Source: Cystobacter fuscus (GTDB lineage Bacteria; Myxococcota; Myxococcia; Myxococcales; Myxococcaceae). Taken from it: a stretch of DNA of 64,000 nucleotides. The notes below the pieces were generated by a model. The model was not told the origin of the DNA. It saw only the letters and a list, made by a program, of their open reading frames with translations, and made no database searches. Of the stretch, positions 1 to 64,000 are shown one piece after another (positions within the stretch are counted from its first letter, which is position 1; each line of letters opens with the position of its first letter). Position numbers and translations under genes: made by a program. Location of the stretch: assembly GCF_002305875.1 (NCBI RefSeq), contig NZ_CP022098.1, forward strand, positions 7,254,001 to 7,318,000. Reading direction: 5' to 3'.

Positions 1-1
1 G

Positions 2-436
2 GCCGTGCTCGTCGCGGACGGTGTCGCGCAGATGCGCGAGGAGCTGGCCCGACAGGAGTGCCCCCTCACGCTCGAGTCGGAGGCGAGCCTGCCCGGCCAA
101 CTCGACGCCACGCGCCTGGGACAATTGCTGCGCAACCTCCTGTCGAACGCGGCCCGGTATGGCGCGGGCAAGTCGGTGCGGGTACGGCTGCGCCGGGAGG
201 GAAGTCACGCCCTCCTGGAGGTGGTGGACCACGGCCCTGGCGTGAAGCCCGAGCACCAGGCGCGCATCTTCAACCGCTTCGAGCGCGCCGTCTCCTCGCG
301 GCACTTCGGGGGCCTGGGCCTGGGGTTGTGGGTATCGCGCCAGGTGGTCGAGGCGCACGGGGGTTCCATCTCCGTGACGGACACGCCCGGAGGTGGAGCG
401 ACCTTCACGGTGGAGCTGCCTCTTCATGAGGGGTGA
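2..436 (+). CDS. Sensor histidine kinase, C-terminal ATPase domain (5' end outside window)
   Basis: This is the last ~144 residues of a two-component sensor kinase, which autophosphorylates a histidine from ATP and passes the phosphate to a response regulator. The catalytic HATPase_c boxes are in order: N box LLRNLLSNAARYG, G1 box DHGPGVKPEH, F box FNRFER, and G2 box GLGLGLWVSRQVVEAHGG. It ends with the usual short strand FTVELPL. The frame is open to the window edge, so the sensor and dimerisation/phosphoacceptor parts lie upstream and the signal cannot be guessed. All ATP-binding boxes look intact, so the visible part is not degenerate. Confidence 0.93.
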   Translation, partial: AVLVADGVAQMREELARQECPLTLESEASLPGQLDATRLGQLLRNLLSNAARYGAGKSVRVRLRREGSHALLEVVDHGPGVKPEHQARIFNRFERAVSSRHFGGLGLGLWVSRQVVEAHGGSISVTDTPGGGATFTVELPLHEG

Positions 437-480
437 GCCGGGTCTTTACGGCATCGAACCCATGACCGAAGCTGACGCGA

Positions 481-1911
481 ATGGCGAAATACACGGTCAA
501 GCTCACCCAGCCTCCAAGAGGTCATCAGGTTCCACCGCTGCTCGCTGACGTTGGCGACTGGATGGGTCAACAGACCCACGGAACGCTGGGCTGGTTCGAT
601 GCGCTCGCGGCCGAGGTCATTCCGAAGGAGTGGAACCCCGAGCAGGCGGACCGGCTTCGCCGCGACGCCTTCGCGTTCCTGAGTCTTCCTGACGGCTCGC
701 TGCTCGCGCTCGTGAACACCGGAGCCAACGCGCCGCACTCGGTCGCGCTGCTCGGCTCGGAGGGCGAGGCGCGGACGGTCGCGAACAGCCTCGAGGAGTT
801 CCTGATCCTATGGTCCCGGGGCGAGACGGAGATCCACGAGCTCGACAACGAAGAGGTGGCGCCCGGGCGGAAGGCGCTGGCTTCGTGGCTGAAAGCGAAG
901 AAGGTCAAGGTGCCCAAGACGAAGGCCTTCGATTTCGCGGCCTGGCTCGACGGCGACGCCGCGCTCCAGCCCGCGGCGGAGGCGCTGGCCATTGCCGAAC
1001 ACACGTTCGCGCCGACCCCGGTGATGAAGAAGCTCGGCCCGAAAACGCAGCGGCTGGCCTCACTCTTCGGACGGCGCGCGGATGCCCCCGAGGTCATCGC
1101 CTACGTGACCGGGGTGCTCGGCAAGAAGGTTCCACCGTCCACCAGCGAGAACAACGACTCGGTGAACGTCGCGGCGGCGAAGCACGGCGTCGAACTCGTC
1201 TTCTCTCATGACATCCTGAACGACGCCTATCTGCCGATCCCAAAGACATCCAAGACGTTCATCCCCTACGTCTCCTCCGCATGGGTGCGGGCGGGGATCG
1301 GCGAGAATGTCCTGGACGTACCGTGGAAGACGACCTCGGAGGCGGAGGTCACCCGGTTGCTCGGCCCGCCCACCGGCCGCCGGGCCGCCTTCGCGGACGA
1401 GGATGAGCTCACCGTCGCCTACTGGGCCTACCCGCTCGACACCGCGGCGCACGTGTGGCTCGAGCTCGCATTCGAGGACTCCCTCTCCGTCACCCTCGCC
1501 GTGAAGAGCGCGGGCGCGCTCGTGCGGTATCCAGACGTCACGACCGGGCTCTTCGTCGGTTATGCCGTGACACGAGGCTTGCTCGACACCTCGCGGTTCC
1601 CGGCGCACCGCGCGCTGCTCGCGGCGATCAAGACACGCGAGGCGAAGGGGTCGGAGTTCGTGAAGCAGGCGCTTGCGCGTGGCCTCTGGGACGACCACCT
1701 CCGCGATGTACCGGGGCTGCGCGAAATGGCGTGGCGCTGGTTCCACAACATGAACGGCCTCTGGATGACGGCCGACCTCAAGAAGACGTTCGGAAAGCGC
1801 GCGGGCCCGTTCGGTCACGACCAGCCGAAGCTCGATGACGACACGTGGGACGCCGTCGACAAGGCGGCGCCGCTCCTCGACGAGCGCTTCGCGGCGTGGA
1901 TTGCGAAATAG
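481..1911 (+). CDS. Hypothetical protein with SUKH (SMI1/KNR4)-like N-terminal half
   Basis: 476 residues, no signal peptide or membrane span, so probably cytoplasmic. I do not recognise the whole protein. The stretch around residues 70-110 (DGSLLALVNTG, then SVALLG, then VANSLEEFLILWSRG) has the look of a SUKH fold, a domain common in immunity proteins to polymorphic toxins. This is only a pattern impression. Residues ~230-300 (LPIPKTSKTFIPYVSSAW, then LDVPWKTTSEAEVTRLLG) look like a second globular domain, and the C-terminus is Trp-rich (MAWRWFHNMNGLWM). The ATG is taken because it opens the frame 44 bp after the kinase stop, although no strong Shine-Dalgarno sequence precedes it. A hydrolase fragment follows directly after the stop codon. 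Confidence 0.75.
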   Translation: MAKYTVKLTQPPRGHQVPPLLADVGDWMGQQTHGTLGWFDALAAEVIPKEWNPEQADRLRRDAFAFLSLPDGSLLALVNTGANAPHSVALLGSEGEARTVANSLEEFLILWSRGETEIHELDNEEVAPGRKALASWLKAKKVKVPKTKAFDFAAWLDGDAALQPAAEALAIAEHTFAPTPVMKKLGPKTQRLASLFGRRADAPEVIAYVTGVLGKKVPPSTSENNDSVNVAAAKHGVELVFSHDILNDAYLPIPKTSKTFIPYVSSAWVRAGIGENVLDVPWKTTSEAEVTRLLGPPTGRRAAFADEDELTVAYWAYPLDTAAHVWLELAFEDSLSVTLAVKSAGALVRYPDVTTGLFVGYAVTRGLLDTSRFPAHRALLAAIKTREAKGSEFVKQALARGLWDDHLRDVPGLREMAWRWFHNMNGLWMTADLKKTFGKRAGPFGHDQPKLDDDTWDAVDKAAPLLDERFAAWIAK

Positions 1912-1914
1912 AAG

Positions 1915-2089
1915 CGCCCCCAAGGAGCACCCGGGCCTGCCGGTGGTGCTGCTGGGCCACTCCATGGGTGGGCTCATCGCCTCGTGATACGCGCAGCGTT
2001 ACGGCGACACCCTGGCCGTGCAGGTGCTCTCCAGCCCGCTGATCGGCAACTGGAGCGCCGCCAGCGCACTGCTGGCGAGCGCGCGGTTG
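1915..2089 (+). pseudogene. Alpha/beta-hydrolase (monoacylglycerol-lipase-like) fragment with internal stop
   Basis: Translating from 1922 gives KEHPGLPVVLLGHSMGG, then LIAS, a TGA stop at 1985-1987, and the same frame resumes with YAQRYGDTLAVQVLSSPL. GHSMGG is the nucleophile elbow of serine alpha/beta hydrolases, and the residues on both sides fit the strand-elbow-helix of lysophospholipase/monoacylglycerol-lipase relatives. Neither the N-terminal part nor the catalytic Asp/His part is present. It starts within a few bases of the preceding stop codon, so this is a truncated remnant rather than an expressed gene. Confidence 0.75.
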
Positions 2090-2126
2090 CAATCGGTAAA
2101 GTGACATTCCCGGAAGCTTGAATCGA

Positions 2127-2522
2127 CTACTCGGAAGTCTCCCCCGATTCGTCCTCCTCCACCTCTTCGTCTTCAAGAGGTGCGCTCATAAACGTAAACC
2201 TCCCAGGCAATCGAACGACCATGAAACCCTTGCCAGCTATCCTGACGCGCTCTGCGTCCTCTGCCTTCCCGCTGGCCAGCCATTTGTCTGCCTCTTCCCG
2301 TGTTGCAAACTCATGGGAGACCTTGAGCTCGAATGAAGGATCAAAGAATTCTTTGTAGAACCTGCGGAAGTCATCCTCTTTCCGAACGTGGCGAGGGTAG
2401 ACCAATGCAATCTGCGCGAGTTCGATGACGTCTCTCTCCGGGGAGCCCTCCGGATGCTTCTGGCTGATGGCGTTAAGAGCGCTGAGGATTTCGTCTGTAT
2501 CGAAGTCTGGAATGTAGGGCAT
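2127..2522 (-). CDS. Hypothetical small acidic protein
   Basis: 131 residues, cytoplasmic, beginning MPYIPDFDTDEILSALNAI and ending in a very acidic tail (DEEVEEDESGE). No known domain was recognised. The centre (SHEFATREEADKWLASGKA, then RVRIAGKGFMVVRLPGR) looks like a compact alpha/beta fold. It lies 57 bp downstream of the small lipoprotein/membrane pair on the same strand and is probably co-transcribed. GC content here is visibly lower than in the flanking genes, which suggests recent acquisition. A lipoprotein plus small acidic partner arrangement could be an effector/immunity or regulator pair, but nothing in the sequence proves it. Confidence 0.7.
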   Translation of the reverse strand: MPYIPDFDTDEILSALNAISQKHPEGSPERDVIELAQIALVYPRHVRKEDDFRRFYKEFFDPSFELKVSHEFATREEADKWLASGKAEDAERVRIAGKGFMVVRLPGRFTFMSAPLEDEEVEEDESGETSE

Positions 2523-2579
2523 GGTAGCGCCGAGCCTTTCGCATTTCTGTTTCTGGATGCTCCGGATGCAATGTTTGAC

Positions 2580-2867
2580 TTATATGGGAACAAGAAAGAG
2601 TGCGCCGCCGACTATCGCAACAACAAATCCTACTCCGGCCACGACCACATGGGTTCCGGGCGGCGCCTCGGGTGTGTGTTCTTTGAGCCAGTCGAGCGCT
2701 TTGTTGATATTTGGGAATTGAAGCTTCTTGCTCTGTGACTCCTGCCTCTCCAGTTCCTCCATTTTCTTGACGCAATCCATAAATTCGTTGAGGCACTTTG
2801 TGGTGCAGTGCTCCTTATGCTTGCCAGCGTGCTTCGGTATGGATGGAATCTCAGGCTTGCGCCTCAT
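2580..2867 (-). CDS. Small protein with C-terminal membrane helix (probable 3' part of a frameshifted lipoprotein)
   Basis: 95 residues from an ATG that overlaps the upstream stop as ATGA. It has a Lys/His/Cys-rich N-terminal half (KHKEHCTTKCLNEFMDC), a charged helix, and a C-terminal hydrophobic span (VVVAGVGFVVAIVGGALFLV). The frame stays open for about 14 codons upstream of the ATG and reads LLQRATKQCYTKC, a second CxxxC motif matching CTTKC inside the gene. That continuity suggests the real protein starts in the upstream lipoprotein frame and crosses by a +1/-1 shift near 2905-2915. Taken alone, it would be a small membrane protein translated by coupling. Confidence 0.6.
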   Translation of the reverse strand: MRRKPEIPSIPKHAGKHKEHCTTKCLNEFMDCVKKMEELERQESQSKKLQFPNINKALDWLKEHTPEAPPGTHVVVAGVGFVVAIVGGALFLVPI

Positions 2868-3082
2868 ACACTTGGTGTAGCACTGTTTTGTAGCTCGTTG
2901 CAGTAAGCCTCAGCTCCAGCACCACCGATCCCGCGTGCATCTTCTTGAAAGTCGATGCTGCTTGCGTTCTCGGCGATCAGGTACATCCTGCGCTCGGGCT
3001 CCTGCGTGTGGGCACATCCAAGGTTTGCCACCGCAACCGCCGTTAGCAGCGCCATCAATCGCGTTAGACCTGCTGGGTGCAT
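2864..3082 (-). CDS. Short lipoprotein (probable 5' part of a frameshifted gene)
   Basis: 72 residues from the ATG at 3082, preceded by an AAGG motif. A TTG at 3151 would add 23 residues in front of the signal. The signal peptide MHPAGLTRLMALLTAVAV runs into lipobox ANLGC with Cys23 as the lipidation site. The mature part (RRMYLIAENASSIDFQEDA, then GAEAYCNELQ) ends abruptly at ATGA. I recall myxobacterial homologues in which this N-terminal part is continuous with the CxxxC/KHxxHC segment now in the next frame. If so, this is one lipoprotein of roughly 165 residues with a C-terminal hydrophobic span, broken by one indel or read by frameshifting. Confidence 0.6.
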   Translation of the reverse strand: MHPAGLTRLMALLTAVAVANLGCAHTQEPERRMYLIAENASSIDFQEDARGIGGAGAEAYCNELQNSATPSV

Positions 3083-3590
3083 AGCCTTGTCCCTCAGTGC
3101 TTCGCGGCGTTGCCTGCCTGCACTCCCGTTCAACCTCGGCTGAGTGGACAAGTCCGAAGGAGGCAGAGTGCTTCCCGGTACTGTCCGGTTTGTCGAGATC
3201 GAAAGTTTCGGGCGACCCCTCAGCCCGGGTCAACGGCACTGGGGCTCATGGAGGCCACTACTGAACGGCAGGCGAAGCTCGGGCGGGTGTAGAGGTCACC
3301 AGGGCCCGGCGGCGAGGCCGGTACTCGGGTCAACCACCGTCACGAGGCGAGCAGCCGAATGGGCACCTTCCCCTCCACCTGGAACGTCCCTCTCGCCCCG
3401 TGGGGGGAGGCAGGCAGGCATCGAGTGAAGCACACCGGCTGACGAGAGGTGGAGCCATCGCGCGCAACGCGGCCCTCCCCCCGTCCCAAGGAGCCTCCGC
3501 CCTCCCGTGGACTCCTTCGTCGCTTGTCGGGCCCGCCGAACACTTCCAGATTCGTGGGGGTGAAATCCTGCTCTCTCCACGAGGTCCATC
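3083..3590. other. Intergenic region without a supported gene
   Basis: About 500 bp between the divergently oriented lipoprotein (minus) and HdeD-like gene (plus). Several overlapping open frames exist on both strands, but their compositions are mirror images caused by GC bias and none carries a recognisable motif or Shine-Dalgarno sequence. It must hold the promoters of both neighbours. No convincing -35/-10 pair or inverted repeat was found. Confidence 0.5.
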
Positions 3591-4175
3591 ATGGCAATCA
3601 CAAGCTCCAACATCGATACAGGCAAGACTCCTCAACGAAACATGTCGGGGCTCTGGGGGGGGCCCTTCGTCATGGGTCTGTTGCTCTCCCTGCTTGGCAT
3701 CGTGGCGCTGGGAGCGGTGGTGATCACCAGCGTCGCCTCGGTCGTCTTCTTCGGCTCCATGCTGGTGGTGGCGGGTGTCTTCGAAATCGTCCACGCCTTC
3801 CGCGTCCGCAAGACAGGCCCCTTCCTGATGTTCCTGCTGGGAGGCGTCCTCTCCATCGTGGTGGGGGCGATGGTCCTGGCACGGCCGGGCTCCGGACTGG
3901 TGGCGATGACACTGCTGCTGGCCGGGTACTTCTTCGCCAGCGGGCTCTTCCGGGGCATCACCTCCATCGTCGACCGCTACGCGGGGTGGGGCTGGGACTT
4001 CGCCTACGGCATCGTGTCCGTGGTGCTGGGCGTCATCATCTCCTCCCAGATGCCCACTTCCACCCTGTGGGCGTTGGGGCTCGTGGTGGGCGTGGAAATC
4101 CTCAGCCGCGGCATCTCCATCATGGCGGGTGCGCTCGCGGTGCGCGGGGCGATGCAACGCCTCGCCCACCCATGA
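3591..4175 (+). CDS. HdeD-family (DUF308) integral membrane protein
   Basis: 194 residues with about six hydrophobic spans arranged as three hairpins (for example VMGLLLSLLGIVALGAVVI, FFGSMLVVAGVFEIVHAF, FLMFLLGGVLSIVVGAMVL). The repeated pattern of small and aromatic residues with a short polar loop VRKTG is typical of HdeD proteins. Enterobacterial HdeD is an inner-membrane protein linked to acid resistance, but its biochemical role is unclear and should not be transferred. The start ATG is preceded by GAGG at about 8 nt. Downstream, after the repeat-protein gene, lies a short scrap of a second copy of this gene (5674-5718), so the locus has probably been duplicated. Confidence 0.88.
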   Translation: MAITSSNIDTGKTPQRNMSGLWGGPFVMGLLLSLLGIVALGAVVITSVASVVFFGSMLVVAGVFEIVHAFRVRKTGPFLMFLLGGVLSIVVGAMVLARPGSGLVAMTLLLAGYFFASGLFRGITSIVDRYAGWGWDFAYGIVSVVLGVIISSQMPTSTLWALGLVVGVEILSRGISIMAGALAVRGAMQRLAHP

Positions 4176-4340
4176 CTCCCGGTGTGAACGAGCCTCGAGC
4201 CTCCGAACTTTCATCGGAGCAACAATGAACCTTCCCCTGAAGGTCATATCTGGCACCAGGGGATTCCCCTATCCATGCGTTGCGGCAAGAGCAGCCCGCT
4301 GGCTTGCCGCTTCCACGGTTCCACCGTATCGGGGGGTTCA

Positions 4341-5585
4341 ATGAGCAGCGAAAAGTTCTCAACCCAGGAGCAGCAGGCGATTGGTGAGTCTCTCAAGGAG
4401 CGCATCACGGATGCGGTCCGCGAGCGTGTCGTGTCAGCTCTCGAGGATGGCCTCGGTACCGAAATTCGCGAGCGCGTCGGCGAGGCGCTGCGCTGCGCGC
4501 AGGCCGAGCGCTCGCCGCTGATTCAGGAACAGCCCGCTCCGCTCGATCCCGAGAACCTCTCGGAGGCCATCCACAAGCGCCTCTCCGAGGCCATCCGCGA
4601 TCGCATCAGCTCCGGCGTGCACGAGCGCGTGCGTGAGGTCCTCAAGGATCGGCTGGGAGAGGCCCTGCGTACCGCGCTGGTCGAGCACTGGATGATCGCC
4701 CAGCAGGGCTATGGCCAGTTCGACACCGAGCGCCTCGCGGAGAAGGTTCGCAACCGCCTCGAGGATGCGCTGCGGGATCGGATCGGCTCCGTCGTACGCG
4801 AGCGTGTCCGCGAGGCGCTCCGAGATCAGTTGGCGGACGCGCTGCGCTCCGCGGTGGCCGAGCGCCGGATGGGGCCGCAGGGCTTCGGCCAGGTCGACCA
4901 CGAGCGCCTCGCGGAGGCCATCCGCGGACGCCTGGCCGATGAACTCCACGAGCGGCTCACCTACGCCGTGCGTGAGCGCGTGCGCGAGGCGCTCAAGGAG
5001 CGGCTGGCGGACGCGCTGCGCTCCGCGGTGGCCGAGCGCCGGATGGGGCCGCAAGGCTTCGGCCAGATCGACCACGAGCGCCTCGCGGACGCCATTCGTG
5101 AGCGCATCGTGGAGGGGATCCGCGAGAAGGTCCACACCGCCCTGCGCGAGCGCGTCCGCGAAGCGCTCCGGGAGCGGCTGGCGGACACGCTGCGCGCCGC
5201 GATGGTCGAGCGCCGGATGGGGCCGCAGGGCTATGGCCAGCTCCAGCCCGAGCGCATCGCGGACGCCCTGCGCGGACGCCTGGTCGACGCCCTCCACGAG
5301 CGGCTCGCGCGCAACTTCCGCGAGCAGCTGGAAGAGGTGCTCCGGGAGCGGCTGGTCGATTCGCTCCGCGACGTGCTGGGCGGGGCTCAGCAGCCAGGCA
5401 TGGGTGAGCCCTGGATGGGCGCCCAGCCCGGCTTCGGTCAGATCGACACCGAGCGCATCGTGAGCGTCATCCGCGAGAGGGTCGGCGAGGAGATCCGCGC
5501 GCGCGTGGCGGAGACGATCGGTGAGCGCGTAGGCGAGGCGGTCCGCCGGGAGCTGAGGAGCAACGTCCAGCATCCGCAGGCCTGA
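4341..5585 (+). CDS. Helical repeat protein with 58-residue repeats and four-residue hydrophobic periodicity
   Basis: 414 residues from the ATG at 4341, which has GGGGGG just upstream. An in-frame earlier start at 4275 is less likely. There is no signal peptide. The body consists of five to six modules of 58 residues, each joined by a loop such as ERRMGPQGFGQIDHER and followed by a long helix. In the helices a hydrophobic residue occurs at every fourth position and Arg-Leu/Arg-Val at every eighth (ERLAEAIRGRLADELHERL), for more than 40 residues at a stretch. It is very rich in Arg, Glu and Ala. A four-residue step does not fit a heptad coiled coil and implies a strongly twisting hydrophobic stripe. 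No family was recognised. It may be a filament, scaffold or membrane-surface protein. Confidence 0.8.
   Translation: MSSEKFSTQEQQAIGESLKERITDAVRERVVSALEDGLGTEIRERVGEALRCAQAERSPLIQEQPAPLDPENLSEAIHKRLSEAIRDRISSGVHERVREVLKDRLGEALRTALVEHWMIAQQGYGQFDTERLAEKVRNRLEDALRDRIGSVVRERVREALRDQLADALRSAVAERRMGPQGFGQVDHERLAEAIRGRLADELHERLTYAVRERVREALKERLADALRSAVAERRMGPQGFGQIDHERLADAIRERIVEGIREKVHTALRERVREALRERLADTLRAAMVERRMGPQGYGQLQPERIADALRGRLVDALHERLARNFREQLEEVLRERLVDSLRDVLGGAQQPGMGEPWMGAQPGFGQIDTERIVSVIRERVGEEIRARVAETIGERVGEAVRRELRSNVQHPQA
4690..5436 (+). repeat. 174-bp in-frame tandem repeats inside the helical repeat gene
   Basis: The loop sequence recurs at 4690, 4864, 5038 and 5212, exactly 174 bp (58 codons) apart, and again near 5407 after a 21-bp longer interval. 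The copies at 4864 and 5038 are nearly identical in DNA, indicating recent duplication or gene conversion. The first and last copies are the most diverged. Confidence 0.85.
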
Positions 5586-5673
5586 CCCTCGCCATCGGGA
5601 GCCAGAGGGGTATGACCGCTCACGCTTGTCGATGATGCGCGGTGACACCCCACTCCTCGAGCGCCAGGAAGCC

Positions 5674-5718
5674 ATGTCCCTCGTGGTGGGGGCGATGGCC
5701 CTGGCGCGGCCGGCCGGA
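5674..5718 (+). pseudogene. HdeD-like gene scrap
   Basis: The translation MSLVVGAMALARPAGG matches VLSIVVGAMVLARPGSG in the HdeD-like protein at 3591-4175. At DNA level TCGTGGTGGGGGCGATGG is identical in both places. Only ~45 bp survive, so this is either the end point of a duplication or a recombination scar. Confidence 0.55.
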
Positions 5719-5738
5719 GGGTCCTCGCGACAGCCGGC

Positions 5739-7241
5739 TCAAGGGCCGTAGACGGCCTTCAACTGGACGCCGGAGTAGTCCGAGTACCCCTTGAGCATCA
5801 CGTAATAGGTGCCAGGAAGGGGGGAGCCTGCGTAGCAGCGCTCATAGGTCCCTCCGGCCAGGGAACGACAGTCGTAGTTGGACTCGTCGGGCCGCAGGTC
5901 CTTGCGGACGTACAGGTCGGCGTCACCCGTCCCTCCTTCGGCCGTCACCTCCAGGAAGGCCTTGCCGTCCGGCACCGTGATGGTCCAGTACCTGAAAGAG
6001 CCCGTGGCGCCCGACAGGTTGAGGACCGCCTGGTTGTTCACCAGCACCCCGGTCCCTCCACCGCCGCTCGTGACGTAGGTGCCTCGCAGCGTCACCCCAG
6101 AGAGCGTCCCGGACGAGGACCCGTTGTAGACCCGCACATGCCAGATCCCCGCCTGCGGGGACGTGAAGGTGCAGGTGGAGGTGCCCGACGTCGAGGCACA
6201 GTCATACGAGGACAGCGTCGGCGCGGAGCCCCGCTTCACATACAGGTGAGAGGAGCCTCCAGAGCCCCCGTAGCCCGAGAACGTGAGGCTGGTCGCCCCC
6301 GAGGGGACCTCGAGCGTGTAGTCGCAGGAGAAGGTGCTGGCGGGTGCCCCCACGTTGTTCACGGGCGTATTGTTGACGAGCGCGCTCGTGGTGGTGCAGC
6401 CGGGATACCCCGTCAGGGAGTACAGGCCCGTCAGGCTCGCCCCGGAGAACGTGCCATAGCCATACAGCCTCGCGTAGTAGACGCCGATCCGCGGCATGTC
6501 GATGGTGCAGACCTCATCCGTTCCATAGCCCGCCGACTTGCAGTCGTAGGTGGTGTCGTTCGGCGAGGAGCCGTAGCGCACGTACAGGTCCCCGTCCCCA
6601 CTGCCCCCCGAGGAGACGAACGTGACGCGAGTCGACCCCGACGGGACATAGAAGCTGTAGATGCACGACCAGCTTCCCCCCGACACGCCGATGTTGTTCA
6701 CCGGGACGCCGTTGGAGAGCGTCGTCGTGCTGGTGCAACCCGCCGGACCGCTGGCGAGGAACGAACCGGTCAGGCTGAGCCCGGAGAACGCCTTACTGCC
6801 ATAGACCTTCACATGGTAGGTCCCAGCCTGGGCGGTGGTGATGGCGCAGGTCTCGTAGTTGCTGCTCCCGTTGGAGAGACAGTCATACACGCCCAGGGAA
6901 GGCTCGGAGCCGAACTTCACGTACAGGTCCGCATCCCCGGAGCCGCTGGTCGTGGTGAACTTGAGGTTGGTGGACCCCGACGGAACATTCAGGGTGTAGT
7001 CGCAGGACCACTCGCCCGCCGAGGCAGCGATACCCGTCACCGGGGTGCCGCTGACGAGGGAGCTCGGTCCCGTACAGCTCGAGGCGAGTGCCTGCACCCG
7101 CTCCGGGAGCAGCGGGCCCTTCTCCACCAGGGGCTCGGCCCCGCCCGCCGGCTCCTCGGGAACCGACATCTCGGGACCACACCCCACCAGGGCCAACGTG
7201 AGCCATGACGCCGTGAAAGCCTTCCGCGCAAAACGCTTCAA
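5739..7241 (-). CDS. Lipoprotein with four pre-peptidase C-terminal (PPC) domains
   Basis: 500 residues from a TTG at 7241 with AGGAG six bases upstream. A longer frame from 7346 has no ribosome site. The signal LKRFARKAFTASWLTLALV ends in lipobox ALVGC, followed by a short acidic linker and four domains of ~100 residues. Each has the PPC signature: a W/FSCDYTLNVPSG-like strand, then GSGDADLYVKFGS, a Cys pair, and AGTYHVKVYG. PPC domains are beta-sandwiches usually attached to secreted proteases, where they help secretion or substrate binding. Here they stand alone without a catalytic domain, so the protein is probably a surface adhesin or binding protein. Aromatic and Gly/Ser content is high. 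Confidence 0.85.
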   Translation of the reverse strand: MKRFARKAFTASWLTLALVGCGPEMSVPEEPAGGAEPLVEKGPLLPERVQALASSCTGPSSLVSGTPVTGIAASAGEWSCDYTLNVPSGSTNLKFTTTSGSGDADLYVKFGSEPSLGVYDCLSNGSSNYETCAITTAQAGTYHVKVYGSKAFSGLSLTGSFLASGPAGCTSTTTLSNGVPVNNIGVSGGSWSCIYSFYVPSGSTRVTFVSSGGSGDGDLYVRYGSSPNDTTYDCKSAGYGTDEVCTIDMPRIGVYYARLYGYGTFSGASLTGLYSLTGYPGCTTTSALVNNTPVNNVGAPASTFSCDYTLEVPSGATSLTFSGYGGSGGSSHLYVKRGSAPTLSSYDCASTSGTSTCTFTSPQAGIWHVRVYNGSSSGTLSGVTLRGTYVTSGGGGTGVLVNNQAVLNLSGATGSFRYWTITVPDGKAFLEVTAEGGTGDADLYVRKDLRPDESNYDCRSLAGGTYERCYAGSPLPGTYYVMLKGYSDYSGVQLKAVYGP

Positions 7242-7369
7242 GGGATTCTCCTGACTCCAAGAACTGGCTTCGTCTGGTGCACCGCGAGACACGTCGTCGT
7301 CGCGGGCGTTTCGACGAAGAGAGATACTAGGAGTCAGGTCTGACACGTACCTCGGGTTTTACCGGGAAC

Positions 7370-7801
7370 TCAGGCCGCCTGGATGGCGGGGGGAAGCGCG
7401 CCGAGTTGCTGCAGCAGGGACATCATGTCCAGCTGATCCCAGATTTCGACCACCTTGCCGTTGTGCAGCCGGAAGTGGGGATGGTCGGTGATCTCCACGC
7501 GCCGCCCGGTGGGGGCAATGCCCATGAAACCGCCGGTGTGCACCCCCGTCACGGCGAGGCGCACGGCCACCATGCCCTGATCATACAGGAAGGAATGGAT
7601 GGTGAATTGGATGTCCGAGAAGGACTCCAACCACACGCGCGCCATGAGCTTCAATCCCGGCGCGCCCGCCGGAAGGCCGGCTGGCAGGGGGTGCGCCACG
7701 ACATCGGGAGCGAAGAAATCAGTCATGCTCTCGACATCGCGCTGGACATAGAGGCGAGTCAGATACCGCTCGTAGAGTTCCCGGGCCTGCTGGGCATTCA
7801 T
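7370..7801 (-). CDS. SnoaL-like / ester-cyclase family protein
   Basis: 143 residues with the SnoaL (NTF2-like) pattern: helix ARELYERYLTRLYVQRD, then FFAPDVVAHPLPAG, strand SDIQFTIHSFLYDQGMVAVRL, then TGVHTGGFMGIAPTGRRVE and WDQLDMMSLLQQLG at the end. Family members are small cone-shaped barrels, some cyclising polyketide esters and many of unknown substrate. The His/Asp pair in ITDHPHFRLHNGKVVEIWD is the usual catalytic-pocket segment. No polyketide genes are nearby, so the substrate is unknown. It lies 128 bp upstream of the PPC lipoprotein on the same strand and is separately transcribed or weakly linked. Confidence 0.85.
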   Translation of the reverse strand: MNAQQARELYERYLTRLYVQRDVESMTDFFAPDVVAHPLPAGLPAGAPGLKLMARVWLESFSDIQFTIHSFLYDQGMVAVRLAVTGVHTGGFMGIAPTGRRVEITDHPHFRLHNGKVVEIWDQLDMMSLLQQLGALPPAIQAA

Positions 7802-8130
7802 GAGGTGTCCTTCCGCGTGTGACAGGGGACCGCCATGGTGCTGAACCGCGCGAGAATCACAATCACCCGGGCGAGAAGGCGTGCAGTAGCACGCAGGCCA
7901 TGGGCCAGGAGGACCAGGCAGTGACCTCTGCCCAACGACCCGTGCGTGTCTTCGTCAACGGTTGGCCGCTCCCCCCCACACCGCACCTGCTTTGATGCTG
8001 GGGATGAGCATGAGGTTCACCCCGCGCGTTGGTGAACGGGCTCGGGGGCGCCGGGGCTGGCGCCCCGCGGTCTTCTTGGGGAGGCTGCGGGACACGTCGT
8101 GCTCAGTCGTGCTCATTCCTGGAGGAATCC
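7802..8130. other. Divergent intergenic region
   Basis: About 330 bp between the SnoaL-like gene (minus) and the tagged surface protein (plus). No gene, repeat or clear promoter hexamer pair is visible. Short frames here lack Shine-Dalgarno sequences. Confidence 0.5.
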
Positions 8131-8856
8131 GTGTTCCCTCGTGCCCTCGGCGGCGGCCTGGCCGCCAGTCTCGTCCTTCTCCCGCTCGCCGCCTGGAGCC
8201 AACAGACGGACACCTCGCCACCTCGTCCGGGGACCGTCCTGGATGGAATCGGCATCGACAAGGACGAGCAGGACTACGCCGGCATCCTCCAGAGCGACTG
8301 GGGCCAGCCGCCTGGCTTCTCCGATCCCGAGTCGAGCATCATTGGCTATTCACTCGCCGTCGGTACCCGGCCGTGTGGCACCGAGGTGCGCGGGTTCGAA
8401 CCCGTCGGGCTGGTTCTGTCGTACACCCTGTATGATCTCAACCTCCTCCCCGGACAGCGCTACTACGTCACCATTCGCGCGACCAACGGCGCGGGACTGG
8501 CCACCCATGTGTCCTCGGACGGTGTCCTCATCCTTCCCAACACGGGCGGAGCATCCACCCCGCTTCCCGGCGGGGAGTGCACCCCGGGAGGCACCAACCC
8601 CACCCCCGACGCGGGGTCCGATGGCGGTGCTCCGGACACTCCGCCCGACGCGGGTACGCCTCCCGACGCGGGCACGCCTCCCGACGCGGGCACTCCCGAT
8701 GACGGCGGCGCGCTGGAGGCCCCCCTGGGTTGGGGCTGCGCCACGGGCGGCCCCGGGGGATTCGCGATGATGGCCCTGTCGGCGCTCGGGCTCGTCATCC
8801 GCCTCCGACCAGGGGGTGGGACACGTGTGGGCCGAAGCGGTACAGAGGGGAGATGA
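8131..8856 (+). CDS. Exported surface protein with FN3-like domain, Pro-Asp-Ala-Gly linker and degenerate MYXO-CTERM-like tail
   Basis: 241 residues from a GTG at 8131 with GGAGG six bases upstream. An earlier in-frame start at 8029 would place ~34 charged residues before the signal. After a signal peptide (LAASLVLLPLAAWSQQ), residues ~30-145 look like one fibronectin-III-type beta-sandwich (GIGIDKDEQDYAG, then LPGQRYYVTIRATNGAGL). A linker repeats PPDAGT. The end, GWGCATGGPGGFAMMALSAL then LGLVIRLRPGG, resembles a MYXO-CTERM sorting tag (Gly-Cys motif, span, Arg) but continues ~13 residues past the Arg cluster. The stop overlaps the nitrilase start as ATGA. Confidence 0.78.
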   Translation: MFPRALGGGLAASLVLLPLAAWSQQTDTSPPRPGTVLDGIGIDKDEQDYAGILQSDWGQPPGFSDPESSIIGYSLAVGTRPCGTEVRGFEPVGLVLSYTLYDLNLLPGQRYYVTIRATNGAGLATHVSSDGVLILPNTGGASTPLPGGECTPGGTNPTPDAGSDGGAPDTPPDAGTPPDAGTPPDAGTPDDGGALEAPLGWGCATGGPGGFAMMALSALGLVIRLRPGGGTRVGRSGTEGR

Positions 8857-9851
8857 CGACGACTCCTCCCCGATTCAAGGCCGCGGCCGTGCAGGCCGCT
8901 CCCGCGTTCCTCGACCTCGACGCCGGTGTGGACAAGGCCGAGCGCCTCATCGCCGAGGCCGCCAGCCAGGGTGCCTCGCTCATCGCCTTCCCGGAGACGT
9001 GGCTGCCCGGCTATCCGTTCTGGATCTGGCTCGGCGCGCCCGCGTGGGGCATGCGCTTCGTGCAGCGCTACTTCGACCAATCGCTCACGGTGGAGGGCCC
9101 ACACATGGTGCGGCTGCGCGAGGTGGCCCGACGGCACGGCATCCACGTGGTGATGGGCTACAGCGAGCGCTCCGGATCCAGCCTCTACATGGGCCAGGCC
9201 CTCATCGGCCCGGAGGGCGGGCTCATCGCCGCGCGGCGCAAGCTCAAGCCCACGCACGCCGAGCGCACGGTGTTCGGCGAGGGCGATGGTGGGGACCTGA
9301 AGGTGCACGCCACGGCGCTCGGCCGGTTGGGGGCGCTCAACTGCTGGGAACATGTCCAGCCGCTGGTGAAGCAGGCGATGTTCACCCAGGGCGAGCAGCT
9401 CCACGTGGGCTCCTGGCCCAGCTTCTCGCTGTACCGCGACATGGCGTACGCGCTCGGCCCCGAGGTGAACCTCGCCGCCAGCCGGATGTACGCGGTGGAG
9501 GGCAGTTGCTTCGTCATCGGCTCGTGCGCCACGGTCTCCGAGGAGATGACGGCGCTGCTGTGCGATTCACCGGACCGGGCGAAGATGCTGCTGCCCGGAG
9601 GCGGCTTCTCGATGATCTACGGCCCGGATGGCCGGCCCCTGGCACAGCCGCTGGATGAGCGCGCCGAGGGGCTCGTGTACGCGGACATCGACCTGGGGCT
9701 CATCCCGCTCGCCAAGGCCGTGGCCGACCCGGTGGGGCACTACTCGCGTCCGGACGTGCTGCGGCTGATGTTCAACGACACCCCCCGCCGGATCATGGAG
9801 CGCTTCGACGGGCGCTTCGACGCGGAGCCGAACCAGGCCGGCAAACCCTGA
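8853..9851 (+). CDS. Nitrilase (carbon-nitrogen hydrolase)
   Basis: 332 residues from ATG 8853 (GAGGGGAG upstream), overlapping the previous stop by 4 bp. The catalytic triad is visible at expected spacing: Glu48 in AFPETWLPGYP, Lys130 in RRKLKPTHAER, and Cys164 in ALNCWEHVQPL. These motifs and the length match true nitrilases (EC 3.5.5.1), which hydrolyse nitriles to acids and ammonia, rather than amidases. The CWEH motif and the ASRMYAVEGSCFV segment are typical of the aliphatic/arylacetonitrilase group, which also includes cyanide dihydratases. Cytoplasmic; such enzymes form spiral oligomers. Coupling to a surface-protein gene is unexpected and may be accidental. Confidence 0.93.
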   Translation: MTTTPPRFKAAAVQAAPAFLDLDAGVDKAERLIAEAASQGASLIAFPETWLPGYPFWIWLGAPAWGMRFVQRYFDQSLTVEGPHMVRLREVARRHGIHVVMGYSERSGSSLYMGQALIGPEGGLIAARRKLKPTHAERTVFGEGDGGDLKVHATALGRLGALNCWEHVQPLVKQAMFTQGEQLHVGSWPSFSLYRDMAYALGPEVNLAASRMYAVEGSCFVIGSCATVSEEMTALLCDSPDRAKMLLPGGGFSMIYGPDGRPLAQPLDERAEGLVYADIDLGLIPLAKAVADPVGHYSRPDVLRLMFNDTPRRIMERFDGRFDAEPNQAGKP

Positions 9852-9956
9852 GCTCGACGAGACGGCGTCCGGTGTCCCTGGCTCACGAATACCCTGCCCT
9901 TCTGGCCCGCTGGGCGATTCCTGTTGCCGGGGCGAGATTTGGGCGGAGGTTCACTC

Positions 9957-11237
9957 ATGATTGTCGCCGTCCTGGCACTCGTCATGGCTCAGACGTCACA
10001 GCCATGTCTGGAGCGCTATCACTCCCTGCAGCCCACCTGCCCTGGACTCGCGAGCTGCCCCTCGAATGAGCAGGAAGCCTGTGCCCGCCTGAGCAGCACC
10101 TTCGCGGTGGATGAATCGCGCCTCGGGATCAGCCTCCAGGAGGACGAGGCCGTCGAGGTCATCCATCCCGAGGCGATCCAACCGGTCCTCGGCGCGGGAA
10201 TCGCCGGCACGCCCGGCCAGATCGACGCTCCGGCCCAGGTCCAGACGGTCGGGCTCGCGGGGGCCTCGCTGGGCATCGTCGCCACCCCGTCCAGACGCGT
10301 CGCGCTCCTCTCCTTCTCGGTCAACCCGTTCGCCATCTCGAGCGAAGGCCGACGCTCCTTCGTGCGTCTCTCGCGTCTCTTCGACGTCAGCGTCGTGCTG
10401 CCCACGCCCTTCCAGGAACTGCCCCGCACCGCGTTCCTCGGCCTGCGGGCCAACCTCGACTTCGTCGGCGCCGCGGCGGCCCACGGCGCGTTCGAGACCC
10501 TGTCGGCCACGCTGCTCCAGGCCTGGCGTCAAGTGCTCACCACGGAGGGCTGGTTTCGCGAGGACTTGAGACACGCGCTCGACACGCTCACTCCCGCGCA
10601 GCGCGCACGGTGTCTCGACGCCCTCTTCGCGATTCCCGTCACGCTCGATGGGCTCGCCACCTGCTCCCCAGAGCTTCCCGCCCGCCTCCTGGCCGCGGCG
10701 TCCGCGAAAGCCCCGTACCAGAAGGCCCTCGACGGCTTCCAGGACGCGGTCGACACCTCCCATGGTGGACTCAACGTGCAGTTGGATGTTCCCGCGACCC
10801 GGTCCAGCACCGTGCCCCTTCGAGCGGCGCTCCTGGGCGCCGGGACGTATGGCTTCGCCAGGGACGCGCGCGCCCCGTGGCGGATCGACGTCCTGGCATC
10901 GCTCGGCCCGGACTGCCTGCTCCAGGCCGACAACAGTGCCCTGGGCGTGTCCCTGGCCGCCGCGCTGGCCGTGAAGGCACGACTCGCGCGAGGCCTGCCG
11001 AGACTGCATTCGAGCATCGGGTTGAGGGGCCATCTCGGCCAGGACTCACAGGCGGAGGTCCTCAGCCTCGCGAGTCAGCCTGGCAATTACCTCCAAGCCC
11101 AGTGGGGTGCCAGCCTCCCTCTCGGGCGGAGCGGGGTGACCGTGTCCGGTGGCGTGAACTGGACCCTCGTCGGAAGGAAGTCCGGACAGGTGGCGTTCAC
11201 CACGAACCTCCTCTACTCGCTGCCGAGCGGGGAGTGA
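9957..11237 (+). CDS. Exported hypothetical protein
   Basis: 426 residues from the ATG at 9957 (GGAGG seven bases upstream). A TTG at 9924 would give an unneeded extension. A short signal MIVAVLALVMAQ is followed by a Cys-containing N-terminal segment (CLERYHSLQPTCPGLASC). The remainder alternates beta-rich stretches (VALLSFSVNPFAIS, then FVRLSRLFDVSVVLPTPF) with a helical insert. It ends with strands of alternating polarity (LQAQWGASLPLG, GVTVSGGVNWTLVG, VAFTTNLLYSLP), which suggests an outer-membrane or periplasmic beta-structure. No family was recognised. It precedes the putative peptidase gene by 84 bp on the same strand, so a functional link is possible. Confidence 0.72.
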   Translation: MIVAVLALVMAQTSQPCLERYHSLQPTCPGLASCPSNEQEACARLSSTFAVDESRLGISLQEDEAVEVIHPEAIQPVLGAGIAGTPGQIDAPAQVQTVGLAGASLGIVATPSRRVALLSFSVNPFAISSEGRRSFVRLSRLFDVSVVLPTPFQELPRTAFLGLRANLDFVGAAAAHGAFETLSATLLQAWRQVLTTEGWFREDLRHALDTLTPAQRARCLDALFAIPVTLDGLATCSPELPARLLAAASAKAPYQKALDGFQDAVDTSHGGLNVQLDVPATRSSTVPLRAALLGAGTYGFARDARAPWRIDVLASLGPDCLLQADNSALGVSLAAALAVKARLARGLPRLHSSIGLRGHLGQDSQAEVLSLASQPGNYLQAQWGASLPLGRSGVTVSGGVNWTLVGRKSGQVAFTTNLLYSLPSGE

Positions 11238-11321
11238 GGCTTCAAACCCATACGGAGTTCCGCCCCGCGTTGAAGGGACGAGCCTCCAAGGGGAAGGCCC
11301 ACCACGAGGAGCGTCCTGGAC

Positions 11322-12800
11322 ATGCCGCAACGTCCCTCCCTGTCGGAACCACTCCGGGAAACACTCGAGCTCCTGCTCGCCAGGGCCGATGATCACCAGC
11401 CCAGTCTGCCCTCCGGGCTCGATCCGGCGTCCGTTCAGAGCGCCCCCCGGCCCGAGCGGTTGCCACGACGGGCGGATGTGCCCCTGCTCGACAGGCCCGA
11501 CGCGGACCCCAACGCACTGCCCGAGCAGCGATGGGGTGTGATCGCGCCCGAAGGGGCCGAGGGCGACCAGTTGCTGCGAGCCATTGCCCCGCTGGTGGAG
11601 TACCGGGCGCGACAACAGGGCGCGGAGGTGAAGATCTACCGGGTGCCGCCGGACATGGACGCGGCCCAGGCGGTCACCTGGAGGGAACAGGTGTATCGGG
11701 ACGAGTGTGTCCCCCCGGAGGAGCGGCCCAGGTACCTGCTGGTGCTCGGGAGCCCGGAGCAGGTCTCCTTCGAACTCCAGCACGTGCTGGCCCAGGGAGC
11801 CTTCGTGGGACGGTTGCACTTCGCGACGCCGGAGCGAGCACCGGATCTCGCCAGCCTTGCCGCCTATGTGGACAAGGTGCTGGCCCACGAGCACTCCTCC
11901 GAGCAGGCCGAGGCCACCGACGTCCTGCTCTACACGGCCTCGGATGGCTCGAAGGCCACCGTCCAGAGCCACCAGCTCCTGATGGAGCCCTGCCGGAAGA
12001 TGGTGGAGGAGCGCTGGCTCCCCAAACAGCTCGCGAAGCGGCTCCAGCTCCTCCACGGCGAGCAAGCGGAGGCACTGCCACGCGTGGCGGGCGCGGTGCG
12101 CTCGGGGGTGTTGCTCTCGGTGTCCCATGGACTGGGGGCGCCGAGTGGAGGATGGGCTTCCGCCGAGCAGCAGCGGATGCGGCAGGGGGCGCTCTGTCTG
12201 ACACCCGAGCGGGAGCTCACCGCGGACATGGTCCGGCGGTTGCCGTTCCTCCCCGGGGGTGTGTGGTTCTGCGTGGCGTGCTTCGGGGCGGCCACTCCGC
12301 GCAAGAGCGCCTTCCATGCCTGGCTGTCGATGCTGGCGAAGCAAAGGCTCTTCCCGGGCCACCCCGAGGCCGTGCTCGACAGCCTGCCCCGGCCCGGGGA
12401 GCCTCCCTTCCTCGCCGCGCTTCCCCAGGCCCTGCTGGCCAATCCGCTCGGTCCCCTCGCCTTCGTGGGGCACAGCGATCTGGCCTGGAACTTCGGCTTC
12501 GTCAACCCGGCGAACCTCGCCGAGAGCCGCGCGTCTCGCATCCTCTCCGCGCTCGAGGTCCTGGCGAAGGGCAGCCGGGTGGGGGTCGCGCTCGATGCGC
12601 TGATGCGCTCCTTCCGGGACGTGAATGACAGCCTGATGTCCGTCTACCAGGAGCGACAGGAGGCCCTCGAGGAGGAGCGGCCGGACCCCACCGATCCCAA
12701 GCGGCTCGGCTACCTCTGGATGCTGCGCAATGACTTGAGAGGCTATCTCCTGCTGGGAGATCCGGCGGTCCGGCTCCAGTTGCGGCAAGCCATGAGGTAG
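11322..12800 (+). CDS. Putative caspase-clan (gingipain/C25- or CHAT-like) cysteine peptidase
   Basis: 492 residues, no signal peptide. The C-terminal two-thirds have the layout of clan CD peptidases: a strand ending in His (VLLSVSHGLGAPSGGW, His269), a second strand ending in Cys (GGVWFCVACFGAATP, Cys320), and near the end YLLLGDPAVRLQLR, the GDP-x-x-RL motif typical of gingipain-like C25 proteins. The N-terminal ~270 residues (RRADVPLLDRPDADPNALP, YLLVLGSPEQVSFELQ) look like an accessory alpha/beta domain. His and Cys are both present, so it may be active. The gene converges on the nSTAND-WD40/CHAT operon with a 20-bp gap, and I infer that they act together. The family assignment is from motifs only. 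Confidence 0.65.
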   Translation: MPQRPSLSEPLRETLELLLARADDHQPSLPSGLDPASVQSAPRPERLPRRADVPLLDRPDADPNALPEQRWGVIAPEGAEGDQLLRAIAPLVEYRARQQGAEVKIYRVPPDMDAAQAVTWREQVYRDECVPPEERPRYLLVLGSPEQVSFELQHVLAQGAFVGRLHFATPERAPDLASLAAYVDKVLAHEHSSEQAEATDVLLYTASDGSKATVQSHQLLMEPCRKMVEERWLPKQLAKRLQLLHGEQAEALPRVAGAVRSGVLLSVSHGLGAPSGGWASAEQQRMRQGALCLTPERELTADMVRRLPFLPGGVWFCVACFGAATPRKSAFHAWLSMLAKQRLFPGHPEAVLDSLPRPGEPPFLAALPQALLANPLGPLAFVGHSDLAWNFGFVNPANLAESRASRILSALEVLAKGSRVGVALDALMRSFRDVNDSLMSVYQERQEALEEERPDPTDPKRLGYLWMLRNDLRGYLLLGDPAVRLQLRQAMR

Positions 12801-12820
12801 GCAGGAGATCGTCGGCGCGT

Positions 12821-15800
12821 TCAGGAGGATGCGCGACCCTGGGAGCGCTCGCAATCGGCGAAGCGCCTCTGGGCCCGCGCTTTGCCCTCATCGAGGTAGG
12901 TCTCGCGCAGGTCCGGCGTCAGGCAGTCCTTGTTGTCCTGACGCAGATGTCGCTGGAGTTCAGGGATCGAGAGGAGGGTCCAGATCCTCGCGGTCTTGTC
13001 GTTGCCGGCGGTGATGAGCTGTCGGCCATCCGGGCTGAAGGCAACGCGTTGGACTGGCCCGGTGTGTCCCTGCAGAAGGAGGGGCTCGCCCTTTCCATCC
13101 ACTCGCCACACGCAAGCCGTCCCATCCTCTCCCGTGGTGGCGATGCGCTGGCCGTCTGGGCTGAAGGCGGCGGACCGGATCGACCCTTGGTGCCCCTGCA
13201 GCACGAGCGGCTCACCCGTCCCATCCGCCCGCCACACCCGCGCCGTCCCGTCAGCTCCCGAGGTGACGATGCGCTGGCCGTCCGGGCTGAAGGCAGCGGA
13301 GCTGACCTGTCCCACATGCCCTCGCAGCACGAGCGGCTCGCCCGTCCCATCCGCCCGCCACACCCGCGCTGTCCCGTCATCTCCCGAGGTGACGATGCGC
13401 TGGCCGTCCGGGCTGAAGGCAGCGGAAATGACCTGTCCCACATGCCCTCGCAGCACGAGCGGCTCGCCCGTCCCATCCGCCCGCCACACCCGCGCTGTCT
13501 CGTCAGCTCCCGAGGTGACGATGCGCTGGCCGTCCGGGCTGAAGGCAGCGGAGATAACTATTCCCGCGTGTCCCCGCAGCACGAGGGGCTCGCCCGTTCC
13601 ATCCGCCCGCCACACGCGCGCCGTGCCGTCCCACGAGGCGGTGACGATGCGCTGGCCGTCCGGGCTGAAGGCGGCGGATTGCACCCGTGCCGCGTGCTCT
13701 CGCAACACCACCGGTTCACCCGACCCGTCCGCCCGCCACACGCGCGCCGTGCCATCCCACGAGGCGGTGACGACGCGCTGCCCATCCGGGCTGAAGACGG
13801 CGGAGGTGACTGAGTCCACGTGCCGCCGGAGCACCCTCGGCTCCGTCGGGCCTTCGGCCCGCCACACGCGCGCCGTGCCATCCCACGAGGCGGTGACGAC
13901 ACGCTGCCCATCCGGGCTGAAGACAGCGGACATGATCAGCCCTTTGTGCCCTTCGAGCACTACGGGTCGGCCCGTTCCATCCGCCCACCATACGCGTGCC
14001 GTGCCGTCTCCCGAGGCGGTGGCGACGCGCTGCCCATCCGGGCTGAAGACAGCGGACTGAACCTGCGCCGCGTGCCCCTTGAGGACCACGGGCTGGCCTG
14101 ACCCATCCGCCCGCCACACCCGCGCCGTCCCATCGTAGGACGCGGTGACGACGCGCTGCCCATCCGGGCTGAAGACGGCGGAGACGACTTCTCTCGTGTG
14201 CCCCTTGAGGACCACGGGCTGGCCTGACCCATCCGCCCGCCACACCCGCGCCGTCCCATCGAAGGACGCGGTGACGATGCGCTGGCCCTCCGGGCTGAAG
14301 GCGGCGGAGACGACTTCTCTCGTGTGCCCCTTGAGGACCACGGACTGACCCGTTCCATCCGCCCGCCACACCCGCGCCGTCCCATCGAAGGACGCGGTGA
14401 CGATGCGCTGGCCCTCCGGGCTGAAGGCAGCGGAGATGACTATTCCCGCGTGTCCCCGGAGTACGAGCGGCTCGCCCGTCCCATCCGCTCGCCATACCCG
14501 CGCCGTCCCGTCGAGGGACGCGGTGACCACGAACTGCCCATCCGGGCTGAAGACGGCGGACGCGATCGGTTTGGTGTGTCCCTTCAACTCCACGGGCTGG
14601 CCCGTCCCGTCCACGCGCAACACCCGCGCCGTCCCGTCCAACGAGGCAGTGACGACAAACTGGCCATCCGGAGAGAAGGCGGCGGAGATAACCCCCGCTT
14701 GTCCCTTCAACTCCACGGGCTGGCCCGTGCCATCCGTCCGCCACACGTGGACTGTCCCCTCCGGGCTGGCGGTGACGACGTGCTGTCCATCCGGGCTGAA
14801 ACAGGCCGCGTTGAGCCCTCCTGGAGTACGGAATGTCACCTCTGGTGTGCTCCTCGCCAGGGCTCCGTGCGCGAGGGCCGCCCACCCCCGGATCCGCTCC
14901 GGCCGGCGGACTTCGAGCAGCAGCTTCATCGCCATCGCGGACTGGCCGCTCTCGAGCAACTCCCGCGACCCCGACATCAAGGACTGGTTGCGGGCCCGCT
15001 CCGTCTGCGCCAGCGCCCACAACAACAGGCCCCCCATCACCAAGGCCACCGTCAGTGCCACGACGGAGATGAGCCGCAACCGACGCCAGCGGGCCCGCTC
15101 CTGCTCGAGTTGCCGCCGTGACGCCTCGTCCCGCAGCCGCTCCCGCCGCAGCTCGAAGACCTTCCTCGCCAGCCAGTCATGACCGAGCTCGAAGTAGCGG
15201 CTGCCGTGGTGCTCTCCGGCCAGCAGCACCGCGGTGCCCTCCAGGGTGGTCAGCACCCGCTCGGCCTGTCCCGGCGGAAGCGCGGCCTGGGCCTGCCGCT
15301 CCGTCAGCAACGTCCGGCTGCCATCGCTGGCCACCAGATGCTCTTCCAGCAGCCGCCGGGCATCCGCCGCCAGGGGCCCCAGCCCTTCCAACGTCGCATC
15401 CAGGTAGCGGTGCAGGATGGGCTCGGCCGCCACCGGCCCCCGCACCACGTTCCCGGCGGCACGCTCCTCCCAGAGGGCGCGGCAGACGATCTGCGCGAAG
15501 GCGGCCTGTACCTCCGCCTCGTCCGTGTCGTCCTGTCCTGGCACCCGGACCTGAAGCATCAGCTCCCGCAGCTCGTGCGGGGGCCAGTGCTGCGCGGGAG
15601 TGCCGGAGGCCGCCAGCCTGCGCGCCACCTCCGCCATCTCACGCACCGTGAGCGGGCCGAGCCGGCAGCCGTGCTCCAGCAGCTCCGCCGCGCCGCGCAA
15701 CCGCTCCCGGAAGCGCCCCAGGTAGTCCTCGCGCAGCAGCAGCGCGAGTTGCAGTCCCCGGATGGGGCCGCGGACCAGGCGCACCAGGCCCTCGAGCAGT

Positions 15801-16243
15801 GCGTCCGTCTGTTCCGGGTCGCGTCCGGGAAGGAGGAGCTGCTCGAGCTGATCCAGGTAGAGCAACACCGGCCGGTCCGAGCGCCGCTCCGCCAGCCGCA
15901 CCGCTTCCTCGAGCGCCTCGTCCGGGCGCATCCCCGCGGGCACCGCGCCAAGCCCCAGGTCCGCGAACATCGCCTGGACGAGCCACTCGAGGGGTGAGTG
16001 GCTGGCCAGCCAGCCCTCGACGTGGACCCCGCGGAACTCATGCTTCTCCTCCAGCAGGGGAATCACTCCCGCCCGCATCAACGAGGACTTGCCCGCTCCC
16101 GAGGGTCCGAAGAGCACGAAGCAGGGCCAGGAGAGGATGCCTTGCACCAGCCTGCGCGTGGACTCCTCCCGGCCGAAGAAGCGGTTCCGCTCACTCGCGC
16201 GGTAGGGCTGGGGTCCCAGGAAGGGATTGGCAAAGCCACTCAT
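12821..16243 (-). CDS. nSTAND ATPase with membrane anchor and 15 WD40 repeats
   Basis: 1140 residues. The ATG at 16243 overlaps the upstream stop as ATGA. The N-terminus [20 protein letters not shown] is the usual lead-in of novel-STAND1 ATPases. Walker [11 protein letters not shown] has Lys52, Walker [11 protein letters not shown] has Asp131/Glu134, and the winged-helix region follows. A charged coil, then one membrane span at ~391-412 ([20 protein letters not shown]), puts the ATPase in the cytoplasm and the C-terminal part on the other side, or as a hairpin. Residues ~470-1100 are 15 WD40 repeats of 42 residues, enough for two seven-bladed propellers. STAND proteins are signal-triggered oligomerising switches. 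The WD40 part is likely the sensor and the CHAT partner the effector. Confidence 0.88.
12950..14840 (-). repeat. 126-bp tandem repeats encoding 15 WD40 blades
   Basis: Each unit encodes [15 protein letters not shown], a [11 protein letters not shown] core and a PLVLRGH end. Several neighbouring units (about 13190-13500 and 14080-14440) are almost identical in DNA, differing mainly at the few codons after the conserved His and before DGTA. The first unit (next to the membrane span) and the last unit are most diverged. This pattern indicates ongoing unit duplication and gene conversion. Confidence 0.88.
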
Positions 16244-18156
16244 CCCTTCCCCCCGTCCGACAGCGCCTCGAGCCAGGCCTCCAATTCCGCATCCGTCGAT
16301 TCGAGCGCCCTCACCCCGGTCCTTCCAGGCAATCCCCTGCCCTCCTCCCACAACTCCTGCTCGCGGCTCCTGGGATCGAGCACGGCCATGCTGCCGCGCA
16401 TCAGCGTGCGCCTGCCGAAGAGCTGGTAGAGCAGCATCCGGTGGCTCCAGTCCAACATGGACATCCCGGTGAGCAGGAGCGGACGCAGGCTCAGGGCGCT
16501 CTGGATGGGCTCGACGAGCTCGAAGGGCAGCAGGCTCGACAGGCCACGGACGCCCAGCAGGTAATCATCCTCGGTGATCAGGGGATGGCTGAAGAGGTGG
16601 GCCGGCAGGTAGCCAGAACAGAGCCGGAGCACCACCACGTCCCGCTCGGTATCCAGTTCGCTCGGGACCTTGCGCAGCCGCTCCCAGCGGACGCCGCCCG
16701 CCTCGCGCCGCATCATCACGGCGTGTCCGTCCGCGTTCGAGGAAGGCTGGAGGACATAGAGCGTGAGCCGAGGATGCTGCTCGGCGATGGCCTGCTCCAA
16801 CACGGGCAGGCGCAGCAGGGTGATGTGCACCCCGGTCCCGAGCCGCCGTGCCAACAGCCGCACCAGGGGAGGCATGAAGTCCGCCTGGCCGAATACTTCC
16901 TGGAACTCGTAGTCGAGCTCCTCCTCCCCGATGCGCAGCGCGAAGTGCTGCGCCAGGGTGCTCAGTGGCAGCTCATGTGGCACGGGGAGCGCCTTCTGGG
17001 TGAGCTCGCCCTGAAGCCGCTCGCGCAGACCTTGGAAGTCGGGCGCCTCCTCCTCCCAGCGATTTCCCAACAGCAGCGTGAAGGGTTGCTCCAGCAGCCG
17101 CCCCAGGGCGGGAGGCGGGGGAGACGCCTCCGTCCGTGCGGCCACGGGGGGTGGAGGCAAGACCTTGCGCGCCTTGAAATCGAACAGCACCGGATCGCGT
17201 CCGCGCAGGTACAGCACGGGGGAGAACGCCTCGGCGCTGCCCTCCAGCTCCGCCAGGACGCTGCGCCGGGCCTCGTTGAGGCTGAGCGCCACGTCCCCCT
17301 CCTCCCGGGCCGCACGCGTGAGCGCACGGTAGAACGCACGCGAGCAGCGAAGGGCCACGTCCGCCCTCACCGGCCAGAGGTAGGCGACGACGGCATCCGC
17401 CGCGGTGCGCGCCAACAGCTCCGCCGCGCTCGCCAGGGGGCCAGGGCTCGCTCCCTCACAGGCCTCCAGGACGATGAGCCGCAGGGGGCCCTGGCTCCAC
17501 GCGCCATGGAGCTGCTGCGCCAGCAACTCCACCGGCACCCAGCGCTCCGCGTCCTCCTCGTCCGCCAGCCGCAGGACGGGTCGGCCCTCGTGCACCCCCC
17601 CATGTCCGATGAAGTGGAGGATGTGGGGCTCGGGCTGGCGCCGCAGGCGTTCGAAGAGGGCGGCCTCGCGGGACCTCGGACCCGTGAGGGGCTCGAGCCA
17701 CTCGACCTCGCCCGAGGCGAGACTCTCGTGAAGCGTCCCCTGCAACCGGGAGAGGGCCTGCGGGTGCAGCGGCGCGATGGCGAGCAGCCGCACCGCGCCC
17801 CGCACCTCGCGCGGTTGCCAGGGCTCGGGCGAGCGCACGCCTCGCACCGGCAGGAGGCTCGCCGAGTTCCCCAGGAACTCGAAGTCCCTCCCGGGCTCAC
17901 AGAGGGCCTCCCAGGGGAAGCCTTGAAGGTCCGCATCCTGGAGCATGAGCCGCAGCAGGACGGGCCCTCCACCGGAGGCCTCGCGCAGCCGTGCGAGCAC
18001 CGCCTGGAGCTCTCCCTGGAGGAGGGCCCGGTGGAGCGCCTGGACCTGCCGTGCGAGCTCGGGCTCGAGCGGCATGCCTTTCTCGGCCGCCGTCTTCAGG
18101 CGCCCGGTGAGCGCATGCAACGCATCCACATCGAAGCCGGGGCCGAGCAGGTGCAC
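16240..18156 (-). CDS. CHAT-domain protease with C-terminal SIR2-like domain
   Basis: 638 residues from a GTG at 18156 (AGGAG nine bases upstream). Residues ~60-330 are a CHAT domain: LQGFPWEALCEPG, catalytic His185 in LHFIGHGGVHEG and Cys233 in IVLEACEGASPG, ending VLYLRGRDPVLF. After a Pro-rich linker, residues ~345-600 resemble SIR2_2-type domains: FTLLLGNRW in the nucleotide-binding position, then LITEDDYLLGVRG and RPLLLTGMSMLDWSHRMLL. SIR2 domains in defence systems degrade NAD, but here the glycine-rich motif is poor, so it may be non-catalytic. The stop overlaps the nSTAND start (ATGA), so the two are translated together. The same frame is open and protein-like upstream to ~18290, so the true N-terminus may be longer. 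Confidence 0.83.
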   Translation of the reverse strand: MHLLGPGFDVDALHALTGRLKTAAEKGMPLEPELARQVQALHRALLQGELQAVLARLREASGGGPVLLRLMLQDADLQGFPWEALCEPGRDFEFLGNSASLLPVRGVRSPEPWQPREVRGAVRLLAIAPLHPQALSRLQGTLHESLASGEVEWLEPLTGPRSREAALFERLRRQPEPHILHFIGHGGVHEGRPVLRLADEEDAERWVPVELLAQQLHGAWSQGPLRLIVLEACEGASPGPLASAAELLARTAADAVVAYLWPVRADVALRCSRAFYRALTRAAREEGDVALSLNEARRSVLAELEGSAEAFSPVLYLRGRDPVLFDFKARKVLPPPPVAARTEASPPPPALGRLLEQPFTLLLGNRWEEEAPDFQGLRERLQGELTQKALPVPHELPLSTLAQHFALRIGEEELDYEFQEVFGQADFMPPLVRLLARRLGTGVHITLLRLPVLEQAIAEQHPRLTLYVLQPSSNADGHAVMMRREAGGVRWERLRKVPSELDTERDVVVLRLCSGYLPAHLFSHPLITEDDYLLGVRGLSSLLPFELVEPIQSALSLRPLLLTGMSMLDWSHRMLLYQLFGRRTLMRGSMAVLDPRSREQELWEEGRGLPGRTGVRALESTDAELEAWLEALSDGGKG

Positions 18157-18457
18157 CCCGGGCTGCTCCTGGCGACAGCCCAGCCCTCGGGCCCTCAGCC
18201 CGGCACCACTCCGCTCGACGTCGATTTCCAGCCAGTTCCTGGCAGAAATGAAATCCTCCCGGGTGCGCTCCTTCAGGGAGAGAACACACGGGAAACCTGT
18301 GTCGCCCGCGACGCCGGCGGAACGGTGTCCAGGGACCTGCCTGGCCGAAGAGCAGCCGATGAATCGAGGCGTGGCCCGTGGCCAATCGGGACACGCCTCC
18401 CCACGGCGGAGCCGGAGAACGCCGGCACCCGCCGCGCCTGGACGGTGGGAGCGCCGC
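18157..18457 (-). other. Leader of the CHAT gene; frame open but no standard start codon
   Basis: In the CHAT frame, the codons from about 18290 down to 18156 read CVLSLKERTREDFISARNW then LEIDVERSGAGLRARGLG, which is charged, balanced and unlike a random GC shadow. There is no ATG/GTG/TTG in frame. An ATT at 18249 sits five bases after GGGAGG, and CTG codons are also present. Either a rare start is used, or the original start was lost. The promoter should lie here, between the peptidyl-prolyl isomerase stop and the CHAT start. Confidence 0.4.
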
Positions 18458-18973
18458 TCAGGCCTTGACGTCCGCCGCGACCTTCATGGAGACGATCTTG
18501 TCGGGATCCACGACAGGCTCGCCGCGCTTGATCTTGTCGACGTTCTCCATGCCCTCGATCACCTGGCCCCAGACGGTGTACTGACGGTCCAGGAAGGACG
18601 CGTCGTCGAAGACGATGAAGAACTGCGAGTTGGCGGAGTTGGGGTTCTGCGCGCGCGCCATCGAGCACGCACCGCGACCGTGATTGGCGCTGCTGAACTC
18701 CGCCTTCAGGTCCGGCTTGGAGGAGCCGCCCATGCCGGCGCGGCCCGGGTTGAAGTCGGGGCCGGTGGACTTGCCGAACTTGACGTCACCCGTCTGCGCC
18801 ATGAAGCCGGAGATCACGCGGTGGAAGACGACGCCGTCATAGGCGCCCTCGCGCGTCAGCTCCTTGATGCGGGCCACATGGTTCGGAGCGAGATCGGGGC
18901 GGAGCTCGATGACGACCTTTCCCTTGGTCGTCTCCAGGATGATGGTGTTTTCCGGATCCTTGATGTTCGCCAT
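18458..18973 (-). CDS. Cyclophilin-type peptidyl-prolyl cis-trans isomerase
   Basis: 171 residues from the ATG at 18973, preceded by GGAAGG. Longer frames lack a ribosome site. Cyclophilin motifs are present: the active-site Arg/Phe/Gln segment FHRVISGFMAQTGD, then ACSMARAQNPNSANSQFFI and FLDRQYTVWGQVIEGMENV. The enzyme catalyses isomerisation of X-Pro bonds in folding proteins. There is no signal peptide, so it is cytoplasmic, and the size is normal for bacterial single-domain cyclophilins. It lies divergent from the peroxiredoxin gene and upstream of the CHAT operon on the same strand, with a ~300-bp gap that suggests independent transcription. Confidence 0.95.
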   Translation of the reverse strand: MANIKDPENTIILETTKGKVVIELRPDLAPNHVARIKELTREGAYDGVVFHRVISGFMAQTGDVKFGKSTGPDFNPGRAGMGGSSKPDLKAEFSSANHGRGACSMARAQNPNSANSQFFIVFDDASFLDRQYTVWGQVIEGMENVDKIKRGEPVVDPDKIVSMKVAADVKA

Positions 18974-19344
18974 TTTTCCTTCCTTCTTTCGCGCGGTGGT
19001 CATCGGACGCGGTGCGCACGCGGATCGTGGGCGCCGAGTCGGCGACCGTCGCACTTTGTCGATCGCCCTCGGGTTTGTCGACCCGTTCCATTCCGTTCGA
19101 CGCGAGGTGTCAGGAGGAGTACCTCGCCGTGCCCCGTGAGGAGCCCCGCGTGCCGCACGTGGTCGCGCGCCCCTGCCCTCCAGGTAGCATCCGCCCTCCT
19201 ACCCGGGAGGCTTCGGCTTGTAGTGGACTGTAGCGGAGCTTCACCGTGAGACTCCGGGCGCGCCTGGAGCGGGAAGACTGACACGGTTGTGAAATCCTCG
19301 GGGACGGCCCACGATGTGGACCGTTTTTTCTCTTGGAGCTACCG
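18974..19344. other. Divergent intergenic region between isomerase and peroxiredoxin genes
   Basis: About 370 bp with no supported gene. A weak sigma-70-like pair for the peroxiredoxin gene may be TTGTGA (near 19286) and CACGAT 17 bases on, followed by a T-rich stretch and GGAG. The assignment is tentative. Confidence 0.35.
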
Positions 19345-19851
19345 ATGATCAAGATTGGTGACGCACTGCCCGCGGTGACACTGCAGGAGTACTCGGAGGT
19401 GGAGGGCAATGGTTGCAGCATCGGCCCGAACCCGGTGAACGTGACGCAGGCCGCGGCGGGCAAGACCATCGCGGTGTTCGCCTTGCCGGGTGCCTTCACG
19501 CCCACCTGCTCGGCCAAGCATGTGCCCGGCTTCCTCCAGAAGGCGCAGGACTTCAAGCAGGCCGGTGTCGACGAGATCTGGTGCGTGAGCGTCAACGACG
19601 CCTTCGTCATGGGCGCCTGGGCGCGCGACCAGAAGACCGATGGGAAGATTCGCATGCTGGCCGATGGCAGCGCGGAGTTCGCCAAGGCCATGGGGCTGAG
19701 CCTGGACCTCTCCGCCCGGGGCATGGGCGTGCGCAGCCGCCGCTACTCGCTCCTGGCGAAGGACGGCAAGGTGGTCAGCCTCAATGTCGAGGCACCCGGC
19801 GAATACAAAGTGAGCGATGCCGACACCCTGCTGACGCAGCTCGGGGCCTGA
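19345..19851 (+). CDS. Peroxiredoxin (Prx5/redoxin type)
   Basis: 168 residues from ATG 19345 with GGAG six bases upstream. The Prx5 active-site motif PGAFTPTCSAKHVPG gives the peroxidatic Cys55 with the conserved Thr and Pro. The segment CVSVNDAFVMGAWARD and the later RSRRYSLLAKDGKV are characteristic of the subfamily, which reduces H2O2 and alkyl hydroperoxides using glutathione/glutaredoxin or thioredoxin. Other cysteines (Cys24 and the Cys of IWCVSV) are present, but whether one acts as the resolving residue is not clear. Cytoplasmic, single gene, followed by a hairpin terminator. Confidence 0.94.
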   Translation: MIKIGDALPAVTLQEYSEVEGNGCSIGPNPVNVTQAAAGKTIAVFALPGAFTPTCSAKHVPGFLQKAQDFKQAGVDEIWCVSVNDAFVMGAWARDQKTDGKIRMLADGSAEFAKAMGLSLDLSARGMGVRSRRYSLLAKDGKVVSLNVEAPGEYKVSDADTLLTQLGA

Positions 19852-19880
19852 CACGGCCCGCGGGTCACGCGCGCCTGGAA

Positions 19881-19913
19881 GGGAAGACAGGGCCGCCCTC
19901 CCCCTGTCTCCCC
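19881..19913. terminator. Stem-loop between convergent genes
   Basis: AGACAGGG (19885-19892) pairs perfectly with CCCTGTCT (19902-19909) around a 9-nt loop, and three more G-C pairs form outside one mismatch. There is no U tract, but it lies between convergent genes and may terminate both. Confidence 0.55.
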
Positions 19914-19998
19914 GCTCCGCCGCGAGCTGTCCCTCAGCGGAAGCCTCGGCCCCGATGAGGGACATGCGACCACGCCCTGGGCGCCCTCGTGCACCACC

Positions 19999-21714
19999 TC
20001 ACGGCAGCAGTTGGATGTCGTCGAGGAAGAGCGTGCCCTGATCCTTGCCGGATTGATCCTGGAAGTAGATCTCCTGGAGCAGCCGGCTGCTCGCGCCCAG
20101 GGAACCGAGCGGGATGAGGACCTGCTCCCAGACGCCCGGTTTGATGGCGTGGCCCAACGCCACGTCGAGGCGCATGCTCCCCAATTCGGTCGAGCCATCC
20201 TCCTTGAGCAGCACCCGCACGACCTGTCCGCCCGTGGTGCCCCCATGCACCCAGAACGACAGGGTCTTGTAGAGGCTCAGGTCCACCCGCGTGGTGGTGT
20301 TGAAGAGGAGGGCCTTCCAGGAATCCGGCTCGAAGGAGATGGCCGACGCGCCCGAGTGGACGAGCTGGGTCGCGGCCAGGTTGCGCGTGGCCCAGCTCCG
20401 GTCCTTGAACGTGGTGTGGAGGCTGTCCGCGTAGAGGGTGAAGGCGGACGTCGTCGGCGGCTCCGTGGGAGGAGTCGTGGGCGGCGGCGTGCTGGAGCGC
20501 AGCAGCCGGATGTCGTCGAAGTACACCGTGCTCTGGTTGGTGCCCGTGTCGTCCTGGAGGTAGAGGTCTCGCACGGTGCCCGTGGAGGACAGGCCGATGG
20601 AACCCAACGGGACGATGACCTGCTGCCAGGTACCCGCCTGGATGGCGTGGCCCAGCACCGTATCCAGCCGCACCGAGCCGAGCTTCTGCGAGCCATCGTA
20701 GGCCAGCAGCCGCACGCCCTGCCCTCCCACGGTGCCACCATGCACCCACAGCTCGAGGGACGTGTACTGGGACGCGGGGAGCCCCGAGGTGTGGTGGAGA
20801 TAGACGGCGTTCCACTTGTTGAGCTCGGCGGAGAGGGACGCCAGGCCCGTGCGCACCACGGTGCGGTCGTCGAGGTTGTGCGGGGTGTAGCTCCAGTCCA
20901 CGAAGCCATCGCCCAGGGCATCGGCATAGACAGACGTGTCGCCCGAGGCGTCGCCCGTCGACCCATCCATGCGCGCCCGACCCTCGGAGACGGTGACGAT
21001 GTCCACGTTCCTCGCCTTGACGGCATCGAGGATGGCCGCGAAGTCGGCGGCGCCATACTCCGTGGACGTGCTCGCCGTGCCGGTCACGATCTGGTGGAAG
21101 GTGAGGATGAGCCAGCTGCCGTCAGCGGCGGCGGCGTCGATCCACGAGCGCACCGTGTCCAGCGTGACGCCCGCGTGCACGTCATAAGAGCGCAATTGCA
21201 GGATGTTCGAGTCCTTGAAGTTCTGGCCTCCACTCACCGTGCGGTGGCTGTCGTAGGACTTCGAGATCGTGCTCAGCACGCTCGGGTTGTAGGCGCCGTA
21301 GGGCGAGGCGAACGAGGGCACCGCGAGCAGTCCGAACTGCGACTTCAACCAGGCCTGCGAGTCGTGCAGCTCGATCTCCAGGGCGTTGGCGGTCAGGGTG
21401 GTGAGATCCGGGTGGGTGATCGTGTGGGAGCCGATCTCATGGCCCTCGGTGATGAGCGTCTGCACCTGCGGCACGGTCACGTATCCCGAGAACCCGCCGC
21501 GGATGTTCTGGGTGATGAGGAAGTAGGTGGCGGAAATGCCGCGGGCATTGAGGGCCGGGCGCGCCGTCGTGTACTGCGAGCTCAGGCCGTCATCCAGCGT
21601 GATGCTCACCATGCCTCGTTGAAACGGCGTCGAGCCCCACGCCGGGCCCATGCTCACCAGCAGGGCCATCACGAGCCCCCGCAGCACTCCTCGCACGACA
21701 AGTCGTCCACTCAT
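19999..21714 (-). CDS. Secreted polysaccharide deacetylase with two carbohydrate-binding-like domains
   Basis: 571 residues. A signal peptide (RGLVMALLVSMGPAWG) is followed by a NodB-type CE4 domain at ~30-250. Its metal and catalytic motifs are SITLDDGLS (Asp-Asp), GSHTITHPDL (His-x3-His), SFASPYGAYN and LILTFHQIV. Family members remove acetyl groups from chitin, peptidoglycan or xylan. Two tandem ~140-residue beta-sandwich domains follow, each YAD-L-FVDWSY/DRSW...ELWVHGGT...VYFDDIRLL, joined by a Pro/Thr linker (STPPPTTPPTEPPTT). They look like galactose-binding or family-CBM modules and are close paralogues of each other. Likely a predatory or saprophytic wall-degrading enzyme. It ends 147 bp from the convergent peroxiredoxin stop. 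Confidence 0.9.
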   Translation of the reverse strand: MSGRLVVRGVLRGLVMALLVSMGPAWGSTPFQRGMVSITLDDGLSSQYTTARPALNARGISATYFLITQNIRGGFSGYVTVPQVQTLITEGHEIGSHTITHPDLTTLTANALEIELHDSQAWLKSQFGLLAVPSFASPYGAYNPSVLSTISKSYDSHRTVSGGQNFKDSNILQLRSYDVHAGVTLDTVRSWIDAAAADGSWLILTFHQIVTGTASTSTEYGAADFAAILDAVKARNVDIVTVSEGRARMDGSTGDASGDTSVYADALGDGFVDWSYTPHNLDDRTVVRTGLASLSAELNKWNAVYLHHTSGLPASQYTSLELWVHGGTVGGQGVRLLAYDGSQKLGSVRLDTVLGHAIQAGTWQQVIVPLGSIGLSSTGTVRDLYLQDDTGTNQSTVYFDDIRLLRSSTPPPTTPPTEPPTTSAFTLYADSLHTTFKDRSWATRNLAATQLVHSGASAISFEPDSWKALLFNTTTRVDLSLYKTLSFWVHGGTTGGQVVRVLLKEDGSTELGSMRLDVALGHAIKPGVWEQVLIPLGSLGASSRLLQEIYFQDQSGKDQGTLFLDDIQLLP

Positions 21715-21887
21715 GTGTCTTCCTCACGATGAAATCCCCCCTTGAACTGGTCCCCTGCAACAAGATGCATCCCTCCATCCTCGCGGGTTCCCGCTGGCGG
21801 GTTGGAGAGACATCGCCACGGAGCGGCTCACCCGACGTCGGTCCTCTCCGGATATTTACTCCGGCCCGGCGTCGGTGGTCCTCTCCG

Positions 21888-22649
21888 TCACTTCCTCCGC
21901 ACGTCCTGGTGCGCGGGCTGGATCGCATAGGCCCCCGTGCGCGAGTCCACCGTCACCCGAGGGGGGCGGCGGGTCTGCTCGAAGAGGCGCCACCCCGGCT
22001 CCAGCCCGCGCCAGAAGGCGCGCAGCTCGGGGGTGGCCCCGGGTTGCGACTCCAGGGCCTTGAGGCCCTCGGCGTCCAGCCGGCGGGGGAAGATGTGGAG
22101 GGGCACATCCCGCTTCATGCGCGCGCGCGCCTCCAGCACCATCAGGTACAGCTCCTCGATGGGGCCATCCTCGATGGCGATACAACCGATGCTCACGCAG
22201 TTGCCATGCACGTAGATGGCCCCGCCCAGCGGCCGCTGCCCCAGCCGCCGGTCCGACTCGTTGGGGTAGCTCACCCGCATGGACAGGTGGAAGTTGCTGT
22301 AGGGGTTGAACTGGTCGAGCGTGTAGAAGCCCTCGGGCACCTGCAGGTCTCCCTCACGCCGCTTGGGCCCCACCACCCCCGAGGCCGCGCAGACGGGGTA
22401 CGTCTTCACCCGGCGCAGGGGCTGGCCCCGGGCACCTCCCCACACCTCCAATTGGCGCTCGTGCTTGAAGGCGCGCACGAATAGCTCCTCGGGAGGCCAG
22501 GCCACCCCCGCGTCGCGGAAGGCCTTGACCACCACGGCCGTCTTGTCGCGCCGCGCTCGATCCACCCGGTCCGCCGCCCCCGCGGGCAAGGCCCCCAGCA
22601 CCAACAATCCCCACAGCCACAGTCGTCTCATCCACAGTCGTCTCATCAT
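21888..22649 (-). CDS. L,D-transpeptidase (YafK/YkuD-like), exported
   Basis: 253 residues from a double ATG at 22649/22646. The signal peptide begins MMRRLWMRRLWLWGLLVLG, where a 15-bp unit is duplicated. The catalytic motif GGAIYVHGNCVSIGCIAIED has the His-Gly...Ser-x-Gly-Cys arrangement of YkuD-fold L,D-transpeptidases. These cross-link or modify peptidoglycan, or attach lipoproteins to it, through an acyl-enzyme on the Cys. The substrate-side segment TYPVCAASGVVGPKRREGD then QVPEGFYTLDQFNP fits the YafK branch. It is periplasmic and lies 173 bp downstream of the deacetylase start on the same strand. Between them lies a direct repeat of CGTCGG...TCCTCTCCG with no gene. Confidence 0.9.
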   Translation of the reverse strand: MMRRLWMRRLWLWGLLVLGALPAGAADRVDRARRDKTAVVVKAFRDAGVAWPPEELFVRAFKHERQLEVWGGARGQPLRRVKTYPVCAASGVVGPKRREGDLQVPEGFYTLDQFNPYSNFHLSMRVSYPNESDRRLGQRPLGGAIYVHGNCVSIGCIAIEDGPIEELYLMVLEARARMKRDVPLHIFPRRLDAEGLKALESQPGATPELRAFWRGLEPGWRLFEQTRRPPRVTVDSRTGAYAIQPAHQDVRRK

Positions 22650-22871
22650 GGCCGCGTGGACACCCGGGGTCGCCCATCCGTTCCGCCGAGGCCCATTCCT
22701 CGAGTCTCCAACACGCGGGCCGGGGCCCCCGTGGACGTCGGTCGCTCTGGGTTCAACGCATGGAGTCAAGATGACCGGATGAGGGCGAGGCGCTGGGCGT
22801 AAGAAACGACGTCCTGCTCCGGTTTGACGGTGGGCGGCGGTCCCGGCATCCTCGCGCGCGAGGTGCCGCCG

Positions 22872-23591
22872 ATGTTCGAGTACAGTCCAGCCTGGCCACA
22901 CGGAGCGCTCGAGGCTGTGTTCCCCGAGGTGTTCGTCGTCGTCGGGACCAACAAGACGTCCCATGCTGGCGTCGACTTGCAGACCAGCCGGACGATGACC
23001 GTGGTCCGCGAGGCCGGCGCGCTGACGCTGCTCAACACGGTCCGCCTCGACGACGACGGACTGCGCGCGCTCGAGGGCCTCGGCGAGGTCCGCCACGTCG
23101 TCCGACTGGGAGCGTTCCACGGCCGCGACGACCCGTTCTACTGCGACCGCTACGGCGCGACGCTGTGGGCTCTGCCAGCGACGACCCACGCCGACGGCCG
23201 CGCGACCGGATGCCCTCTGGCCGAGGGCGGCCCGCTCCCGTTCACGAACGGCTCGGCGTTCGTGTTCGCGTCGGCGCGCTTCCCCGAGGCCGCGGTCCTG
23301 CTCGCCCGCGAGGGCGGCATCTTGATCACCTGCGACGCGATCCAGAACTGGACGCACGTCGACCGCTTCTTCTCGCCGGAGTGCGGGGCGATGTTCGCCG
23401 CGCAAGGGCTGATCCGCCCCGCGAACCTCCCATCGACGTGGATCGGCGCCTGCCAGCCGCGCGCGGACGACTTCCGCCGCCTGCTCACGCTGCCGTTCCG
23501 CCACCTGATCAGCGCCCACGGCGAACCGCTGCGCGACGAGGCCCACGCCCGCATCGCCGCGAGCGTCGCCACGGCGTTCCCGGGTGGATGA
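22872..23591 (+). CDS. Hypothetical protein, possibly metallo-beta-lactamase-fold-like without the metal motif
   Basis: 239 residues from ATG 22872 (GAGG eight bases upstream). The sequence MFEYSPAWPHGALEAVFPEV, then FVVVGTNKTSHAGVDLQTSR and LTLLNTVRLDDDGLRALEGL has the strand order seen at the start of metallo-beta-lactamase-fold hydrolases. The HxHxDH motif is missing; the nearest is AFHGRDDPF. The end, HLISAHGEPLRDEAHARIAA, resembles the last metal-His region (GHG) of the fold. I infer a diverged member of unknown activity. Cytoplasmic. It is transcribed away from the L,D-transpeptidase gene, and the 220 bp between them holds no other feature I can support. Confidence 0.7.
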   Translation: MFEYSPAWPHGALEAVFPEVFVVVGTNKTSHAGVDLQTSRTMTVVREAGALTLLNTVRLDDDGLRALEGLGEVRHVVRLGAFHGRDDPFYCDRYGATLWALPATTHADGRATGCPLAEGGPLPFTNGSAFVFASARFPEAAVLLAREGGILITCDAIQNWTHVDRFFSPECGAMFAAQGLIRPANLPSTWIGACQPRADDFRRLLTLPFRHLISAHGEPLRDEAHARIAASVATAFPGG

Positions 23592-23647
23592 AGGAGGCCT
23601 TGCTCAGGAGCGGGCGCAACGAGTCCGTTGCCCGCTGGGGCCCAGCG

Positions 23648-24427
23648 CTATTCGGTGTAGACCGCGACGGTCGCACTGCACGCCGTGTTGCCGGCGCAGC
23701 CCACCCGGATCTGGTAGTACCCGGCGGAGGGAACGGAGTAGACGAGCTCGGCCGCGCTCGCGCAGGGCTCTCCCGCGTTGTCGTTGTTCGCGACCTCGGT
23801 CGTGTAACCGCCGTTGCTCTGCTGGAAGAGCCGCAGGAGGGTGTCCCCACTGGCGCTGGCACCGAGGGCCGTGGCGCCGCAGGTGCTGACGCGGACGACA
23901 TCTCCTCCGTTGAAATAGTACTGCTTGTTGAAGGTGTTGACGGTCGCGTCGCGGGTGTTGCGCAAGCTGGGAGCGGCGAAGGTCGCCTTGCGGCGCGAGA
24001 GCGCGATCGTTCCCGAGCAGGCGCCGACATCGAAGCATCCCGCCCGGAGCGTGTAGATCCCCGCGGCCGGGGCCGTATAGACGATTCTGGAGCCCATGGA
24101 GTCCAGTCCACAGGCTTCGGAGTCATCGTTGGCGGCCACCTGGACCGATGAACCGTAGAGGCGAAGGTAGGTATCGCCCGTGAACGCGCTGTCGGTCAAC
24201 CCGCAGGTCCCCAGCATGATCGTCTCCCCCTTGACCAGGGAGATCTCACTGCTCGCCGAGTTGTGGGGATCCTGCGCGCTGTTGGTATTGAAGGCGCTGT
24301 AATCGAAGAACGCCAGGCTGCTCTTCACGGTCCCTGGCCCCGGGTCTTCCTCCTGGGATGGCGCCACGGCCCCCCCACAACCCGTGGTCAGCAGAAACAC
24401 TTCAAGGATGAACAGGCGGCGCATCAT
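23648..24427 (-). CDS. Lipoprotein with two beta-sandwich (PPC-like) repeats
   Basis: 259 residues from an ATG-ATG pair at 24427/24424, with GAGGGA upstream. The signal MMRRLFILEVFLLTTGCGG has lipobox LTTGC. The mature protein holds two similar ~100-residue domains. Each contains a GDTYLRLYGSS / GDTLLRLFQQS strand, an AxNDDSEAC / VANNDNAGEPC turn, and AAGIYTLRAGCFDVGACSG / SAGYYQIRVGCAGNTACSA with conserved cysteines. This is the PPC/bacterial beta-sandwich pattern seen in the four-domain lipoprotein at 5739-7241. Surface-exposed and probably binding. No catalytic residues were recognised. Confidence 0.8.
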   Translation of the reverse strand: MMRRLFILEVFLLTTGCGGAVAPSQEEDPGPGTVKSSLAFFDYSAFNTNSAQDPHNSASSEISLVKGETIMLGTCGLTDSAFTGDTYLRLYGSSVQVAANDDSEACGLDSMGSRIVYTAPAAGIYTLRAGCFDVGACSGTIALSRRKATFAAPSLRNTRDATVNTFNKQYYFNGGDVVRVSTCGATALGASASGDTLLRLFQQSNGGYTTEVANNDNAGEPCASAAELVYSVPSAGYYQIRVGCAGNTACSATVAVYTE

Positions 24428-24493
24428 GACAGTCCCTCGGTGATGGAGAGCCTTCCGGCCCTTCGTTATCAGCACCCGTGCGAAGCCAGGGGA

Positions 24494-25069
24494 TCACGGC
24501 AGGTCATTGCAACTGCCTGGGACCTGCTCCTTGCGGAAGACCTCGATGCCATTCCACGTGCAGACAAAGCTCCGGCTGGGATTGTTCGCGGCGTTGAGGG
24601 CGCAGTTGTCCAGCGCGTACTGGCAGGGGATGTTGTTGGTCGTGATGAAGTTGTGAGAACCGCAGATGTAGCCCCGGTACGTGCCGGTTCCCGAGGAGAC
24701 CTGACAGACGAGCGGATTGCAGGCCCCGGCGGCCACCTCCTTGCGGTAGACGAGCCGATCGTTCCACGTACAGTAGAAGCTCGTCCCGGGATTGGCCTCG
24801 GCCTTGCGCGTGCATTTACGGAGCGCCGCCTGACAGGAGACGCTCTCGGTGGTGATGAAGTGGAACGAGGTGCCGCACGTATAGCCCTTGTAGGTGCCCG
24901 GACCCGTGGCGCCCGCGCAGGGATCCGCGAGCGCGGGCTGCTCGGGAATCAAAGCCTCTCCCAGCCTCGCGCCGCTCATTCCCTGGTTGTCCAACGGCGC
25001 CTCGGAGTGACAGCCCCCCAGGAGGGCGGCCAATGACAAAACGACGGCGGCGCGATGCGGTGTCGGCAT
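24494..25069 (-). CDS. Cysteine-rich lipoprotein with two repeats
   Basis: 191 residues from ATG 25069 with GGAG five bases upstream. The signal MPTPHRAAVVLSLAALLGGC ends in lipobox LLGGC. Two ~65-residue repeats follow, each GTYKGYTCG-hFITTESVSCQAALRKC...NPGTSFYCTWND-RLVYRKE...GAC, with about five conserved cysteines per repeat. The repeat looks like a small disulfide-bonded domain. I do not know the family. Two lipoproteins of unrelated fold sit next to each other here in the same orientation, 67 bp apart, so they may be co-expressed. Confidence 0.78.
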   Translation of the reverse strand: MPTPHRAAVVLSLAALLGGCHSEAPLDNQGMSGARLGEALIPEQPALADPCAGATGPGTYKGYTCGTSFHFITTESVSCQAALRKCTRKAEANPGTSFYCTWNDRLVYRKEVAAGACNPLVCQVSSGTGTYRGYICGSHNFITTNNIPCQYALDNCALNAANNPSRSFVCTWNGIEVFRKEQVPGSCNDLP

Positions 25070-25193
25070 GGGTTGTCTCCTGGTACAAGCGAATGAATAG
25101 CACCAGGCCCCGCGTACACCCCTCTGTCCCGGAGTGCCTGCCGTCGTTGGTTTTGAGTCATTCACGCGCGGAACGGCCCGCGCGGCGGGCGTC

Positions 25194-25478
25194 TCACCTC
25201 GCTGGCCGGCGCCTGTTACGAGGCCTCGCCCAATTCTTGTCCGCGATGGCCACCAGGATGAGCACGAAGGACAGCAGCCGGATGAGATACACCACGAGGA
25301 CGTGCTCGTTCTCGCCGTTCCTCAGCAACACCATCATCACCCGGTGCAACGCCATCATCCAGAAGGAGGCGGCGAAGAACCCGAAGAAGCGATCCCCCGT
25401 CTTCCTCCAGAAGCGGAGGAAGAACAGCCCCGCGACGAGGCACAGACCCGAGGTCATGCCAGAGAGGAAGTCGTTCAT
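25194..25478 (-). CDS. DUF5985-like small membrane protein
   Basis: 94 residues, three hydrophobic spans. The motif GLFFLRFWRKTGDRFFGFFA, followed by ASFWMMALHRVMM and YLIRLLSFVLILVAIADKN, is characteristic of DUF5985 proteins. These are of unknown function and usually occur in pairs. The ATG overlaps the stop of the preceding paralogue (ATGA). It is the last gene of a three-gene operon. Confidence 0.85.
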   Translation of the reverse strand: MNDFLSGMTSGLCLVAGLFFLRFWRKTGDRFFGFFAASFWMMALHRVMMVLLRNGENEHVLVVYLIRLLSFVLILVAIADKNWARPRNRRRPAR

Positions 25479-25732
25479 TCGGAATCCCACACGAGGCCAT
25501 ACACCAGGAGCGCGAGCGCCAGGAACCCGGACAGGTTGCGGAACAACAGCAGATCCCCGCCGGGGAGGATCAGCTTGTCCAACACCAGCAACGCGTTGTT
25601 CACCGCCAGCCCGACGAAGCACAGGCTGCTCCACAACAGCAGGCGCACCCGGTTGCGGGCATAGCCCCGCAGGAGCAGCACCGCGCAGGCCAGGCTCGTC
25701 ACCGCGCACAGAAGGAAGACCGCGTCAGCCAT
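25475..25732 (-). CDS. DUF5985-like small membrane protein (paralogue)
   Basis: 85 residues from ATG 25732, six to seven bases after GGGGG. An ATG two codons upstream (25738) is also possible. Three hydrophobic spans: ADAVFLLCAVTSLACAVLLL, LLLWSSLCFVGLAVNNALLV and NLSGFLALALLVYGLVW. It shares the layout of the next gene (a second DUF5985-like protein) but is more diverged. It overlaps the upstream gene by 8 bp and the downstream gene by 4 bp, so all three are translationally coupled. A heteromeric membrane complex is a reasonable inference. Confidence 0.82.
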   Translation of the reverse strand: MADAVFLLCAVTSLACAVLLLRGYARNRVRLLLWSSLCFVGLAVNNALLVLDKLILPGGDLLLFRNLSGFLALALLVYGLVWDSE

Positions 25733-26126
25733 TGTCATCCCCCTTCTTCCGCAGCCGGAAGGCGTCGGCGAAGGTTCGAATCTTGTCGACCGGTTTGGAG
25801 AAGATGAGGTTGATGACGGTCACCCGGCGCGTGGGATACGCCGTGGCCAGCCCGCGCACCGCCGCATCCAGCGCGGCACTCGCCGGACCGTAACGGTACC
25901 CGGGCTCGCTCCCGTCGGCCCGGGCCAGAAACCCGTCGTAGGTCAGGTCCTCCAGCCGTTCACCCGCGGAGATCGGGGAGATCCGCAGCTCGCGAGCCAC
26001 CGACTCCGCGTTCCAACTCCTGTCCGGGTGCTGCAACAACAGCAGGAGAATCTCCAGTTGCTCCACGGAGTCGATGTTCTCGGCGATGAGCCGCTGGACA
26101 TCCTCGGGAAGATCGCCAGCCCCCAA
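25725..26126 (-). CDS. Winged-helix-like small regulator or adaptor
   Basis: 133 residues from a TTG at 26126; a GGGTGGG motif lies upstream. Residues ~20-70 (DSVEQLEILLLLLQHPDRSW, NAESVARELRISPISAGERL, LTYDGFLARAD) fit a winged helix: helix, helix-turn-helix with recognition helix around SPISAGERLEDL, then a wing. The C-terminus is basic (RKKGDDNG) after a KPVDKIRTFADAFRLRK helix. First gene of the DUF5985 operon. It may regulate it or be a cytoplasmic partner. No DNA-binding site was identified. Confidence 0.72.
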   Translation of the reverse strand: MGAGDLPEDVQRLIAENIDSVEQLEILLLLLQHPDRSWNAESVARELRISPISAGERLEDLTYDGFLARADGSEPGYRYGPASAALDAAVRGLATAYPTRRVTVINLIFSKPVDKIRTFADAFRLRKKGDDNG

Positions 26127-26186
26127 AAGTCATCCCACCCTTTCTCCCCACGAGCCTGGAGCGAAGGCGCATTCCACTCCCTCCAC

Positions 26187-27194
26187 TCAGCCCCGGGGCA
26201 GGACCACGCTGAACGTCGTGCCCTCGCTGCCCGTGGACTCCACCGACAGCCCCCCTCCATGCAGCCGCGCCAGCTCCGAGGCGATATACAGCCCCAGTCT
26301 TCCCGTCGAGCCCTGGGCCCGGAAGGGCTCGAAGAGCCGCTGCCGCTCCTCGTCCGTCAGCTCCGGCCCTTGATCCCTCACCCGCATCGTCACCATCGAG
26401 GGCGTGGACTCCACCTCCACCCGGACCTCGCCCCCATGCCGTCCCGCCTGCTCCAGCAGCGCGTCCAGCATGCGCTGCACGCGCTCCGGATCGAAGCGCA
26501 GCTCCACCGGCTCGCCCGGCACCTGCACGTTCCAAAGCACCCCGGGCTGGCGCTGGCGCGAGGTCTCCCACGCCTGACGCAACCGGGCACCCAGGTCCGC
26601 CATCACCGGCCGCAGCGTCACCGCGTGCGCCACCAGGTGCGCCGCTTCCTGGAAGTCGCGCGTCAGGCCCTCCAGCGTCCGCAGGTGCTCGCCGAGCCGT
26701 TGCAGCGCGCCGCCGTCCGCCCGGCCCTGCTCGCGCAGCCGCTCCAGCTCGGAGCGCGCCGAGGACATCGGCCGCGCGAAGCCCTCGGCCACCCAATCCC
26801 CCAGCCGCTCCACCGCGGACGTGCCCTCCAACGGCTTGGGCTTGGGCGCATGAGCCAGCGCCTTGCGCACCAGCCCCTCGAAGTCCGTGATCTCGAAGGG
26901 CTTGTGGAGGAAGGCGTAGGCCTCGGGCGCGCCGTGGGGCAGCACCGCGCTCAACAGGATGATGGGCACCCGGCCCAGCAACTCGTCGCCGCGCATCCGT
27001 CGGCACAGATCCAGGCCGCTCAGGCGCGGCATCATGTGGTCCGTCACCACCAGTTGGGGCCGGCGCGCGCGCGCGAGGCTCCAGGCCTCCTCGCCATCAC
27101 GCGCCTGGATCACATCGTGACCCAGGTCCTCGACCACCTGACTGAGAACCTCGAGCACCGCGGGCTCATCGTCCACCACCAGGACGAGACTCAT
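26187..27194 (-). CDS. Receiver-HATPase hybrid signalling protein
   Basis: 335 residues. A CheY-like receiver at ~1-115 has phosphoacceptor Asp in LVVTDHMMPRLSG, the acidic pair VDDEPA and Lys in FLHKPFE. Residues ~120-330 look like a histidine-kinase core with a HATPase_c domain: the G1 box is weak (VRDQGPELTDEE), the F box is LFEPFRAQG and the G2 box is TGRLGLYIASELARLHGGGL. No canonical H box (His-Glu/Asp followed by Pro) is visible in the expected helix (LRTLEGLTRDFQEAAHLVAH), so phosphotransfer may be absent or non-standard. Cytoplasmic. Divergent from the HtrA gene by 138 bp. Confidence 0.85.
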   Translation of the reverse strand: MSLVLVVDDEPAVLEVLSQVVEDLGHDVIQARDGEEAWSLARARRPQLVVTDHMMPRLSGLDLCRRMRGDELLGRVPIILLSAVLPHGAPEAYAFLHKPFEITDFEGLVRKALAHAPKPKPLEGTSAVERLGDWVAEGFARPMSSARSELERLREQGRADGGALQRLGEHLRTLEGLTRDFQEAAHLVAHAVTLRPVMADLGARLRQAWETSRQRQPGVLWNVQVPGEPVELRFDPERVQRMLDALLEQAGRHGGEVRVEVESTPSMVTMRVRDQGPELTDEERQRLFEPFRAQGSTGRLGLYIASELARLHGGGLSVESTGSEGTTFSVVLPRG

Positions 27195-27332
27195 AGGCCC
27201 CCCATCCAGTCAGGCGCCCCCCCCACCCGTCCAGCCCCGTTTTGGGGAATGCCGCTATCATTGCGGAGTTCCCGACATTCAACGGGCGGCCCGCCTCCCG
27301 CGGGCGTCCGTGCAACAGAGGAGACCAAGGAC

Positions 27333-28652
27333 GTGAAGACGACCCAAGCAGTGCGCAGGGGCCTGGGGATGCTCGCGGTGCTGGCGGTGGTGGGAGGCGA
27401 GGCCCGGGCGGATCTGGCCCGGCGGCGCAACGAGGTGGTGGAGGTGGTGCAGAAGGTGTCCCCCGCCGTCGTCTTCATCGGGACCGAGCAGGAGGCGGAG
27501 TCCCCGTTCCGCGGACGGCGCTCCATCATGGAGGAGTTCTTCGGCGCGCCGCCGCAGGCCCAGCGCACCCAGGGGCTGGGCAGCGGGGTGCTCGTGGACC
27601 CCAGCGGCGTCATCATCACCAACGATCATGTCATCCGGGGCGCCTCCGCCATCCACGTGGTGCTGGCCGACGGGCGTGAGCTGGAGGCCGAGGTGGTGGG
27701 CAGCGACGCCAACAATGATCTGGCCGTGCTCAAGGTGAACTCCAAGCAGCCCCTGCCCGCGGCGAAGCTGGGCACCAGCGCGGATCTGATGATCGGCGAG
27801 ACGGTGGTGGCCATCGGCAGCCCCTTCGGGTTGAGCAAGACGGTGACGTCGGGCGTGGTGAGCGCCACCGGCCGCACCTTCAAGGCGGACGGGCGCACCT
27901 ACAACGACTTCATCCAGACGGACGCGGCCATCAACCCGGGCAACTCGGGCGGGCCACTGCTCAACGTGGACGGCGACGTCATCGGCATCAACACGGCCAT
28001 CTTCGCGAGCGCCCAGGGCATCGGCTTCGCCATCCCCGCGGACAAGGTGCGCCGCATCATGGACGAGCTCACCCGCTTCGGAAAGGTGCGCCCCGCCTGG
28101 GTCGGCCTGGAGGTGGAGGGGCTGTCGCCGCGGCTGGCCCGGCAGCTCGGCTGGGATCGTACCTACGGCGTCGTCGCCCGGGAGGTGGAGCCGGGCAGCC
28201 CCGCCGAGCAGGCGGGCGTGCGCCGGGGCGATGTGCTCGCCGAGATGGGCGGCTCTCGCATCTCCGACGCCGAGGACTACGTCACCCGCGCCCGCGGCTA
28301 CCCCGCGCGCGCCGCCTTCCCCCTCGTCGTCTTCCGCGATGGCGAGTCGAAGACACTCCAGGTGACCCCCGTGGAGTTCCCTCCCCAGCTCGTGGAGGCG
28401 CTGGGATGGAACCGGCTGGGACTGCGGGTGAAGCCGGTGCGTGGCGCCATGGCGGTGCAGTCGGTGCGTCCCGGCTCGGCGGCGGACGAGGTGGGCCTGG
28501 AGCCGGGGGATCTCATCACGCGCATCAACAACCAGCCCACCACCGAGCCCGCGGCCTTCCAGGAAGCGCTCCTGTCGGCCCGGGGCAGCCGCAGCGTGTT
28601 GCTGCTCGTGCGGCGCGGACGTCACGGCTACCACGTCACCCTGCCTTTCTAG
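27333..28652 (+). CDS. HtrA/DegP-type serine endoprotease with two PDZ domains
   Basis: 439 residues from a GTG at 27333, with GAGGAG nine bases upstream. The open frame before it (26028-27332) is antisense to the receiver gene and spurious. A signal peptide (GLGMLAVLAVVGGEARA) precedes a trypsin-like domain with catalytic His99 (TNDHVIRG), Asp129 (NNDLAVLK) and Ser205 (NPGNSGGPLL). Two PDZ domains follow (~250-345 and ~355-439), each with a GxxxGDVLxxM / GLEPGDLITRIN core. Periplasmic quality-control protease/chaperone of normal length. The next gene starts 49 bp downstream on the same strand. Confidence 0.95.
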   Translation: MKTTQAVRRGLGMLAVLAVVGGEARADLARRRNEVVEVVQKVSPAVVFIGTEQEAESPFRGRRSIMEEFFGAPPQAQRTQGLGSGVLVDPSGVIITNDHVIRGASAIHVVLADGRELEAEVVGSDANNDLAVLKVNSKQPLPAAKLGTSADLMIGETVVAIGSPFGLSKTVTSGVVSATGRTFKADGRTYNDFIQTDAAINPGNSGGPLLNVDGDVIGINTAIFASAQGIGFAIPADKVRRIMDELTRFGKVRPAWVGLEVEGLSPRLARQLGWDRTYGVVAREVEPGSPAEQAGVRRGDVLAEMGGSRISDAEDYVTRARGYPARAAFPLVVFRDGESKTLQVTPVEFPPQLVEALGWNRLGLRVKPVRGAMAVQSVRPGSAADEVGLEPGDLITRINNQPTTEPAAFQEALLSARGSRSVLLLVRRGRHGYHVTLPF

Positions 28653-28701
28653 GCAGGGGCCCTAGCGAAGCCCGGGTCGGGACCTCTAGCATGGGGCTCC
28701 A

Positions 28702-30729
28702 ATGAATTCGGTTCGCTACCATTCCCTGGGACCTCTTCTCTCGGGAGAGGGTTCGCGGGCCTTCCTCGGGCTCGCGCTCGAGGAGGGCCGGGCGCCCCGG
28801 CCGGTGGTGCTCGTGTGGGCACCGCCCGACGTGGCTCGGGACGCGGAGCTGTCCGTGCAGCTCCAGCGCGAGACCCAGCGCGCCTCCGCGCTCGAGCACC
28901 CCAACATCCTGCGCGTGCACGGCCTGGCCCAGCTCGAGCCCGGCCTGGCCCGTATCACCGAGTTCGCCAACGGCGAGTCCCTGCGCCGGGTGCTGGAGGT
29001 GCGTCCGCGCATGCCCCCCGCCTTCGCCGCGCTCATTGCCTCGGACGTGGCCATGGGGCTGCACTACGCGCACCTGGCGGGCAACGACGATGGCACGCCG
29101 CTGGTGCACGGGGACGTGCGGCCGGAGACGGTGATGGTCTCCTTCAATGGCGTGTGCAAGGTGACGGGCTATGGCGCCCTGAGCGTCGCACCCCGTGAGC
29201 GCACGGGCCGGCGCGTGCGCAACCGCCGCAACTACAGCGCCCCCGAGCAGCTCAACGGCGGCCGGGGGGCGATGACCCCGAGCACCGACGTGTTCCTGCT
29301 GGGCCTGCTGCTGCACGAGTGCCTGTCGGGGCACATGCCCTTCCACGACGCGCCGGATGGGGATCAGGCCGTCCTCACCGCGCAACTGCCTCCCCTGCCG
29401 GCGGATGTGCCGCGCGCGCTCGCCGCGGTGGTGACGCGCGCCACCGCCAAGCGCGTCCACGAGCGCTACGCCAACGCGCTCGAGTTCCGCGAGGCCCTGC
29501 TGGCCGCCGTCGATGGCGTCATCCCCCCGGCCAGCGTCTTCGCCGAGTTCCTCTCCCAGCTCTTCCCGCCGGATCGCGATGCGCGGGCCACACGGCACCA
29601 GATGCTGGAGATGGGACTGGCGGAAGTGGGACGCCGCGCCTCGCCCGTGAGCGCGGGAGCGATGCTGGCCGTCACGGCCCCGCCACGGCGGCCCTCGGGT
29701 GCCACGGCGGCCCCGCCTCCTCCCACCGAGCCGGGGCCCGAGATCGACGTGAGCACCGACTTCGTGGACGTGCCCTTCGAGAACGAGGACGCGGACGCCG
29801 TGGACTCGGTGCTGGAGATCACCGGCCGGCATGCCCGTCCCGGAGTGGCGCGACCCCTGCCCCGCGAGGAGCCGGAGCCCACTCCCGCCCATCCGCGGCC
29901 CCTCCCTCCTCCCCCCGCTCCGAAGAAGAAGCAGGCCCCGGCGCCCGCGCCGCACAAGCCCCGCTCTCACCTGCCCCTGATCGCCGGCGCGCTGGCCATC
30001 GCGTCCGCCGTCGTGGCCACGGGAGGCTTCTTCGTGTGGAGCACGCGCGAGCGGGTGCCTCCCGCCGCGCCCAAGGCCTCCCCTGTCGCCACCGCCGCGC
30101 CCTCCGCGCAGCCGCAGGCCGAGCCCCCGCCAGAGGCGACGGCCCAGGCTCCGACGCCCGCCGAACCGGCCCAGGCACCGGGCGCGCCCTCGGACACGGT
30201 CCCGGCCGTGGCCACCGCGCCAGACACCGAGGCACCCGCGACCTCGGACTCCGAGGTGCTCACCGCGGGCACGCAGCCCTCGCCGCCCGCACCCGGGGAC
30301 TCGGGGGCACCCACGGCCGAGAGCGCTCCGGTGACCACCCGGCTCAAACTCTTCGTGCTGCCCGAGGTGGAGGTGTCGCTCGGGGGCAAGCCGCTGGGCC
30401 ATACGCCCCTGACCGTGCCGCTGCCGCCCGGTGAGCACACGCTGGAGTTGAGCATCCCCGCCAAGGGCGTACGCACCACGCGTACCCTCACCGTGAAACC
30501 CCAGGGCATGACAACCGAGCGCTTCCTGTTGGGCCGGGGCTCGGTGCAGGTGAACGCGCCTCCGGGCGCCGTCATCCTGCTCGACGGACACAAGGCGGGG
30601 CGCAAGCTGTCTCCGTGGGAGGGAGAACATCAGCTCGTCGTCACCTCCGGGGAGGGCCGCTGGGAGAAGACCTTCCGGCTGGAGCCCGACCAGCAGTTGA
30701 CCTTCGACGCGACGCCCACGACGCCGTGA
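28702..30729 (+). CDS. Serine/threonine kinase-like protein lacking key catalytic residues (pseudokinase) with C-terminal PEGA-like domain
   Basis: 675 residues. Residues 10-270 have the protein-kinase fold: LSGEGSRAFLG in place of the Gly loop, HGDVRPETVMV (Asp138) in place of HRDLKPENIL, and a normal APEQ/APE-like motif (YSAPEQLNGG). The VAIK lysine is missing (VVLVWAP) and the DFG motif is replaced by VTGYG, so neither the ATP-anchoring Lys nor the Mg-binding Asp is present. A Pro/Ala-rich linker, a membrane span (~430, LIAGALAIASAVVATGGFFV) and a PEGA-like tail (LFVLPEVEVSLGGKPLG, HTPLTVPLPPGEHTLEL, two copies) follow. Probably an inner-membrane signalling scaffold. Co-oriented with HtrA. 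Confidence 0.88.
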   Translation: MNSVRYHSLGPLLSGEGSRAFLGLALEEGRAPRPVVLVWAPPDVARDAELSVQLQRETQRASALEHPNILRVHGLAQLEPGLARITEFANGESLRRVLEVRPRMPPAFAALIASDVAMGLHYAHLAGNDDGTPLVHGDVRPETVMVSFNGVCKVTGYGALSVAPRERTGRRVRNRRNYSAPEQLNGGRGAMTPSTDVFLLGLLLHECLSGHMPFHDAPDGDQAVLTAQLPPLPADVPRALAAVVTRATAKRVHERYANALEFREALLAAVDGVIPPASVFAEFLSQLFPPDRDARATRHQMLEMGLAEVGRRASPVSAGAMLAVTAPPRRPSGATAAPPPPTEPGPEIDVSTDFVDVPFENEDADAVDSVLEITGRHARPGVARPLPREEPEPTPAHPRPLPPPPAPKKKQAPAPAPHKPRSHLPLIAGALAIASAVVATGGFFVWSTRERVPPAAPKASPVATAAPSAQPQAEPPPEATAQAPTPAEPAQAPGAPSDTVPAVATAPDTEAPATSDSEVLTAGTQPSPPAPGDSGAPTAESAPVTTRLKLFVLPEVEVSLGGKPLGHTPLTVPLPPGEHTLELSIPAKGVRTTRTLTVKPQGMTTERFLLGRGSVQVNAPPGAVILLDGHKAGRKLSPWEGEHQLVVTSGEGRWEKTFRLEPDQQLTFDATPTTP

Positions 30730-30767
30730 CACGCCGAGGCATGGACGGTGGAACTGGAAGATTCCGC

Positions 30768-30802
30768 CCTGTTTGACAGCAAACAGGCTGCTCCTCTATA
30801 GG
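30768..30802 (+). promoter_or_regulatory. Sigma-70-type promoter with -35 inside an inverted repeat
   Basis: TTGACA (30773-30778, perfect consensus) and TATAGG (30797-30802) are 18 bases apart. The -35 overlaps the perfect inverted repeat CCTGTTTG-ACAG-CAAACAGG (30768-30787). The Shine-Dalgarno sequence GAGGGGG and the ATG at 30831 follow. The repeat could be an operator for a repressor blocking the -35, or the terminator of the upstream gene. Confidence 0.6.
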
Positions 30803-30830
30803 TTCGAGCACCCAAGAGGGGGTAGAGACC

Positions 30831-31775
30831 ATGCGGATGTGGAAGCTCGGCGCGTATGTGCTGGCGCTGATGGCAGTGGCTTGTGGTGGAGCAACGGAAA
30901 CCGAAACACAGACGCCGGAGACGGAGGGCGCGTTGACGCTCCCCCTGACGGCGACGAGCGCGGATGGCAAGGTTTTCAAGCTGGTGGGCGCGGCGTTCGA
31001 AATCATGGGCCCCCAGAACGTTCTCGTCACGGACACGTCGGCGGATACCGTGAGCGTGCCGCTCGCCATCGGTGCCTATTCCATCCGGCTGCACAGCGGG
31101 TGGCAGTTGGAGCGCGCGAATGAGCCGGGCCAGCGGGTGCAGGCGGAGTTGATCTCACCCAACCCCTTGTCGTTCTCCATCGAGAAGGGAGCGACCTCCA
31201 AGGTGCGTTTCCTGTTCAAGCTGCAGGGCGAGGGAAGCGCGGACGTGGGCATCCACGTGGACAGCGGAGGCTTCATCTCGGGCGAGATCGAGTTCCAGGG
31301 CGCCTCCTCGGATCCTCGGGATGGCCCCCTGTTCGAGCCGCTGGTGGGACAGACGGTGCCCTTCACCCTCAGCTTCGAGTCCTCCACGATCAGCAAGTCG
31401 ACCGATGGCGTCGTGCGCCGGCTGCACGTGACCACGGGCCCCGTCACCTTGCAGTTCGGAGGAGTGCCTTCCGAGGCCCTGACCAGCCGCGTCGCTCCGG
31501 CCTTGAATGGCACGACGGCCGAGTTCATCCTGGAGGCCACGCCCTATGGAAGGGTTCGCTTCCTGGGCCTTCGCCTCGGGATGGGTGCCAATGGCACTCC
31601 GGATCGCCAGTTCGTCTTCAACCTGCGCGAGCAGGATCTCCTCGAGTCCGTGCTCGACAACGAGGGCTATCCCGCCGCGAAGCCCTTCCAGGTGAACTCG
31701 ATCGTCTCCATCCAGACGACCTCTTCGAGCAGCCGGGTGGATGGCCAGGGATTGTTCCGCATCACGCCGTACTGA
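30831..31775 (+). CDS. Lipoprotein of unknown function
   Basis: 314 residues. The signal MRMWKLGAYVLALMAVACGG has lipobox MAVAC, followed by a Thr/Glu linker. The mature part is mostly beta-structure: FKLVGAAFEIMGPQNVLVTD, YSIRLHSGWQLERANEPGQR, VRFLFKLQGEGSADVGIHVD, FTLSFESSTISKSTDGVVRR. It ends NSIVSIQTTSSSSRVDGQG. No catalytic motif was recognised. The style matches myxobacterial outer-membrane lipoproteins with carbohydrate- or protein-binding beta-domains. It has its own strong promoter (30773-30802) and its stop is followed by stem-loops, so it is monocistronic. Confidence 0.8.
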   Translation: MRMWKLGAYVLALMAVACGGATETETQTPETEGALTLPLTATSADGKVFKLVGAAFEIMGPQNVLVTDTSADTVSVPLAIGAYSIRLHSGWQLERANEPGQRVQAELISPNPLSFSIEKGATSKVRFLFKLQGEGSADVGIHVDSGGFISGEIEFQGASSDPRDGPLFEPLVGQTVPFTLSFESSTISKSTDGVVRRLHVTTGPVTLQFGGVPSEALTSRVAPALNGTTAEFILEATPYGRVRFLGLRLGMGANGTPDRQFVFNLREQDLLESVLDNEGYPAAKPFQVNSIVSIQTTSSSSRVDGQGLFRITPY

Positions 31776-31784
31776 TGGGTGAAG

Positions 31785-31840
31785 TGTCCACGAAGTTCTT
31801 GGACATGGTCACGAGGGGGAGGCACGAACTCCCCACTCGT
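31785..31840. terminator. Stem-loops between convergent genes
   Basis: TGTCCA (31785-31790) pairs with TGGACA (31800-31805). Then ACGAGGGGGA (31811-31820) pairs with TCCCCACTCGT (31830-31840) with one bulged A and a 9-nt loop. The second is a strong candidate bidirectional terminator for the lipoprotein and the convergent gene at 31889. Confidence 0.6.
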
Positions 31841-31888
31841 CAGCCGGCGCACTGCACACCATGCGCTCCCGCCTGGGGGAGGTGAAAC

Positions 31889-32359
31889 TCAGACTTCCTC
31901 GTCTGGCAGGAGTGTGCACAGTAGCGCATCGTCGGGACCAAGCGGGCGCCAGCCAGGCGGCGGCGGCTTGGCGCGGAGTGTTTCCCTCGCCTGCCTGACA
32001 CGCTCCTCATGGGTTTTTGGGGCGAAGGCAGCCCACGAGCCGAGCGCCATGGCGACCTTGAAACGGTTGGCATCATCCACAACGGTTGGCCAGCCGTCAG
32101 GGAGACACTCGGAAAGCTCGCGGACGAGCACATCGCGCACGAATCGTGTGACCTGGTGACTCCGCTCCGCCTCGGCGAGCAGTTCGCTCAACACCTGCAC
32201 GCCTGCGACGTCTTCCTCGCCCAGCTCATCTGCCAGTGCCAACACCGGTACGGCGGGGCGGGCGTTCGCAAAGGCGGTGAGCGAATCGAAACCCATTTCA
32301 CGGACCCTTTCATACAAACGGGTCTTCCAATTACCTCGCCAGGCACGCCCGCCGCTCAT
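31889..32359 (-). CDS. Hypothetical cytoplasmic protein (myxobacterial family)
   Basis: 156 residues from ATG 32359. It begins GNWKTRLYERVREMGFDSLT, then AFANARPAVPVLALADELGE, a helical section QVLSELLAEAERSHQVTRFV, LVRELSECLPDGWPTV, and ends GWRPLGPDDALLCTLLPDEEV. It is mostly helical, with no signal or known catalytic motif. I have the impression of a family widespread in myxobacteria, but cannot name a function. It lies just downstream of and convergent with the lipoprotein gene. The upstream flank (32360-32435) is only 76 bp and then the PilB-N-domain gene ends, so it may form a unit with that gene. Confidence 0.7.
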   Translation of the reverse strand: MSGGRAWRGNWKTRLYERVREMGFDSLTAFANARPAVPVLALADELGEEDVAGVQVLSELLAEAERSHQVTRFVRDVLVRELSECLPDGWPTVVDDANRFKVAMALGSWAAFAPKTHEERVRQARETLRAKPPPPGWRPLGPDDALLCTLLPDEEV

Positions 32360-32435
32360 TGCCCTCTCAAGAAAGCCAACGTGCCTTGTTCACACCCAGG
32401 CCCACGAAAGCACAGGTTCCCCCCCTACTCGCGCC

Positions 32436-33770
32436 TCACGCGCTCTTGCGGCGGCGGATCATCGCCTCGTACGAGCGGCCCACTCCCTGCGAGAGGATGA
32501 GCAGCTCGCCCACGTCGGGCGGGGTGAGCTGCCCCGGGCCATTGTCCACGTACAGCATGTGCACCAGCTTGCCCCGCACGAGCAGCGGCAGGATGACGGC
32601 CGTCGTCGGATAGTCCCCGGTGAGCAGCTTGTAGAAGAGTCCCGAGGCCGCGTCCCGCCTCACCGGCCCCACGTAGTGCGCTCGCGTGTCGCGCACCAGC
32701 CGGAACGTGCTCGGCCCCTGCAGGCCAATGCCCATGCGCCGCACCGCCGCCTCGCGCACCCCCTGCCCCATCCCGCGCCACCCCGTCACCAGGCTGCCCT
32801 GCACGCTCAACAACAGACACCGCTTCCACTTGCCCAGCGCGAAGCGCAGCACCGTCGTCGCCACCTGCTCGCGATCCATGCTGCGCGACAGCTCCGCCTG
32901 GGCCTCGGCGAAGGTGAGCGGCGTGTACACCTGCTCCGGCGCGGGCACCCTCGGGCGCGGCACGTCCTCCAGCTCCAGCACCGACATGCGCCGCGGCGCC
33001 TCGCGGTGCACGGGCGCCCCTGGCACGGGCAACGTCTCGGGCACTGGCACCGGGAGCGGCTCGGGCTCGACAAGCGGCTCGGGCTCGAGCACCTCCCCCT
33101 CGATGATGGCCTCGGAAACGGGCTCGGCGACCGGCTCGGGCGCCGCCTCCTCCTCCACCGTCTCCACGAGATCCAACACCGGCTCTTCCTGGCCCGCCGC
33201 CGCGCTCCCGCCCTTGAGCGCCTGGGCGTAGAGCGACTGGAACTCCTCCTCGCTGATGAGATCCTCGTTGCGCGCGCGCGAGATCTCCTGCTCTTCCGCC
33301 TGCTTCGCCCGCGAGGGCCGCACCGCGTTCATGTCGATGGAACGCATCGCGCGGAACGCCTTGCAGTAGCGCCGCAGCAACTGGTTCATCCGGAACTCGG
33401 GGATGACCACCGGCACCACGCGCTTGCCCGTCTTGAACGCCAGCGCGTCCCGCGTGGCGATGTCCCCCGGGTTGAGCATCGCCACGCTCATGCGCGTGGC
33501 GTCCACCCGCATGGGCAGGTAGTCCTTGTCGTCCGCGTCGCTCGGATCCACCAGCGCCAGCGCTCGCGGGTCCGGCACCATCTCGCCCGAGGCCGCGGAC
33601 ACGCCGTGCTGCTGGCCGAGCACGCGCGCCAGCTCCTGCTCGGACAGCAGGCCCAGCTCCACGAGGTTCGTCCCCAGCCGTCCACCGTGGACGACCTGGG
33701 ACTCGAGCGCTTCCTCCAGCGCCCCGGGGGTAATGAGCTTTTCTTGGAGGAGCAGTTCGCCCAGGCGCAT
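32436..33770 (-). CDS. PilB/GspE N-terminal-domain protein with C-terminal GAF-like domain
   Basis: 444 residues from ATG 33770. Residues 1-~150 match the MshEN/GspE N-terminal domain: MRLGELLLQEKLITPGALEE, LGTNLVELGLLSEQELARVL, and DYLPMRVDATRMSVAMLNPG. The latter domain binds cyclic-di-GMP in some relatives. A long Pro/Glu-rich linker (EPLVEPEPLPVPVPETLPVP) follows. Residues ~300-444 (CLLLSVQGSLVTGWRGMGQG, TTAVILPLLVRGKLVHMLYV, then ILSQGVGRSYEAMIRRRK) look like a GAF domain. It has no ATPase motor motifs (no Walker A), so it is a regulator, not a pilus ATPase. A role in cyclic-di-GMP or type IV pilus signalling is inferred. Upstream lies a VOC gene on the same strand. Confidence 0.8.
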   Translation of the reverse strand: MRLGELLLQEKLITPGALEEALESQVVHGGRLGTNLVELGLLSEQELARVLGQQHGVSAASGEMVPDPRALALVDPSDADDKDYLPMRVDATRMSVAMLNPGDIATRDALAFKTGKRVVPVVIPEFRMNQLLRRYCKAFRAMRSIDMNAVRPSRAKQAEEQEISRARNEDLISEEEFQSLYAQALKGGSAAAGQEEPVLDLVETVEEEAAPEPVAEPVSEAIIEGEVLEPEPLVEPEPLPVPVPETLPVPGAPVHREAPRRMSVLELEDVPRPRVPAPEQVYTPLTFAEAQAELSRSMDREQVATTVLRFALGKWKRCLLLSVQGSLVTGWRGMGQGVREAAVRRMGIGLQGPSTFRLVRDTRAHYVGPVRRDAASGLFYKLLTGDYPTTAVILPLLVRGKLVHMLYVDNGPGQLTPPDVGELLILSQGVGRSYEAMIRRRKSA

Positions 33771-33837
33771 GACGGCCTGGGCTTGTAGCCGCCCGCTGGC
33801 GCTCTCCGCAAGACGCGCCAGGCGGCCATCCGCTTTC

Positions 33838-34233
33838 TCAGGAGATCGGATCCTCCGGGTGATGGCTGAGCGCCACCCGGTTGCCCTCGGGGTCCCGGAC
33901 GTACACCGTCCAGCGCGTCTCGTGCTCCAGGGGGATGCCGGCACGCGCCAGGGTCTCCACCGCCCGGGCCCGCTCGGCCGGGGCGATGCGCAGGGCGAGC
34001 AGCAACAGGCCCGGCCGCTCGTGACGGAAGGAGCCCGCCTCGGGCTCGCCCGCCACCGCCTCCAAGGCGAGGAAGCCACCGCCGGGGACCCCGACCCACA
34101 CGCTGCGCAGCGAGCCGTCCGCCCGGAAGTGGCGCTGCAGCTCTCTCAGACCCAGGACGTCCCGGTAGAAGGCGGTGACCCGCTCCACGTCGCGTACCTG
34201 GATGGCCAGATGATGGAAGCCCTGAACGTCCAT
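33838..34233 (-). CDS. Glyoxalase/VOC-superfamily protein
   Basis: 131 residues. The N-terminal MDVQGFHHLAIQVRDVERVT contributes the His ligand. FYRDVLGLRELQRHF, then VPGGGFLALEAVAG, and the C-terminal WTVYVRDPEGNRVALSHHPE contain the expected beta-alpha-beta-beta-beta units and the second metal ligand set (DPEGN). VOC proteins carry out metal-dependent isomerisation, dioxygenation or resistance reactions, and this one cannot be narrowed further. Single VOC module pair of normal size. It lies 67 bp upstream of the PilB-N-domain gene on the same strand and divergent from the receiver-DUF4388 gene. Confidence 0.9.
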   Translation of the reverse strand: MDVQGFHHLAIQVRDVERVTAFYRDVLGLRELQRHFRADGSLRSVWVGVPGGGFLALEAVAGEPEAGSFRHERPGLLLLALRIAPAERARAVETLARAGIPLEHETRWTVYVRDPEGNRVALSHHPEDPIS

Positions 34234-34263
34234 GACGCGGATGCTATATGGTGCCCGGCCCCC

Positions 34264-36369
34264 ATGGCGCGACTGCTGATCGTCGAGGATCACCCCGAGC
34301 TGGCTTCCCTCATGGTCGCCGCGGCCGAGAGCCGCGGCCATGAGGCCACGGCCGTCCATACCGGCGAAGCCGCGCTGGCCCTCGTGCGCCCGCAGGCCTT
34401 CGAGGCGGCCGTGGTGGATCTGCTCCTGCCCGACATGCGGGGCAGCGCCGTGCTCTCCGCGCTCCGGGACAACGCCATTCCCGCCATCGCCGTCAGCGGT
34501 GTCTTCAAGGGCGATCGCTTCGCCCGCGAGGCCACCGACGTGTACGGCGCGCGCGCCTTCTTCGAGAAGCCCTTCGAGTTGCTGCACCTGCTGGAGTACG
34601 TCGAGCAGCTGTGCGGCCTGGACAGCCCCCCGCCCGCCCCTCCCCCCGACGATGACTCCGACGAGGTCGTCGTCTTCGAGGACGCCACGCTCATGGAACT
34701 GGACGACGAGCCGGGCTTCGCCGTCACCGAGGAGGATGAGCCCCTCTTCGCGTCCGCCGAGCCCTCGTCCCCCGTCATCCAGGGGCTCACCGTCATCGAG
34801 GAGGCGGAGGATCCGCTGAGCGACGAGCGCCCCCTTCCTCCTCCGCTCCCACCCGCTCCGCCCCCCTCCTACGTGGAGTCCGCGCCCGCGTTCGTCCGGG
34901 AGACCCCCATCACCCTCAGGACGGTGGAGCTCGCGGGGCTCGTGGATCTCTCCTCGCTCGAGTCCCCCGACGCACGGGAAGAACCCCTCGTCCCGGAGGA
35001 GCCGCCCGAGGAGGAACTGCAGGAGCTGGAGATGCTCGACCCGGAGGAGGAGTCACCTCCGGCGTCCACCCTCCCCGTCGACGAGTACGCGACCCTCGAG
35101 GAGCCCGGGCCGGACACGGCGCCACCTCCGACCCCCGCCATCTCCTCCGAGGAGCTCCAGGCCCTGGAAGCACTCGGGACGGACGAGGGGCCGCCCCCGA
35201 CCCCCGCCATCTCCTCCGAGGAGCTCCAGGCCCTGGAAGCACTCGGGACGGACGAGGGGCCACCTCCGACCCCCACCATCTCCTCCGAGGAGCTCCAGGC
35301 CCTGGAGACACTCGGGCCCGCCGAGGAACCGCCTCCCCCCGGCCCCTCCGCCGAGGAACACCGGGCCCTGGAGGCACTCGGGCCCGCCGAGGAGTCTCCC
35401 CCCACGTCCGTCGTCTCCTCCGAGGAGCTCCAGGCCCTGGAGGCACTCGGACCCGCCGAGGAGCCAGCCCTCCCCGAGCCCTCCATCTACGATCTCCCCC
35501 CACCACGGGAGTCCTCCGCCGAGCCGCTGGAGCCCGAGCCCGGACTCGCCCTGCCCTTCGGGGAGCGCGAGAAGGTGTGGAGCAAGACGACCAGCACCGC
35601 GCCCCGGACGCGCGCGCCCCCCGCCTGGTCGCTCTCCGGAAACCTCAAGGACACCAGCGTCCCCCGCCTGCTCAACGCCTATTACGAGGCGCGCCACAGC
35701 GGAGAACTCAAGCTGCGGCAGGGCACCACCCAGAAGGTCGTCTACTTCGAGGCCGGGCGGCCGGTGTACGCCGCCTCCAACCTCGCCCCGGAGCGCTTCC
35801 TGCGCTTCTGCGTACGCCGCGGCGTGGTGAGCGAGGCCCAGGCCCAGGCGGCGTTCGCGCTCGCCCGGGAACAGAACCTGCGCTCGAGCGAGGCGCTCGC
35901 CCGGCTGGGGTTCGTGGACGCCCGGCGGCGCCAGCAGGTGCTCGAGGAGCAGGTGAAGGAGGTGCTCTGGTCCACCTTCTCGTGGACGGAAGGCGCCTAT
36001 GGCTTCAGCGCCCTGCGCCCTCCCAGCGCGGGACGGGTGGCCCTGTCGCTCTTCCCCGGAGATCTCATCCTCGAGGGAGTCCAGCGCTCCGAGCCCCTGG
36101 TGGCGCTGCGCCAGCACATGCCGCGCTCCCGCCGGCTCTTCCCCTCGGCCGCGCCCCCCTACGCCCTGCACGAGCTGAAGTTGAAGGGACAGCAGGCCCT
36201 GCTGCTGGCGTACGCGGACGGCACCAAGACGGTGGAGGATCTGCTCACCCTCACGGATCTGCCCGAGCGCGAGGGGCTCGCCACCCTGCGGGGCCTGGAG
36301 CTGCTCGGCGTGCTGGAGGAGCGGCGCGAGGAGCCCGGCAGCCGCCGCCGCATCAGCTTCGGGCTGTAG
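34264..36369 (+). CDS. Receiver protein with acidic repeat linker and C-terminal DUF4388 (PATAN) domain
   Basis: 701 residues from ATG 34264. The frame extends further upstream, but that part is antisense to the VOC gene and spurious. Residues 1-115 are a CheY-type receiver: LLIVEDHPELAS, phosphoacceptor Asp in AAVVDLLLPDMRGS, Lys in FFEKPFE. A very acidic Pro-rich region of ~320 residues follows. It contains five ~23-residue repeats with SSEELQALEALG cores. Residues ~450-560 are a DUF4388 domain (WSLSGNLKDTSVPRLLNAYY, LKLRQGTTQKVVYFEAGRPV). A C-terminal MshEN-like part follows (GVVSEAQAQAAFALAREQNL). The domain set is typical of myxobacterial motility/development regulators. The ATG stands 31 bp from the divergent VOC start. 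Confidence 0.88.
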   Translation: MARLLIVEDHPELASLMVAAAESRGHEATAVHTGEAALALVRPQAFEAAVVDLLLPDMRGSAVLSALRDNAIPAIAVSGVFKGDRFAREATDVYGARAFFEKPFELLHLLEYVEQLCGLDSPPPAPPPDDDSDEVVVFEDATLMELDDEPGFAVTEEDEPLFASAEPSSPVIQGLTVIEEAEDPLSDERPLPPPLPPAPPPSYVESAPAFVRETPITLRTVELAGLVDLSSLESPDAREEPLVPEEPPEEELQELEMLDPEEESPPASTLPVDEYATLEEPGPDTAPPPTPAISSEELQALEALGTDEGPPPTPAISSEELQALEALGTDEGPPPTPTISSEELQALETLGPAEEPPPPGPSAEEHRALEALGPAEESPPTSVVSSEELQALEALGPAEEPALPEPSIYDLPPPRESSAEPLEPEPGLALPFGEREKVWSKTTSTAPRTRAPPAWSLSGNLKDTSVPRLLNAYYEARHSGELKLRQGTTQKVVYFEAGRPVYAASNLAPERFLRFCVRRGVVSEAQAQAAFALAREQNLRSSEALARLGFVDARRRQQVLEEQVKEVLWSTFSWTEGAYGFSALRPPSAGRVALSLFPGDLILEGVQRSEPLVALRQHMPRSRRLFPSAAPPYALHELKLKGQQALLLAYADGTKTVEDLLTLTDLPEREGLATLRGLELLGVLEERREEPGSRRRISFGL
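35127..35470 (+). repeat. 69-bp in-frame repeats in the acidic linker
   Basis: About five units encoding SSEELQALEALG followed by PAEE/TDEGPPPTP. The first two are nearly identical in DNA. Copy number may vary between strains. Confidence 0.8.
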
Positions 36370-36390
36370 GGCGCCCACCCGCCGCGGCCA

Positions 36391-39300
36391 TCACCGGCGG
36401 CGGCGGCGCAGGGCCGCTCCCAGCGCTGCGAGCACGAAGAGCATCGGCCCCGACCCGGAGCTGGCGCACCCACAGCCAGACGGACGCGGCTCGTTCGCTT
36501 CGGACGCGGAGAGGCGCACGTCGCCCTTGCTCGCTTCGCCCCACATGCGGCGCTCGCCCACCAAGAGTGGCCGCGCCACGTAGCTGAGCGTCCGGGTGGC
36601 GCCACCCGCCAGCAGCAGCCCGTCCACCTGGAGCGCGCTGCCATTCCAGTGCGTCTCCACGGGCGCTCCGTCGAGCGTCGCGCTGCCCTCCACGTAGGCG
36701 AGCCCCTCCAGGTGCTCCACGTAGCGCGCCCCGCTCACGTCGCACGCCGTGGTGTTGGTGAGATCCACCAGCACGCTCACGAGTCCCGTCTCCGAGGCAA
36801 CGGGCAGCTCGGAGCGGCGGCCCACCTTCACGAAGGGATCCACGGAGATGGGCACGTCGAACGACAGCTCCGTGCGCGCGGGCCCCTTGCTCGCCGTCAC
36901 GCCCACCCGCACGACGCCGCCGAGCAGCGCATCCAGCTCCTTCTCCTTCGTGGCGAGCCGCACCGAGCCATCCGGCTCGGAGAGCTGCTCGAGCTCCAGG
37001 GCCGACGCATACGTCCAGGTGTAGTCCGGCGTCTGGCAGAACCCCGGCGTGGGGGTGACGAGGGACGAGAGGGTCATGGTCGCGCCCTGGCCACAGACGG
37101 CCTTCATCCCGTTCTGGGGTCGAGGCTCCAGGGACACGCCCCGGCCGGGCAACACCAGCTGGCGATCCTGCTGCTCCATGGAGCTGCCCGTGGAGTCCTC
37201 CAGGGTGGCGCGCAAATGGTAGAGCCCGCAGTCCAGGTCCGCCAGCGACCACTCGCCCGGCACCGCCACGCTCGCGGTCCTCGTCGGCACGTTCGCGTCC
37301 TCCGGCTCCAAGCGCAGATCCGCGCGCAGCTCGCGCTCCACCTCGCAGTCGAGAGGCGAGTCCACCCACAGCGTCTGGGCGCTCTCGCTCAACGACACCT
37401 GGAGCGAGTCGGGCTTGAGCGGCGTCCAGGCCGACTCGATGACGAGCTCGCGCTGGGAAGGCGCCCCGCGCTCGGTGCCCACGGCATTCGTGGCGCTGAC
37501 CCGCACCCGGGCCGGAGGCTGACAGACGCTCGTCTGGAGCACGAGCCCCGTCGCGTCCACCGGGAAGTCGGTCACGGCGCCGCCCTCCTGCTTCTGGATG
37601 GAGAGCTCCGGCCCCGGCACCCGGCCATCCTCCAGTCTCATGTCCCAGGTGGTCACCATGCCGGGAAACCCGGGCGCGTTCACGCAGCCGTGCGAGCCCT
37701 CGGGGGACAACTCCAGCCGCGCTCCGGGGCGCACATTCACCACGACGCCGTCCGTGGCGAAGACGCGCTCCGGAGCACCCCAGGGCTTCTGGTGCACCGT
37801 GTAGCGCTGGAAGTTGGAGAGGCCGCCCTCGTCCACCACGTCGAGCTGGTACTGGTAGTCCCGGCCTCCCGCCTCGCAGAAGAAGCGCGGGGGCACGAGC
37901 GTGGCGCGGCCCTCGAGCTGCGTCGGCACCGGACCGTCCGTGGACACCCGCGTCCAGCGCTTGCTCGCCCATCCACAGTTCGCCGACGTCCTGTCCCCCA
38001 CCGCGTGGAGCGTCAGGGGCGCGCCGCCCGCGACCAGCTCGCCCGCGAGTTGCCCCGGGTCCACCACGCTTCCGTCCGACCGCACCACCTGGGGCATCTC
38101 CGGGCGCGACGTATGCAGCACCCTCACCGGCATCGTCCGCCGGACCTCGTGCGCCGCCAGGCCGTCGGAGGCCGTCACCTCGAAGTGGCCCGCGTCCGTC
38201 GTCTGGCAGATGGGCCTCGTGGAGATGTCCATCACCACGGGCTCGCCTGGCTCCGCGGACATCGACTTCACCTCCCACGGGCCCGTGGCCGAGTACGCGG
38301 CGGTGAGCCGTACCGGATCGCCGTCGGAGTCCTTGCCCAGGAAGGTCAGCTGGAGGTTCTCGTCCTCCTCGAAGTCCATCGCCGTGACCACCCCGCCGTC
38401 CGAGTCCAGCACCGAGAGCTCGGGGCCCGCCTCATTGGAGTAGGTGAAGACGTTGTGCACCGTCTCGCCCGGAGCGGTGAGGACGCAGAAGGACGCGCCA
38501 TGACAGGCCACCTGCGTCAGCTTCGCCGTCATGTTCTTCATGACGTCCGGTGGAATCACGCGCGGGCGCCAGAGGGTGCCCGCGCTCGCCTCCTCCGGCA
38601 TGGGCAACGGACTCATCACCTGGCGGCTGCCATCCGCCCGCGTCACGAGGGCCATGCCGAACCCATGGCCCCCATCGCCTCCCCCCTCCACGCCCATGGA
38701 CAGGGCAACGAGTTCCTCGCCCGGCTCCAGCGGCTGGGCCACGTGGAGCGAGGTGGTCGAGCCCTGGAGGAAGGCATGACGCGCGCCCATCACCGCGAAG
38801 GGAACGGACGAGCCCTCGACGGGAAACAGCGCCACCGCCCGCAGCGGGCCCACCGAGCCTCCGTCCGGATTGTCCAGGAACCAGGACGGCTCACTCTTGG
38901 GGTTGAGGGTGCCCCACTTGCCGTTGGGCACGACACTCGAGCTTCCAAGGAAGGAGTAGATCTTCGACCCCACCCGCGTCACGGCGAACGGGGCGTCCGG
39001 TTTCGAGGTCAGCTCCAAGCGCACCACCGGCTCGAAGGTGTCGGCGGGCACGTCGATGCCCGCGCCCGAAAGCAGGACCGTGTGTTGTTCGTTGCCTCGG
39101 GTCATCGCGGCGGCACCTCCGCCCGGCACCTGCTTCACGCGGTGAAAGCCGTTGTCCGGAGAGATGATGGACGAGCCGGGAGTGACGCCCCCGCACAGCC
39201 CTCCATCCGTGCCGCGCGAGACGCGCTGTCCGTAGTCGTCGATGCTCACGAAGCAGCCCGTGTCCGGCTGGTAGGAGGTGCCCACCGAGTCGTTCGCCCC

Positions 39301-39576
39301 GAGCCCCTTGAGATTGTGCGCCACGCCACCGTCCACGAACAGGTAGACGCCCCCCCCGCTATCGGCCAGATAGCCCAGTGAGAACGTCCCATTCCCCCAC
39401 ACGTCGAGGACGTCGTTGGGCCGCTCCGTCACGGCGGTCACCTCGCGCCATCCCGCGTGCGCCCGGGACGCGGCCAGCATCGCCAGCACCCCCGCCGCGG
39501 CCAGACACACGAGCCGCGCGCGCGTGCGCCACCTAGTAGGCGAACTCCGCTCGAAGGTAGAGCCTGTCGGCCTCAT
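36391..39576 (-). CDS. Large exported protein with MYXO-CTERM tail
   Basis: 1061 residues from ATG 39576, chosen because AGGAG lies seven bases upstream and an Arg-rich region (RWRTRARLVCLAAAGVLAML) then gives a proper signal peptide ending SRAHA. This start lies inside the upstream gene (44-bp overlap). The middle is beta-rich, with WGNGTFSLGYLADSGGGVYL (propeller-like) and several Ig-like segments. Near the end is a conserved-repeat (DUF11-like) domain (VLVDLTNTTACDVSGARYVE). The C-terminus PSGCGCASSGSGPMLFVLAA then LGAALRRRRR is a textbook MYXO-CTERM sorting signal, so the protein should be processed and surface-anchored. Last gene of the envelope cluster. Confidence 0.85.
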   Translation of the reverse strand: MRPTGSTFERSSPTRWRTRARLVCLAAAGVLAMLAASRAHAGWREVTAVTERPNDVLDVWGNGTFSLGYLADSGGGVYLFVDGGVAHNLKGLGANDSVGTSYQPDTGCFVSIDDYGQRVSRGTDGGLCGGVTPGSSIISPDNGFHRVKQVPGGGAAAMTRGNEQHTVLLSGAGIDVPADTFEPVVRLELTSKPDAPFAVTRVGSKIYSFLGSSSVVPNGKWGTLNPKSEPSWFLDNPDGGSVGPLRAVALFPVEGSSVPFAVMGARHAFLQGSTTSLHVAQPLEPGEELVALSMGVEGGGDGGHGFGMALVTRADGSRQVMSPLPMPEEASAGTLWRPRVIPPDVMKNMTAKLTQVACHGASFCVLTAPGETVHNVFTYSNEAGPELSVLDSDGGVVTAMDFEEDENLQLTFLGKDSDGDPVRLTAAYSATGPWEVKSMSAEPGEPVVMDISTRPICQTTDAGHFEVTASDGLAAHEVRRTMPVRVLHTSRPEMPQVVRSDGSVVDPGQLAGELVAGGAPLTLHAVGDRTSANCGWASKRWTRVSTDGPVPTQLEGRATLVPPRFFCEAGGRDYQYQLDVVDEGGLSNFQRYTVHQKPWGAPERVFATDGVVVNVRPGARLELSPEGSHGCVNAPGFPGMVTTWDMRLEDGRVPGPELSIQKQEGGAVTDFPVDATGLVLQTSVCQPPARVRVSATNAVGTERGAPSQRELVIESAWTPLKPDSLQVSLSESAQTLWVDSPLDCEVERELRADLRLEPEDANVPTRTASVAVPGEWSLADLDCGLYHLRATLEDSTGSSMEQQDRQLVLPGRGVSLEPRPQNGMKAVCGQGATMTLSSLVTPTPGFCQTPDYTWTYASALELEQLSEPDGSVRLATKEKELDALLGGVVRVGVTASKGPARTELSFDVPISVDPFVKVGRRSELPVASETGLVSVLVDLTNTTACDVSGARYVEHLEGLAYVEGSATLDGAPVETHWNGSALQVDGLLLAGGATRTLSYVARPLLVGERRMWGEASKGDVRLSASEANEPRPSGCGCASSGSGPMLFVLAALGAALRRRRR

Positions 39577-42500
39577 TCTGGGTCTCCTGTGACAAGTCCG
39601 CTCCGGTGAACCCCAGCAGGGTGTAGCCCACGCCCACCCGCATCCGGTCATCCACGCGCCAGGCGATCTCGCCTCGGAGCGAACCCAAGGATTCATGGTC
39701 GGTCGACACCGACCGCCCCGCGCCCTCCACCGCCACTTCCAGTCCGCCCACCACTCGCACCGAGGGGCGCAACGAGCCGGTGAACACCCATATCGCAACC
39801 TCGCCCCGCTTGCTGCGGCTCGCGTGCAGACCCGCCGCCAGCGCGAGGCGATCTCCCAGACGCACGGCCGGCAGGAGTGAAATGATCTGCTGCTCCCGCT
39901 CGCCAAACACCTGGCGCTCTCCGGGCGACAGCTCCCGGTTGATGCCGTAGCGCGCCACCACCGCGAAGGGCCCGGGCCTCCAGGAGAGGGCGGCGTACCC
40001 CTCGAGCAGCCGGGCCTCCAGACGCCCGCCTTCCCGCTCGCCCGTGCGGCTGAAGTTCATCCGGCCCGAGAGCGACAGGTCCTCGCGCAGCACGGCCTCC
40101 GCGGCGAGCATCGCCACCGTCTGGAGGCGATCCACCGACGCGCTGGAGCCTCGTCCGGGCGTGCCCCGCTCGAAGCGCAGCTCCAGGTGGCCCCCCAGCC
40201 GGAGGCGCTCCAGGACGAGCTGTCCGGACACCCCCGCCGCGTCCCGCCGCAGCGTGTCCGGCACGTCGAGCACGCCCCGCACACCCCGCTCGTAGCGCGC
40301 GCTCAGGTCCAGGGCGCCGAAGACGGTGCGCTGGAAGCCCACCGCGCGCGCCAGCCGCATGCCCTGGGTGTCATGGGAGGCGACGTCCTCCACGAAGACG
40401 CTCGTGCCGTCCGCCAGTTGGGTGCTCGCGCCGCTCACCATGCGGCGCGCGCCGAAGTCCGGCCCGTCCACGTCCACCGAATAGCCGCCGTAGTAGACGT
40501 CCTCGCCCCGCTTCCAACCACCCCGTACCCACGCGAGCGGCCCCAGTTCGGGCCCCCAGCCCCCGCGCACCCCCACCGTGGCGTCGCCCGCCGTCACGTC
40601 CGCGCCCACCGCGGCGAAGGTGTCCGCCACCCGGCCGAGTCCGTCGCCGTAGAGGCCCACCGTCTGCTGGTGGCTGGCCGACACCCTCAGCCAGTCGTTC
40701 ACCCGGTAGTGCCCCTCGAGCCCCACCGAGGTCCGCCCTCCCTCGAGCAGGGTGTCCTCTCCGGGCAGCACGCTGGCGCGCAGGCGTGCGTCGCGCACCT
40801 GCACGCTCACGCCCCACCGCTCCCACTCGTAGCCCAGCCCCAGCCCCAGCGTGCGCGCCCCCACCTCCCCCGGCTCGAAGGGACGCCGCGGATCCGCCGT
40901 GAGGCGATCATCCCCGAGCAGCGTGAGGCGCCACGACCCCAGGGGCTGCACGGCGCGCAGGGAGAGCTGACGCGAGGACTGGAGATCGGCGTGGGCGCCA
41001 TCGGAGAACCCCGCGGTGCGCCGACGGAAGGCCGCATCCACGGAGCCGCGCCCGAAGAGGCCCGGCCCGCGCACGCGCACGCTCAAGGCGTCCCCTCCGG
41101 CCGGCGCCCAGTCCAGCGAGGGCCGCAGGAAGGAGAGTCCCCCGTCATCCGAGACGCCGAAGGACGCCGGCGGCACCGCCGCGCCCTCGCTGCGCGCCAC
41201 CTCGGCCAGCAGCGTGTAGGCGCCCAGGGTGGCACGCCCGTGCCCGGTGAGCAGTTGGTAGGCCCGCCCTCCCCGCGGCTCGCGCACGGCCGACACGGAC
41301 ACCCGTCCGCCCTTCCACTCGGCCCAGGCCTCGCCACCCACCGCGTCCGTGGGCGCGCCGGAGCGCAGCACCGCGTACTCCACGCACAACACGGGCTCCG
41401 GCGCGGCCGTCGGAGCGGCGGCGCTCCACAGCGCCTCGCCCGACACGAAGGACAACGGCCGCGCCAGGAGGATGCGCCCCGACACGTAGTCGATGTCGTA
41501 GTCCCGGTGCCGCACCAGGTGCCGCTCGGCGAGCGGCAACCCGGTGAGGCCATCGCGCAGCTCCACGCGCAGCACCTCGGAGCCCTCGGCCATGGGCACC
41601 GAGCCCAGGTAGTAGAGACTGCCGCCAGTGGCGCGCAGCTCCTCGTACGCGGGCTGCGCGGCGATGGCGCGCAGCGGATCCGCCAGACCCCCGGCGAAGC
41701 CCTTCACGCCCGCGCGCACCGGGCCCAGCTGCGCCGCCAGCTCCGCGTAGGGGCCGAACAGGGGACGGTGGTAGCGGCCCACCTCGCCCTCCTCCCATCG
41801 GGCCCGGTACGTGCCCAGGCCCACGCGGCCCAGGGAGTCATGACGCAGCTCCAGCCGCAGACGGCTCTCGGCCGGATTGGGGGTGAGGCCCACGGAGGTA
41901 TCGCCCCACTCGGGGAGCACCCAATCCGGATCCGGCACCCGATCCAACCGGGGAAGCAGGGGGCGCAGCGCATCCACCAGCGGGCGCCCGCGCAAGGCGT
42001 CCACGTCCGTGTCGCGCACGTCCAGCTCGCCCACCAGGGAGAAGGGCCCCCGGTACGCCTCCACATGGGCCGAGCCCCGTCCCCGCAGGCGCACGCCCCC
42101 CGTGGACGGGAAGTACGTGGCTTCCACGTCCAACAAGGCCACCGCGAAGTCCCGCCGCACCGCCTCCACGGGCACCGTCATCTTCCAGGCGGGCTCGCCG
42201 GGCGGTTGCACCTCCAGGACGACGGGATTGCCGCCCGGGGCGAGCTCCAGGGGCAGCAGCGCGGAGCCATCCTGGCCCACCGTCACCTCGCCCTCGGACG
42301 AGCGCACGCGCGTGCCCGGGGGAAGCTCGGCGTTCAACGACGTGGGGCCACTGGCCGGTGGACGCTCCTTGCTTCCCGGCAGCCGCAGCACGCCGCGGGG
42401 CTCGGGCGCGCGGGGGATGACGAGCACGCCCACCTCGCGGGGCACCACGTCGACGCGCTGCTGGAAGAGGCGCAGCGCGCCCCCGGTGCCGCGCACCACG

Positions 42501-43126
42501 AGCGGCAGCACGTTCTCCCCAGGCACCAGTTGGACGCGGGCGCTCCAGTCGCCCCGGGCGTCCACGCTCGCGCTCACGCCGCCGACCATCACCTCCTCGT
42601 GCGGCTCCACGTGGCCCGCCAGGAGGAACTCCACCCCGCCCGGCACACCCCGCGCGGCGGGTGGCGACGCGTCATAGGCGAGCCGCACGGTGGGCGGCGT
42701 CTCGCCCTGGAGGCGCACCGCGAAGTCCTGGAGCACCCCGGCGGCCCAGGGCACCTCGAGCGTGACGGCCTCGGGCGAGGGCACGCTGTCGGCGGGCAGG
42801 GTGCGCGTGTCCAGGCGCAGGCGATGACGGCCGGGACGCAGGTGCAGGCCGCCCGTCGCGTCCGGGCCGCGCGCGTCCACCTGGGTGAAGTGGTAGCGGC
42901 CCTGGGCGTCCGTGAGCACCTCGCGGCCCGAGGCCAGCACGAGGCGGATGCCGGGCAGGCCCGGCTCGCCAGGGGCACACCGCCCATCCGCGTCCTCGTC
43001 GCGACACACGCGCCCGGTGATGGCCGCCGCCAGCTCCGGAGGCTCCTGCCGCGCGAGCTGCGCCCGGGCGGTGCCCGGCCCCGCCAGCACGCCCACCGCC
43101 GCGCCGAGCAGGAGCCCGCGCCTCAA
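39533..43126 (-). CDS. Outer-membrane beta-barrel protein with SdrD-B-like domain
   Basis: 1197 residues from a TTG at 43126 (GGAGG seven bases upstream) overlapping the previous stop as TTGA. A signal peptide (RRGLLLGAAVGVLAGPGTAR) is followed by an SdrD B-like domain: ITGRVCRDEDADGRCAPGE, with repeated Asp as in Ca-binding repeats, and RYHFTQVDARG. Ig-like strands follow. The C-terminal ~700 residues form amphipathic beta-strands (GRVGLGTYRARWEEGEVGRY, LTLLGDDRLTADPRRPFEPG) and the end ...DRLYLRAEFAY closes with an aromatic residue, as required for barrel insertion. Probably a large outer-membrane porin or usher-type protein with a periplasmic region. Function unknown. Confidence 0.82.
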   Translation of the reverse strand: MRRGLLLGAAVGVLAGPGTARAQLARQEPPELAAAITGRVCRDEDADGRCAPGEPGLPGIRLVLASGREVLTDAQGRYHFTQVDARGPDATGGLHLRPGRHRLRLDTRTLPADSVPSPEAVTLEVPWAAGVLQDFAVRLQGETPPTVRLAYDASPPAARGVPGGVEFLLAGHVEPHEEVMVGGVSASVDARGDWSARVQLVPGENVLPLVVRGTGGALRLFQQRVDVVPREVGVLVIPRAPEPRGVLRLPGSKERPPASGPTSLNAELPPGTRVRSSEGEVTVGQDGSALLPLELAPGGNPVVLEVQPPGEPAWKMTVPVEAVRRDFAVALLDVEATYFPSTGGVRLRGRGSAHVEAYRGPFSLVGELDVRDTDVDALRGRPLVDALRPLLPRLDRVPDPDWVLPEWGDTSVGLTPNPAESRLRLELRHDSLGRVGLGTYRARWEEGEVGRYHRPLFGPYAELAAQLGPVRAGVKGFAGGLADPLRAIAAQPAYEELRATGGSLYYLGSVPMAEGSEVLRVELRDGLTGLPLAERHLVRHRDYDIDYVSGRILLARPLSFVSGEALWSAAAPTAAPEPVLCVEYAVLRSGAPTDAVGGEAWAEWKGGRVSVSAVREPRGGRAYQLLTGHGRATLGAYTLLAEVARSEGAAVPPASFGVSDDGGLSFLRPSLDWAPAGGDALSVRVRGPGLFGRGSVDAAFRRRTAGFSDGAHADLQSSRQLSLRAVQPLGSWRLTLLGDDRLTADPRRPFEPGEVGARTLGLGLGYEWERWGVSVQVRDARLRASVLPGEDTLLEGGRTSVGLEGHYRVNDWLRVSASHQQTVGLYGDGLGRVADTFAAVGADVTAGDATVGVRGGWGPELGPLAWVRGGWKRGEDVYYGGYSVDVDGPDFGARRMVSGASTQLADGTSVFVEDVASHDTQGMRLARAVGFQRTVFGALDLSARYERGVRGVLDVPDTLRRDAAGVSGQLVLERLRLGGHLELRFERGTPGRGSSASVDRLQTVAMLAAEAVLREDLSLSGRMNFSRTGEREGGRLEARLLEGYAALSWRPGPFAVVARYGINRELSPGERQVFGEREQQIISLLPAVRLGDRLALAAGLHASRSKRGEVAIWVFTGSLRPSVRVVGGLEVAVEGAGRSVSTDHESLGSLRGEIAWRVDDRMRVGVGYTLLGFTGADLSQETQNEADRLYLRAEFAY

Positions 43127-45048
43127 GGACGCACCTCCACCATCGCCGTGACACCGGTGGCCACGTCCGCCACGGACACGCTCACGGGGCCCGGGCTCTT
43201 CACGACGAAGCTGCCGCGTCCCCCCTCCACCACCACCGCGCTCTTCTCCCCGGCGGACAACCAGACATGGGCCTCGCGTCCTTCCAGCACCCGGCCCGTC
43301 GCGTCCTCCATCCAATACGTCACCCGCGCGCCGTCCACCTTCAACCGCACGTTCACCGGCGCCTCGGGCGCCAGCCGCACCCGCCGCGTCTCCCGGGGCG
43401 CGCGCGGGGATGGATCGACGGGGAACACCGGCCCGCCCTCGGCCAGCACGTCGAGGGTGCGCCGCAGTCCCGGCCACCGCTCGTGGAGGATCTCCAGCCG
43501 GCCCGGGCGCGCGGGGCCGAGCACCCCCGTGCCATCCGCCCCCGTCACGAGCCGCGCGTCGCCCACGCGCAGCGGCTGCTCCGGCACGGGCAGGCCACAC
43601 AAATCCGTCACGCCCGCGTACAGCACGCCCTCGTCCACCCAGACGCTCAGCCGCGCGGGCTCCGTGCCGACCGGGCCATACGCGAGCACCTCCAGCGTCG
43701 TCTCGTGCTCCCGCGCGAACGGCGGCAGGCTCCAGGAGAGCTCGACGACCCCCGGCGTCTGCTCCCGGGGGGCGGAGAACGTGCCCAGGGGCGAGCGCGG
43801 CACCACCACGGCCCCGGGCCTGCGCTGGCCGGCGGCGTCCCAGGCGCGGGTCGTCACGCGCACCGTCGAGCCGAGGTGCACCAGCGGCTCGGCCAGCTCC
43901 AGGGCGACACGCGCCACCGGCCCCTGCTCGAGCTGCATGGACAACTCCTCGCGCGAGCCCGCGCCGCGCTCCGGCCACGTGGCCAGCAACCGCTCCGGCG
44001 TCCCCGGCGGAGAGGCCGGCGCGGTGTAGCGCCACTCGAGCAGTCCCCCTGGCGCGTGCGTCGGCCCGCGCAGGGTGCCATGGCGGGCACTCACCTCCAC
44101 GCGCGCCTGGTGCACCGGCTGGCCCAGCGCGTCACTGGTGGCGCACAGCAGCCGGGCCTGGGAGACGCCATCGGGGGGCAGCCGCTGCGGGTGGAGGACG
44201 CACGCCAACCCGTCCGTGGGCGGCAGCGCCAGGTTCATCTTCGTGCGCCGCACGTTGCCCGCCTTGTCCACCGCGCTCGCCAGGGCGGTGTCATGGCCGG
44301 GCGGGACGATGACGGGCAGGCGGAAGCGCCCATCCGCGGCGGCCTTCACGGGCCCGAAGTCCACCCCGGCGATGGAGACGGACAGCCGTGCGTTCGGCTC
44401 GGTGCGGCCGGGCAGCTCCACCGCGGCGGCCAGCGGCACCAGCACCCTGCCATAGGCGCCATGGATGGACTGGGGGTGGGGCCACGCCGACAAGGCGACG
44501 AGCACGGCCACCTCCGGGTAGCGGGTGTCCGGGAGCACGTAGCGGGCCGTCCAGGTGCCGGGCCCCGCGCGCACCAGCTCCTCCACCCGTCCCACGTTGG
44601 CCCGCAGCACGGGAGGTGCCCCGGAGTCCTCCGGCGTGCCGTCCGGCTGGAGGATGCGCACCGTGAGCCGCGCCTCCTTGTCCCGTCCCTTCACGGGCGC
44701 GGGCGGCTCCAACGCCAGCGACACCTGGGTGGCCGGCGGGCCCAGGGTGAAGTCGGCCTCGGTCCGCGCCTCCCCGGCCTGGGCGGACACCCGGACCCGC
44801 CGCGCGTCCGGCTCCGGGACGACGAGGAACGTGCGCAGCGGCGGCTGCCCGGAGCCGGGCACCAGGCGCGCTCCGCTCGCGGACACGGCGACGTCCTCGG
44901 CGGACACGAGGGTGCCCGAGGCGTCCCGTCGCGCCAGGGCGATGGAAAACCCCTCGGGCGCCACGGCCGCCGATGGCCCCAGGATGTCGAGCGTGTCCGC
45001 CGAGGCCACCGTGCCCGCGAACAGCAGGACTGACAGGAAACGGATCAG
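43123..45048 (-). CDS. Exported Ig-like multidomain protein; start probably CTG
   Basis: A standard GTG at 45009 would give 628 residues. The frame upstream to a TAA near 45061 reads LIRFLSVLLFAGTVASADTL, a perfect signal peptide with cleavage after ASA. It can only be used if translation begins at CTG 45048 (or ATT 45060), so I chose 45048 (641 residues). No clear Shine-Dalgarno sequence precedes it. The mature part is beta-rich throughout (Ig-like modules, e.g. RTFLVVPEPDARRVRVSAQA, DGRFRLPVIVPPGHDTAL, AVDKAGNVRRTKMNLALPPT) and looks like a periplasmic/surface stalk. Its stop overlaps the barrel gene, with which it is translated, so the two probably form a complex. Confidence 0.72.
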   Translation of the reverse strand: MIRFLSVLLFAGTVASADTLDILGPSAAVAPEGFSIALARRDASGTLVSAEDVAVSASGARLVPGSGQPPLRTFLVVPEPDARRVRVSAQAGEARTEADFTLGPPATQVSLALEPPAPVKGRDKEARLTVRILQPDGTPEDSGAPPVLRANVGRVEELVRAGPGTWTARYVLPDTRYPEVAVLVALSAWPHPQSIHGAYGRVLVPLAAAVELPGRTEPNARLSVSIAGVDFGPVKAAADGRFRLPVIVPPGHDTALASAVDKAGNVRRTKMNLALPPTDGLACVLHPQRLPPDGVSQARLLCATSDALGQPVHQARVEVSARHGTLRGPTHAPGGLLEWRYTAPASPPGTPERLLATWPERGAGSREELSMQLEQGPVARVALELAEPLVHLGSTVRVTTRAWDAAGQRRPGAVVVPRSPLGTFSAPREQTPGVVELSWSLPPFAREHETTLEVLAYGPVGTEPARLSVWVDEGVLYAGVTDLCGLPVPEQPLRVGDARLVTGADGTGVLGPARPGRLEILHERWPGLRRTLDVLAEGGPVFPVDPSPRAPRETRRVRLAPEAPVNVRLKVDGARVTYWMEDATGRVLEGREAHVWLSAGEKSAVVVEGGRGSFVVKSPGPVSVSVADVATGVTAMVEVRP

Positions 45049-45151
45049 AGTGTCGGTAATTTATCAGCGTCCATGCCGCGCCCGAAATGCTATCGCCGGG
45101 GCGCGGCACGTTTCCCCACCCCACCCCCGCGTGGAGGCGGGCGGCGCTGGC

Positions 45152-46714
45152 CTACCTCCAGGCGACTCCGGCCTCGTCCCCCAAGCGCACGAAGTAGCGC
45201 GAGCCGCCCGTGCGGGCGCACCGGATGTCCAGGGGCTCCGAGCGGAGGTGCTCGCCCTGGCGGACCTCGGTGGGCTGGAAGGTGGCGTCCTGCGCCGCCA
45301 CCTCGCACACCAGGGAGCCGTAGAGCCGCACCCGGAAGGAGCTGCCTTCCTGACCCCGCGCCTCGGCGGACAGCGGGCGCGAGCCCTGGAGCGGAACCTT
45401 GCGGGCCACACCCGCCGGCACCCGGGTGAAGTCGTGGGGATCCACCGCCACGCCCTCGCCGAGCCACACCCAACCGGAGGTGGCGGCCGGGCCCCCGTAA
45501 CCATTGTCCACGCACACCACCCCCGTGCCATGGCCGGAGATGGGGGTGGAGACCGGCACCGACTGCCCGACGGAGTGCGTCACCTGGAGCACCCCCTGCA
45601 ACTGGCGGTTGCCGGGCGTGGCGCACACCGTCTGCGCGCTCGGGGTGCTGGGCGCCTCGTGACAGTCGATCGGCAGGCGGAACTCGTTGGCGTAGACGTT
45701 GTACTCGCCGTTCTGGCGCATCGCCCAGACCAGACGCACCTGGCCATTGGCGCCATAGCTGATGTCGCTGAGCGACTCGCTGGCCGGGGTCTCGGTGAGC
45801 CGGTAGGTCATCCGCGTGCGCAGATCGTACAGGTGGATGTCGTAGTTGGGCGTCGGGCTGGTCGCATCCCAGTGCTCGAAGGCGATGAGCGGACCGCTGA
45901 TGGAGGGGTTGGTGTCCGTGCCGGGCAGGGACAGGCGTTGGGCCTCCCCTCCCTCCAGGGACGTCCAGGCGATGTCCGACTCCAACACGCCATTGACCCA
46001 GGCGCGGCTCACGTACACCACCACCTCGCCATTGGTGTCCGGCTGCGTCTCCTCCCCTTCGGAGCCGGTGATCTGCCGGATGTGGTAGCCCGCCGACAGC
46101 TCGCGCGCCGCCCAGATGTCGCACCCATCCACGCTGGTGGCGCACTTCGACCACACCACCGTCCGTCCGTCCTCGCTGACGGCGGGGGTGCGGTCCACGC
46201 TCGCGTCGGCGGTGAGCCGGGTGAGCGCGAGCGTGTCCTGGTTGTAGACGTGGATCTCCGGGGAGAGGGCGTTCGGGCCGATGGCCACGTCCTGCCAGGC
46301 CACCGTGTGCCCGCCCACCGTGGCGGTGCGGCGATCCGTACCGGGCCGCGGCACGAGCTCCTCGGCCACGCCACCCAGGCGCACGTCGAAGCGGTAGATG
46401 TGGTTGGTGGCGTCGGTGGGGCTCGTGCGGGTGAACACCACCTGGGTGCCCTGGATGTCGGAGAGCGAGTCGAGCCCTCCCCCGGTGGGCAGGGGCAGAT
46501 CCTCGCCCGTGGTCAGGTGGTGGTAGCGAATCTCACTGACGTCGCGGACCGGCTGGTTCGTGTAGACCACCCACTCGCCGCTCACGTGGGGATCCATCTG
46601 ATCTCCCGGCGAGGTGTTGACCACCCGGGGCGTTCCCACCAGGACCCCCGCGGACTCCTGCCCCAACGCCCATACGGGAATCAGGAACAACAGGGCAGCA
46701 ACCATCCGCGGCAT
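45152..46714 (-). CDS. Exported TolB-like beta-propeller protein
   Basis: 520 residues from ATG 46714, with GGAGG upstream. A signal peptide (MPRMVAALLFLIPVWALG) is followed by a chain of WD/TolB-like blades: DQMDPHVSGEWVVYTNQPV, SDIQGTQVVFTRTSPTDATN, RTPAVSEDGRTVVWSKCA, NPSISGPLIAFEHWDATSPT. The C-terminal ~150 residues form a separate domain with cysteines (CHEAPSTPSAQTVCATPG, VVCVDNGYGGPAATSG, CARTGG). It acts in the periplasm or at the surface as a propeller scaffold, with no enzyme motif. It is separated by ~100 bp from the Ig-like gene and has its own leader with a promoter candidate at 46914-46942. Confidence 0.82.
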   Translation of the reverse strand: MPRMVAALLFLIPVWALGQESAGVLVGTPRVVNTSPGDQMDPHVSGEWVVYTNQPVRDVSEIRYHHLTTGEDLPLPTGGGLDSLSDIQGTQVVFTRTSPTDATNHIYRFDVRLGGVAEELVPRPGTDRRTATVGGHTVAWQDVAIGPNALSPEIHVYNQDTLALTRLTADASVDRTPAVSEDGRTVVWSKCATSVDGCDIWAARELSAGYHIRQITGSEGEETQPDTNGEVVVYVSRAWVNGVLESDIAWTSLEGGEAQRLSLPGTDTNPSISGPLIAFEHWDATSPTPNYDIHLYDLRTRMTYRLTETPASESLSDISYGANGQVRLVWAMRQNGEYNVYANEFRLPIDCHEAPSTPSAQTVCATPGNRQLQGVLQVTHSVGQSVPVSTPISGHGTGVVCVDNGYGGPAATSGWVWLGEGVAVDPHDFTRVPAGVARKVPLQGSRPLSAEARGQEGSSFRVRLYGSLVCEVAAQDATFQPTEVRQGEHLRSEPLDIRCARTGGSRYFVRLGDEAGVAWR

Positions 46715-46965
46715 CGTGAGGGACCTCCGGCTCGAAGAAGAGGGGACTCCCTGTGCCTCGGCTCAATCCCGTGCCCGGTGCTCGGGCACGTCCCCACCCC
46801 GCATTCATCTGGAGGACTTCGGCCCCTCGACTCGCCGTCTCCTGGCCTCGTGCTCCAGGGCTCCGACCTGGATTGTCCCTGTGCAGGAATTCCCGCTGAG
46901 GTGTTTGTTTTGCAAACTACAGACCACACCAACAAGGGTCAACACACTCATTAGAAGGACTGCAC
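46715..46965 (-). promoter_or_regulatory. Promoter region of the TolB-like gene
   Basis: On the minus strand a TTGACC hexamer (46937-46942) stands 17 bases before TAGTTT (46914-46919), giving a 5' leader of roughly 180-190 nt. The stretch 46900-46960 is clearly AT-richer than its surroundings. GTTTG (46903) and CAAAC (46913) form a short inverted repeat next to the -10. Nothing else is seen in this 250 bp. Confidence 0.5.
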
Positions 46966-47946
46966 TCAAGGCGGTGGGGGAGTGGGGTCATTCCAGAGTC
47001 CTGGGTCGACGGTGACCGCCTTGGGCGGCGTGGTGTCTACCTGGAGTGCGCGTTGTTCCTCCTGCCGTAAACCGCCCACGGAGCGGACCTGGACTTGCAC
47101 GGGGTTGGAGCCTTCCTTGAGGGTGAGGGGGAAGGAGAAGCGGCCCTGGGCGTCGGGAAGCACGCCCTCGCCGTTGGCGAGCACCTGGGTGCCGGGCTCC
47201 GTCTGTCCCGAGATGAGGACCTGCCGGCGGGGACGATCGGGCCAGTTCACCTTGAGCAGGAGGCTGGTGGGGATGGGAGTGGGGGCGGAGGGAGCCTGAC
47301 CGGGGCGGACGACGGACTGCTGACGCGCGAGGACGAGGACGCTGCGCTGCTGGCCGGACAGTGTGGCCTCGCCCTCGAGCGTGGCCAGGGCGACGGTGCC
47401 CGCGCCGTTGTTGCTCACGGTGAACGCGCCGCCTTGCGAGCGGGCGACGGCGTCGCTGCCGGTGGCCGTCATTTCCAGGGCATGAGGGGAGCCGGAGCTG
47501 GCGAGCACCCGCGCCGTCGTCATGCCCTTGTCGAGCAACAGCCGCGAGAGCTTGTCGGTGAGCTCCGCCACGGTCACCTCGGTACCGGGCTCCATGCGCA
47601 CTTCCACGGCCTCGCCGCCGATGAGCACCGCGTAGGAGCCCGCGAGCGTGCGCACCGCGTCGGAGGCGCGCAGGGCCTCGCCCACGCTGGCACCGCGCCA
47701 CGCGCCACCGCCCCGGCGCACCTCGACGGTGCCGCGGATCTCCTGCAGCGTCAGCTCCATCAGGCGCGGAGGCTCCGGGACGGGCGGGGGCGCGCGCTGC
47801 TCGGGGACGGGCGCGGGCACGCTGACCGGGGCGGGGGCCGGAGCCTCGTGGAGGAAGAGGAAATAGCCCACGGGCAGCGCCGTGAGGATGGCGAGGAGTC
47901 CGACCAGGAAGGGCGCGCGGCGCCGGCGAGAGCGGGAAGCGTCCAT
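46966..47946 (-). CDS. FecR-domain membrane-anchored protein
   Basis: 326 residues from ATG 47946. A TTG at 47958 is also in frame. The N-terminus is Arg-rich (SRSRRRRAPFLVGLLAILTA) and runs into one membrane span, so it is inner-membrane anchored with the bulk in the periplasm. Residues ~65-190 are a FecR domain: EIRGTVEVRRGGGAWRGASV, LRASDAVRTLAGSYAVLIGG, TVAELTDKLSRLLL. The C-terminus is an Ig-like/Big module (QVLISGQTEPGTQVLANGEG) followed by TPPKAVTVDPG. FecR domains usually transmit signals or bind cell wall. No sigma/anti-sigma partner lies nearby. It starts the envelope cluster, which runs on the same strand to 36391. Confidence 0.83.
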   Translation of the reverse strand: MDASRSRRRRAPFLVGLLAILTALPVGYFLFLHEAPAPAPVSVPAPVPEQRAPPPVPEPPRLMELTLQEIRGTVEVRRGGGAWRGASVGEALRASDAVRTLAGSYAVLIGGEAVEVRMEPGTEVTVAELTDKLSRLLLDKGMTTARVLASSGSPHALEMTATGSDAVARSQGGAFTVSNNGAGTVALATLEGEATLSGQQRSVLVLARQQSVVRPGQAPSAPTPIPTSLLLKVNWPDRPRRQVLISGQTEPGTQVLANGEGVLPDAQGRFSFPLTLKEGSNPVQVQVRSVGGLRQEEQRALQVDTTPPKAVTVDPGLWNDPTPPPP

Positions 47947-47983
47947 ACGGGACCGCAAGCTACCTCAGCCGGGGGCACGCGCC

Positions 47984-48075
47984 TCACGCCTTCGGTGGCC
48001 GCACGGTGAGGCAGGCGCCCTGCCCCACTTCCGTGCGTGGCTCGAGGGTGCCCTCCGCCCACCACCCGACAGGGG
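47984..48075 (-). pseudogene. C-terminal scrap of a histidine kinase
   Basis: The frame ending at the TGA 47984-47986 reads VGWWAEGTLEPRTEVGQGA then CLTVRPPKA. This is the typical final strand of a histidine-kinase HATPase domain (G-x-G-...-x-V-x-LP). Nothing kinase-like precedes it, so it is a remnant of a lost gene. Confidence 0.6.
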
Positions 48076-48138
48076 CCGCTTGCCTACTTCGCCGTCGAAG
48101 GCTCGTTCTGCATCGGTTCTTCCGGCAGGGGCCTCCTG

Positions 48139-48417
48139 ACGAACCGCGAGCCCGATCTCCTTCGCGAGGTGCGCCGACTCCGCCCTGCCCCCGGACGTGG
48201 ACAACCTGGAGCGTACTCTCGAACAGTACAGCCTCTACGCCGCAAGCTCGGCGGAAGGTGGATACCGCGCCAGAAGCTCGAGGAGGCGCAGGTGCTGGTG
48301 GGCAACCGAGTCTGGCTTCCCTTCGTCCGGGCCCGCAACTACATGCGCTCGCGACAGTCGCTCCTGGACTACTCCCTCACCTACCTCTACCGCATGGCCG
48401 AGCGGTACCGGGGTTGA
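48139..48417 (+). pseudogene. Frameshifted gene of unknown family (3' part intact)
   Basis: One frame reads DVDNLERTLEQYSLYA, and after a one-base shift at about 48242 a second frame continues KLGGRWIPRQKLEEAQVLVG then NRVWLPFVRARNYMRS and RQSLLDYSLTYLYRMAERYR to a normal stop. Inserting one C after GCC restores a continuous YARKLGGRW. No usable start codon exists upstream before a TGA at 48136, so the 5' end is also damaged. The family is not recognised; the segment is basic and helical. Confidence 0.65.
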
Positions 48418-48438
48418 AGAGGAACCGAGCAAGCCACA

Positions 48439-48804
48439 TCACCTGGCAAAAGCCCGGAGCGCCTCGTCCCAGCTCATCCGGGAGCACCGCTCCACCCACC
48501 GCGCCACGGTCTCCACTCCCGTTCGCGCGGCCAGCGCCACCACGGCGGCCTTCTCGAGCGGTGCATCGAAACGCTCGCGCGCGTCCCTGGCCAGCTTCTG
48601 CACGTCCACGGGGCTCGTCAGGTATGCCACCGCCAGGCCTCCCGGTCGGGTGAGTGCCTCGTAGGCGCGACGCAACCGCTGGAACCCCTCCATATCCTGG
48701 TGAGGTGGGTGCCGCATCAGCGCGGCGAAATATGCGTTCTTGATGGCGATCGGGTCCATCGTAGGCGCCAACCCCAATACGGCGAACGGCTCTTCGGTCG
48801 TCAT
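48439..48804 (-). CDS. J-domain protein (DnaJ-like co-chaperone) with altered HPD motif
   Basis: 121 residues from ATG 48804, one base after the upstream stop. The N-terminal ~65 residues form a J domain: EEPFAVLGLAPTMDPIAIKN, AYFAALMRHPPHQDMEGFQ, RLRRAYEALTRPG. The invariant HPD is replaced by HPPHQD, i.e. His-Pro and Asp separated by three residues, which is seen in some J-like proteins but may alter Hsp70 activation. The C-terminal part is helical (LARDARERFDAPLEKAAVVA). It ends the Hsp70 operon and is probably the dedicated partner of the DnaK-like protein. Confidence 0.82.
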   Translation of the reverse strand: MTTEEPFAVLGLAPTMDPIAIKNAYFAALMRHPPHQDMEGFQRLRRAYEALTRPGGLAVAYLTSPVDVQKLARDARERFDAPLEKAAVVALAARTGVETVARWVERCSRMSWDEALRAFAR

Positions 48805-48805
48805 A

Positions 48806-50830
48806 TCAGCTGCCCTCCTCCCCTTCTTCCGGAGAGACAACCTTCGGGAGGCTTCTCTCGGACTCCTCCGGTGGCGCCGCGCCCGCCGCGGCGGGCTTCT
48901 TCTTCGAGCGTGACGTACGGCGCGCCGTGGTGCTCGCGGCCTTCTTCTTCCGCGAAGCCCCGCGCTTGCGCAACCGGAACCCATGCTTGTGCGCCAACGC
49001 CTGCGCCTGCTCCACCACCGGGACATGGGGAGCGGGTAACTGCTCCGACAGGGCCCGCATGAAGGCCTCCAGCACCGGGTGGAGGTACTCGCAAGGAGTG
49101 TTCATCCTCCCGGCGGCCACCACCGCCTCGGCGAGTGCCAACAGATTGGCAGCATGGCGATCCAGCCAGCGTTCCAGAATGCGCCTGGCGAGCCCCTCCC
49201 GACCGGACACCGCCATCGTCCGGAGCGCCTCGATATGCCCCATGTTCCCAGGATGGGCCTCCAGGTACCGCACGGCTGCATCCCATGCCTCGGCGTCCGA
49301 GGAAGCCTGACGCACCGCCTCCTCGAGAAACTCCACCTGGTAGGTCAGCACCCTGGGAGCGAATCGGCGCCAGGTGCGCAGGCCGTTCCCGGTCAGCTTC
49401 ATCGAGGAGTAGAGCTGCTCCATTGCTCCCTCCACCCCCATCAGCATCCGCTCCGCATCCTCCATGCTCCGCGCGCCGCGCAGCAGACGCTCCAACTGCT
49501 GTCCTCCCTTCTTCACCCGACTGCGGTCCAGCAGGATACGGACGGCGTCACTGAGTTCTCTCCGGAGCTCCTCGCTCGCGCCCTCCCAGCAGACATCCAC
49601 CCATGACTCCACCAGGTCCGGTGCGCAGGTAGAAGCCACGCACTCGATCAACTCCATACGCTCGGAGGGCACGGCCCCACCCAGCCAGGACAGCAGGGAA
49701 GAGGCCTCCGTGGCGACCAGCCGGCCCAGGCCCTCCTGGAGCCACCCGGGTGCGTTTGGCGCCTCGGGGTTCTTCTCGCACCAGGCCAGGAAGGCCCGCG
49801 CCCAGAGGGGCGCGCTCGCGATCCGGGACAGCAATTCCTGATAGAGGCCCAGCGCCCGCGGCAGGGCCGCCCCCTCGAAGCGGAGCCCGGACACCGCCTG
49901 CACCACCCAGGACCGGGCCGACGGTTGGAGCGCCGCGGCCTGAGCCAGGGTACAGAGGGGCTCGGCGTCCTCGATGCGCGAGACGACCGGCCGCGCAAGC
50001 CCCGCGGCGACCACCCGCAGCGCCTGCAACGTAGGAGCGAACAGGGCCTCGGAGGCTCCTCCCTCCCGCACCGCCCGGGCCAACAGCGAGGCTGACTCCG
50101 AGAAAGTGGCGTGCCCCTCGCCCTCCGCCGCCCGGAGCCACAGCTCTCGCGCCGCCAGCTGTCCCGCCAGCTCCCATATCGCCCCAGCGACCTCGGTGGG
50201 TGCCGCTCGTGCCCACGCCTCGGCGCGGCTGGCGAAGACGGGGAAGGGCTCGAGCGCGCGCAAGGCGAGGAGCGCCTCTTCCACCTCTTCCAGCGAGCGG
50301 GGCGGCGGCGGGGAAACGCGCTGGCTCGGCGGTTCGACTCCCAGGATCGACTCCACCGGGGGCAGGCGATCGAGCGCGGGGGCGATGAGCTCCGGAGAGG
50401 GGCTCCCCTCGGAGGAGAGCCAGCCATCCATCGCCCTGGCCAGAAGGGGCGCATGCACTCGCGCCGGGTCGTTGAGGCGTTGCCACAGCCGCCGCGCGCG
50501 CCCCCAATCGCGGGCGCGGCCCGCCGCCCACACCAGTGGCCAGTACGTGGCCCAGGCCTCCTCTGGAGCCGCACCTCGCTCCACCAGGCCGGGCTCGGCG
50601 TCCACGCGCATGGCCTGGGTGCTGAGCATCCCCCAGGAGCCGCGGCGGTGCTGCTCCCGGACGGCCTGCCGGAAGAGGGTGGCACTGCTGGGGAGCAATT
50701 CCTCTCTCAGCGGCGGCGGCAGCCGCAATAGCGCGGACAGCATCCCCTCCAAGTCCCCCCGTTTCTGGTACTTTCGCGCCTCATCCAGCCACTGGCGGTG
50801 CTGGCGCCCGGTGCGGTCGTGCTTCACCAT
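48806..50830 (-). CDS. Large helical hypothetical protein with basic C-terminal tail
   Basis: 674 residues from ATG 50830, three bases from the end of the DnaK-like gene. It is predominantly alpha-helical and resembles TPR/HEAT-type arrays (ARKYQKRGDLEGMLSALLRL, RARDWGRARRLWQRLNDPAR, REELSDAVRILLDRSRVKKG) without a clean consensus. The C-terminus is highly basic then acidic (SRKKKAASTTARRTSRSKKK, ending SPEEGEEGS), suggesting interaction with nucleic acid or an acidic partner. It lies between the DnaK-like and J-domain genes in one operon, so I infer an adaptor or client of this chaperone system. Confidence 0.75.
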   Translation of the reverse strand: MVKHDRTGRQHRQWLDEARKYQKRGDLEGMLSALLRLPPPLREELLPSSATLFRQAVREQHRRGSWGMLSTQAMRVDAEPGLVERGAAPEEAWATYWPLVWAAGRARDWGRARRLWQRLNDPARVHAPLLARAMDGWLSSEGSPSPELIAPALDRLPPVESILGVEPPSQRVSPPPPRSLEEVEEALLALRALEPFPVFASRAEAWARAAPTEVAGAIWELAGQLAARELWLRAAEGEGHATFSESASLLARAVREGGASEALFAPTLQALRVVAAGLARPVVSRIEDAEPLCTLAQAAALQPSARSWVVQAVSGLRFEGAALPRALGLYQELLSRIASAPLWARAFLAWCEKNPEAPNAPGWLQEGLGRLVATEASSLLSWLGGAVPSERMELIECVASTCAPDLVESWVDVCWEGASEELRRELSDAVRILLDRSRVKKGGQQLERLLRGARSMEDAERMLMGVEGAMEQLYSSMKLTGNGLRTWRRFAPRVLTYQVEFLEEAVRQASSDAEAWDAAVRYLEAHPGNMGHIEALRTMAVSGREGLARRILERWLDRHAANLLALAEAVVAAGRMNTPCEYLHPVLEAFMRALSEQLPAPHVPVVEQAQALAHKHGFRLRKRGASRKKKAASTTARRTSRSKKKPAAAGAAPPEESERSLPKVVSPEEGEEGS

Positions 50831-50833
50831 GAC

Positions 50834-52513
50834 TCAGGGCTCCGGGGCTCCCGACCCATGTTCGAGATTGAGGAAGAAATCCAGGAGCGCCTCCTCCGCG
50901 CGCTCGCGCGCCACGCCCTGGGCCCGCGCGTACTGCTCGAGAAGCCGCTTCAGCTCGGCACGGGGCTCGGGAGGGAGCCGCTCGAGCAGGGCGTGCCCCT
51001 TGCGCTCCACCGCGCTCTGCCCTGGCGCCAGGGCGGGGACGGCCCTACCCACGTCCGCCACCGAGAGGGCCACCGTCTTGGCGTTCGTCGTGCCGGGCTG
51101 GCTGACGGAGACCTTCACCACCCCGTTGAGATCGTAGGCGAACTCCACCCGCACCGGTGAGTTCGCGGGCCGGGGCTCGAGCGGGAACTCGAAGGCCCCC
51201 ACCCGCGTGTTCTCCGAGACCCGGTGCGACTCACCCTGAAACACCTCCACCTGGACGAGTTCCTGCCCGGGCACCACGGTGTAGAACTCCTCCACCTTCG
51301 TCGTCGGCAACACCGTGTTGCGGCGGAGGACCGGGGCGAAGGTATCCGGCGTGGCGCTCCCGATGTCGTCCTCTCCGGTGACGCGCATGCCCAGGCTATG
51401 CGACGCCACATCCACGAGGATGCGTCCCACCGGCTCGCCGGACAACATGCCGGCCTGGATGGCCGCGCCCAATCCCACGGCCAGATCTGGATCCACTTCC
51501 TCGTGGATGTCTGCTCCGAAAGCCTCCTCCAGCATCTGGCGGACCCGGGGGATCCGCGTCGAGCCTCCCACCAGGCATATCCTGGACAATGACTGCCCCT
51601 CGAGCCGGGCCTCCGCGAGGGCCTGACGGGTCAGGGTCACGGTGGACTCGAGCAGCGGCTCGATGAGCACCTCGAAGGCGCGCCGCCGCACCTCCATCTC
51701 GAGGTGGATGGGCCTGCCTTGCGCCTGGGTGAGGAACTCCTCCTTCACGTGCACGGAGATGTCCGCGGACAGACGGATCTTCGTCTCCTCGGCCAGTTGG
51801 CGCAGGCGCGCCATGGCCCGCACGTCCTCGCGAGGCTCCACGCCCTGCTTCTTGAGCTCCTCGAGGAAGAGCTGAACGAGCTTGTCGTCGAAGTCGTCCC
51901 CGCCCAGGTGGGTGTTGCCCGAGGTGGAGCGCACCTCACGCACTCCCTGGAACACCTCGAGCACCGACACGTCGAACGTGCCGCCCCCCAGGTCGTAGAC
52001 GAGAAGGATCTCGGGCTCGGCCACACGGAGAGCCTCGGGATGCAACACGTGCTCATACAGGAGCGAGGCGCTGGTGGGCTCATTGAGCAGCCGCAACACG
52101 TGCAGCCCCGCTCGCTGGCCAGCCTCGAGGGTTGCGCGGCGCTGGGCGTCATCGAAATAGGCAGGCACGGTAATGACCACGTCACGCACGGGGACGCCGG
52201 TGGCCTTCTCGGCTCCCCGCTTGAGCGCGGACAGGATTTCGGCGGACACCTCCTCGGGAGACACCTCGCGCCCGGCGATGGCGTAGCGGTGGAGCGTCCC
52301 CATCTTGCGCTTGACCGAGCGGATGCACCGCTCGGGCCTCAGCATCTCGAGGTTGCGCGCCTCGCGCCCCACGAGGACACGATCGTCCTCGTAGAGGACC
52401 ACCGAGGGGACGATGCGACTGCCTTCCACGGGCACGGCCACCGGGCGGCCCTCCACCAGGTGGGCGATGACAGAGTTGGTCGTACCCAGATCGATTCCAA
52501 AGACATGGCTCAA
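50834..52513 (-). CDS. DnaK/Hsp70-family chaperone, shortened C-terminus
   Basis: 559 residues from a TTG at 52513 (GAGGAA six bases upstream) overlapping the GrpE-like stop as TTGA. The ATPase motifs are intact: [55 protein letters not shown] and [18 protein letters not shown]. The substrate-binding domain is present ([20 protein letters not shown], then [18 protein letters not shown]). The lid is short and ends without the EEVD/acidic tail of housekeeping DnaK. It is ATP-driven and binds unfolded chains. Since it is encoded with its own GrpE- and J-like partners, it is a specialised second Hsp70, not the main heat-shock one. Confidence 0.93.
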
Positions 52514-53079
52514 GGGGTATTCCTCACGATGATGGCTTCGCCCTCGCGAATGAGACGCTCACCCCGCAGGGCGGCGGCGCGAACCACGCGGGCAATGACG
52601 CCCTCGGCGAAGCTGGGGTGGGACTGAGTGCCGACAATCCGGAACAGGCGCCCGTCGGGAATGTGGCCAATGGACGCCAGGCGCGTGATCCCGGAGGAGG
52701 TCAGAAAGCGCTCGAGCCGGGCCGCCACTCCCATGAGTCCCGATGCGAGCGCCCCATCCGCCGCGACGCGAGAGGCCTCTTCGAGCAGATCCATGGCATC
52801 CAGGAACTCGTCCCAGGGGGGCTCGCGTTCCGAAGAGCCGCCCGACGTGGCGCCACGGAGAGAGGAGAGCGAACTCCTCAGCTCCGCGAATCCCCCTTCC
52901 AGCTTGCGCTCCAGATCCTCGACATGGAGGACCAGACGGGACTGGGCCCGGGAGGACTTCTGGACGGCATCCAGAAGCATGGGGCCCCAGGTGGAAGGAG
53001 ACTCGGCAGGTAGCGTGGCCCCAGGGAGTCCGGGCCTTCCTGAACGTCCAATGAACAAGCGTCTCAGCCAGGTGAACAT
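52510..53079 (-). CDS. GrpE-like nucleotide exchange factor
   Basis: 189 residues from ATG 53079; the frame is open 27 codons further. A coiled-coil-like helix (RAQSRLVLHVEDLERKLEGG, FAELRSSLSSLRG) precedes a C-terminal domain, IGHIPDGRLFRIVGTQSHP, then EGVIARVVRAAALRGERLIR and EGEAIIV. This fits the GrpE beta-domain (P-x-G, x-H-P, GV..V, R-x-G-x-x-xR-x-A-x-V-x-V) with sizeable divergence. GrpE speeds ADP release from Hsp70. First gene of the operon GrpE-DnaK-unknown-J. The DnaK-like gene overlaps it, so expression is coupled. Confidence 0.78.
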   Translation of the reverse strand: MFTWLRRLFIGRSGRPGLPGATLPAESPSTWGPMLLDAVQKSSRAQSRLVLHVEDLERKLEGGFAELRSSLSSLRGATSGGSSEREPPWDEFLDAMDLLEEASRVAADGALASGLMGVAARLERFLTSSGITRLASIGHIPDGRLFRIVGTQSHPSFAEGVIARVVRAAALRGERLIREGEAIIVRNTP

Positions 53080-53556
53080 TGAATTCAACGCCGATCGTTT
53101 CCGACCGGCGCTCCATACAAAACAGAATCGAAGCCGCAGCTTCAGTTCACACACACCCATGCTGGTTGCCGCCCCAAACAGCTCGCCTCAACGCGAGGAC
53201 TCCTCTCGCTCGTGCGGACGTATTTCCCAGTCTTCTCTCGATACGGGCATTCCCGGGACCTACTTTTCCCGTGGGTCTCTATGGCATGACCTCGCCCGTC
53301 ATGTCCAGGATTTCCTCACCCGCTCTCCACCGTCAACACAGAACTCGCCAGCTCTCTGTCTGAAGGACGACCTGGGGCGTCACGTAGCTGATTGAGGACG
53401 CGAACGAGGCCGCAGCGGCACCGGGGCTGAATTCGTCGGATTCCGGTCTCTTCCCGAACGATTGCCGCGATGCGGCAAATCCTTCTTCATCAGAAAACGA
53501 GAAAAGCCCGGCCGGCTCCACTAGGGTGCGCCTCCTCCTACCCCAGAGGAACCCCC
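53080..53556. other. Divergent intergenic region between the Hsp70 operon and the amylase gene
   Basis: 477 bp without a supported gene. It contains the perfect 7-bp-arm palindrome TTGCCGC-GAT-GCGGCAA (53462-53478), listed separately. No clear promoter pair was identified for either side. Confidence 0.5.
53462..53478. promoter_or_regulatory. Palindromic operator candidate upstream of the amylase gene
   Basis: TTGCCGCGATGCGGCAA, with 7-bp arms around GAT, ends 78 bp before the amylase ATG. The size and symmetry suit a LacI- or GntR-type repressor site, but no regulator gene lies nearby and the partner is unknown. Confidence 0.5.
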
Positions 53557-56500
53557 ATGCATCGAGTGAAGCCGTTGATAGGGCCCGTCCTGTCGGCGCT
53601 GTTGCTGTGCGCCACGCCCGCGAGCGCGCAGATCGCCGCGGCCCACGTCTACCACAACCACATGCCCAACTTCTGGGCCTACTACGACCTGAGTCAGTAC
53701 GCGTCCACGTCCACCGGGAGCCCCATCCGGTACATGTATGACGCGCAGGTCATCAACCTGAAGAAGAACCCCCCGTCCAATTACACATACTACCTGCCAT
53801 CGGGCGCGCCCATGCCGCACGATGACCTCGTCACGTATTACTCGCACAACGCGAAGACGGGCGCCTACCTGTACTGGCCTCCGAGCGTCGCCTCGGACAT
53901 GAAGACCAACGCCCCCACCGGCCAGGTGCACGTCACCATGTCCGGCGCCGTGGTGAACAATGTCCAGGATCTCGTCACCCTGAAGAACGTCCCCGGCTAT
54001 GACAATGCAAGCTGGGGCTCCTCCTGGAAGGATCGCTACGGCACCCTGCTCACTCCCGCGGGCAACCGCACCCTGGACCTCATCCACTTCACCGGCCACC
54101 ACTCCATGGGGCCCCTGGTCGGTCCGGACTACTTCCTCAAGGATCTCATCTACCAGAGCGCCACGCTCGCCCAGCCCTACTTCCTCGGTGGCTCCTTCCA
54201 GTCCTCCAAGGGCTTCTTCCCCACCGAGCTCGGCTTCTCCGAGCGCCTCATCCCCACCCTCTCCAAGCTCGGCGTGCAGTGGTCCGTCATCGGTGACAAC
54301 CACTTCTCGCGCACCCTCAAGGACTACCCCTACCTCAACGATCCGGGCTCCGACACGCTCGTCTCCCCTCCCAACCGCGCCGATCTCCAGAACACCAGCT
54401 CCGTGGGCTCCTGGGTGAGCGCGCAGATGGCCCACGAGCAGCAGGTCATCAAGAACAAGTACCCCTTCGCCTCCACGCCCCACTGGGTGCGCTACGTGGA
54501 CCCCGCCACGGGCGCCGAGTCGCGCATCGTCGGCATCCCCGTCAACCAGAACGGCTCCTGGCTCGAAGGCTGGGAAGGCGAGGCCACCGTCGACGTCGTC
54601 AACCTCAAGAGCTTCGAGGGACTCGTCCCCCAGCGGCAGTTCTTCGTCATCGCGCATGATGGCGACAACTCGAGCGGACGCGCCGGCTCCGACTCCACCT
54701 GGTACAACGGCCGCTCCGTCACCTGCGCCAATGGCGTGCAGTGCGTGGGCATCTCCGAGTACCTCGTCAACCACACCCCCGCCTCCACCGACGTGGTGCA
54801 CGTCCAGGACGGCTCGTGGGTGGACACGCGCGACTCCTCCTCGGATCCCCAGTGGCACCACTGGAAGCTGCCCTTCGGCATCTGGAAGGGTCAGTTCCCC
54901 GCCTTCAACGCCGCCACCGGACTCAATCTCTCCCCCAAGACGAACCTCAGCGGCGTGCAGGAGGGCATGACCGTCTCGCTCGAGCACGGCTGGCACTACC
55001 TCGAGCGCAACTTCGCCCTGCTCCAGGCCGCCCTCAACTACGCGAAGACCGCCGAGCAGCTCTGGCTCGACGCACACCCCAACCACTGGTCTCCCACCTC
55101 CGCGCTGGACAAGCAGATCACCCACACGGGCAACCAGCTCAACCCGTGGATGATGTCCTTTCCCGTCAAGGGCGACGTGAACAACGACTGGGCGGGCGGC
55201 GCCAACCCCGCCGAGCTCGCCTGGTACTTCCTGCTGCCCGCCATGGACTCGGGCTTCGGCTACTACGACGAGAACCAGGACGACAACGTCAAGCCCACGC
55301 TGTCCTTCAATCAATCCCTCTACTTCTCCAAGCCCTACGTGCAGCAGCGCCTCGCCCAGGACAAGACGGGCCCCTCCGTCTGGTGGGCCCAGCGCTGGCC
55401 CTACAACCCCGGCAGCGCCAACACCGACAAGTCCGAGGGCTGGACGCTCCACTTCTTCAACAACCACTTCGCCCTCTACACCTACGCCTACGACGTGAGC
55501 GGCATCTCCTCCATCAAGGCCCGCGTCCGCGTGCACACCCACAAGAGCATCGACCCGCTCGACAACACCCACAAGGTCTATGATCCGGCGGCGCTCAAGG
55601 CCGCGGGTGTTCCCAACATCGATCCGGCTCGCGTGGGCGCCTGGGTGGACTACCCGCTCACCCGGCGCGACCTGAAGCCCGTGATGAACGGCGTCTCCTG
55701 GCAGCCCACCTACCTGCCCGTCATGGCCAAGGTGCCCGCGCAGGAGATCGGCGATCTCTACTACGTCTACCTGGGCAACTACCGCGACCAGCTCCTCGAC
55801 TACTACATCGAGGCCACCGACAGCCGGGGCAACGTCACCCGCGGGGAAATCCAGTCCGTCTACGTGGGCTCGGGCCGGTACAACCTGGTGGGCGGCAAGT
55901 ACATCGAGGACCCCAACGGCACGGTGCAGGGCACGCATCCCTTCCTCGTGGTGGACACCACCGCGCCCTCCGTCCCCTCGGGACTGACCGCGACGGCGAA
56001 GACGGATCGCTCGGTGAGCCTGAGCTGGAGCGCGTCCTCGGACAACGTGGCGGTGAGCGGCTATGACGTCTTCCGCGATGGCACGCAGGTGGGCTCGAGC
56101 ACCAGCACGGCCTATACCGACAGCGGCCTCTCCCCCGGCACCCAGTACAGCTACACCGTGCGCGCCCGGGACGCGGCGGGCAATGCCTCCGCCCAGAGCA
56201 CCGCCCTGAACGTCGCCACCCTGCCGCCGGACACCACCCCGCCCTCCGCTCCCTCGGGGCTGACGGCGTCGGGCACGACGAGCTCCTCGGTGGCCCTCGT
56301 CTGGACGGCCTCCACCGACAACTACGGCGTCGCGAACTACGAGGTGCTCCGCAATGGCACCCAGGTCGCGTCCGTCACGGGGACGACCTACTCGGATACC
56401 GGCCTCTCGCCGAGCACCACCTATAGCTACACCGTGCGCGCCCGGGACGCGGCGGGCAATGTCTCCACGCCCAGCTCCGCCCTGTCCGTCACCACCCAGA

Positions 56501-57360
56501 CGGGCAACAGCGCCACCGTCTATTATTCCAACAACAACTTCGCCCTCAAATACATCCACTTCCGCATCGGTGACGGCGCGTGGACGACCGTGCCCGGCAA
56601 CGTCATGGCCACCTCCGAGGTGGCGGGCTACGCCAAATACACCGTCAACCTGGGAGCGGCCACCCGGCTCGAGTGTGTCTTCAACGATGGCAAGGGCACC
56701 TGGGACAACAACAAGGGCAACAACTACCTCCTGCCCGTGGGTACCTCCACGGTGAAGGACGGCGTCGTCTCCAGCGGAGCGCCCGCGCTCGACACCACCC
56801 CGCCCTCCGTCCCCTCCGGCCTGACGGCGGCGTCCAAGACGTCCTCCTCCGTGTCGCTCACCTGGAGCGCTTCCACGGACGCCAGCGGCATCGCCGGATA
56901 TGACGTGTACCGCGATGGCGCGCTGGTGGGCTCACCCGTCTCCGCCAGCTACACCGACAGCGACCTGAGTGCCGGCACGCTCTACCGCTACACCGTGCGC
57001 GCGCGCGACACCGCGGGCAATGCCTCCGCCCAGAGCACCGCCCTGAGCGTCACCACGAACACCACCTCGTCCACCTCCGTCACCTTCAACGTGACGGCCA
57101 GCACCGTCGTGGGACAGAACATCTACCTCGTGGGCAACCATGCCGCGATCGGCAACTGGAACACCGGCGCCGCCATCCTCCTCTCTCCGGCCAGCTACCC
57201 GAAGTGGAGCGTGACCCTCGGCCTGCCCGGCTCGACGGCCCTCGAATACAAGTACATCAAGAAGGACGGCTCCGGGAACGTCACCTGGGAGAGCGGCGCC
57301 AACCGCTCGACCACGATCCCCGCCTCGGGGACCACGACCCTCAACGACACCTGGAAGTAG
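53557..57360 (+). CDS. Secreted multidomain amylase (GH57/GH119-type) with FN3, CBM25-like and CBM20 domains
   Basis: 1267 residues from ATG 53557 (AGAGGA six bases upstream). A signal peptide (GPVLSALLLCATPASA) precedes a catalytic domain of ~770 residues starting IAAAHVYHNHMPNFWAYYD. That opening and LIHFTGHHSMGPLVGPDYF recall GH57/GH119 alpha-amylases, with catalytic acids presumably in FFPTELGFSERL (Glu) and FVIAHDGDNSS (Asp). FN3 modules follow (SVPSGLTATAKTDRSVSLSW and paralogues), then a CBM25-like starch-binding module (ATVYYSNNNFALKYIHFRIG), another FN3 and a C-terminal CBM20 (VGQNIYLVGNHAAIGNWNTG). The combination points to extracellular degradation of raw starch. A palindrome lies upstream and a strong terminator downstream. 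Confidence 0.85.
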   Translation: MHRVKPLIGPVLSALLLCATPASAQIAAAHVYHNHMPNFWAYYDLSQYASTSTGSPIRYMYDAQVINLKKNPPSNYTYYLPSGAPMPHDDLVTYYSHNAKTGAYLYWPPSVASDMKTNAPTGQVHVTMSGAVVNNVQDLVTLKNVPGYDNASWGSSWKDRYGTLLTPAGNRTLDLIHFTGHHSMGPLVGPDYFLKDLIYQSATLAQPYFLGGSFQSSKGFFPTELGFSERLIPTLSKLGVQWSVIGDNHFSRTLKDYPYLNDPGSDTLVSPPNRADLQNTSSVGSWVSAQMAHEQQVIKNKYPFASTPHWVRYVDPATGAESRIVGIPVNQNGSWLEGWEGEATVDVVNLKSFEGLVPQRQFFVIAHDGDNSSGRAGSDSTWYNGRSVTCANGVQCVGISEYLVNHTPASTDVVHVQDGSWVDTRDSSSDPQWHHWKLPFGIWKGQFPAFNAATGLNLSPKTNLSGVQEGMTVSLEHGWHYLERNFALLQAALNYAKTAEQLWLDAHPNHWSPTSALDKQITHTGNQLNPWMMSFPVKGDVNNDWAGGANPAELAWYFLLPAMDSGFGYYDENQDDNVKPTLSFNQSLYFSKPYVQQRLAQDKTGPSVWWAQRWPYNPGSANTDKSEGWTLHFFNNHFALYTYAYDVSGISSIKARVRVHTHKSIDPLDNTHKVYDPAALKAAGVPNIDPARVGAWVDYPLTRRDLKPVMNGVSWQPTYLPVMAKVPAQEIGDLYYVYLGNYRDQLLDYYIEATDSRGNVTRGEIQSVYVGSGRYNLVGGKYIEDPNGTVQGTHPFLVVDTTAPSVPSGLTATAKTDRSVSLSWSASSDNVAVSGYDVFRDGTQVGSSTSTAYTDSGLSPGTQYSYTVRARDAAGNASAQSTALNVATLPPDTTPPSAPSGLTASGTTSSSVALVWTASTDNYGVANYEVLRNGTQVASVTGTTYSDTGLSPSTTYSYTVRARDAAGNVSTPSSALSVTTQTGNSATVYYSNNNFALKYIHFRIGDGAWTTVPGNVMATSEVAGYAKYTVNLGAATRLECVFNDGKGTWDNNKGNNYLLPVGTSTVKDGVVSSGAPALDTTPPSVPSGLTAASKTSSSVSLTWSASTDASGIAGYDVYRDGALVGSPVSASYTDSDLSAGTLYRYTVRARDTAGNASAQSTALSVTTNTTSSTSVTFNVTASTVVGQNIYLVGNHAAIGNWNTGAAILLSPASYPKWSVTLGLPGSTALEYKYIKKDGSGNVTWESGANRSTTIPASGTTTLNDTWK

Positions 57361-57367
57361 CCCGACC

Positions 57368-57411
57368 GGGGCCTGGCGCGCGACGGCACCCGGCTTCGCG
57401 CGCCAGGCCCC
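57368..57411 (+). terminator. Perfect 15-bp stem-loop terminator of the amylase gene
   Basis: GGGGCCTGGCGCGCG (57368-57382) and CGCGCGCCAGGCCCC (57397-57411) pair without mismatch around a 14-nt loop, seven bases after the stop codon. No U tract follows. Confidence 0.85.
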
Positions 57412-57644
57412 ACCCTCTCGAACCGTCCACGAAGCTCGGGGCAACCGGCCTCCGAGCCCTCGTACGGCCCGTTGCCCCCACGGACAGGCAGACAAGCCCG
57501 CGGGCCTCGTCGTGCGCTACCTGGACGGAGAAGAAGAGGAATCCTGGGACGGGGACCGCGAGGCGCCTCGAGGGGGCCCATTCCAAAATCAGGGACCACT
57601 CCTTATTTCTAGAACATCCCAGTCACGCAGGCAGGAGGAGAGCC

Positions 57645-58133
57645 ATGGGGAGAACCTACAGTTTCGAACCCTTCGCGTCGCAGCAACCCTCGCAGACCTA
57701 CAAAGGCTCGGGTCCCCGGCTCGGCAATGAGGAACACAAGATCGCCCTCACCAAGGAGGAGGAGAAGGCGGCCCTGCCCGACTCGCCCACCGGCTATGGA
57801 CAAGCCCACGCCGAGACCGTGAAGCGCTACCGCGCCCGCGCGGAGAAGAAGCGCACGGAGCCCAGGGCCCCCGTGGCCAGAGCGAAGAAGGCCGCCCCCC
57901 AGGCGAAGCCCGCTCGGAAGGCGACGACGCAGGAAGCCACCGCGAAGGCCCCTGCCCGTCAGGCGCGGGAGGAGACCAAGACGAAGGCCCCCGCGAGCAA
58001 GAAGCTGAGCGCCACGGAGCTCGTGGGCAGCATCGGACGCAAGGTGGTGACCCGGGCCGCGATCGCGGCGAAGACGACCGTGGCGCGCGCCGTGAAGACC
58101 GCCACCGCGCGCAAGTCCACCAAGAAGCGCTGA
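57645..58133 (+). CDS. Histone-H1-like basic protein
   Basis: 162 residues from ATG 57645 (GGAGGAG four bases upstream). The N-terminal ~65 residues (MGRTYSFEPFASQQPSQTYK, LTKEEEKAALPDSPTGYGQ) are a distinct globular or linear part. The rest is Lys/Ala-rich (KKAAPQAKPARKATTQEATA, TTVARAVKTATARKSTKKR), like the C-terminal domain of histone H1 and of bacterial H1-like DNA-binding proteins. DNA compaction or nucleoid binding is inferred from composition only. Stands alone between terminators. Confidence 0.8.
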   Translation: MGRTYSFEPFASQQPSQTYKGSGPRLGNEEHKIALTKEEEKAALPDSPTGYGQAHAETVKRYRARAEKKRTEPRAPVARAKKAAPQAKPARKATTQEATAKAPARQAREETKTKAPASKKLSATELVGSIGRKVVTRAAIAAKTTVARAVKTATARKSTKKR

Positions 58134-58153
58134 GCGCCCGGTCGCCGGCAAGT

Positions 58154-58187
58154 CGCGGCGGGCGGACAGCATTCCGCCCCCGCCGCG
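58154..58187 (+). terminator. Stem-loop after the H1-like gene
   Basis: CGCGGCG (58154-58160) and GGCGG (58161-58165) pair with CCGCC (58174-58178) and CGCCGCG (58181-58187), with two bulged C's and an 8-nt loop, 20 bp after the stop codon. Confidence 0.6.
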
Positions 58188-58210
58188 CCATGGAGATCTA
58201 GACTGCCCTC

Positions 58211-59041
58211 GTGCCACATCCATCCGAGCAGAGCGCCCCGGCGGGACTCCGGGCGCGGCTGCACACCATCATCTTCGAGTCGGACACTCCGGCGGGCCGT
58301 GCCTTCGACGTGGGACTGCTGTGGGCCATCGTGCTCAGCGTCCTCGCGGTGATGCTCGAGAGCGTGGAGCCCATCCGCGTCCAATATGGGCAGGCCATCC
58401 GCGTGCTCGAGTGGTGCTTCACCGGGCTCTTCACGCTGGAGTACGTGCTGCGGTTGCTGTCGGTGAACCGGCCCCTGCTCTACGCGTTGAGTTTCTTCGG
58501 GCTGGTGGATCTGCTGGCCATCCTGCCCTCGGTGCTGAGCCTGATGCTGCCCGGCATGCAGTCCCTGCTGGTGGTGCGGGTGCTGCGCCTGCTGCGCGTC
58601 TTCCGCGTGCTCAAGCTCGCCAGCTTCCTCGGGGAGGCGGACGTGCTGCTCACGGCGCTCCGGGCCAGTCGGCGGAAGATCATCGTCTTCCTCGGGGCCG
58701 TGCTGAGCACCGTCGTCATCATGGGCGCGGTGATGTACATGGTGGAGGGGAGCGCCAACGGCTTCGACAGCATCCCACGTGGGATGTACTGGGCCATCGT
58801 GACGATGACCACGGTGGGCTATGGCGACCTGTCGCCCAAGACGGTGCCCGGACAGTTCATCGCCTCGGTGTTGATGATCATGGGCTACGGCATCCTCGCG
58901 GTGCCCACGGGCATCGTGTCCGTGGAGCTCGCCCAGGCGGTCCGGCAACAGGCCATCGACCCGCGCGCCTGCCCCGGCTGCGGCCTCGAGGGCCACGACC
59001 TGGACGCGCGCCACTGCAAGCGCTGCGGCAACGCCCTCTGA
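58211..59041 (+). CDS. Kv-type potassium channel with zinc-ribbon tail
   Basis: 276 residues from GTG 58211. A six-segment voltage-gated layout: hydrophobic S1-S3, S4 with spaced Arg (VVRVLRLLRVFRVLKL) and S5-pore-S6 with the selectivity filter TMTTVGYGDLSP, which defines potassium. After S6 (IMGYGILAVPTGIVSVELAQ) the cytoplasmic tail ends with CPGCGLEGHDLDARHCKRCG, two Cys-x2-Cys knuckles of a small zinc ribbon. It is like KvAP/Kch channels of prokaryotes, and the tail may sense metal or redox state or serve assembly. The start has no strong ribosome site, but there is no alternative near it. Confidence 0.92.
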   Translation: MPHPSEQSAPAGLRARLHTIIFESDTPAGRAFDVGLLWAIVLSVLAVMLESVEPIRVQYGQAIRVLEWCFTGLFTLEYVLRLLSVNRPLLYALSFFGLVDLLAILPSVLSLMLPGMQSLLVVRVLRLLRVFRVLKLASFLGEADVLLTALRASRRKIIVFLGAVLSTVVIMGAVMYMVEGSANGFDSIPRGMYWAIVTMTTVGYGDLSPKTVPGQFIASVLMIMGYGILAVPTGIVSVELAQAVRQQAIDPRACPGCGLEGHDLDARHCKRCGNAL

Positions 59042-59043
59042 GC

Positions 59044-59205
59044 CGCGGCGTCTACGCCGTCAGCAACCTGCTCACCGGACAACGGATCTCCGAGAAGCTC
59101 CAGTTCGACGAGCAGAAGAACAAGGACGTCACCCTCTCCACCCAGAAGGAGAAGGTGCCCGTGAAGAAGGTGTTCCTGGAGGACGTAAATATCTCCAAGT
59201 ACTGA
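59044..59205 (+). pseudogene. Orphan C-terminal fragment of an unknown protein
   Basis: Right after the channel stop, in another frame, there are ~54 codons ending at TGA 59203-59205: VYAVSNLLTGQRISEKLQFD, EQKNKDVTLSTQKEKVPVKK, VFLEDVNISKY. The composition is normal protein, not a GC shadow, but no in-frame start exists until near the end. Probably the tail of a truncated gene. Confidence 0.5.
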
Positions 59206-59314
59206 ACCCGCGTGGGCCTGCCCCGGTTTGTTGGCGCTCCCGCACTTGACGCGGCGCCCCGGAGAGAGTGCTTCGTCTAGGATGCACGGCCCCCATGCAC
59301 CCAAGGGTTCACGC

Positions 59315-62300
59315 ATGATCGCTCGCACTCTCTTGTTCACCCTCGCTGTTGTCTCGACCATTGGTTGCGGCCCTCCAACTCCCCCGCCCCCGGACCCCGA
59401 TCCGGGTTCCGAAGCCGACGCGGGGACCGAAGTCGACGCGGGGACCGAAGCCGACGCGGGGACCGAAGCCGACGCGGGGACCGAAGCCGACGCGGGAACC
59501 GGTACCGACGCGGGAACCGATGGCGGCTCCCCCAGCGTTCCCCAGGAGTTCTACACGTCGTTCGAGGACGCGGACCCACAACCCACCTGGAGCTCCACGG
59601 TCGAACTCGACGCGCAGGGACAGAAGAAGTCCTCCGGGGTCACCGGAGAGCCGGACACGCGGCTCCGCGGCAACATCATGGATCAGGTGGCCGAGCTGAC
59701 CGCCAACGGCGACAACTATCCCAACGAGACCGCGGACCTCATCGCCGACGGGGATGTGAACTCGAAGTGGTTGACGTTCACGAGCACGGGCTGGGTGCAG
59801 TTCAAGCTCAAGCAGCCCATCGCCGTGAAGCGCTACGCCCTCTCCTCCGCCAACGACGCGGCCGAGCGAGACCCCGCCGCCTGGAGGCTCGAGGCCTCGC
59901 GGAACGGAACGAGCTGGACCGTGCTCGACCAGCGCAGCAACCAGTCGTTCACCGCGCGCTTCGAGACCAAGACCTACGAATTCGCCAACACCACCGCCTA
60001 TTCCTATTACCGGCTCAACGTCACCGCCAACCACAGCGGCAACATCCTGCAGATCGCCGAACTCCAGCTTTCCAATGGCGATGACTCGCCGCCGCCGGTC
60101 ACGGACATGAAGAGCGTGGTCGGCAACGGCCCTCGCGCCTCGTGGAACTCCAAGCGCAACGCCGGGTTCACCGGCACGCACGCGCTGCGCTTCGCGGGCG
60201 CGGTCACGTCGAGTAGCCGCGGCTATTCCTACAACAAGCTCTTCGACGTCGACGTGCGGGTCACGCCGACGACGGAGCTGTCGTATCTGCTCTTCGCCGA
60301 CGCGGCGACGGACGACCCGAACTATCCGAGCACCTACGCGGCGCTCGATCTCGCCTTCGACGATGGCACCTACCTGAGCGAGCTGAACGCCGTGGACCAG
60401 CACCACGCGGTGCTGAGCCCCTCGGGCCAGGGCGCGTCGCGCACGCTCTACGCCAACGAGTGGAACTACAAGGTCTCACGCATCGGTGACGTCGCCGCCG
60501 GCAAGACGATCAAGCGCATCCTCATCGGCTACGACCAACCTCAGGGGCCGGTTGCCGGCTTCGGTGGCTGGATCGACGACGTGCGGATCACGGCCAATCC
60601 CGTTCACACGACCCCCGGGCATCTGTCGGACTACGTGACCACCCTGCGCGGCACCCACTCGAGCGGCAGCTACTCGCGCGGCAACAACTTCCCCGCGACG
60701 GCCATCCCTCATGGTTTCAACTTCTGGACCCCGGTGACCAACGCGGGCACGGCGGGCTGGCTGTACGCGTACCACAGCGCCAACAACGCGGATAACCGCC
60801 CGGCGCTCCAGGCGCTCTCCCTCAGCCACCAGCCGAGCCCGTGGATGGGTGACCGGCAGAGCTTCCAGGTCCTGCCCTCGGCGGCCAGTGGCACGCCGAG
60901 CGCCAACCGTGCCACGCGCGCCCTCGCCTTCCAGCACGAGAACGAGATCGCGCGGCCCTACTACTACGGCGTGAAGTTCGACAACGGCATCCAGGCCGAG
61001 CTCACCCCCACTGATCATGCCGCGCTCTTCCGCTTCACGTTCCCTGGCGACGACGCGAGCCTCCTCTTCGACAACGTCGACAACAATGGCGGGCTCACCC
61101 TCGACCCCGAGGCGCGCACGATCACGGGCTACTCCGACGCGCGCAGCGGGCTGTCGACGGGCGCCACGCGAATCTTCGTCTACGCCACGTTCGACCGGCC
61201 GGTGGCCACCAGCGGCATGCTCTCCGGCGGCGGCGGCGCGAACGTGACCGGCTACTTCCGCTTCACCGTCCCGGCGGACGACCGCACCGTGACCATGCGC
61301 ATCGCCACCTCGCTCATCAGCGTCGAGCAGGCCAGGAAGAACCTCGCGCTCGAGATCGCGGAGGGCGACCGCTTCGAGGACGTGAAGGCGCGCGCCCAGA
61401 AGCTCTGGGATCAGAAGCTCGGCATCATCGAGGTCCAGGGCGCCAATGAGGACCAGCTCACCACGCTCTACTCCAACCTGTACCGGCTGTTCCTCTACCC
61501 GAACTCGGGCTTCGAGAACACCGGCACGGCGACCGAGCCCGTCTACCAGCATGCGAGCCCGGTGGCGGCGGCGAGCGGTCCCAGCACGCCCACGCAGACC
61601 GGCGCGAAAATCGAGAACGGCAAGATCTACGTGAACAACGGCTTCTGGGACACCTACCGGGTGACCTGGCCGGCCTACGCGCTGTTCACGCCGACCGCCG
61701 CGGGCGAGCTGATCGACGGCTTCGCGCAGCAGTACAGGGAAGGTGGCTGGATCGCGCGCTGGTCCTCGCCCGGCTACGCCGATCTCATGACCGGCACGAG
61801 CTCGGATGTCGCCTTCGCCGACGCCTACGTGAAGGGCGTCCGCAACTTCGACGTGGAGGCGATCTACGACGCGGCCCTGCGCAACGCCACGGTCCCGCCG
61901 GCCAGCGGCGGTGTCGGACGCAAGGGGCTCGAGTCGTCGATCTTCCTCGGCTACACCCCGAACTCCATCGGCCATGGCTTCTCGTGGGCGATGGCCGGCT
62001 ATCTGAACGACTTCGGCATCGCGAACATGGCGCGCGTGCTCGCCGCGGACGCGAGCCACCCGCGCCACCAGGAGTTCGTCGAGAACGCGGAGTACTTCCT
62101 CGATCGCTCGCAGCAGTACGTGAACCTGTTCGATCCGTCGATCCAGTTCTTCCAGGGCAGGACGGCGAGTGGCGCCTTCACGAGTCCAGCGGCGAACTAC
62201 GATCCGCGCGTCTGGGGCAACGACTACACCGAGACCAACGGCTGGAACATGGCCTTCGACGCGCCGTACGACGGCCTCGGCCTCGCGGCCCTGTATGGCG

Positions 62301-63316
62301 GCAGGGCCGGGCTCGCCACGAAGCTCGACCAGTTCTTCGCCACGCCGGAGACCGCGAGCTTCGGCGGAGGCTACGGTGGGGTGATCCACGAGATGGTCGA
62401 GGCGCGCGACGTGCGCATGGGGCAGCTCGGCCTGAGCAACCAACCCTCGTTCCACATCCCGTACATGTACACCCACGCCGGTCAGCCGGCGAAGACGCAG
62501 GAGAAGGTCCGCGACGCGCTCGCGCGCCTCTTCGTCGGAAGCAACATCGGCCAGGGCTATCTCGGCGATGAGGACAACGGCGCGATGTCGGCGTGGCACC
62601 TCTTCAGCGCGCTCGGCTTCTACCCGCTCGGCGTGGGCAGCGAGAACTACGTCATCGGCTCACCGCTCTTCACCCAGGCCGTCGTCCACCTCGAGAACGG
62701 CCACGACATCACCATCAACGCGCCGAACAACGGCCCGAAGAACGTCTACGTGCAGGCGCTGCGGGTCAACGGGCAGGCGCAGACGAAGACCTACCTGACG
62801 CACGAGCAGCTCTCCGCCGGAGCCACGCTCGACTTCGACATGGGCCCCGCCCCCTCCACGTGGGGCACCGGTGCCGAGGACGCGCCGCCCTCGATCACCA
62901 CCGATGGCAACGTCCCGAATCCGCTGCGCGACACCGCGACGGGTGGCGTGGCCACGTCGAGCGATGGCACGGACGCCAGCAAGCTCTTCGATGACACCTC
63001 GGCCACGAGCGTGAGCTTCACCGCGGCGGATCCCGTGCTGGACTACCAGTTCGCCTCGGGCGGGCGGCAGGTCACCTTCTACACGCTGACGTCGGGCACC
63101 GGCACGGTCGACCCGACCGGCTGGACGCTGAGCGGCTCGAACGACGGAGAGAACTTCACGACCCTCGACCAGCGCAGCGCCCAGACGTTCCGCTGGCGCA
63201 CGCAGACGCGCGCCTTCCGGGTCGCCACCCCGGGCAGCTACACGTACTACCGCCTCGAGCTGACCGGCGCGGAGGGCGTGTCGCTCGCCGAGGTCGAGCT
63301 GCTCGCCAGACCCTGA
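59315..63316 (+). CDS. GH92 alpha-mannosidase lipoprotein with two F5/8-type C domains
   Basis: 1333 residues from ATG 59315 (AAGG upstream). The signal MIARTLLFTLAVVSTIGCG has lipobox STIGC. An EADAGT-type repeat linker follows, then a discoidin/F5-8C domain (~90-235; NETADLIADGDVNSKWLTFT), a spacer beta-domain and a GH92 catalytic region. Its motifs are GWIARWSSPGYADLMTGT, WGNDYTETNGWNMAFDAPYD (Glu = acid), FHIPYMYTHAGQPAKTQEKV and LGDEDNGAMSAWHLFSALGF (Asp = base), as expected for Ca-dependent exo-mannosidases acting on alpha-mannosides. The C-terminus has a second F5/8C domain (WTLSGSNDGENFTTLDQRSA). Membrane-anchored glycan degradation, possibly of host or prey glycoproteins. A hairpin follows at 63339. 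Confidence 0.92.
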   Translation: MIARTLLFTLAVVSTIGCGPPTPPPPDPDPGSEADAGTEVDAGTEADAGTEADAGTEADAGTGTDAGTDGGSPSVPQEFYTSFEDADPQPTWSSTVELDAQGQKKSSGVTGEPDTRLRGNIMDQVAELTANGDNYPNETADLIADGDVNSKWLTFTSTGWVQFKLKQPIAVKRYALSSANDAAERDPAAWRLEASRNGTSWTVLDQRSNQSFTARFETKTYEFANTTAYSYYRLNVTANHSGNILQIAELQLSNGDDSPPPVTDMKSVVGNGPRASWNSKRNAGFTGTHALRFAGAVTSSSRGYSYNKLFDVDVRVTPTTELSYLLFADAATDDPNYPSTYAALDLAFDDGTYLSELNAVDQHHAVLSPSGQGASRTLYANEWNYKVSRIGDVAAGKTIKRILIGYDQPQGPVAGFGGWIDDVRITANPVHTTPGHLSDYVTTLRGTHSSGSYSRGNNFPATAIPHGFNFWTPVTNAGTAGWLYAYHSANNADNRPALQALSLSHQPSPWMGDRQSFQVLPSAASGTPSANRATRALAFQHENEIARPYYYGVKFDNGIQAELTPTDHAALFRFTFPGDDASLLFDNVDNNGGLTLDPEARTITGYSDARSGLSTGATRIFVYATFDRPVATSGMLSGGGGANVTGYFRFTVPADDRTVTMRIATSLISVEQARKNLALEIAEGDRFEDVKARAQKLWDQKLGIIEVQGANEDQLTTLYSNLYRLFLYPNSGFENTGTATEPVYQHASPVAAASGPSTPTQTGAKIENGKIYVNNGFWDTYRVTWPAYALFTPTAAGELIDGFAQQYREGGWIARWSSPGYADLMTGTSSDVAFADAYVKGVRNFDVEAIYDAALRNATVPPASGGVGRKGLESSIFLGYTPNSIGHGFSWAMAGYLNDFGIANMARVLAADASHPRHQEFVENAEYFLDRSQQYVNLFDPSIQFFQGRTASGAFTSPAANYDPRVWGNDYTETNGWNMAFDAPYDGLGLAALYGGRAGLATKLDQFFATPETASFGGGYGGVIHEMVEARDVRMGQLGLSNQPSFHIPYMYTHAGQPAKTQEKVRDALARLFVGSNIGQGYLGDEDNGAMSAWHLFSALGFYPLGVGSENYVIGSPLFTQAVVHLENGHDITINAPNNGPKNVYVQALRVNGQAQTKTYLTHEQLSAGATLDFDMGPAPSTWGTGAEDAPPSITTDGNVPNPLRDTATGGVATSSDGTDASKLFDDTSATSVSFTAADPVLDYQFASGGRQVTFYTLTSGTGTVDPTGWTLSGSNDGENFTTLDQRSAQTFRWRTQTRAFRVATPGSYTYYRLELTGAEGVSLAEVELLARP
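59417..59520 (+). repeat. 18-bp repeat coding for the EADAGT linker
   Basis: About six units of GACCGAAGCCGACGCGGG, several identical, giving a charged flexible spacer between the lipid anchor and the first domain. Copy number is likely to vary. Confidence 0.85.
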
Positions 63317-63338
63317 GGAACTTCCGTCCGAGGGATGA

Positions 63339-63383
63339 CTCCGCCTCATTGTGTTCGACACCGTCGAGCGCGATGAGGCGGAG
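63339..63383 (+). terminator. Stem-loop terminator after GH92 gene
   Basis: CTCCGCCTCAT (63339-63349) pairs perfectly with ATGAGGCGGAG (63373-63383) around a 23-nt loop that can itself form a small hairpin. It starts 23 bp after the stop codon. Confidence 0.75.
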
Positions 63384-63435
63384 CGTCCCACCCCTTCCAT
63401 CCACGCTCGTCCTCTCGGCCCGACAACCGCCGCAC

Positions 63436-63502
63436 ATGTACACAACCGTGTACATCGCTGGACACAACCCGGTCGTCGTCATAAGTAAACCACCGTGTAC
63501 AT
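63436..63502 (+). promoter_or_regulatory. Two TetR-type operators, one covering the regulator start codon
   Basis: ATGTACACAACCGTGTACAT (63436-63455) is a perfect palindrome with 8-bp arms. AAGTAAACCACCGTGTACAT (63483-63502) matches it at 17 of 20 positions and includes the first two bases of the regulator's ATG. The spacing (47 bp centre to centre) and position fit negative autoregulation. Confidence 0.72.
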
Positions 63503-64000
63503 GCCCCGAGCCCCCGAGCCCAAGAAGCCGACGCGCCAGCGCGATGCCGAGCGCACGCGCACCGCGATCCTCGATGCCGCGCAGACGCTGTTCGCCACGC
63601 GAGGCTTCGCCAACACCGGGGTGCGCGAGGTGGCGGAGCTGGCGGGGGTGAATTCAGCGCTCGTCGGCCGCTACTTCGGCTCGAAGGAAGGGCTGTTCCG
63701 GGCGACGTTGGATCGGGCGCTCGACCTGTCCCCGCTGCTGCATGGAGATCGGCGCCGCTTCGGCGTGGACGTGGTGGCGATCTTCTTCGACACGCAGGAG
63801 CTGCCGAGCCCGATGGCGATGATGATCCTCTCGGCGGCGGACCCCGAGGCACACGCGGCGAGCGTCGAGCTGCTGCAGGCGAAGGTGATCGTGCCGTTGG
63901 CCAGGTGGATGGGGCCACCGGACGGAGAGGAGCGCGCGGCGCGGCTCAACATCCTCTGGGGCGGCTTCCTCACCAGTTGGAAGCTGCTGCCCATCCAGCC
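63501..64000 (+). CDS. TetR-family transcriptional regulator (3' end outside window)
   Basis: 166 residues visible from ATG 63501. The N-terminal HTH is standard: [57 protein letters not shown], with the recognition helix around [12 protein letters not shown]. The ligand-binding part follows ([40 protein letters not shown]). No stop before the window edge. The gene is preceded by two operator-like palindromes, the second overlapping its start, so it probably represses itself. The target genes may lie further on. The upstream GH92 gene ends in a terminator and is not clearly part of the regulon. Confidence 0.9.

Follow-up and report, generated by a model that had tools for sequence, protein, structure and literature searches.

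The gene at positions 4341..5585 (+ strand) of the window, i.e., the whole 64,000-nucleotide stretch of Cystobacter fuscus DNA analyzed here, encodes a protein of 414 amino acids (ATG at 4341, stop codon ending at 5585) with seven units, in each of which hydrophobic residues recur at exactly every fourth position. Judging from sequence comparison and structural models, this octad-repeat protein may be a lineage-restricted, probably cytoplasmic structural scaffold of linked helical rods, a reading to which we give a little less than even weight. With more reserve, we consider it possible that the family forms a natural helical assembly with a true 4.0 period, based either on multi-partner right-handed crossings or on a regularly pi-bulged helix, lying outside the coiled-coil range and kept by selection in one order. 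Seven natural helices at exactly 4.0 make the spacing limit of coiled coils directly testable, a conserved 4.0 family would give protein design a new rule, and for myxobacteria the octad family would be an undescribed structural protein.

Hydrophobic spacing and octad composition

Exact spacing-4 runs of I, L, V, M, or F begin at residues 14, 73, 132, 190, 248, 306, and 373 and contain 10, 11, 11, 11, 11, 11, and 10 members, respectively, the next best run having two. They delimit the unit cores, all on the + strand: unit 1 (residues 14–50, positions 4380..4490), unit 2 (73–113, 4557..4679), unit 3 (132–172, 4734..4856), unit 4 (190–230, 4908..5030), unit 5 (248–288, 5082..5204), unit 6 (306–346, 5256..5378), and unit 7 (373–409, 5457..5567). 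The linkers on the same strand were compared in a MAFFT alignment of 29 Myxococcaceae sequences (the window protein and 28 homologues, excluding a truncated copy, L032, from genome G032). Linker 1 (4491..4556) has 22 residues in the window protein and 22–33 in the 29 sequences; linker 2 (4680..4733; 13–19 residues in the 29) contains HWMIAQQGYGQ; linkers 3 (4857..4907; 14–18) and 4 (5031..5081; 12–19) carry RRMGPQGFGQ; linker 5 (5205..5255; 17–56) carries RRMGPQGYGQ; and linker 6 (5379..5456; 24–35) is rich in Gly, Gln, Met, and Pro.

The autocorrelation of ILVMF residues, which account for about a quarter of the window protein, is enriched at lags 4, 8, 12, 16, and 20 (z = 11.0, 11.8, 9.2, 7.0, and 5.8, respectively) and depleted at lags 3, 7, and 11 (z = −3.6, −4.7, and −4.2), and the power peak lies at 3.9–4.1 in all seven segments. 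The signature of heptad coiled coils, enrichment of lags 3, 4, and 7, is absent, only lag 4 being up and lags 3 and 7 down; the signature of 11/3, 15/4, and 19/5 repeats (period 3.67–3.8 with mixed 4- and 3-residue steps) is absent as well, 4-steps alone occurring within the runs. In 2000 full shuffles, the longest run averaged 4.2 and reached at most 10. Runs of 10–14 were found in 36 rows of 337 called genes, all 36 being family members, and the other 301 had runs of nine or less; these genes come from overlapping loci, with some counted twice, and one family locus (L081) is entered as its antisense frame. The longest run outside the family, nine, belongs to an ORF of the window at 50834–52513 (−), which looks Hsp70-like by eye at its N-terminus.

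The first-pass annotation of this DNA had described hydrophobic residues at i, i+4, i+8 in every helix block, Arg–hydrophobic pairs every eight residues, and a conflict with 7/2 and 11/3 coiled coils. The seven exact runs with the enriched lag-4 series, the octad profile of the family, and the depletion of lags 7 and 11 at an exact 4.0 period bear out these three observations, respectively, and the coiled-coil period analysis it called for gave the power peaks at 3.9–4.1. The dimensions have to be adjusted: the stripe, said to extend for more than 40 residues, is indeed long but spans 37–41; the start-to-start distance of the units is the claimed 58 residues in three cases, but 59, 59, and, for the last one, 67 in the others; the loop RRMGPQGFGQ, said to be conserved, is exact in two of the six linkers, with one further linker differing by Tyr for Phe, but is not conserved between genera.

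The octad consensus of the 29 sequences, in positions a to h, is [LVI], small, [DE], Ala, [LVI], Arg, Glu, Arg. Variability is lowest at the Arg positions f and h, with entropies of 0.41 and 0.49, respectively, compared to 0.77–0.80 for the core. When ridges are set on the window protein's own row, ridge 0 consists of ILVMF in 97.8% of 2175 cells (29 sequences, seven units), ridge 2 is 67.8% acidic, and ridges 1 and 3 are mostly small or basic; small and arginine positions flank the hydrophobic ridge on both sides, and acids lie opposite. On an alpha helix, the four i+4 ridges spiral right-handedly with approximately one turn per 36 residues. The expected drift of the stripe by 40 degrees per step is matched by the local hydrophobic moment, which rotates by 30–40 degrees per four residues. 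The charge of the window protein is near neutral (74 Arg and Lys versus 76 Asp and Glu).

Family, reading frame, and genomic context

Of 147 class genomes, 34 gave a match in a profile search, a partial one in two cases. They are three of the four genomes in the window's genus (including a truncated copy), 14 of the 16 in g6, 12 of the 27 in g19, and single genomes in g13 (partial) and g17; the other three belong to other families of the same order. With so few matches, the gene is dispensable in most of the lineage. The phylum scan gave 35 matching genomes out of 195, all within the same order; the additional match (G052, E = 3.9e-7) looks like chance, because it has no long spacing-4 run, the longest runs in this and another weak match (G092) being six and five. 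As far as tested at the sequence level, the family is confined to one bacterial order. Tblastn gave no match in phages and plasmids. In species genomes (84,980 species), no locus was confirmed with six peptide patterns taken from the window protein, and two patterns derived from the alignment confirmed 18 loci from 207 stretches, such scans detecting only sequences that carry the patterns. All 18 are myxobacterial, except for one record labeled Comamonas sp. KCTC 72670 (L086, BNCN01000003.1) that is probably misnamed; the named carriers are Corallococcus, Myxococcus (including M. xanthus AM003 and M. vastator), and Pyxidicoccus.

A second copy was not found in the window's own 12.35-Mb single-contig genome, where the other rows were the antisense of the gene itself and a weak match at E = 0.057. 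Genome G067 has two full-length copies on separate contigs (L106, L107). In G032, from the window's genus (L104, L046, and L032 cover the locus), only the first 81 and the last 80 residues of the homologue are left, each in a frame of its own, next to repeated DUF308 gene fragments; this may be a degraded copy or an assembly fault. Three distant relatives outside the 29 (L066, L067, L068) have five units and are 38–39% identical to the window protein; unit 7 of the latter aligns with the last unit of the five-unit relatives. Greedy segmentation assigned seven units to 23 of the 29 sequences and six, probably as an artifact, to the remaining 6. Each of the 32 sequences examined has recognizable blocks, in which hydrophobic residues fill 80% or more of the spacing-4 positions.

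Conservation concerns the register of the units and not the length of what joins them. Unit cores contain no indels except for a four-residue insertion near the end of unit 5 in two of the 29 sequences, which keeps the register, and the N-terminal 13 residues are constant in length in all 29, whereas linkers between units vary from 12 to 56 residues. Counted over sequence pairs, which are not independent events, 94.7% of changes at core positions stay within ILVMF, and 11.7% of changes at other helix positions lead to ILVMF; identity is no higher at the core (0.66) than at other helix positions (0.67). Within the window's genus, 28 codons changed non-synonymously and 20 synonymously, compared to 10 and 18 in a Myxococcus pair; the counts from the window's genus are weak sequence-based evidence for purifying selection.

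The choice of the reading frame deserves attention, as an antisense ORF of 413 amino acids at 4434–5675 (−) overlaps the octad gene, and long antisense frames accompany many homologues, because GC-rich octads rarely yield antisense stops. Across the family, the third codon position is the most variable. Mean pairwise identity is 0.621 in antisense frame 1 and 0.626 in the sense frame, the latter ranking first among the six frames in 257 of 402 pairs (pairs more than 97% identical in sense excluded), and thus conservation alone cannot decide which frame is real. Antisense frame 0 is mostly open (stop-free in 25 of 29 members), yet its conservation is clearly lower (0.53). The antisense ORF was rejected as a real gene, since antisense frame 1 contains stops in 27 of 29 members and frame 0 is the less conserved one. 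At L081, a simple gene caller preferred the antisense frame to the family member, and hence automated annotation could err likewise.

Immediately upstream of the octad gene lies a DUF308 gene (3591..4175, + strand; Pfam PF03729, E = 5.8e-20). A DUF308 gene also adjoins the homologue in the window's genus (L033, L046) and lies near it in G143 (L066, 6259–6813); among the loci of 14 kb and less, tblastn with the window's DUF308 protein detected no further one. Many class genomes (65 of 147) contain DUF308 relatives, and at two DUF308 loci that lack a nearby octad gene (G004, G003), tblastn revealed no trace of it. In five genomes spanning two families (G053, G023, G025, G031, G137), the octad gene has beside or near it an outer-membrane beta-barrel gene, whose identity between families is about 40%; the beta-barrel gene has no match in the window's genome. 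Such genes lie at L105 11559–12347, L110 10678–11454, L120 8383–9171, and L116 8677–9423, with Pfam OMP_b-brl in the two that were scanned and genes for DUF4136-type lipoproteins accompanying them in L105 and L116. The beta-barrel gene is present in 32 and the octad gene in 34 of 147 class genomes, both in 12 versus approximately seven expected by chance, too weak a co-occurrence to assign a function from an operon or context, and this line was dropped. Neighbors of the octad gene differ between genera, i.e., the context is not conserved, and the adjacency to DUF308 is a weak hint at function. A promoter scan found nothing. Further along the window, 5739–7346 (−) encodes a protein of 535 amino acids with about four similar repeats of ~110 residues, which by eye we take to resemble pre-peptidase C-terminal domains.

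Predicted structure, packing, and rival explanations

AF2 modeling of the full protein from an alignment of 21 sequences (the window protein and 20 homologues) yielded helices 8–35 and 38–57 for unit 1, and 70–121, 129–173, 187–234, 245–291, 303–346, and 370–407 for units 2 to 7, respectively, at middling confidence (pLDDT 62, pTM 0.47). Units 2–7 are thus predicted to form one continuous alpha helix each, of 38–52 residues, and the helix of unit 1 is predicted to be split into 28 and 20 residues. A three-unit model (89 rows) has three helices of 48 or 49 residues (pLDDT 70, pTM 0.45). The first-pass annotation held that short unrelated helices or a match to a known family would tell against it; both were looked for, and what was found are long, continuous predicted helices and, among the matches listed, no family over its cut-off for the window protein.

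According to excerpts of a 2016 eLife paper (PMC4786415), 4.0 residues per turn is outside the range accessible to coiled coils. By a simple calculation, the reason is the tilt that a symmetric supercoil would need at this spacing, 31 degrees with two helices, 44 with three, and 54 with four, compared to 12, 16, and 19 degrees, respectively, for heptads. Hence, the octad protein probably packs in a way not yet described. As the hydrophobic ridge winds approximately once per 36 residues, no single partner would cover a whole helix; instead, each rod could make several short right-handed crossings, with i, i+4 ridge packing, to different neighboring rods, whether from its own chain or from further copies, and the Arg/Glu ladders would set the register between rods. 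The rods would be rigid, ~60 Å long, and joined by flexible Gly/Gln/Met-rich linkers of free length, and their packing by right-handed crossings or stacking, rather than in a canonical supercoil, would produce a scaffold, bundle, or filament, and not an enzyme or a membrane protein.

The seven helices might, however, fold back within one chain into an antiparallel bundle or solenoid, making the protein a monomeric adaptor or hub, loosely similar to a dynamin stalk or a BAR domain, which we consider unlikely but the most serious of the competing explanations. The linkers are long enough for hairpins, and VIA-align matches the three-unit model over its full length with long-helix bundles, namely, apoA-IV (Z 9.9, rmsd 8.4, 151 aligned), a subunit of the Drp1 lattice (Z 9.0, rmsd 3.5, 159 aligned), and BAR domains (Z about 7–9, rmsd about 10), and the full model best with a chain of the CNOT9–CNOT1 complex (Z 8.4, rmsd 4.3, 166 aligned); but all these values fall within the tool's background for helical bundles, where Z under ~13 may mean a common arrangement only. 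Also against such a bundle are the pTM values of both models, the absence of Foldseek matches in PDB at E ≤ 0.001 for either of them, and the 4.0 stripe itself, which is expected to drift off any neighbor after ~12–16 residues. The likeness to apoA-IV, the top structural row, would also suit helices that cover hydrophobic surfaces, be it of a lipid body, a storage granule, or a membrane, in the manner of apolipoproteins and perilipins, and local 16-residue windows are indeed amphipathic, with moments up to 0.79. Over the whole helix, however, the moment is only 0.01–0.17 at 100 degrees versus 0.40–0.47 at 90 degrees; with such near-complete cancellation of the alpha-helical moment, a flat hydrophobic face is missing, and conservation is stronger at the Arg positions than in the hydrophobic core. 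Surface-coating helices are expected to use 11/3-type repeats, and we regard a coat as improbable. 

A mixed alpha/pi helix with ~4 residues per turn, in which the octad is a heptad plus a skip residue absorbed by a pi-turn, seems still harder to credit, and the same low probability applies to the bundle of such helices, which would be ordinary in other respects and have straight faces of hydrophobic, acidic, and small/Arg type; we know of no structure that repeats a pi-turn every eight residues. The halves of the octad do differ (small–acid–small versus R–E–R), there are four clean ridges at exactly 4, and a pi-turn can accommodate single-residue skips (PMC4786415, excerpts), but AF2 output gives "helix" only, with pi turns not distinguished. 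The idea that the spacing is a relic of 24-nt DNA repeat expansion without structural meaning is largely refuted and very improbable: it agrees with within-unit DNA self-similarity, which is 0.53 at 24 and 48 nt, 0.42 at 12 and 36 nt, and 0.26–0.32 at other multiples of 3 tested, and with a different, simple-repeat-like protein of G003, but the pattern persists at 38–39% identity in other families, and ridge 0 is retained at 97.8% in the 29 sequences with no register-breaking indels. Octads may nevertheless stem from simple-repeat expansion, which we count against the scaffold reading, along with the patchy distribution, the middling AF2 confidence, the codon counts within the window's genus, the differing gene neighborhoods, and the incomplete drop of the GvpQ score in shuffles. 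The G003 protein itself (L126), whose frame is open for 833 codons of the fetched stretch, carries a run of 27 hydrophobics at spacing 4, flanked by F/V/G, within a simple repeat resembling FVRDFGRE; this octapeptide expansion is independent and looks recent. As remote as the relic reading is an array of stable single alpha helices (SAH) serving as spacers: Arg and Glu are abundant and i, i+3 pairs are mostly of opposite charge (48 versus 6 of the same charge), but at i, i+4 opposite-charge pairs are few (14 versus 40), about a quarter of residues are ILVMF, and these form a continuous hydrophobic ridge. In the available portions of the source describing an SAH predictor, hydrophobics at i, i+4, i+8 are scored negatively, and SAH domains contain up to 80% E/K/R (PMC5812594).

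Comparison with known families and systems

The claim that the protein belongs to no named family holds for the window protein, for which nothing exceeded the cut-off in NCBIfam or among the 25 of 36 matches listed for Pfam; attempts to file it with Pfam, NCBIfam, PHROGs, and PADLOC were abandoned, the matches there being sub-threshold or patchwork throughout. In Pfam, DUF445 (PF04286), to which E. coli YjiN belongs, shows sub-threshold similarity over the central helical part (32.5 bits versus the cut-off of 33.8, starting at profile position 58). Six of 10 other members scanned singly were listed at E ≤ 1e-6 with 31.0–33.6 bits, none over the cut-off; in the scan of 21 members, 19 match at E ≤ 1e-3 (best 4.4e-9), and the cut-off may be exceeded in at least one member. 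Similarly, GvpQ (NCBIfam NF041670) scores 39.6 bits against a cut-off of 100 with no single stretch passing, and all 21 members match it below the cut-off (best E = 6.3e-12). Shuffles that preserve the octads and keep the linkers still match DUF445 in five of six cases (28.4–33.2 bits), and none of two does so at E ≤ 1e-3 if the linkers are shuffled as well; GvpQ is matched by two of two octad shuffles, at 25.5 and 32.2 bits, only a partial drop from 39.6. Thus, both matches are mainly effects of the pattern. In the window's own genome, the sole DUF445 match is the octad gene itself.

The best PHROGs match, phrog_3311 of unknown function, has E = 1.3e-10 in a collection without cut-offs and involves 21 of 21 members, with no single stretch passing. 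Short Pfam models exceeded their cut-offs without any passing stretch in L030 (DUF7754) and L068 (CdrL_M); octad shuffles likewise pass short models (YpjP, DUF668, CTD2, DUF1400, DUF7750, HI0933_like_1st), and we therefore treat the two as pattern noise. When solved structures were searched with a profile, three weak matches emerged, the best (E = 9.2e-4) to an addiction-module antidote chimera, and a viral fold library gave none to the three-unit model at E ≤ 0.001; by sequence profiles and models, no convincing relative appears among solved structures. In the literature searched, mostly outside subscription journals, we found no description of a family with octad repeats or four-residue periodicity.

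YjiN differs from the octad protein in its longest spacing-4 run, which is five, and in hydrophobic membrane segments at its ends, seen by eye; such segments are absent from the window protein, whose maximum Kyte–Doolittle value over 19 residues is 0.29. FilP and Scy, cytoskeletal coiled coils, are also bacterial structural proteins with long helices and non-heptad repeats, but they are hendecads in dimeric coiled coils, and exact 4.0 spacing is not described for them in the accessible sections of the source (PMC9858780). Right-handed coiled coils (hendecads 11/3, pentadecads 15/4, and 19/5 in YadA) resemble the octad protein in long helices, a spacing above 3.63, and a right-handed stripe; however, they mix 4- and 3-residue steps, whereas octad units have nine or ten consecutive 4-steps and no 3-step, and the most extreme spacing cited in the excerpted paper is 3.8 (PMC4786415). 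Stable single alpha helices share the long Arg/Glu-rich helices with the octad protein, which is set apart by the scarcity of i, i+4 salt bridges and by an unbroken hydrophobic ridge. Apolipoprotein-type repeats are likewise tandem long amphipathic helices, but their period near 3.67 gives a flat face, whereas the face of the octad protein spirals.
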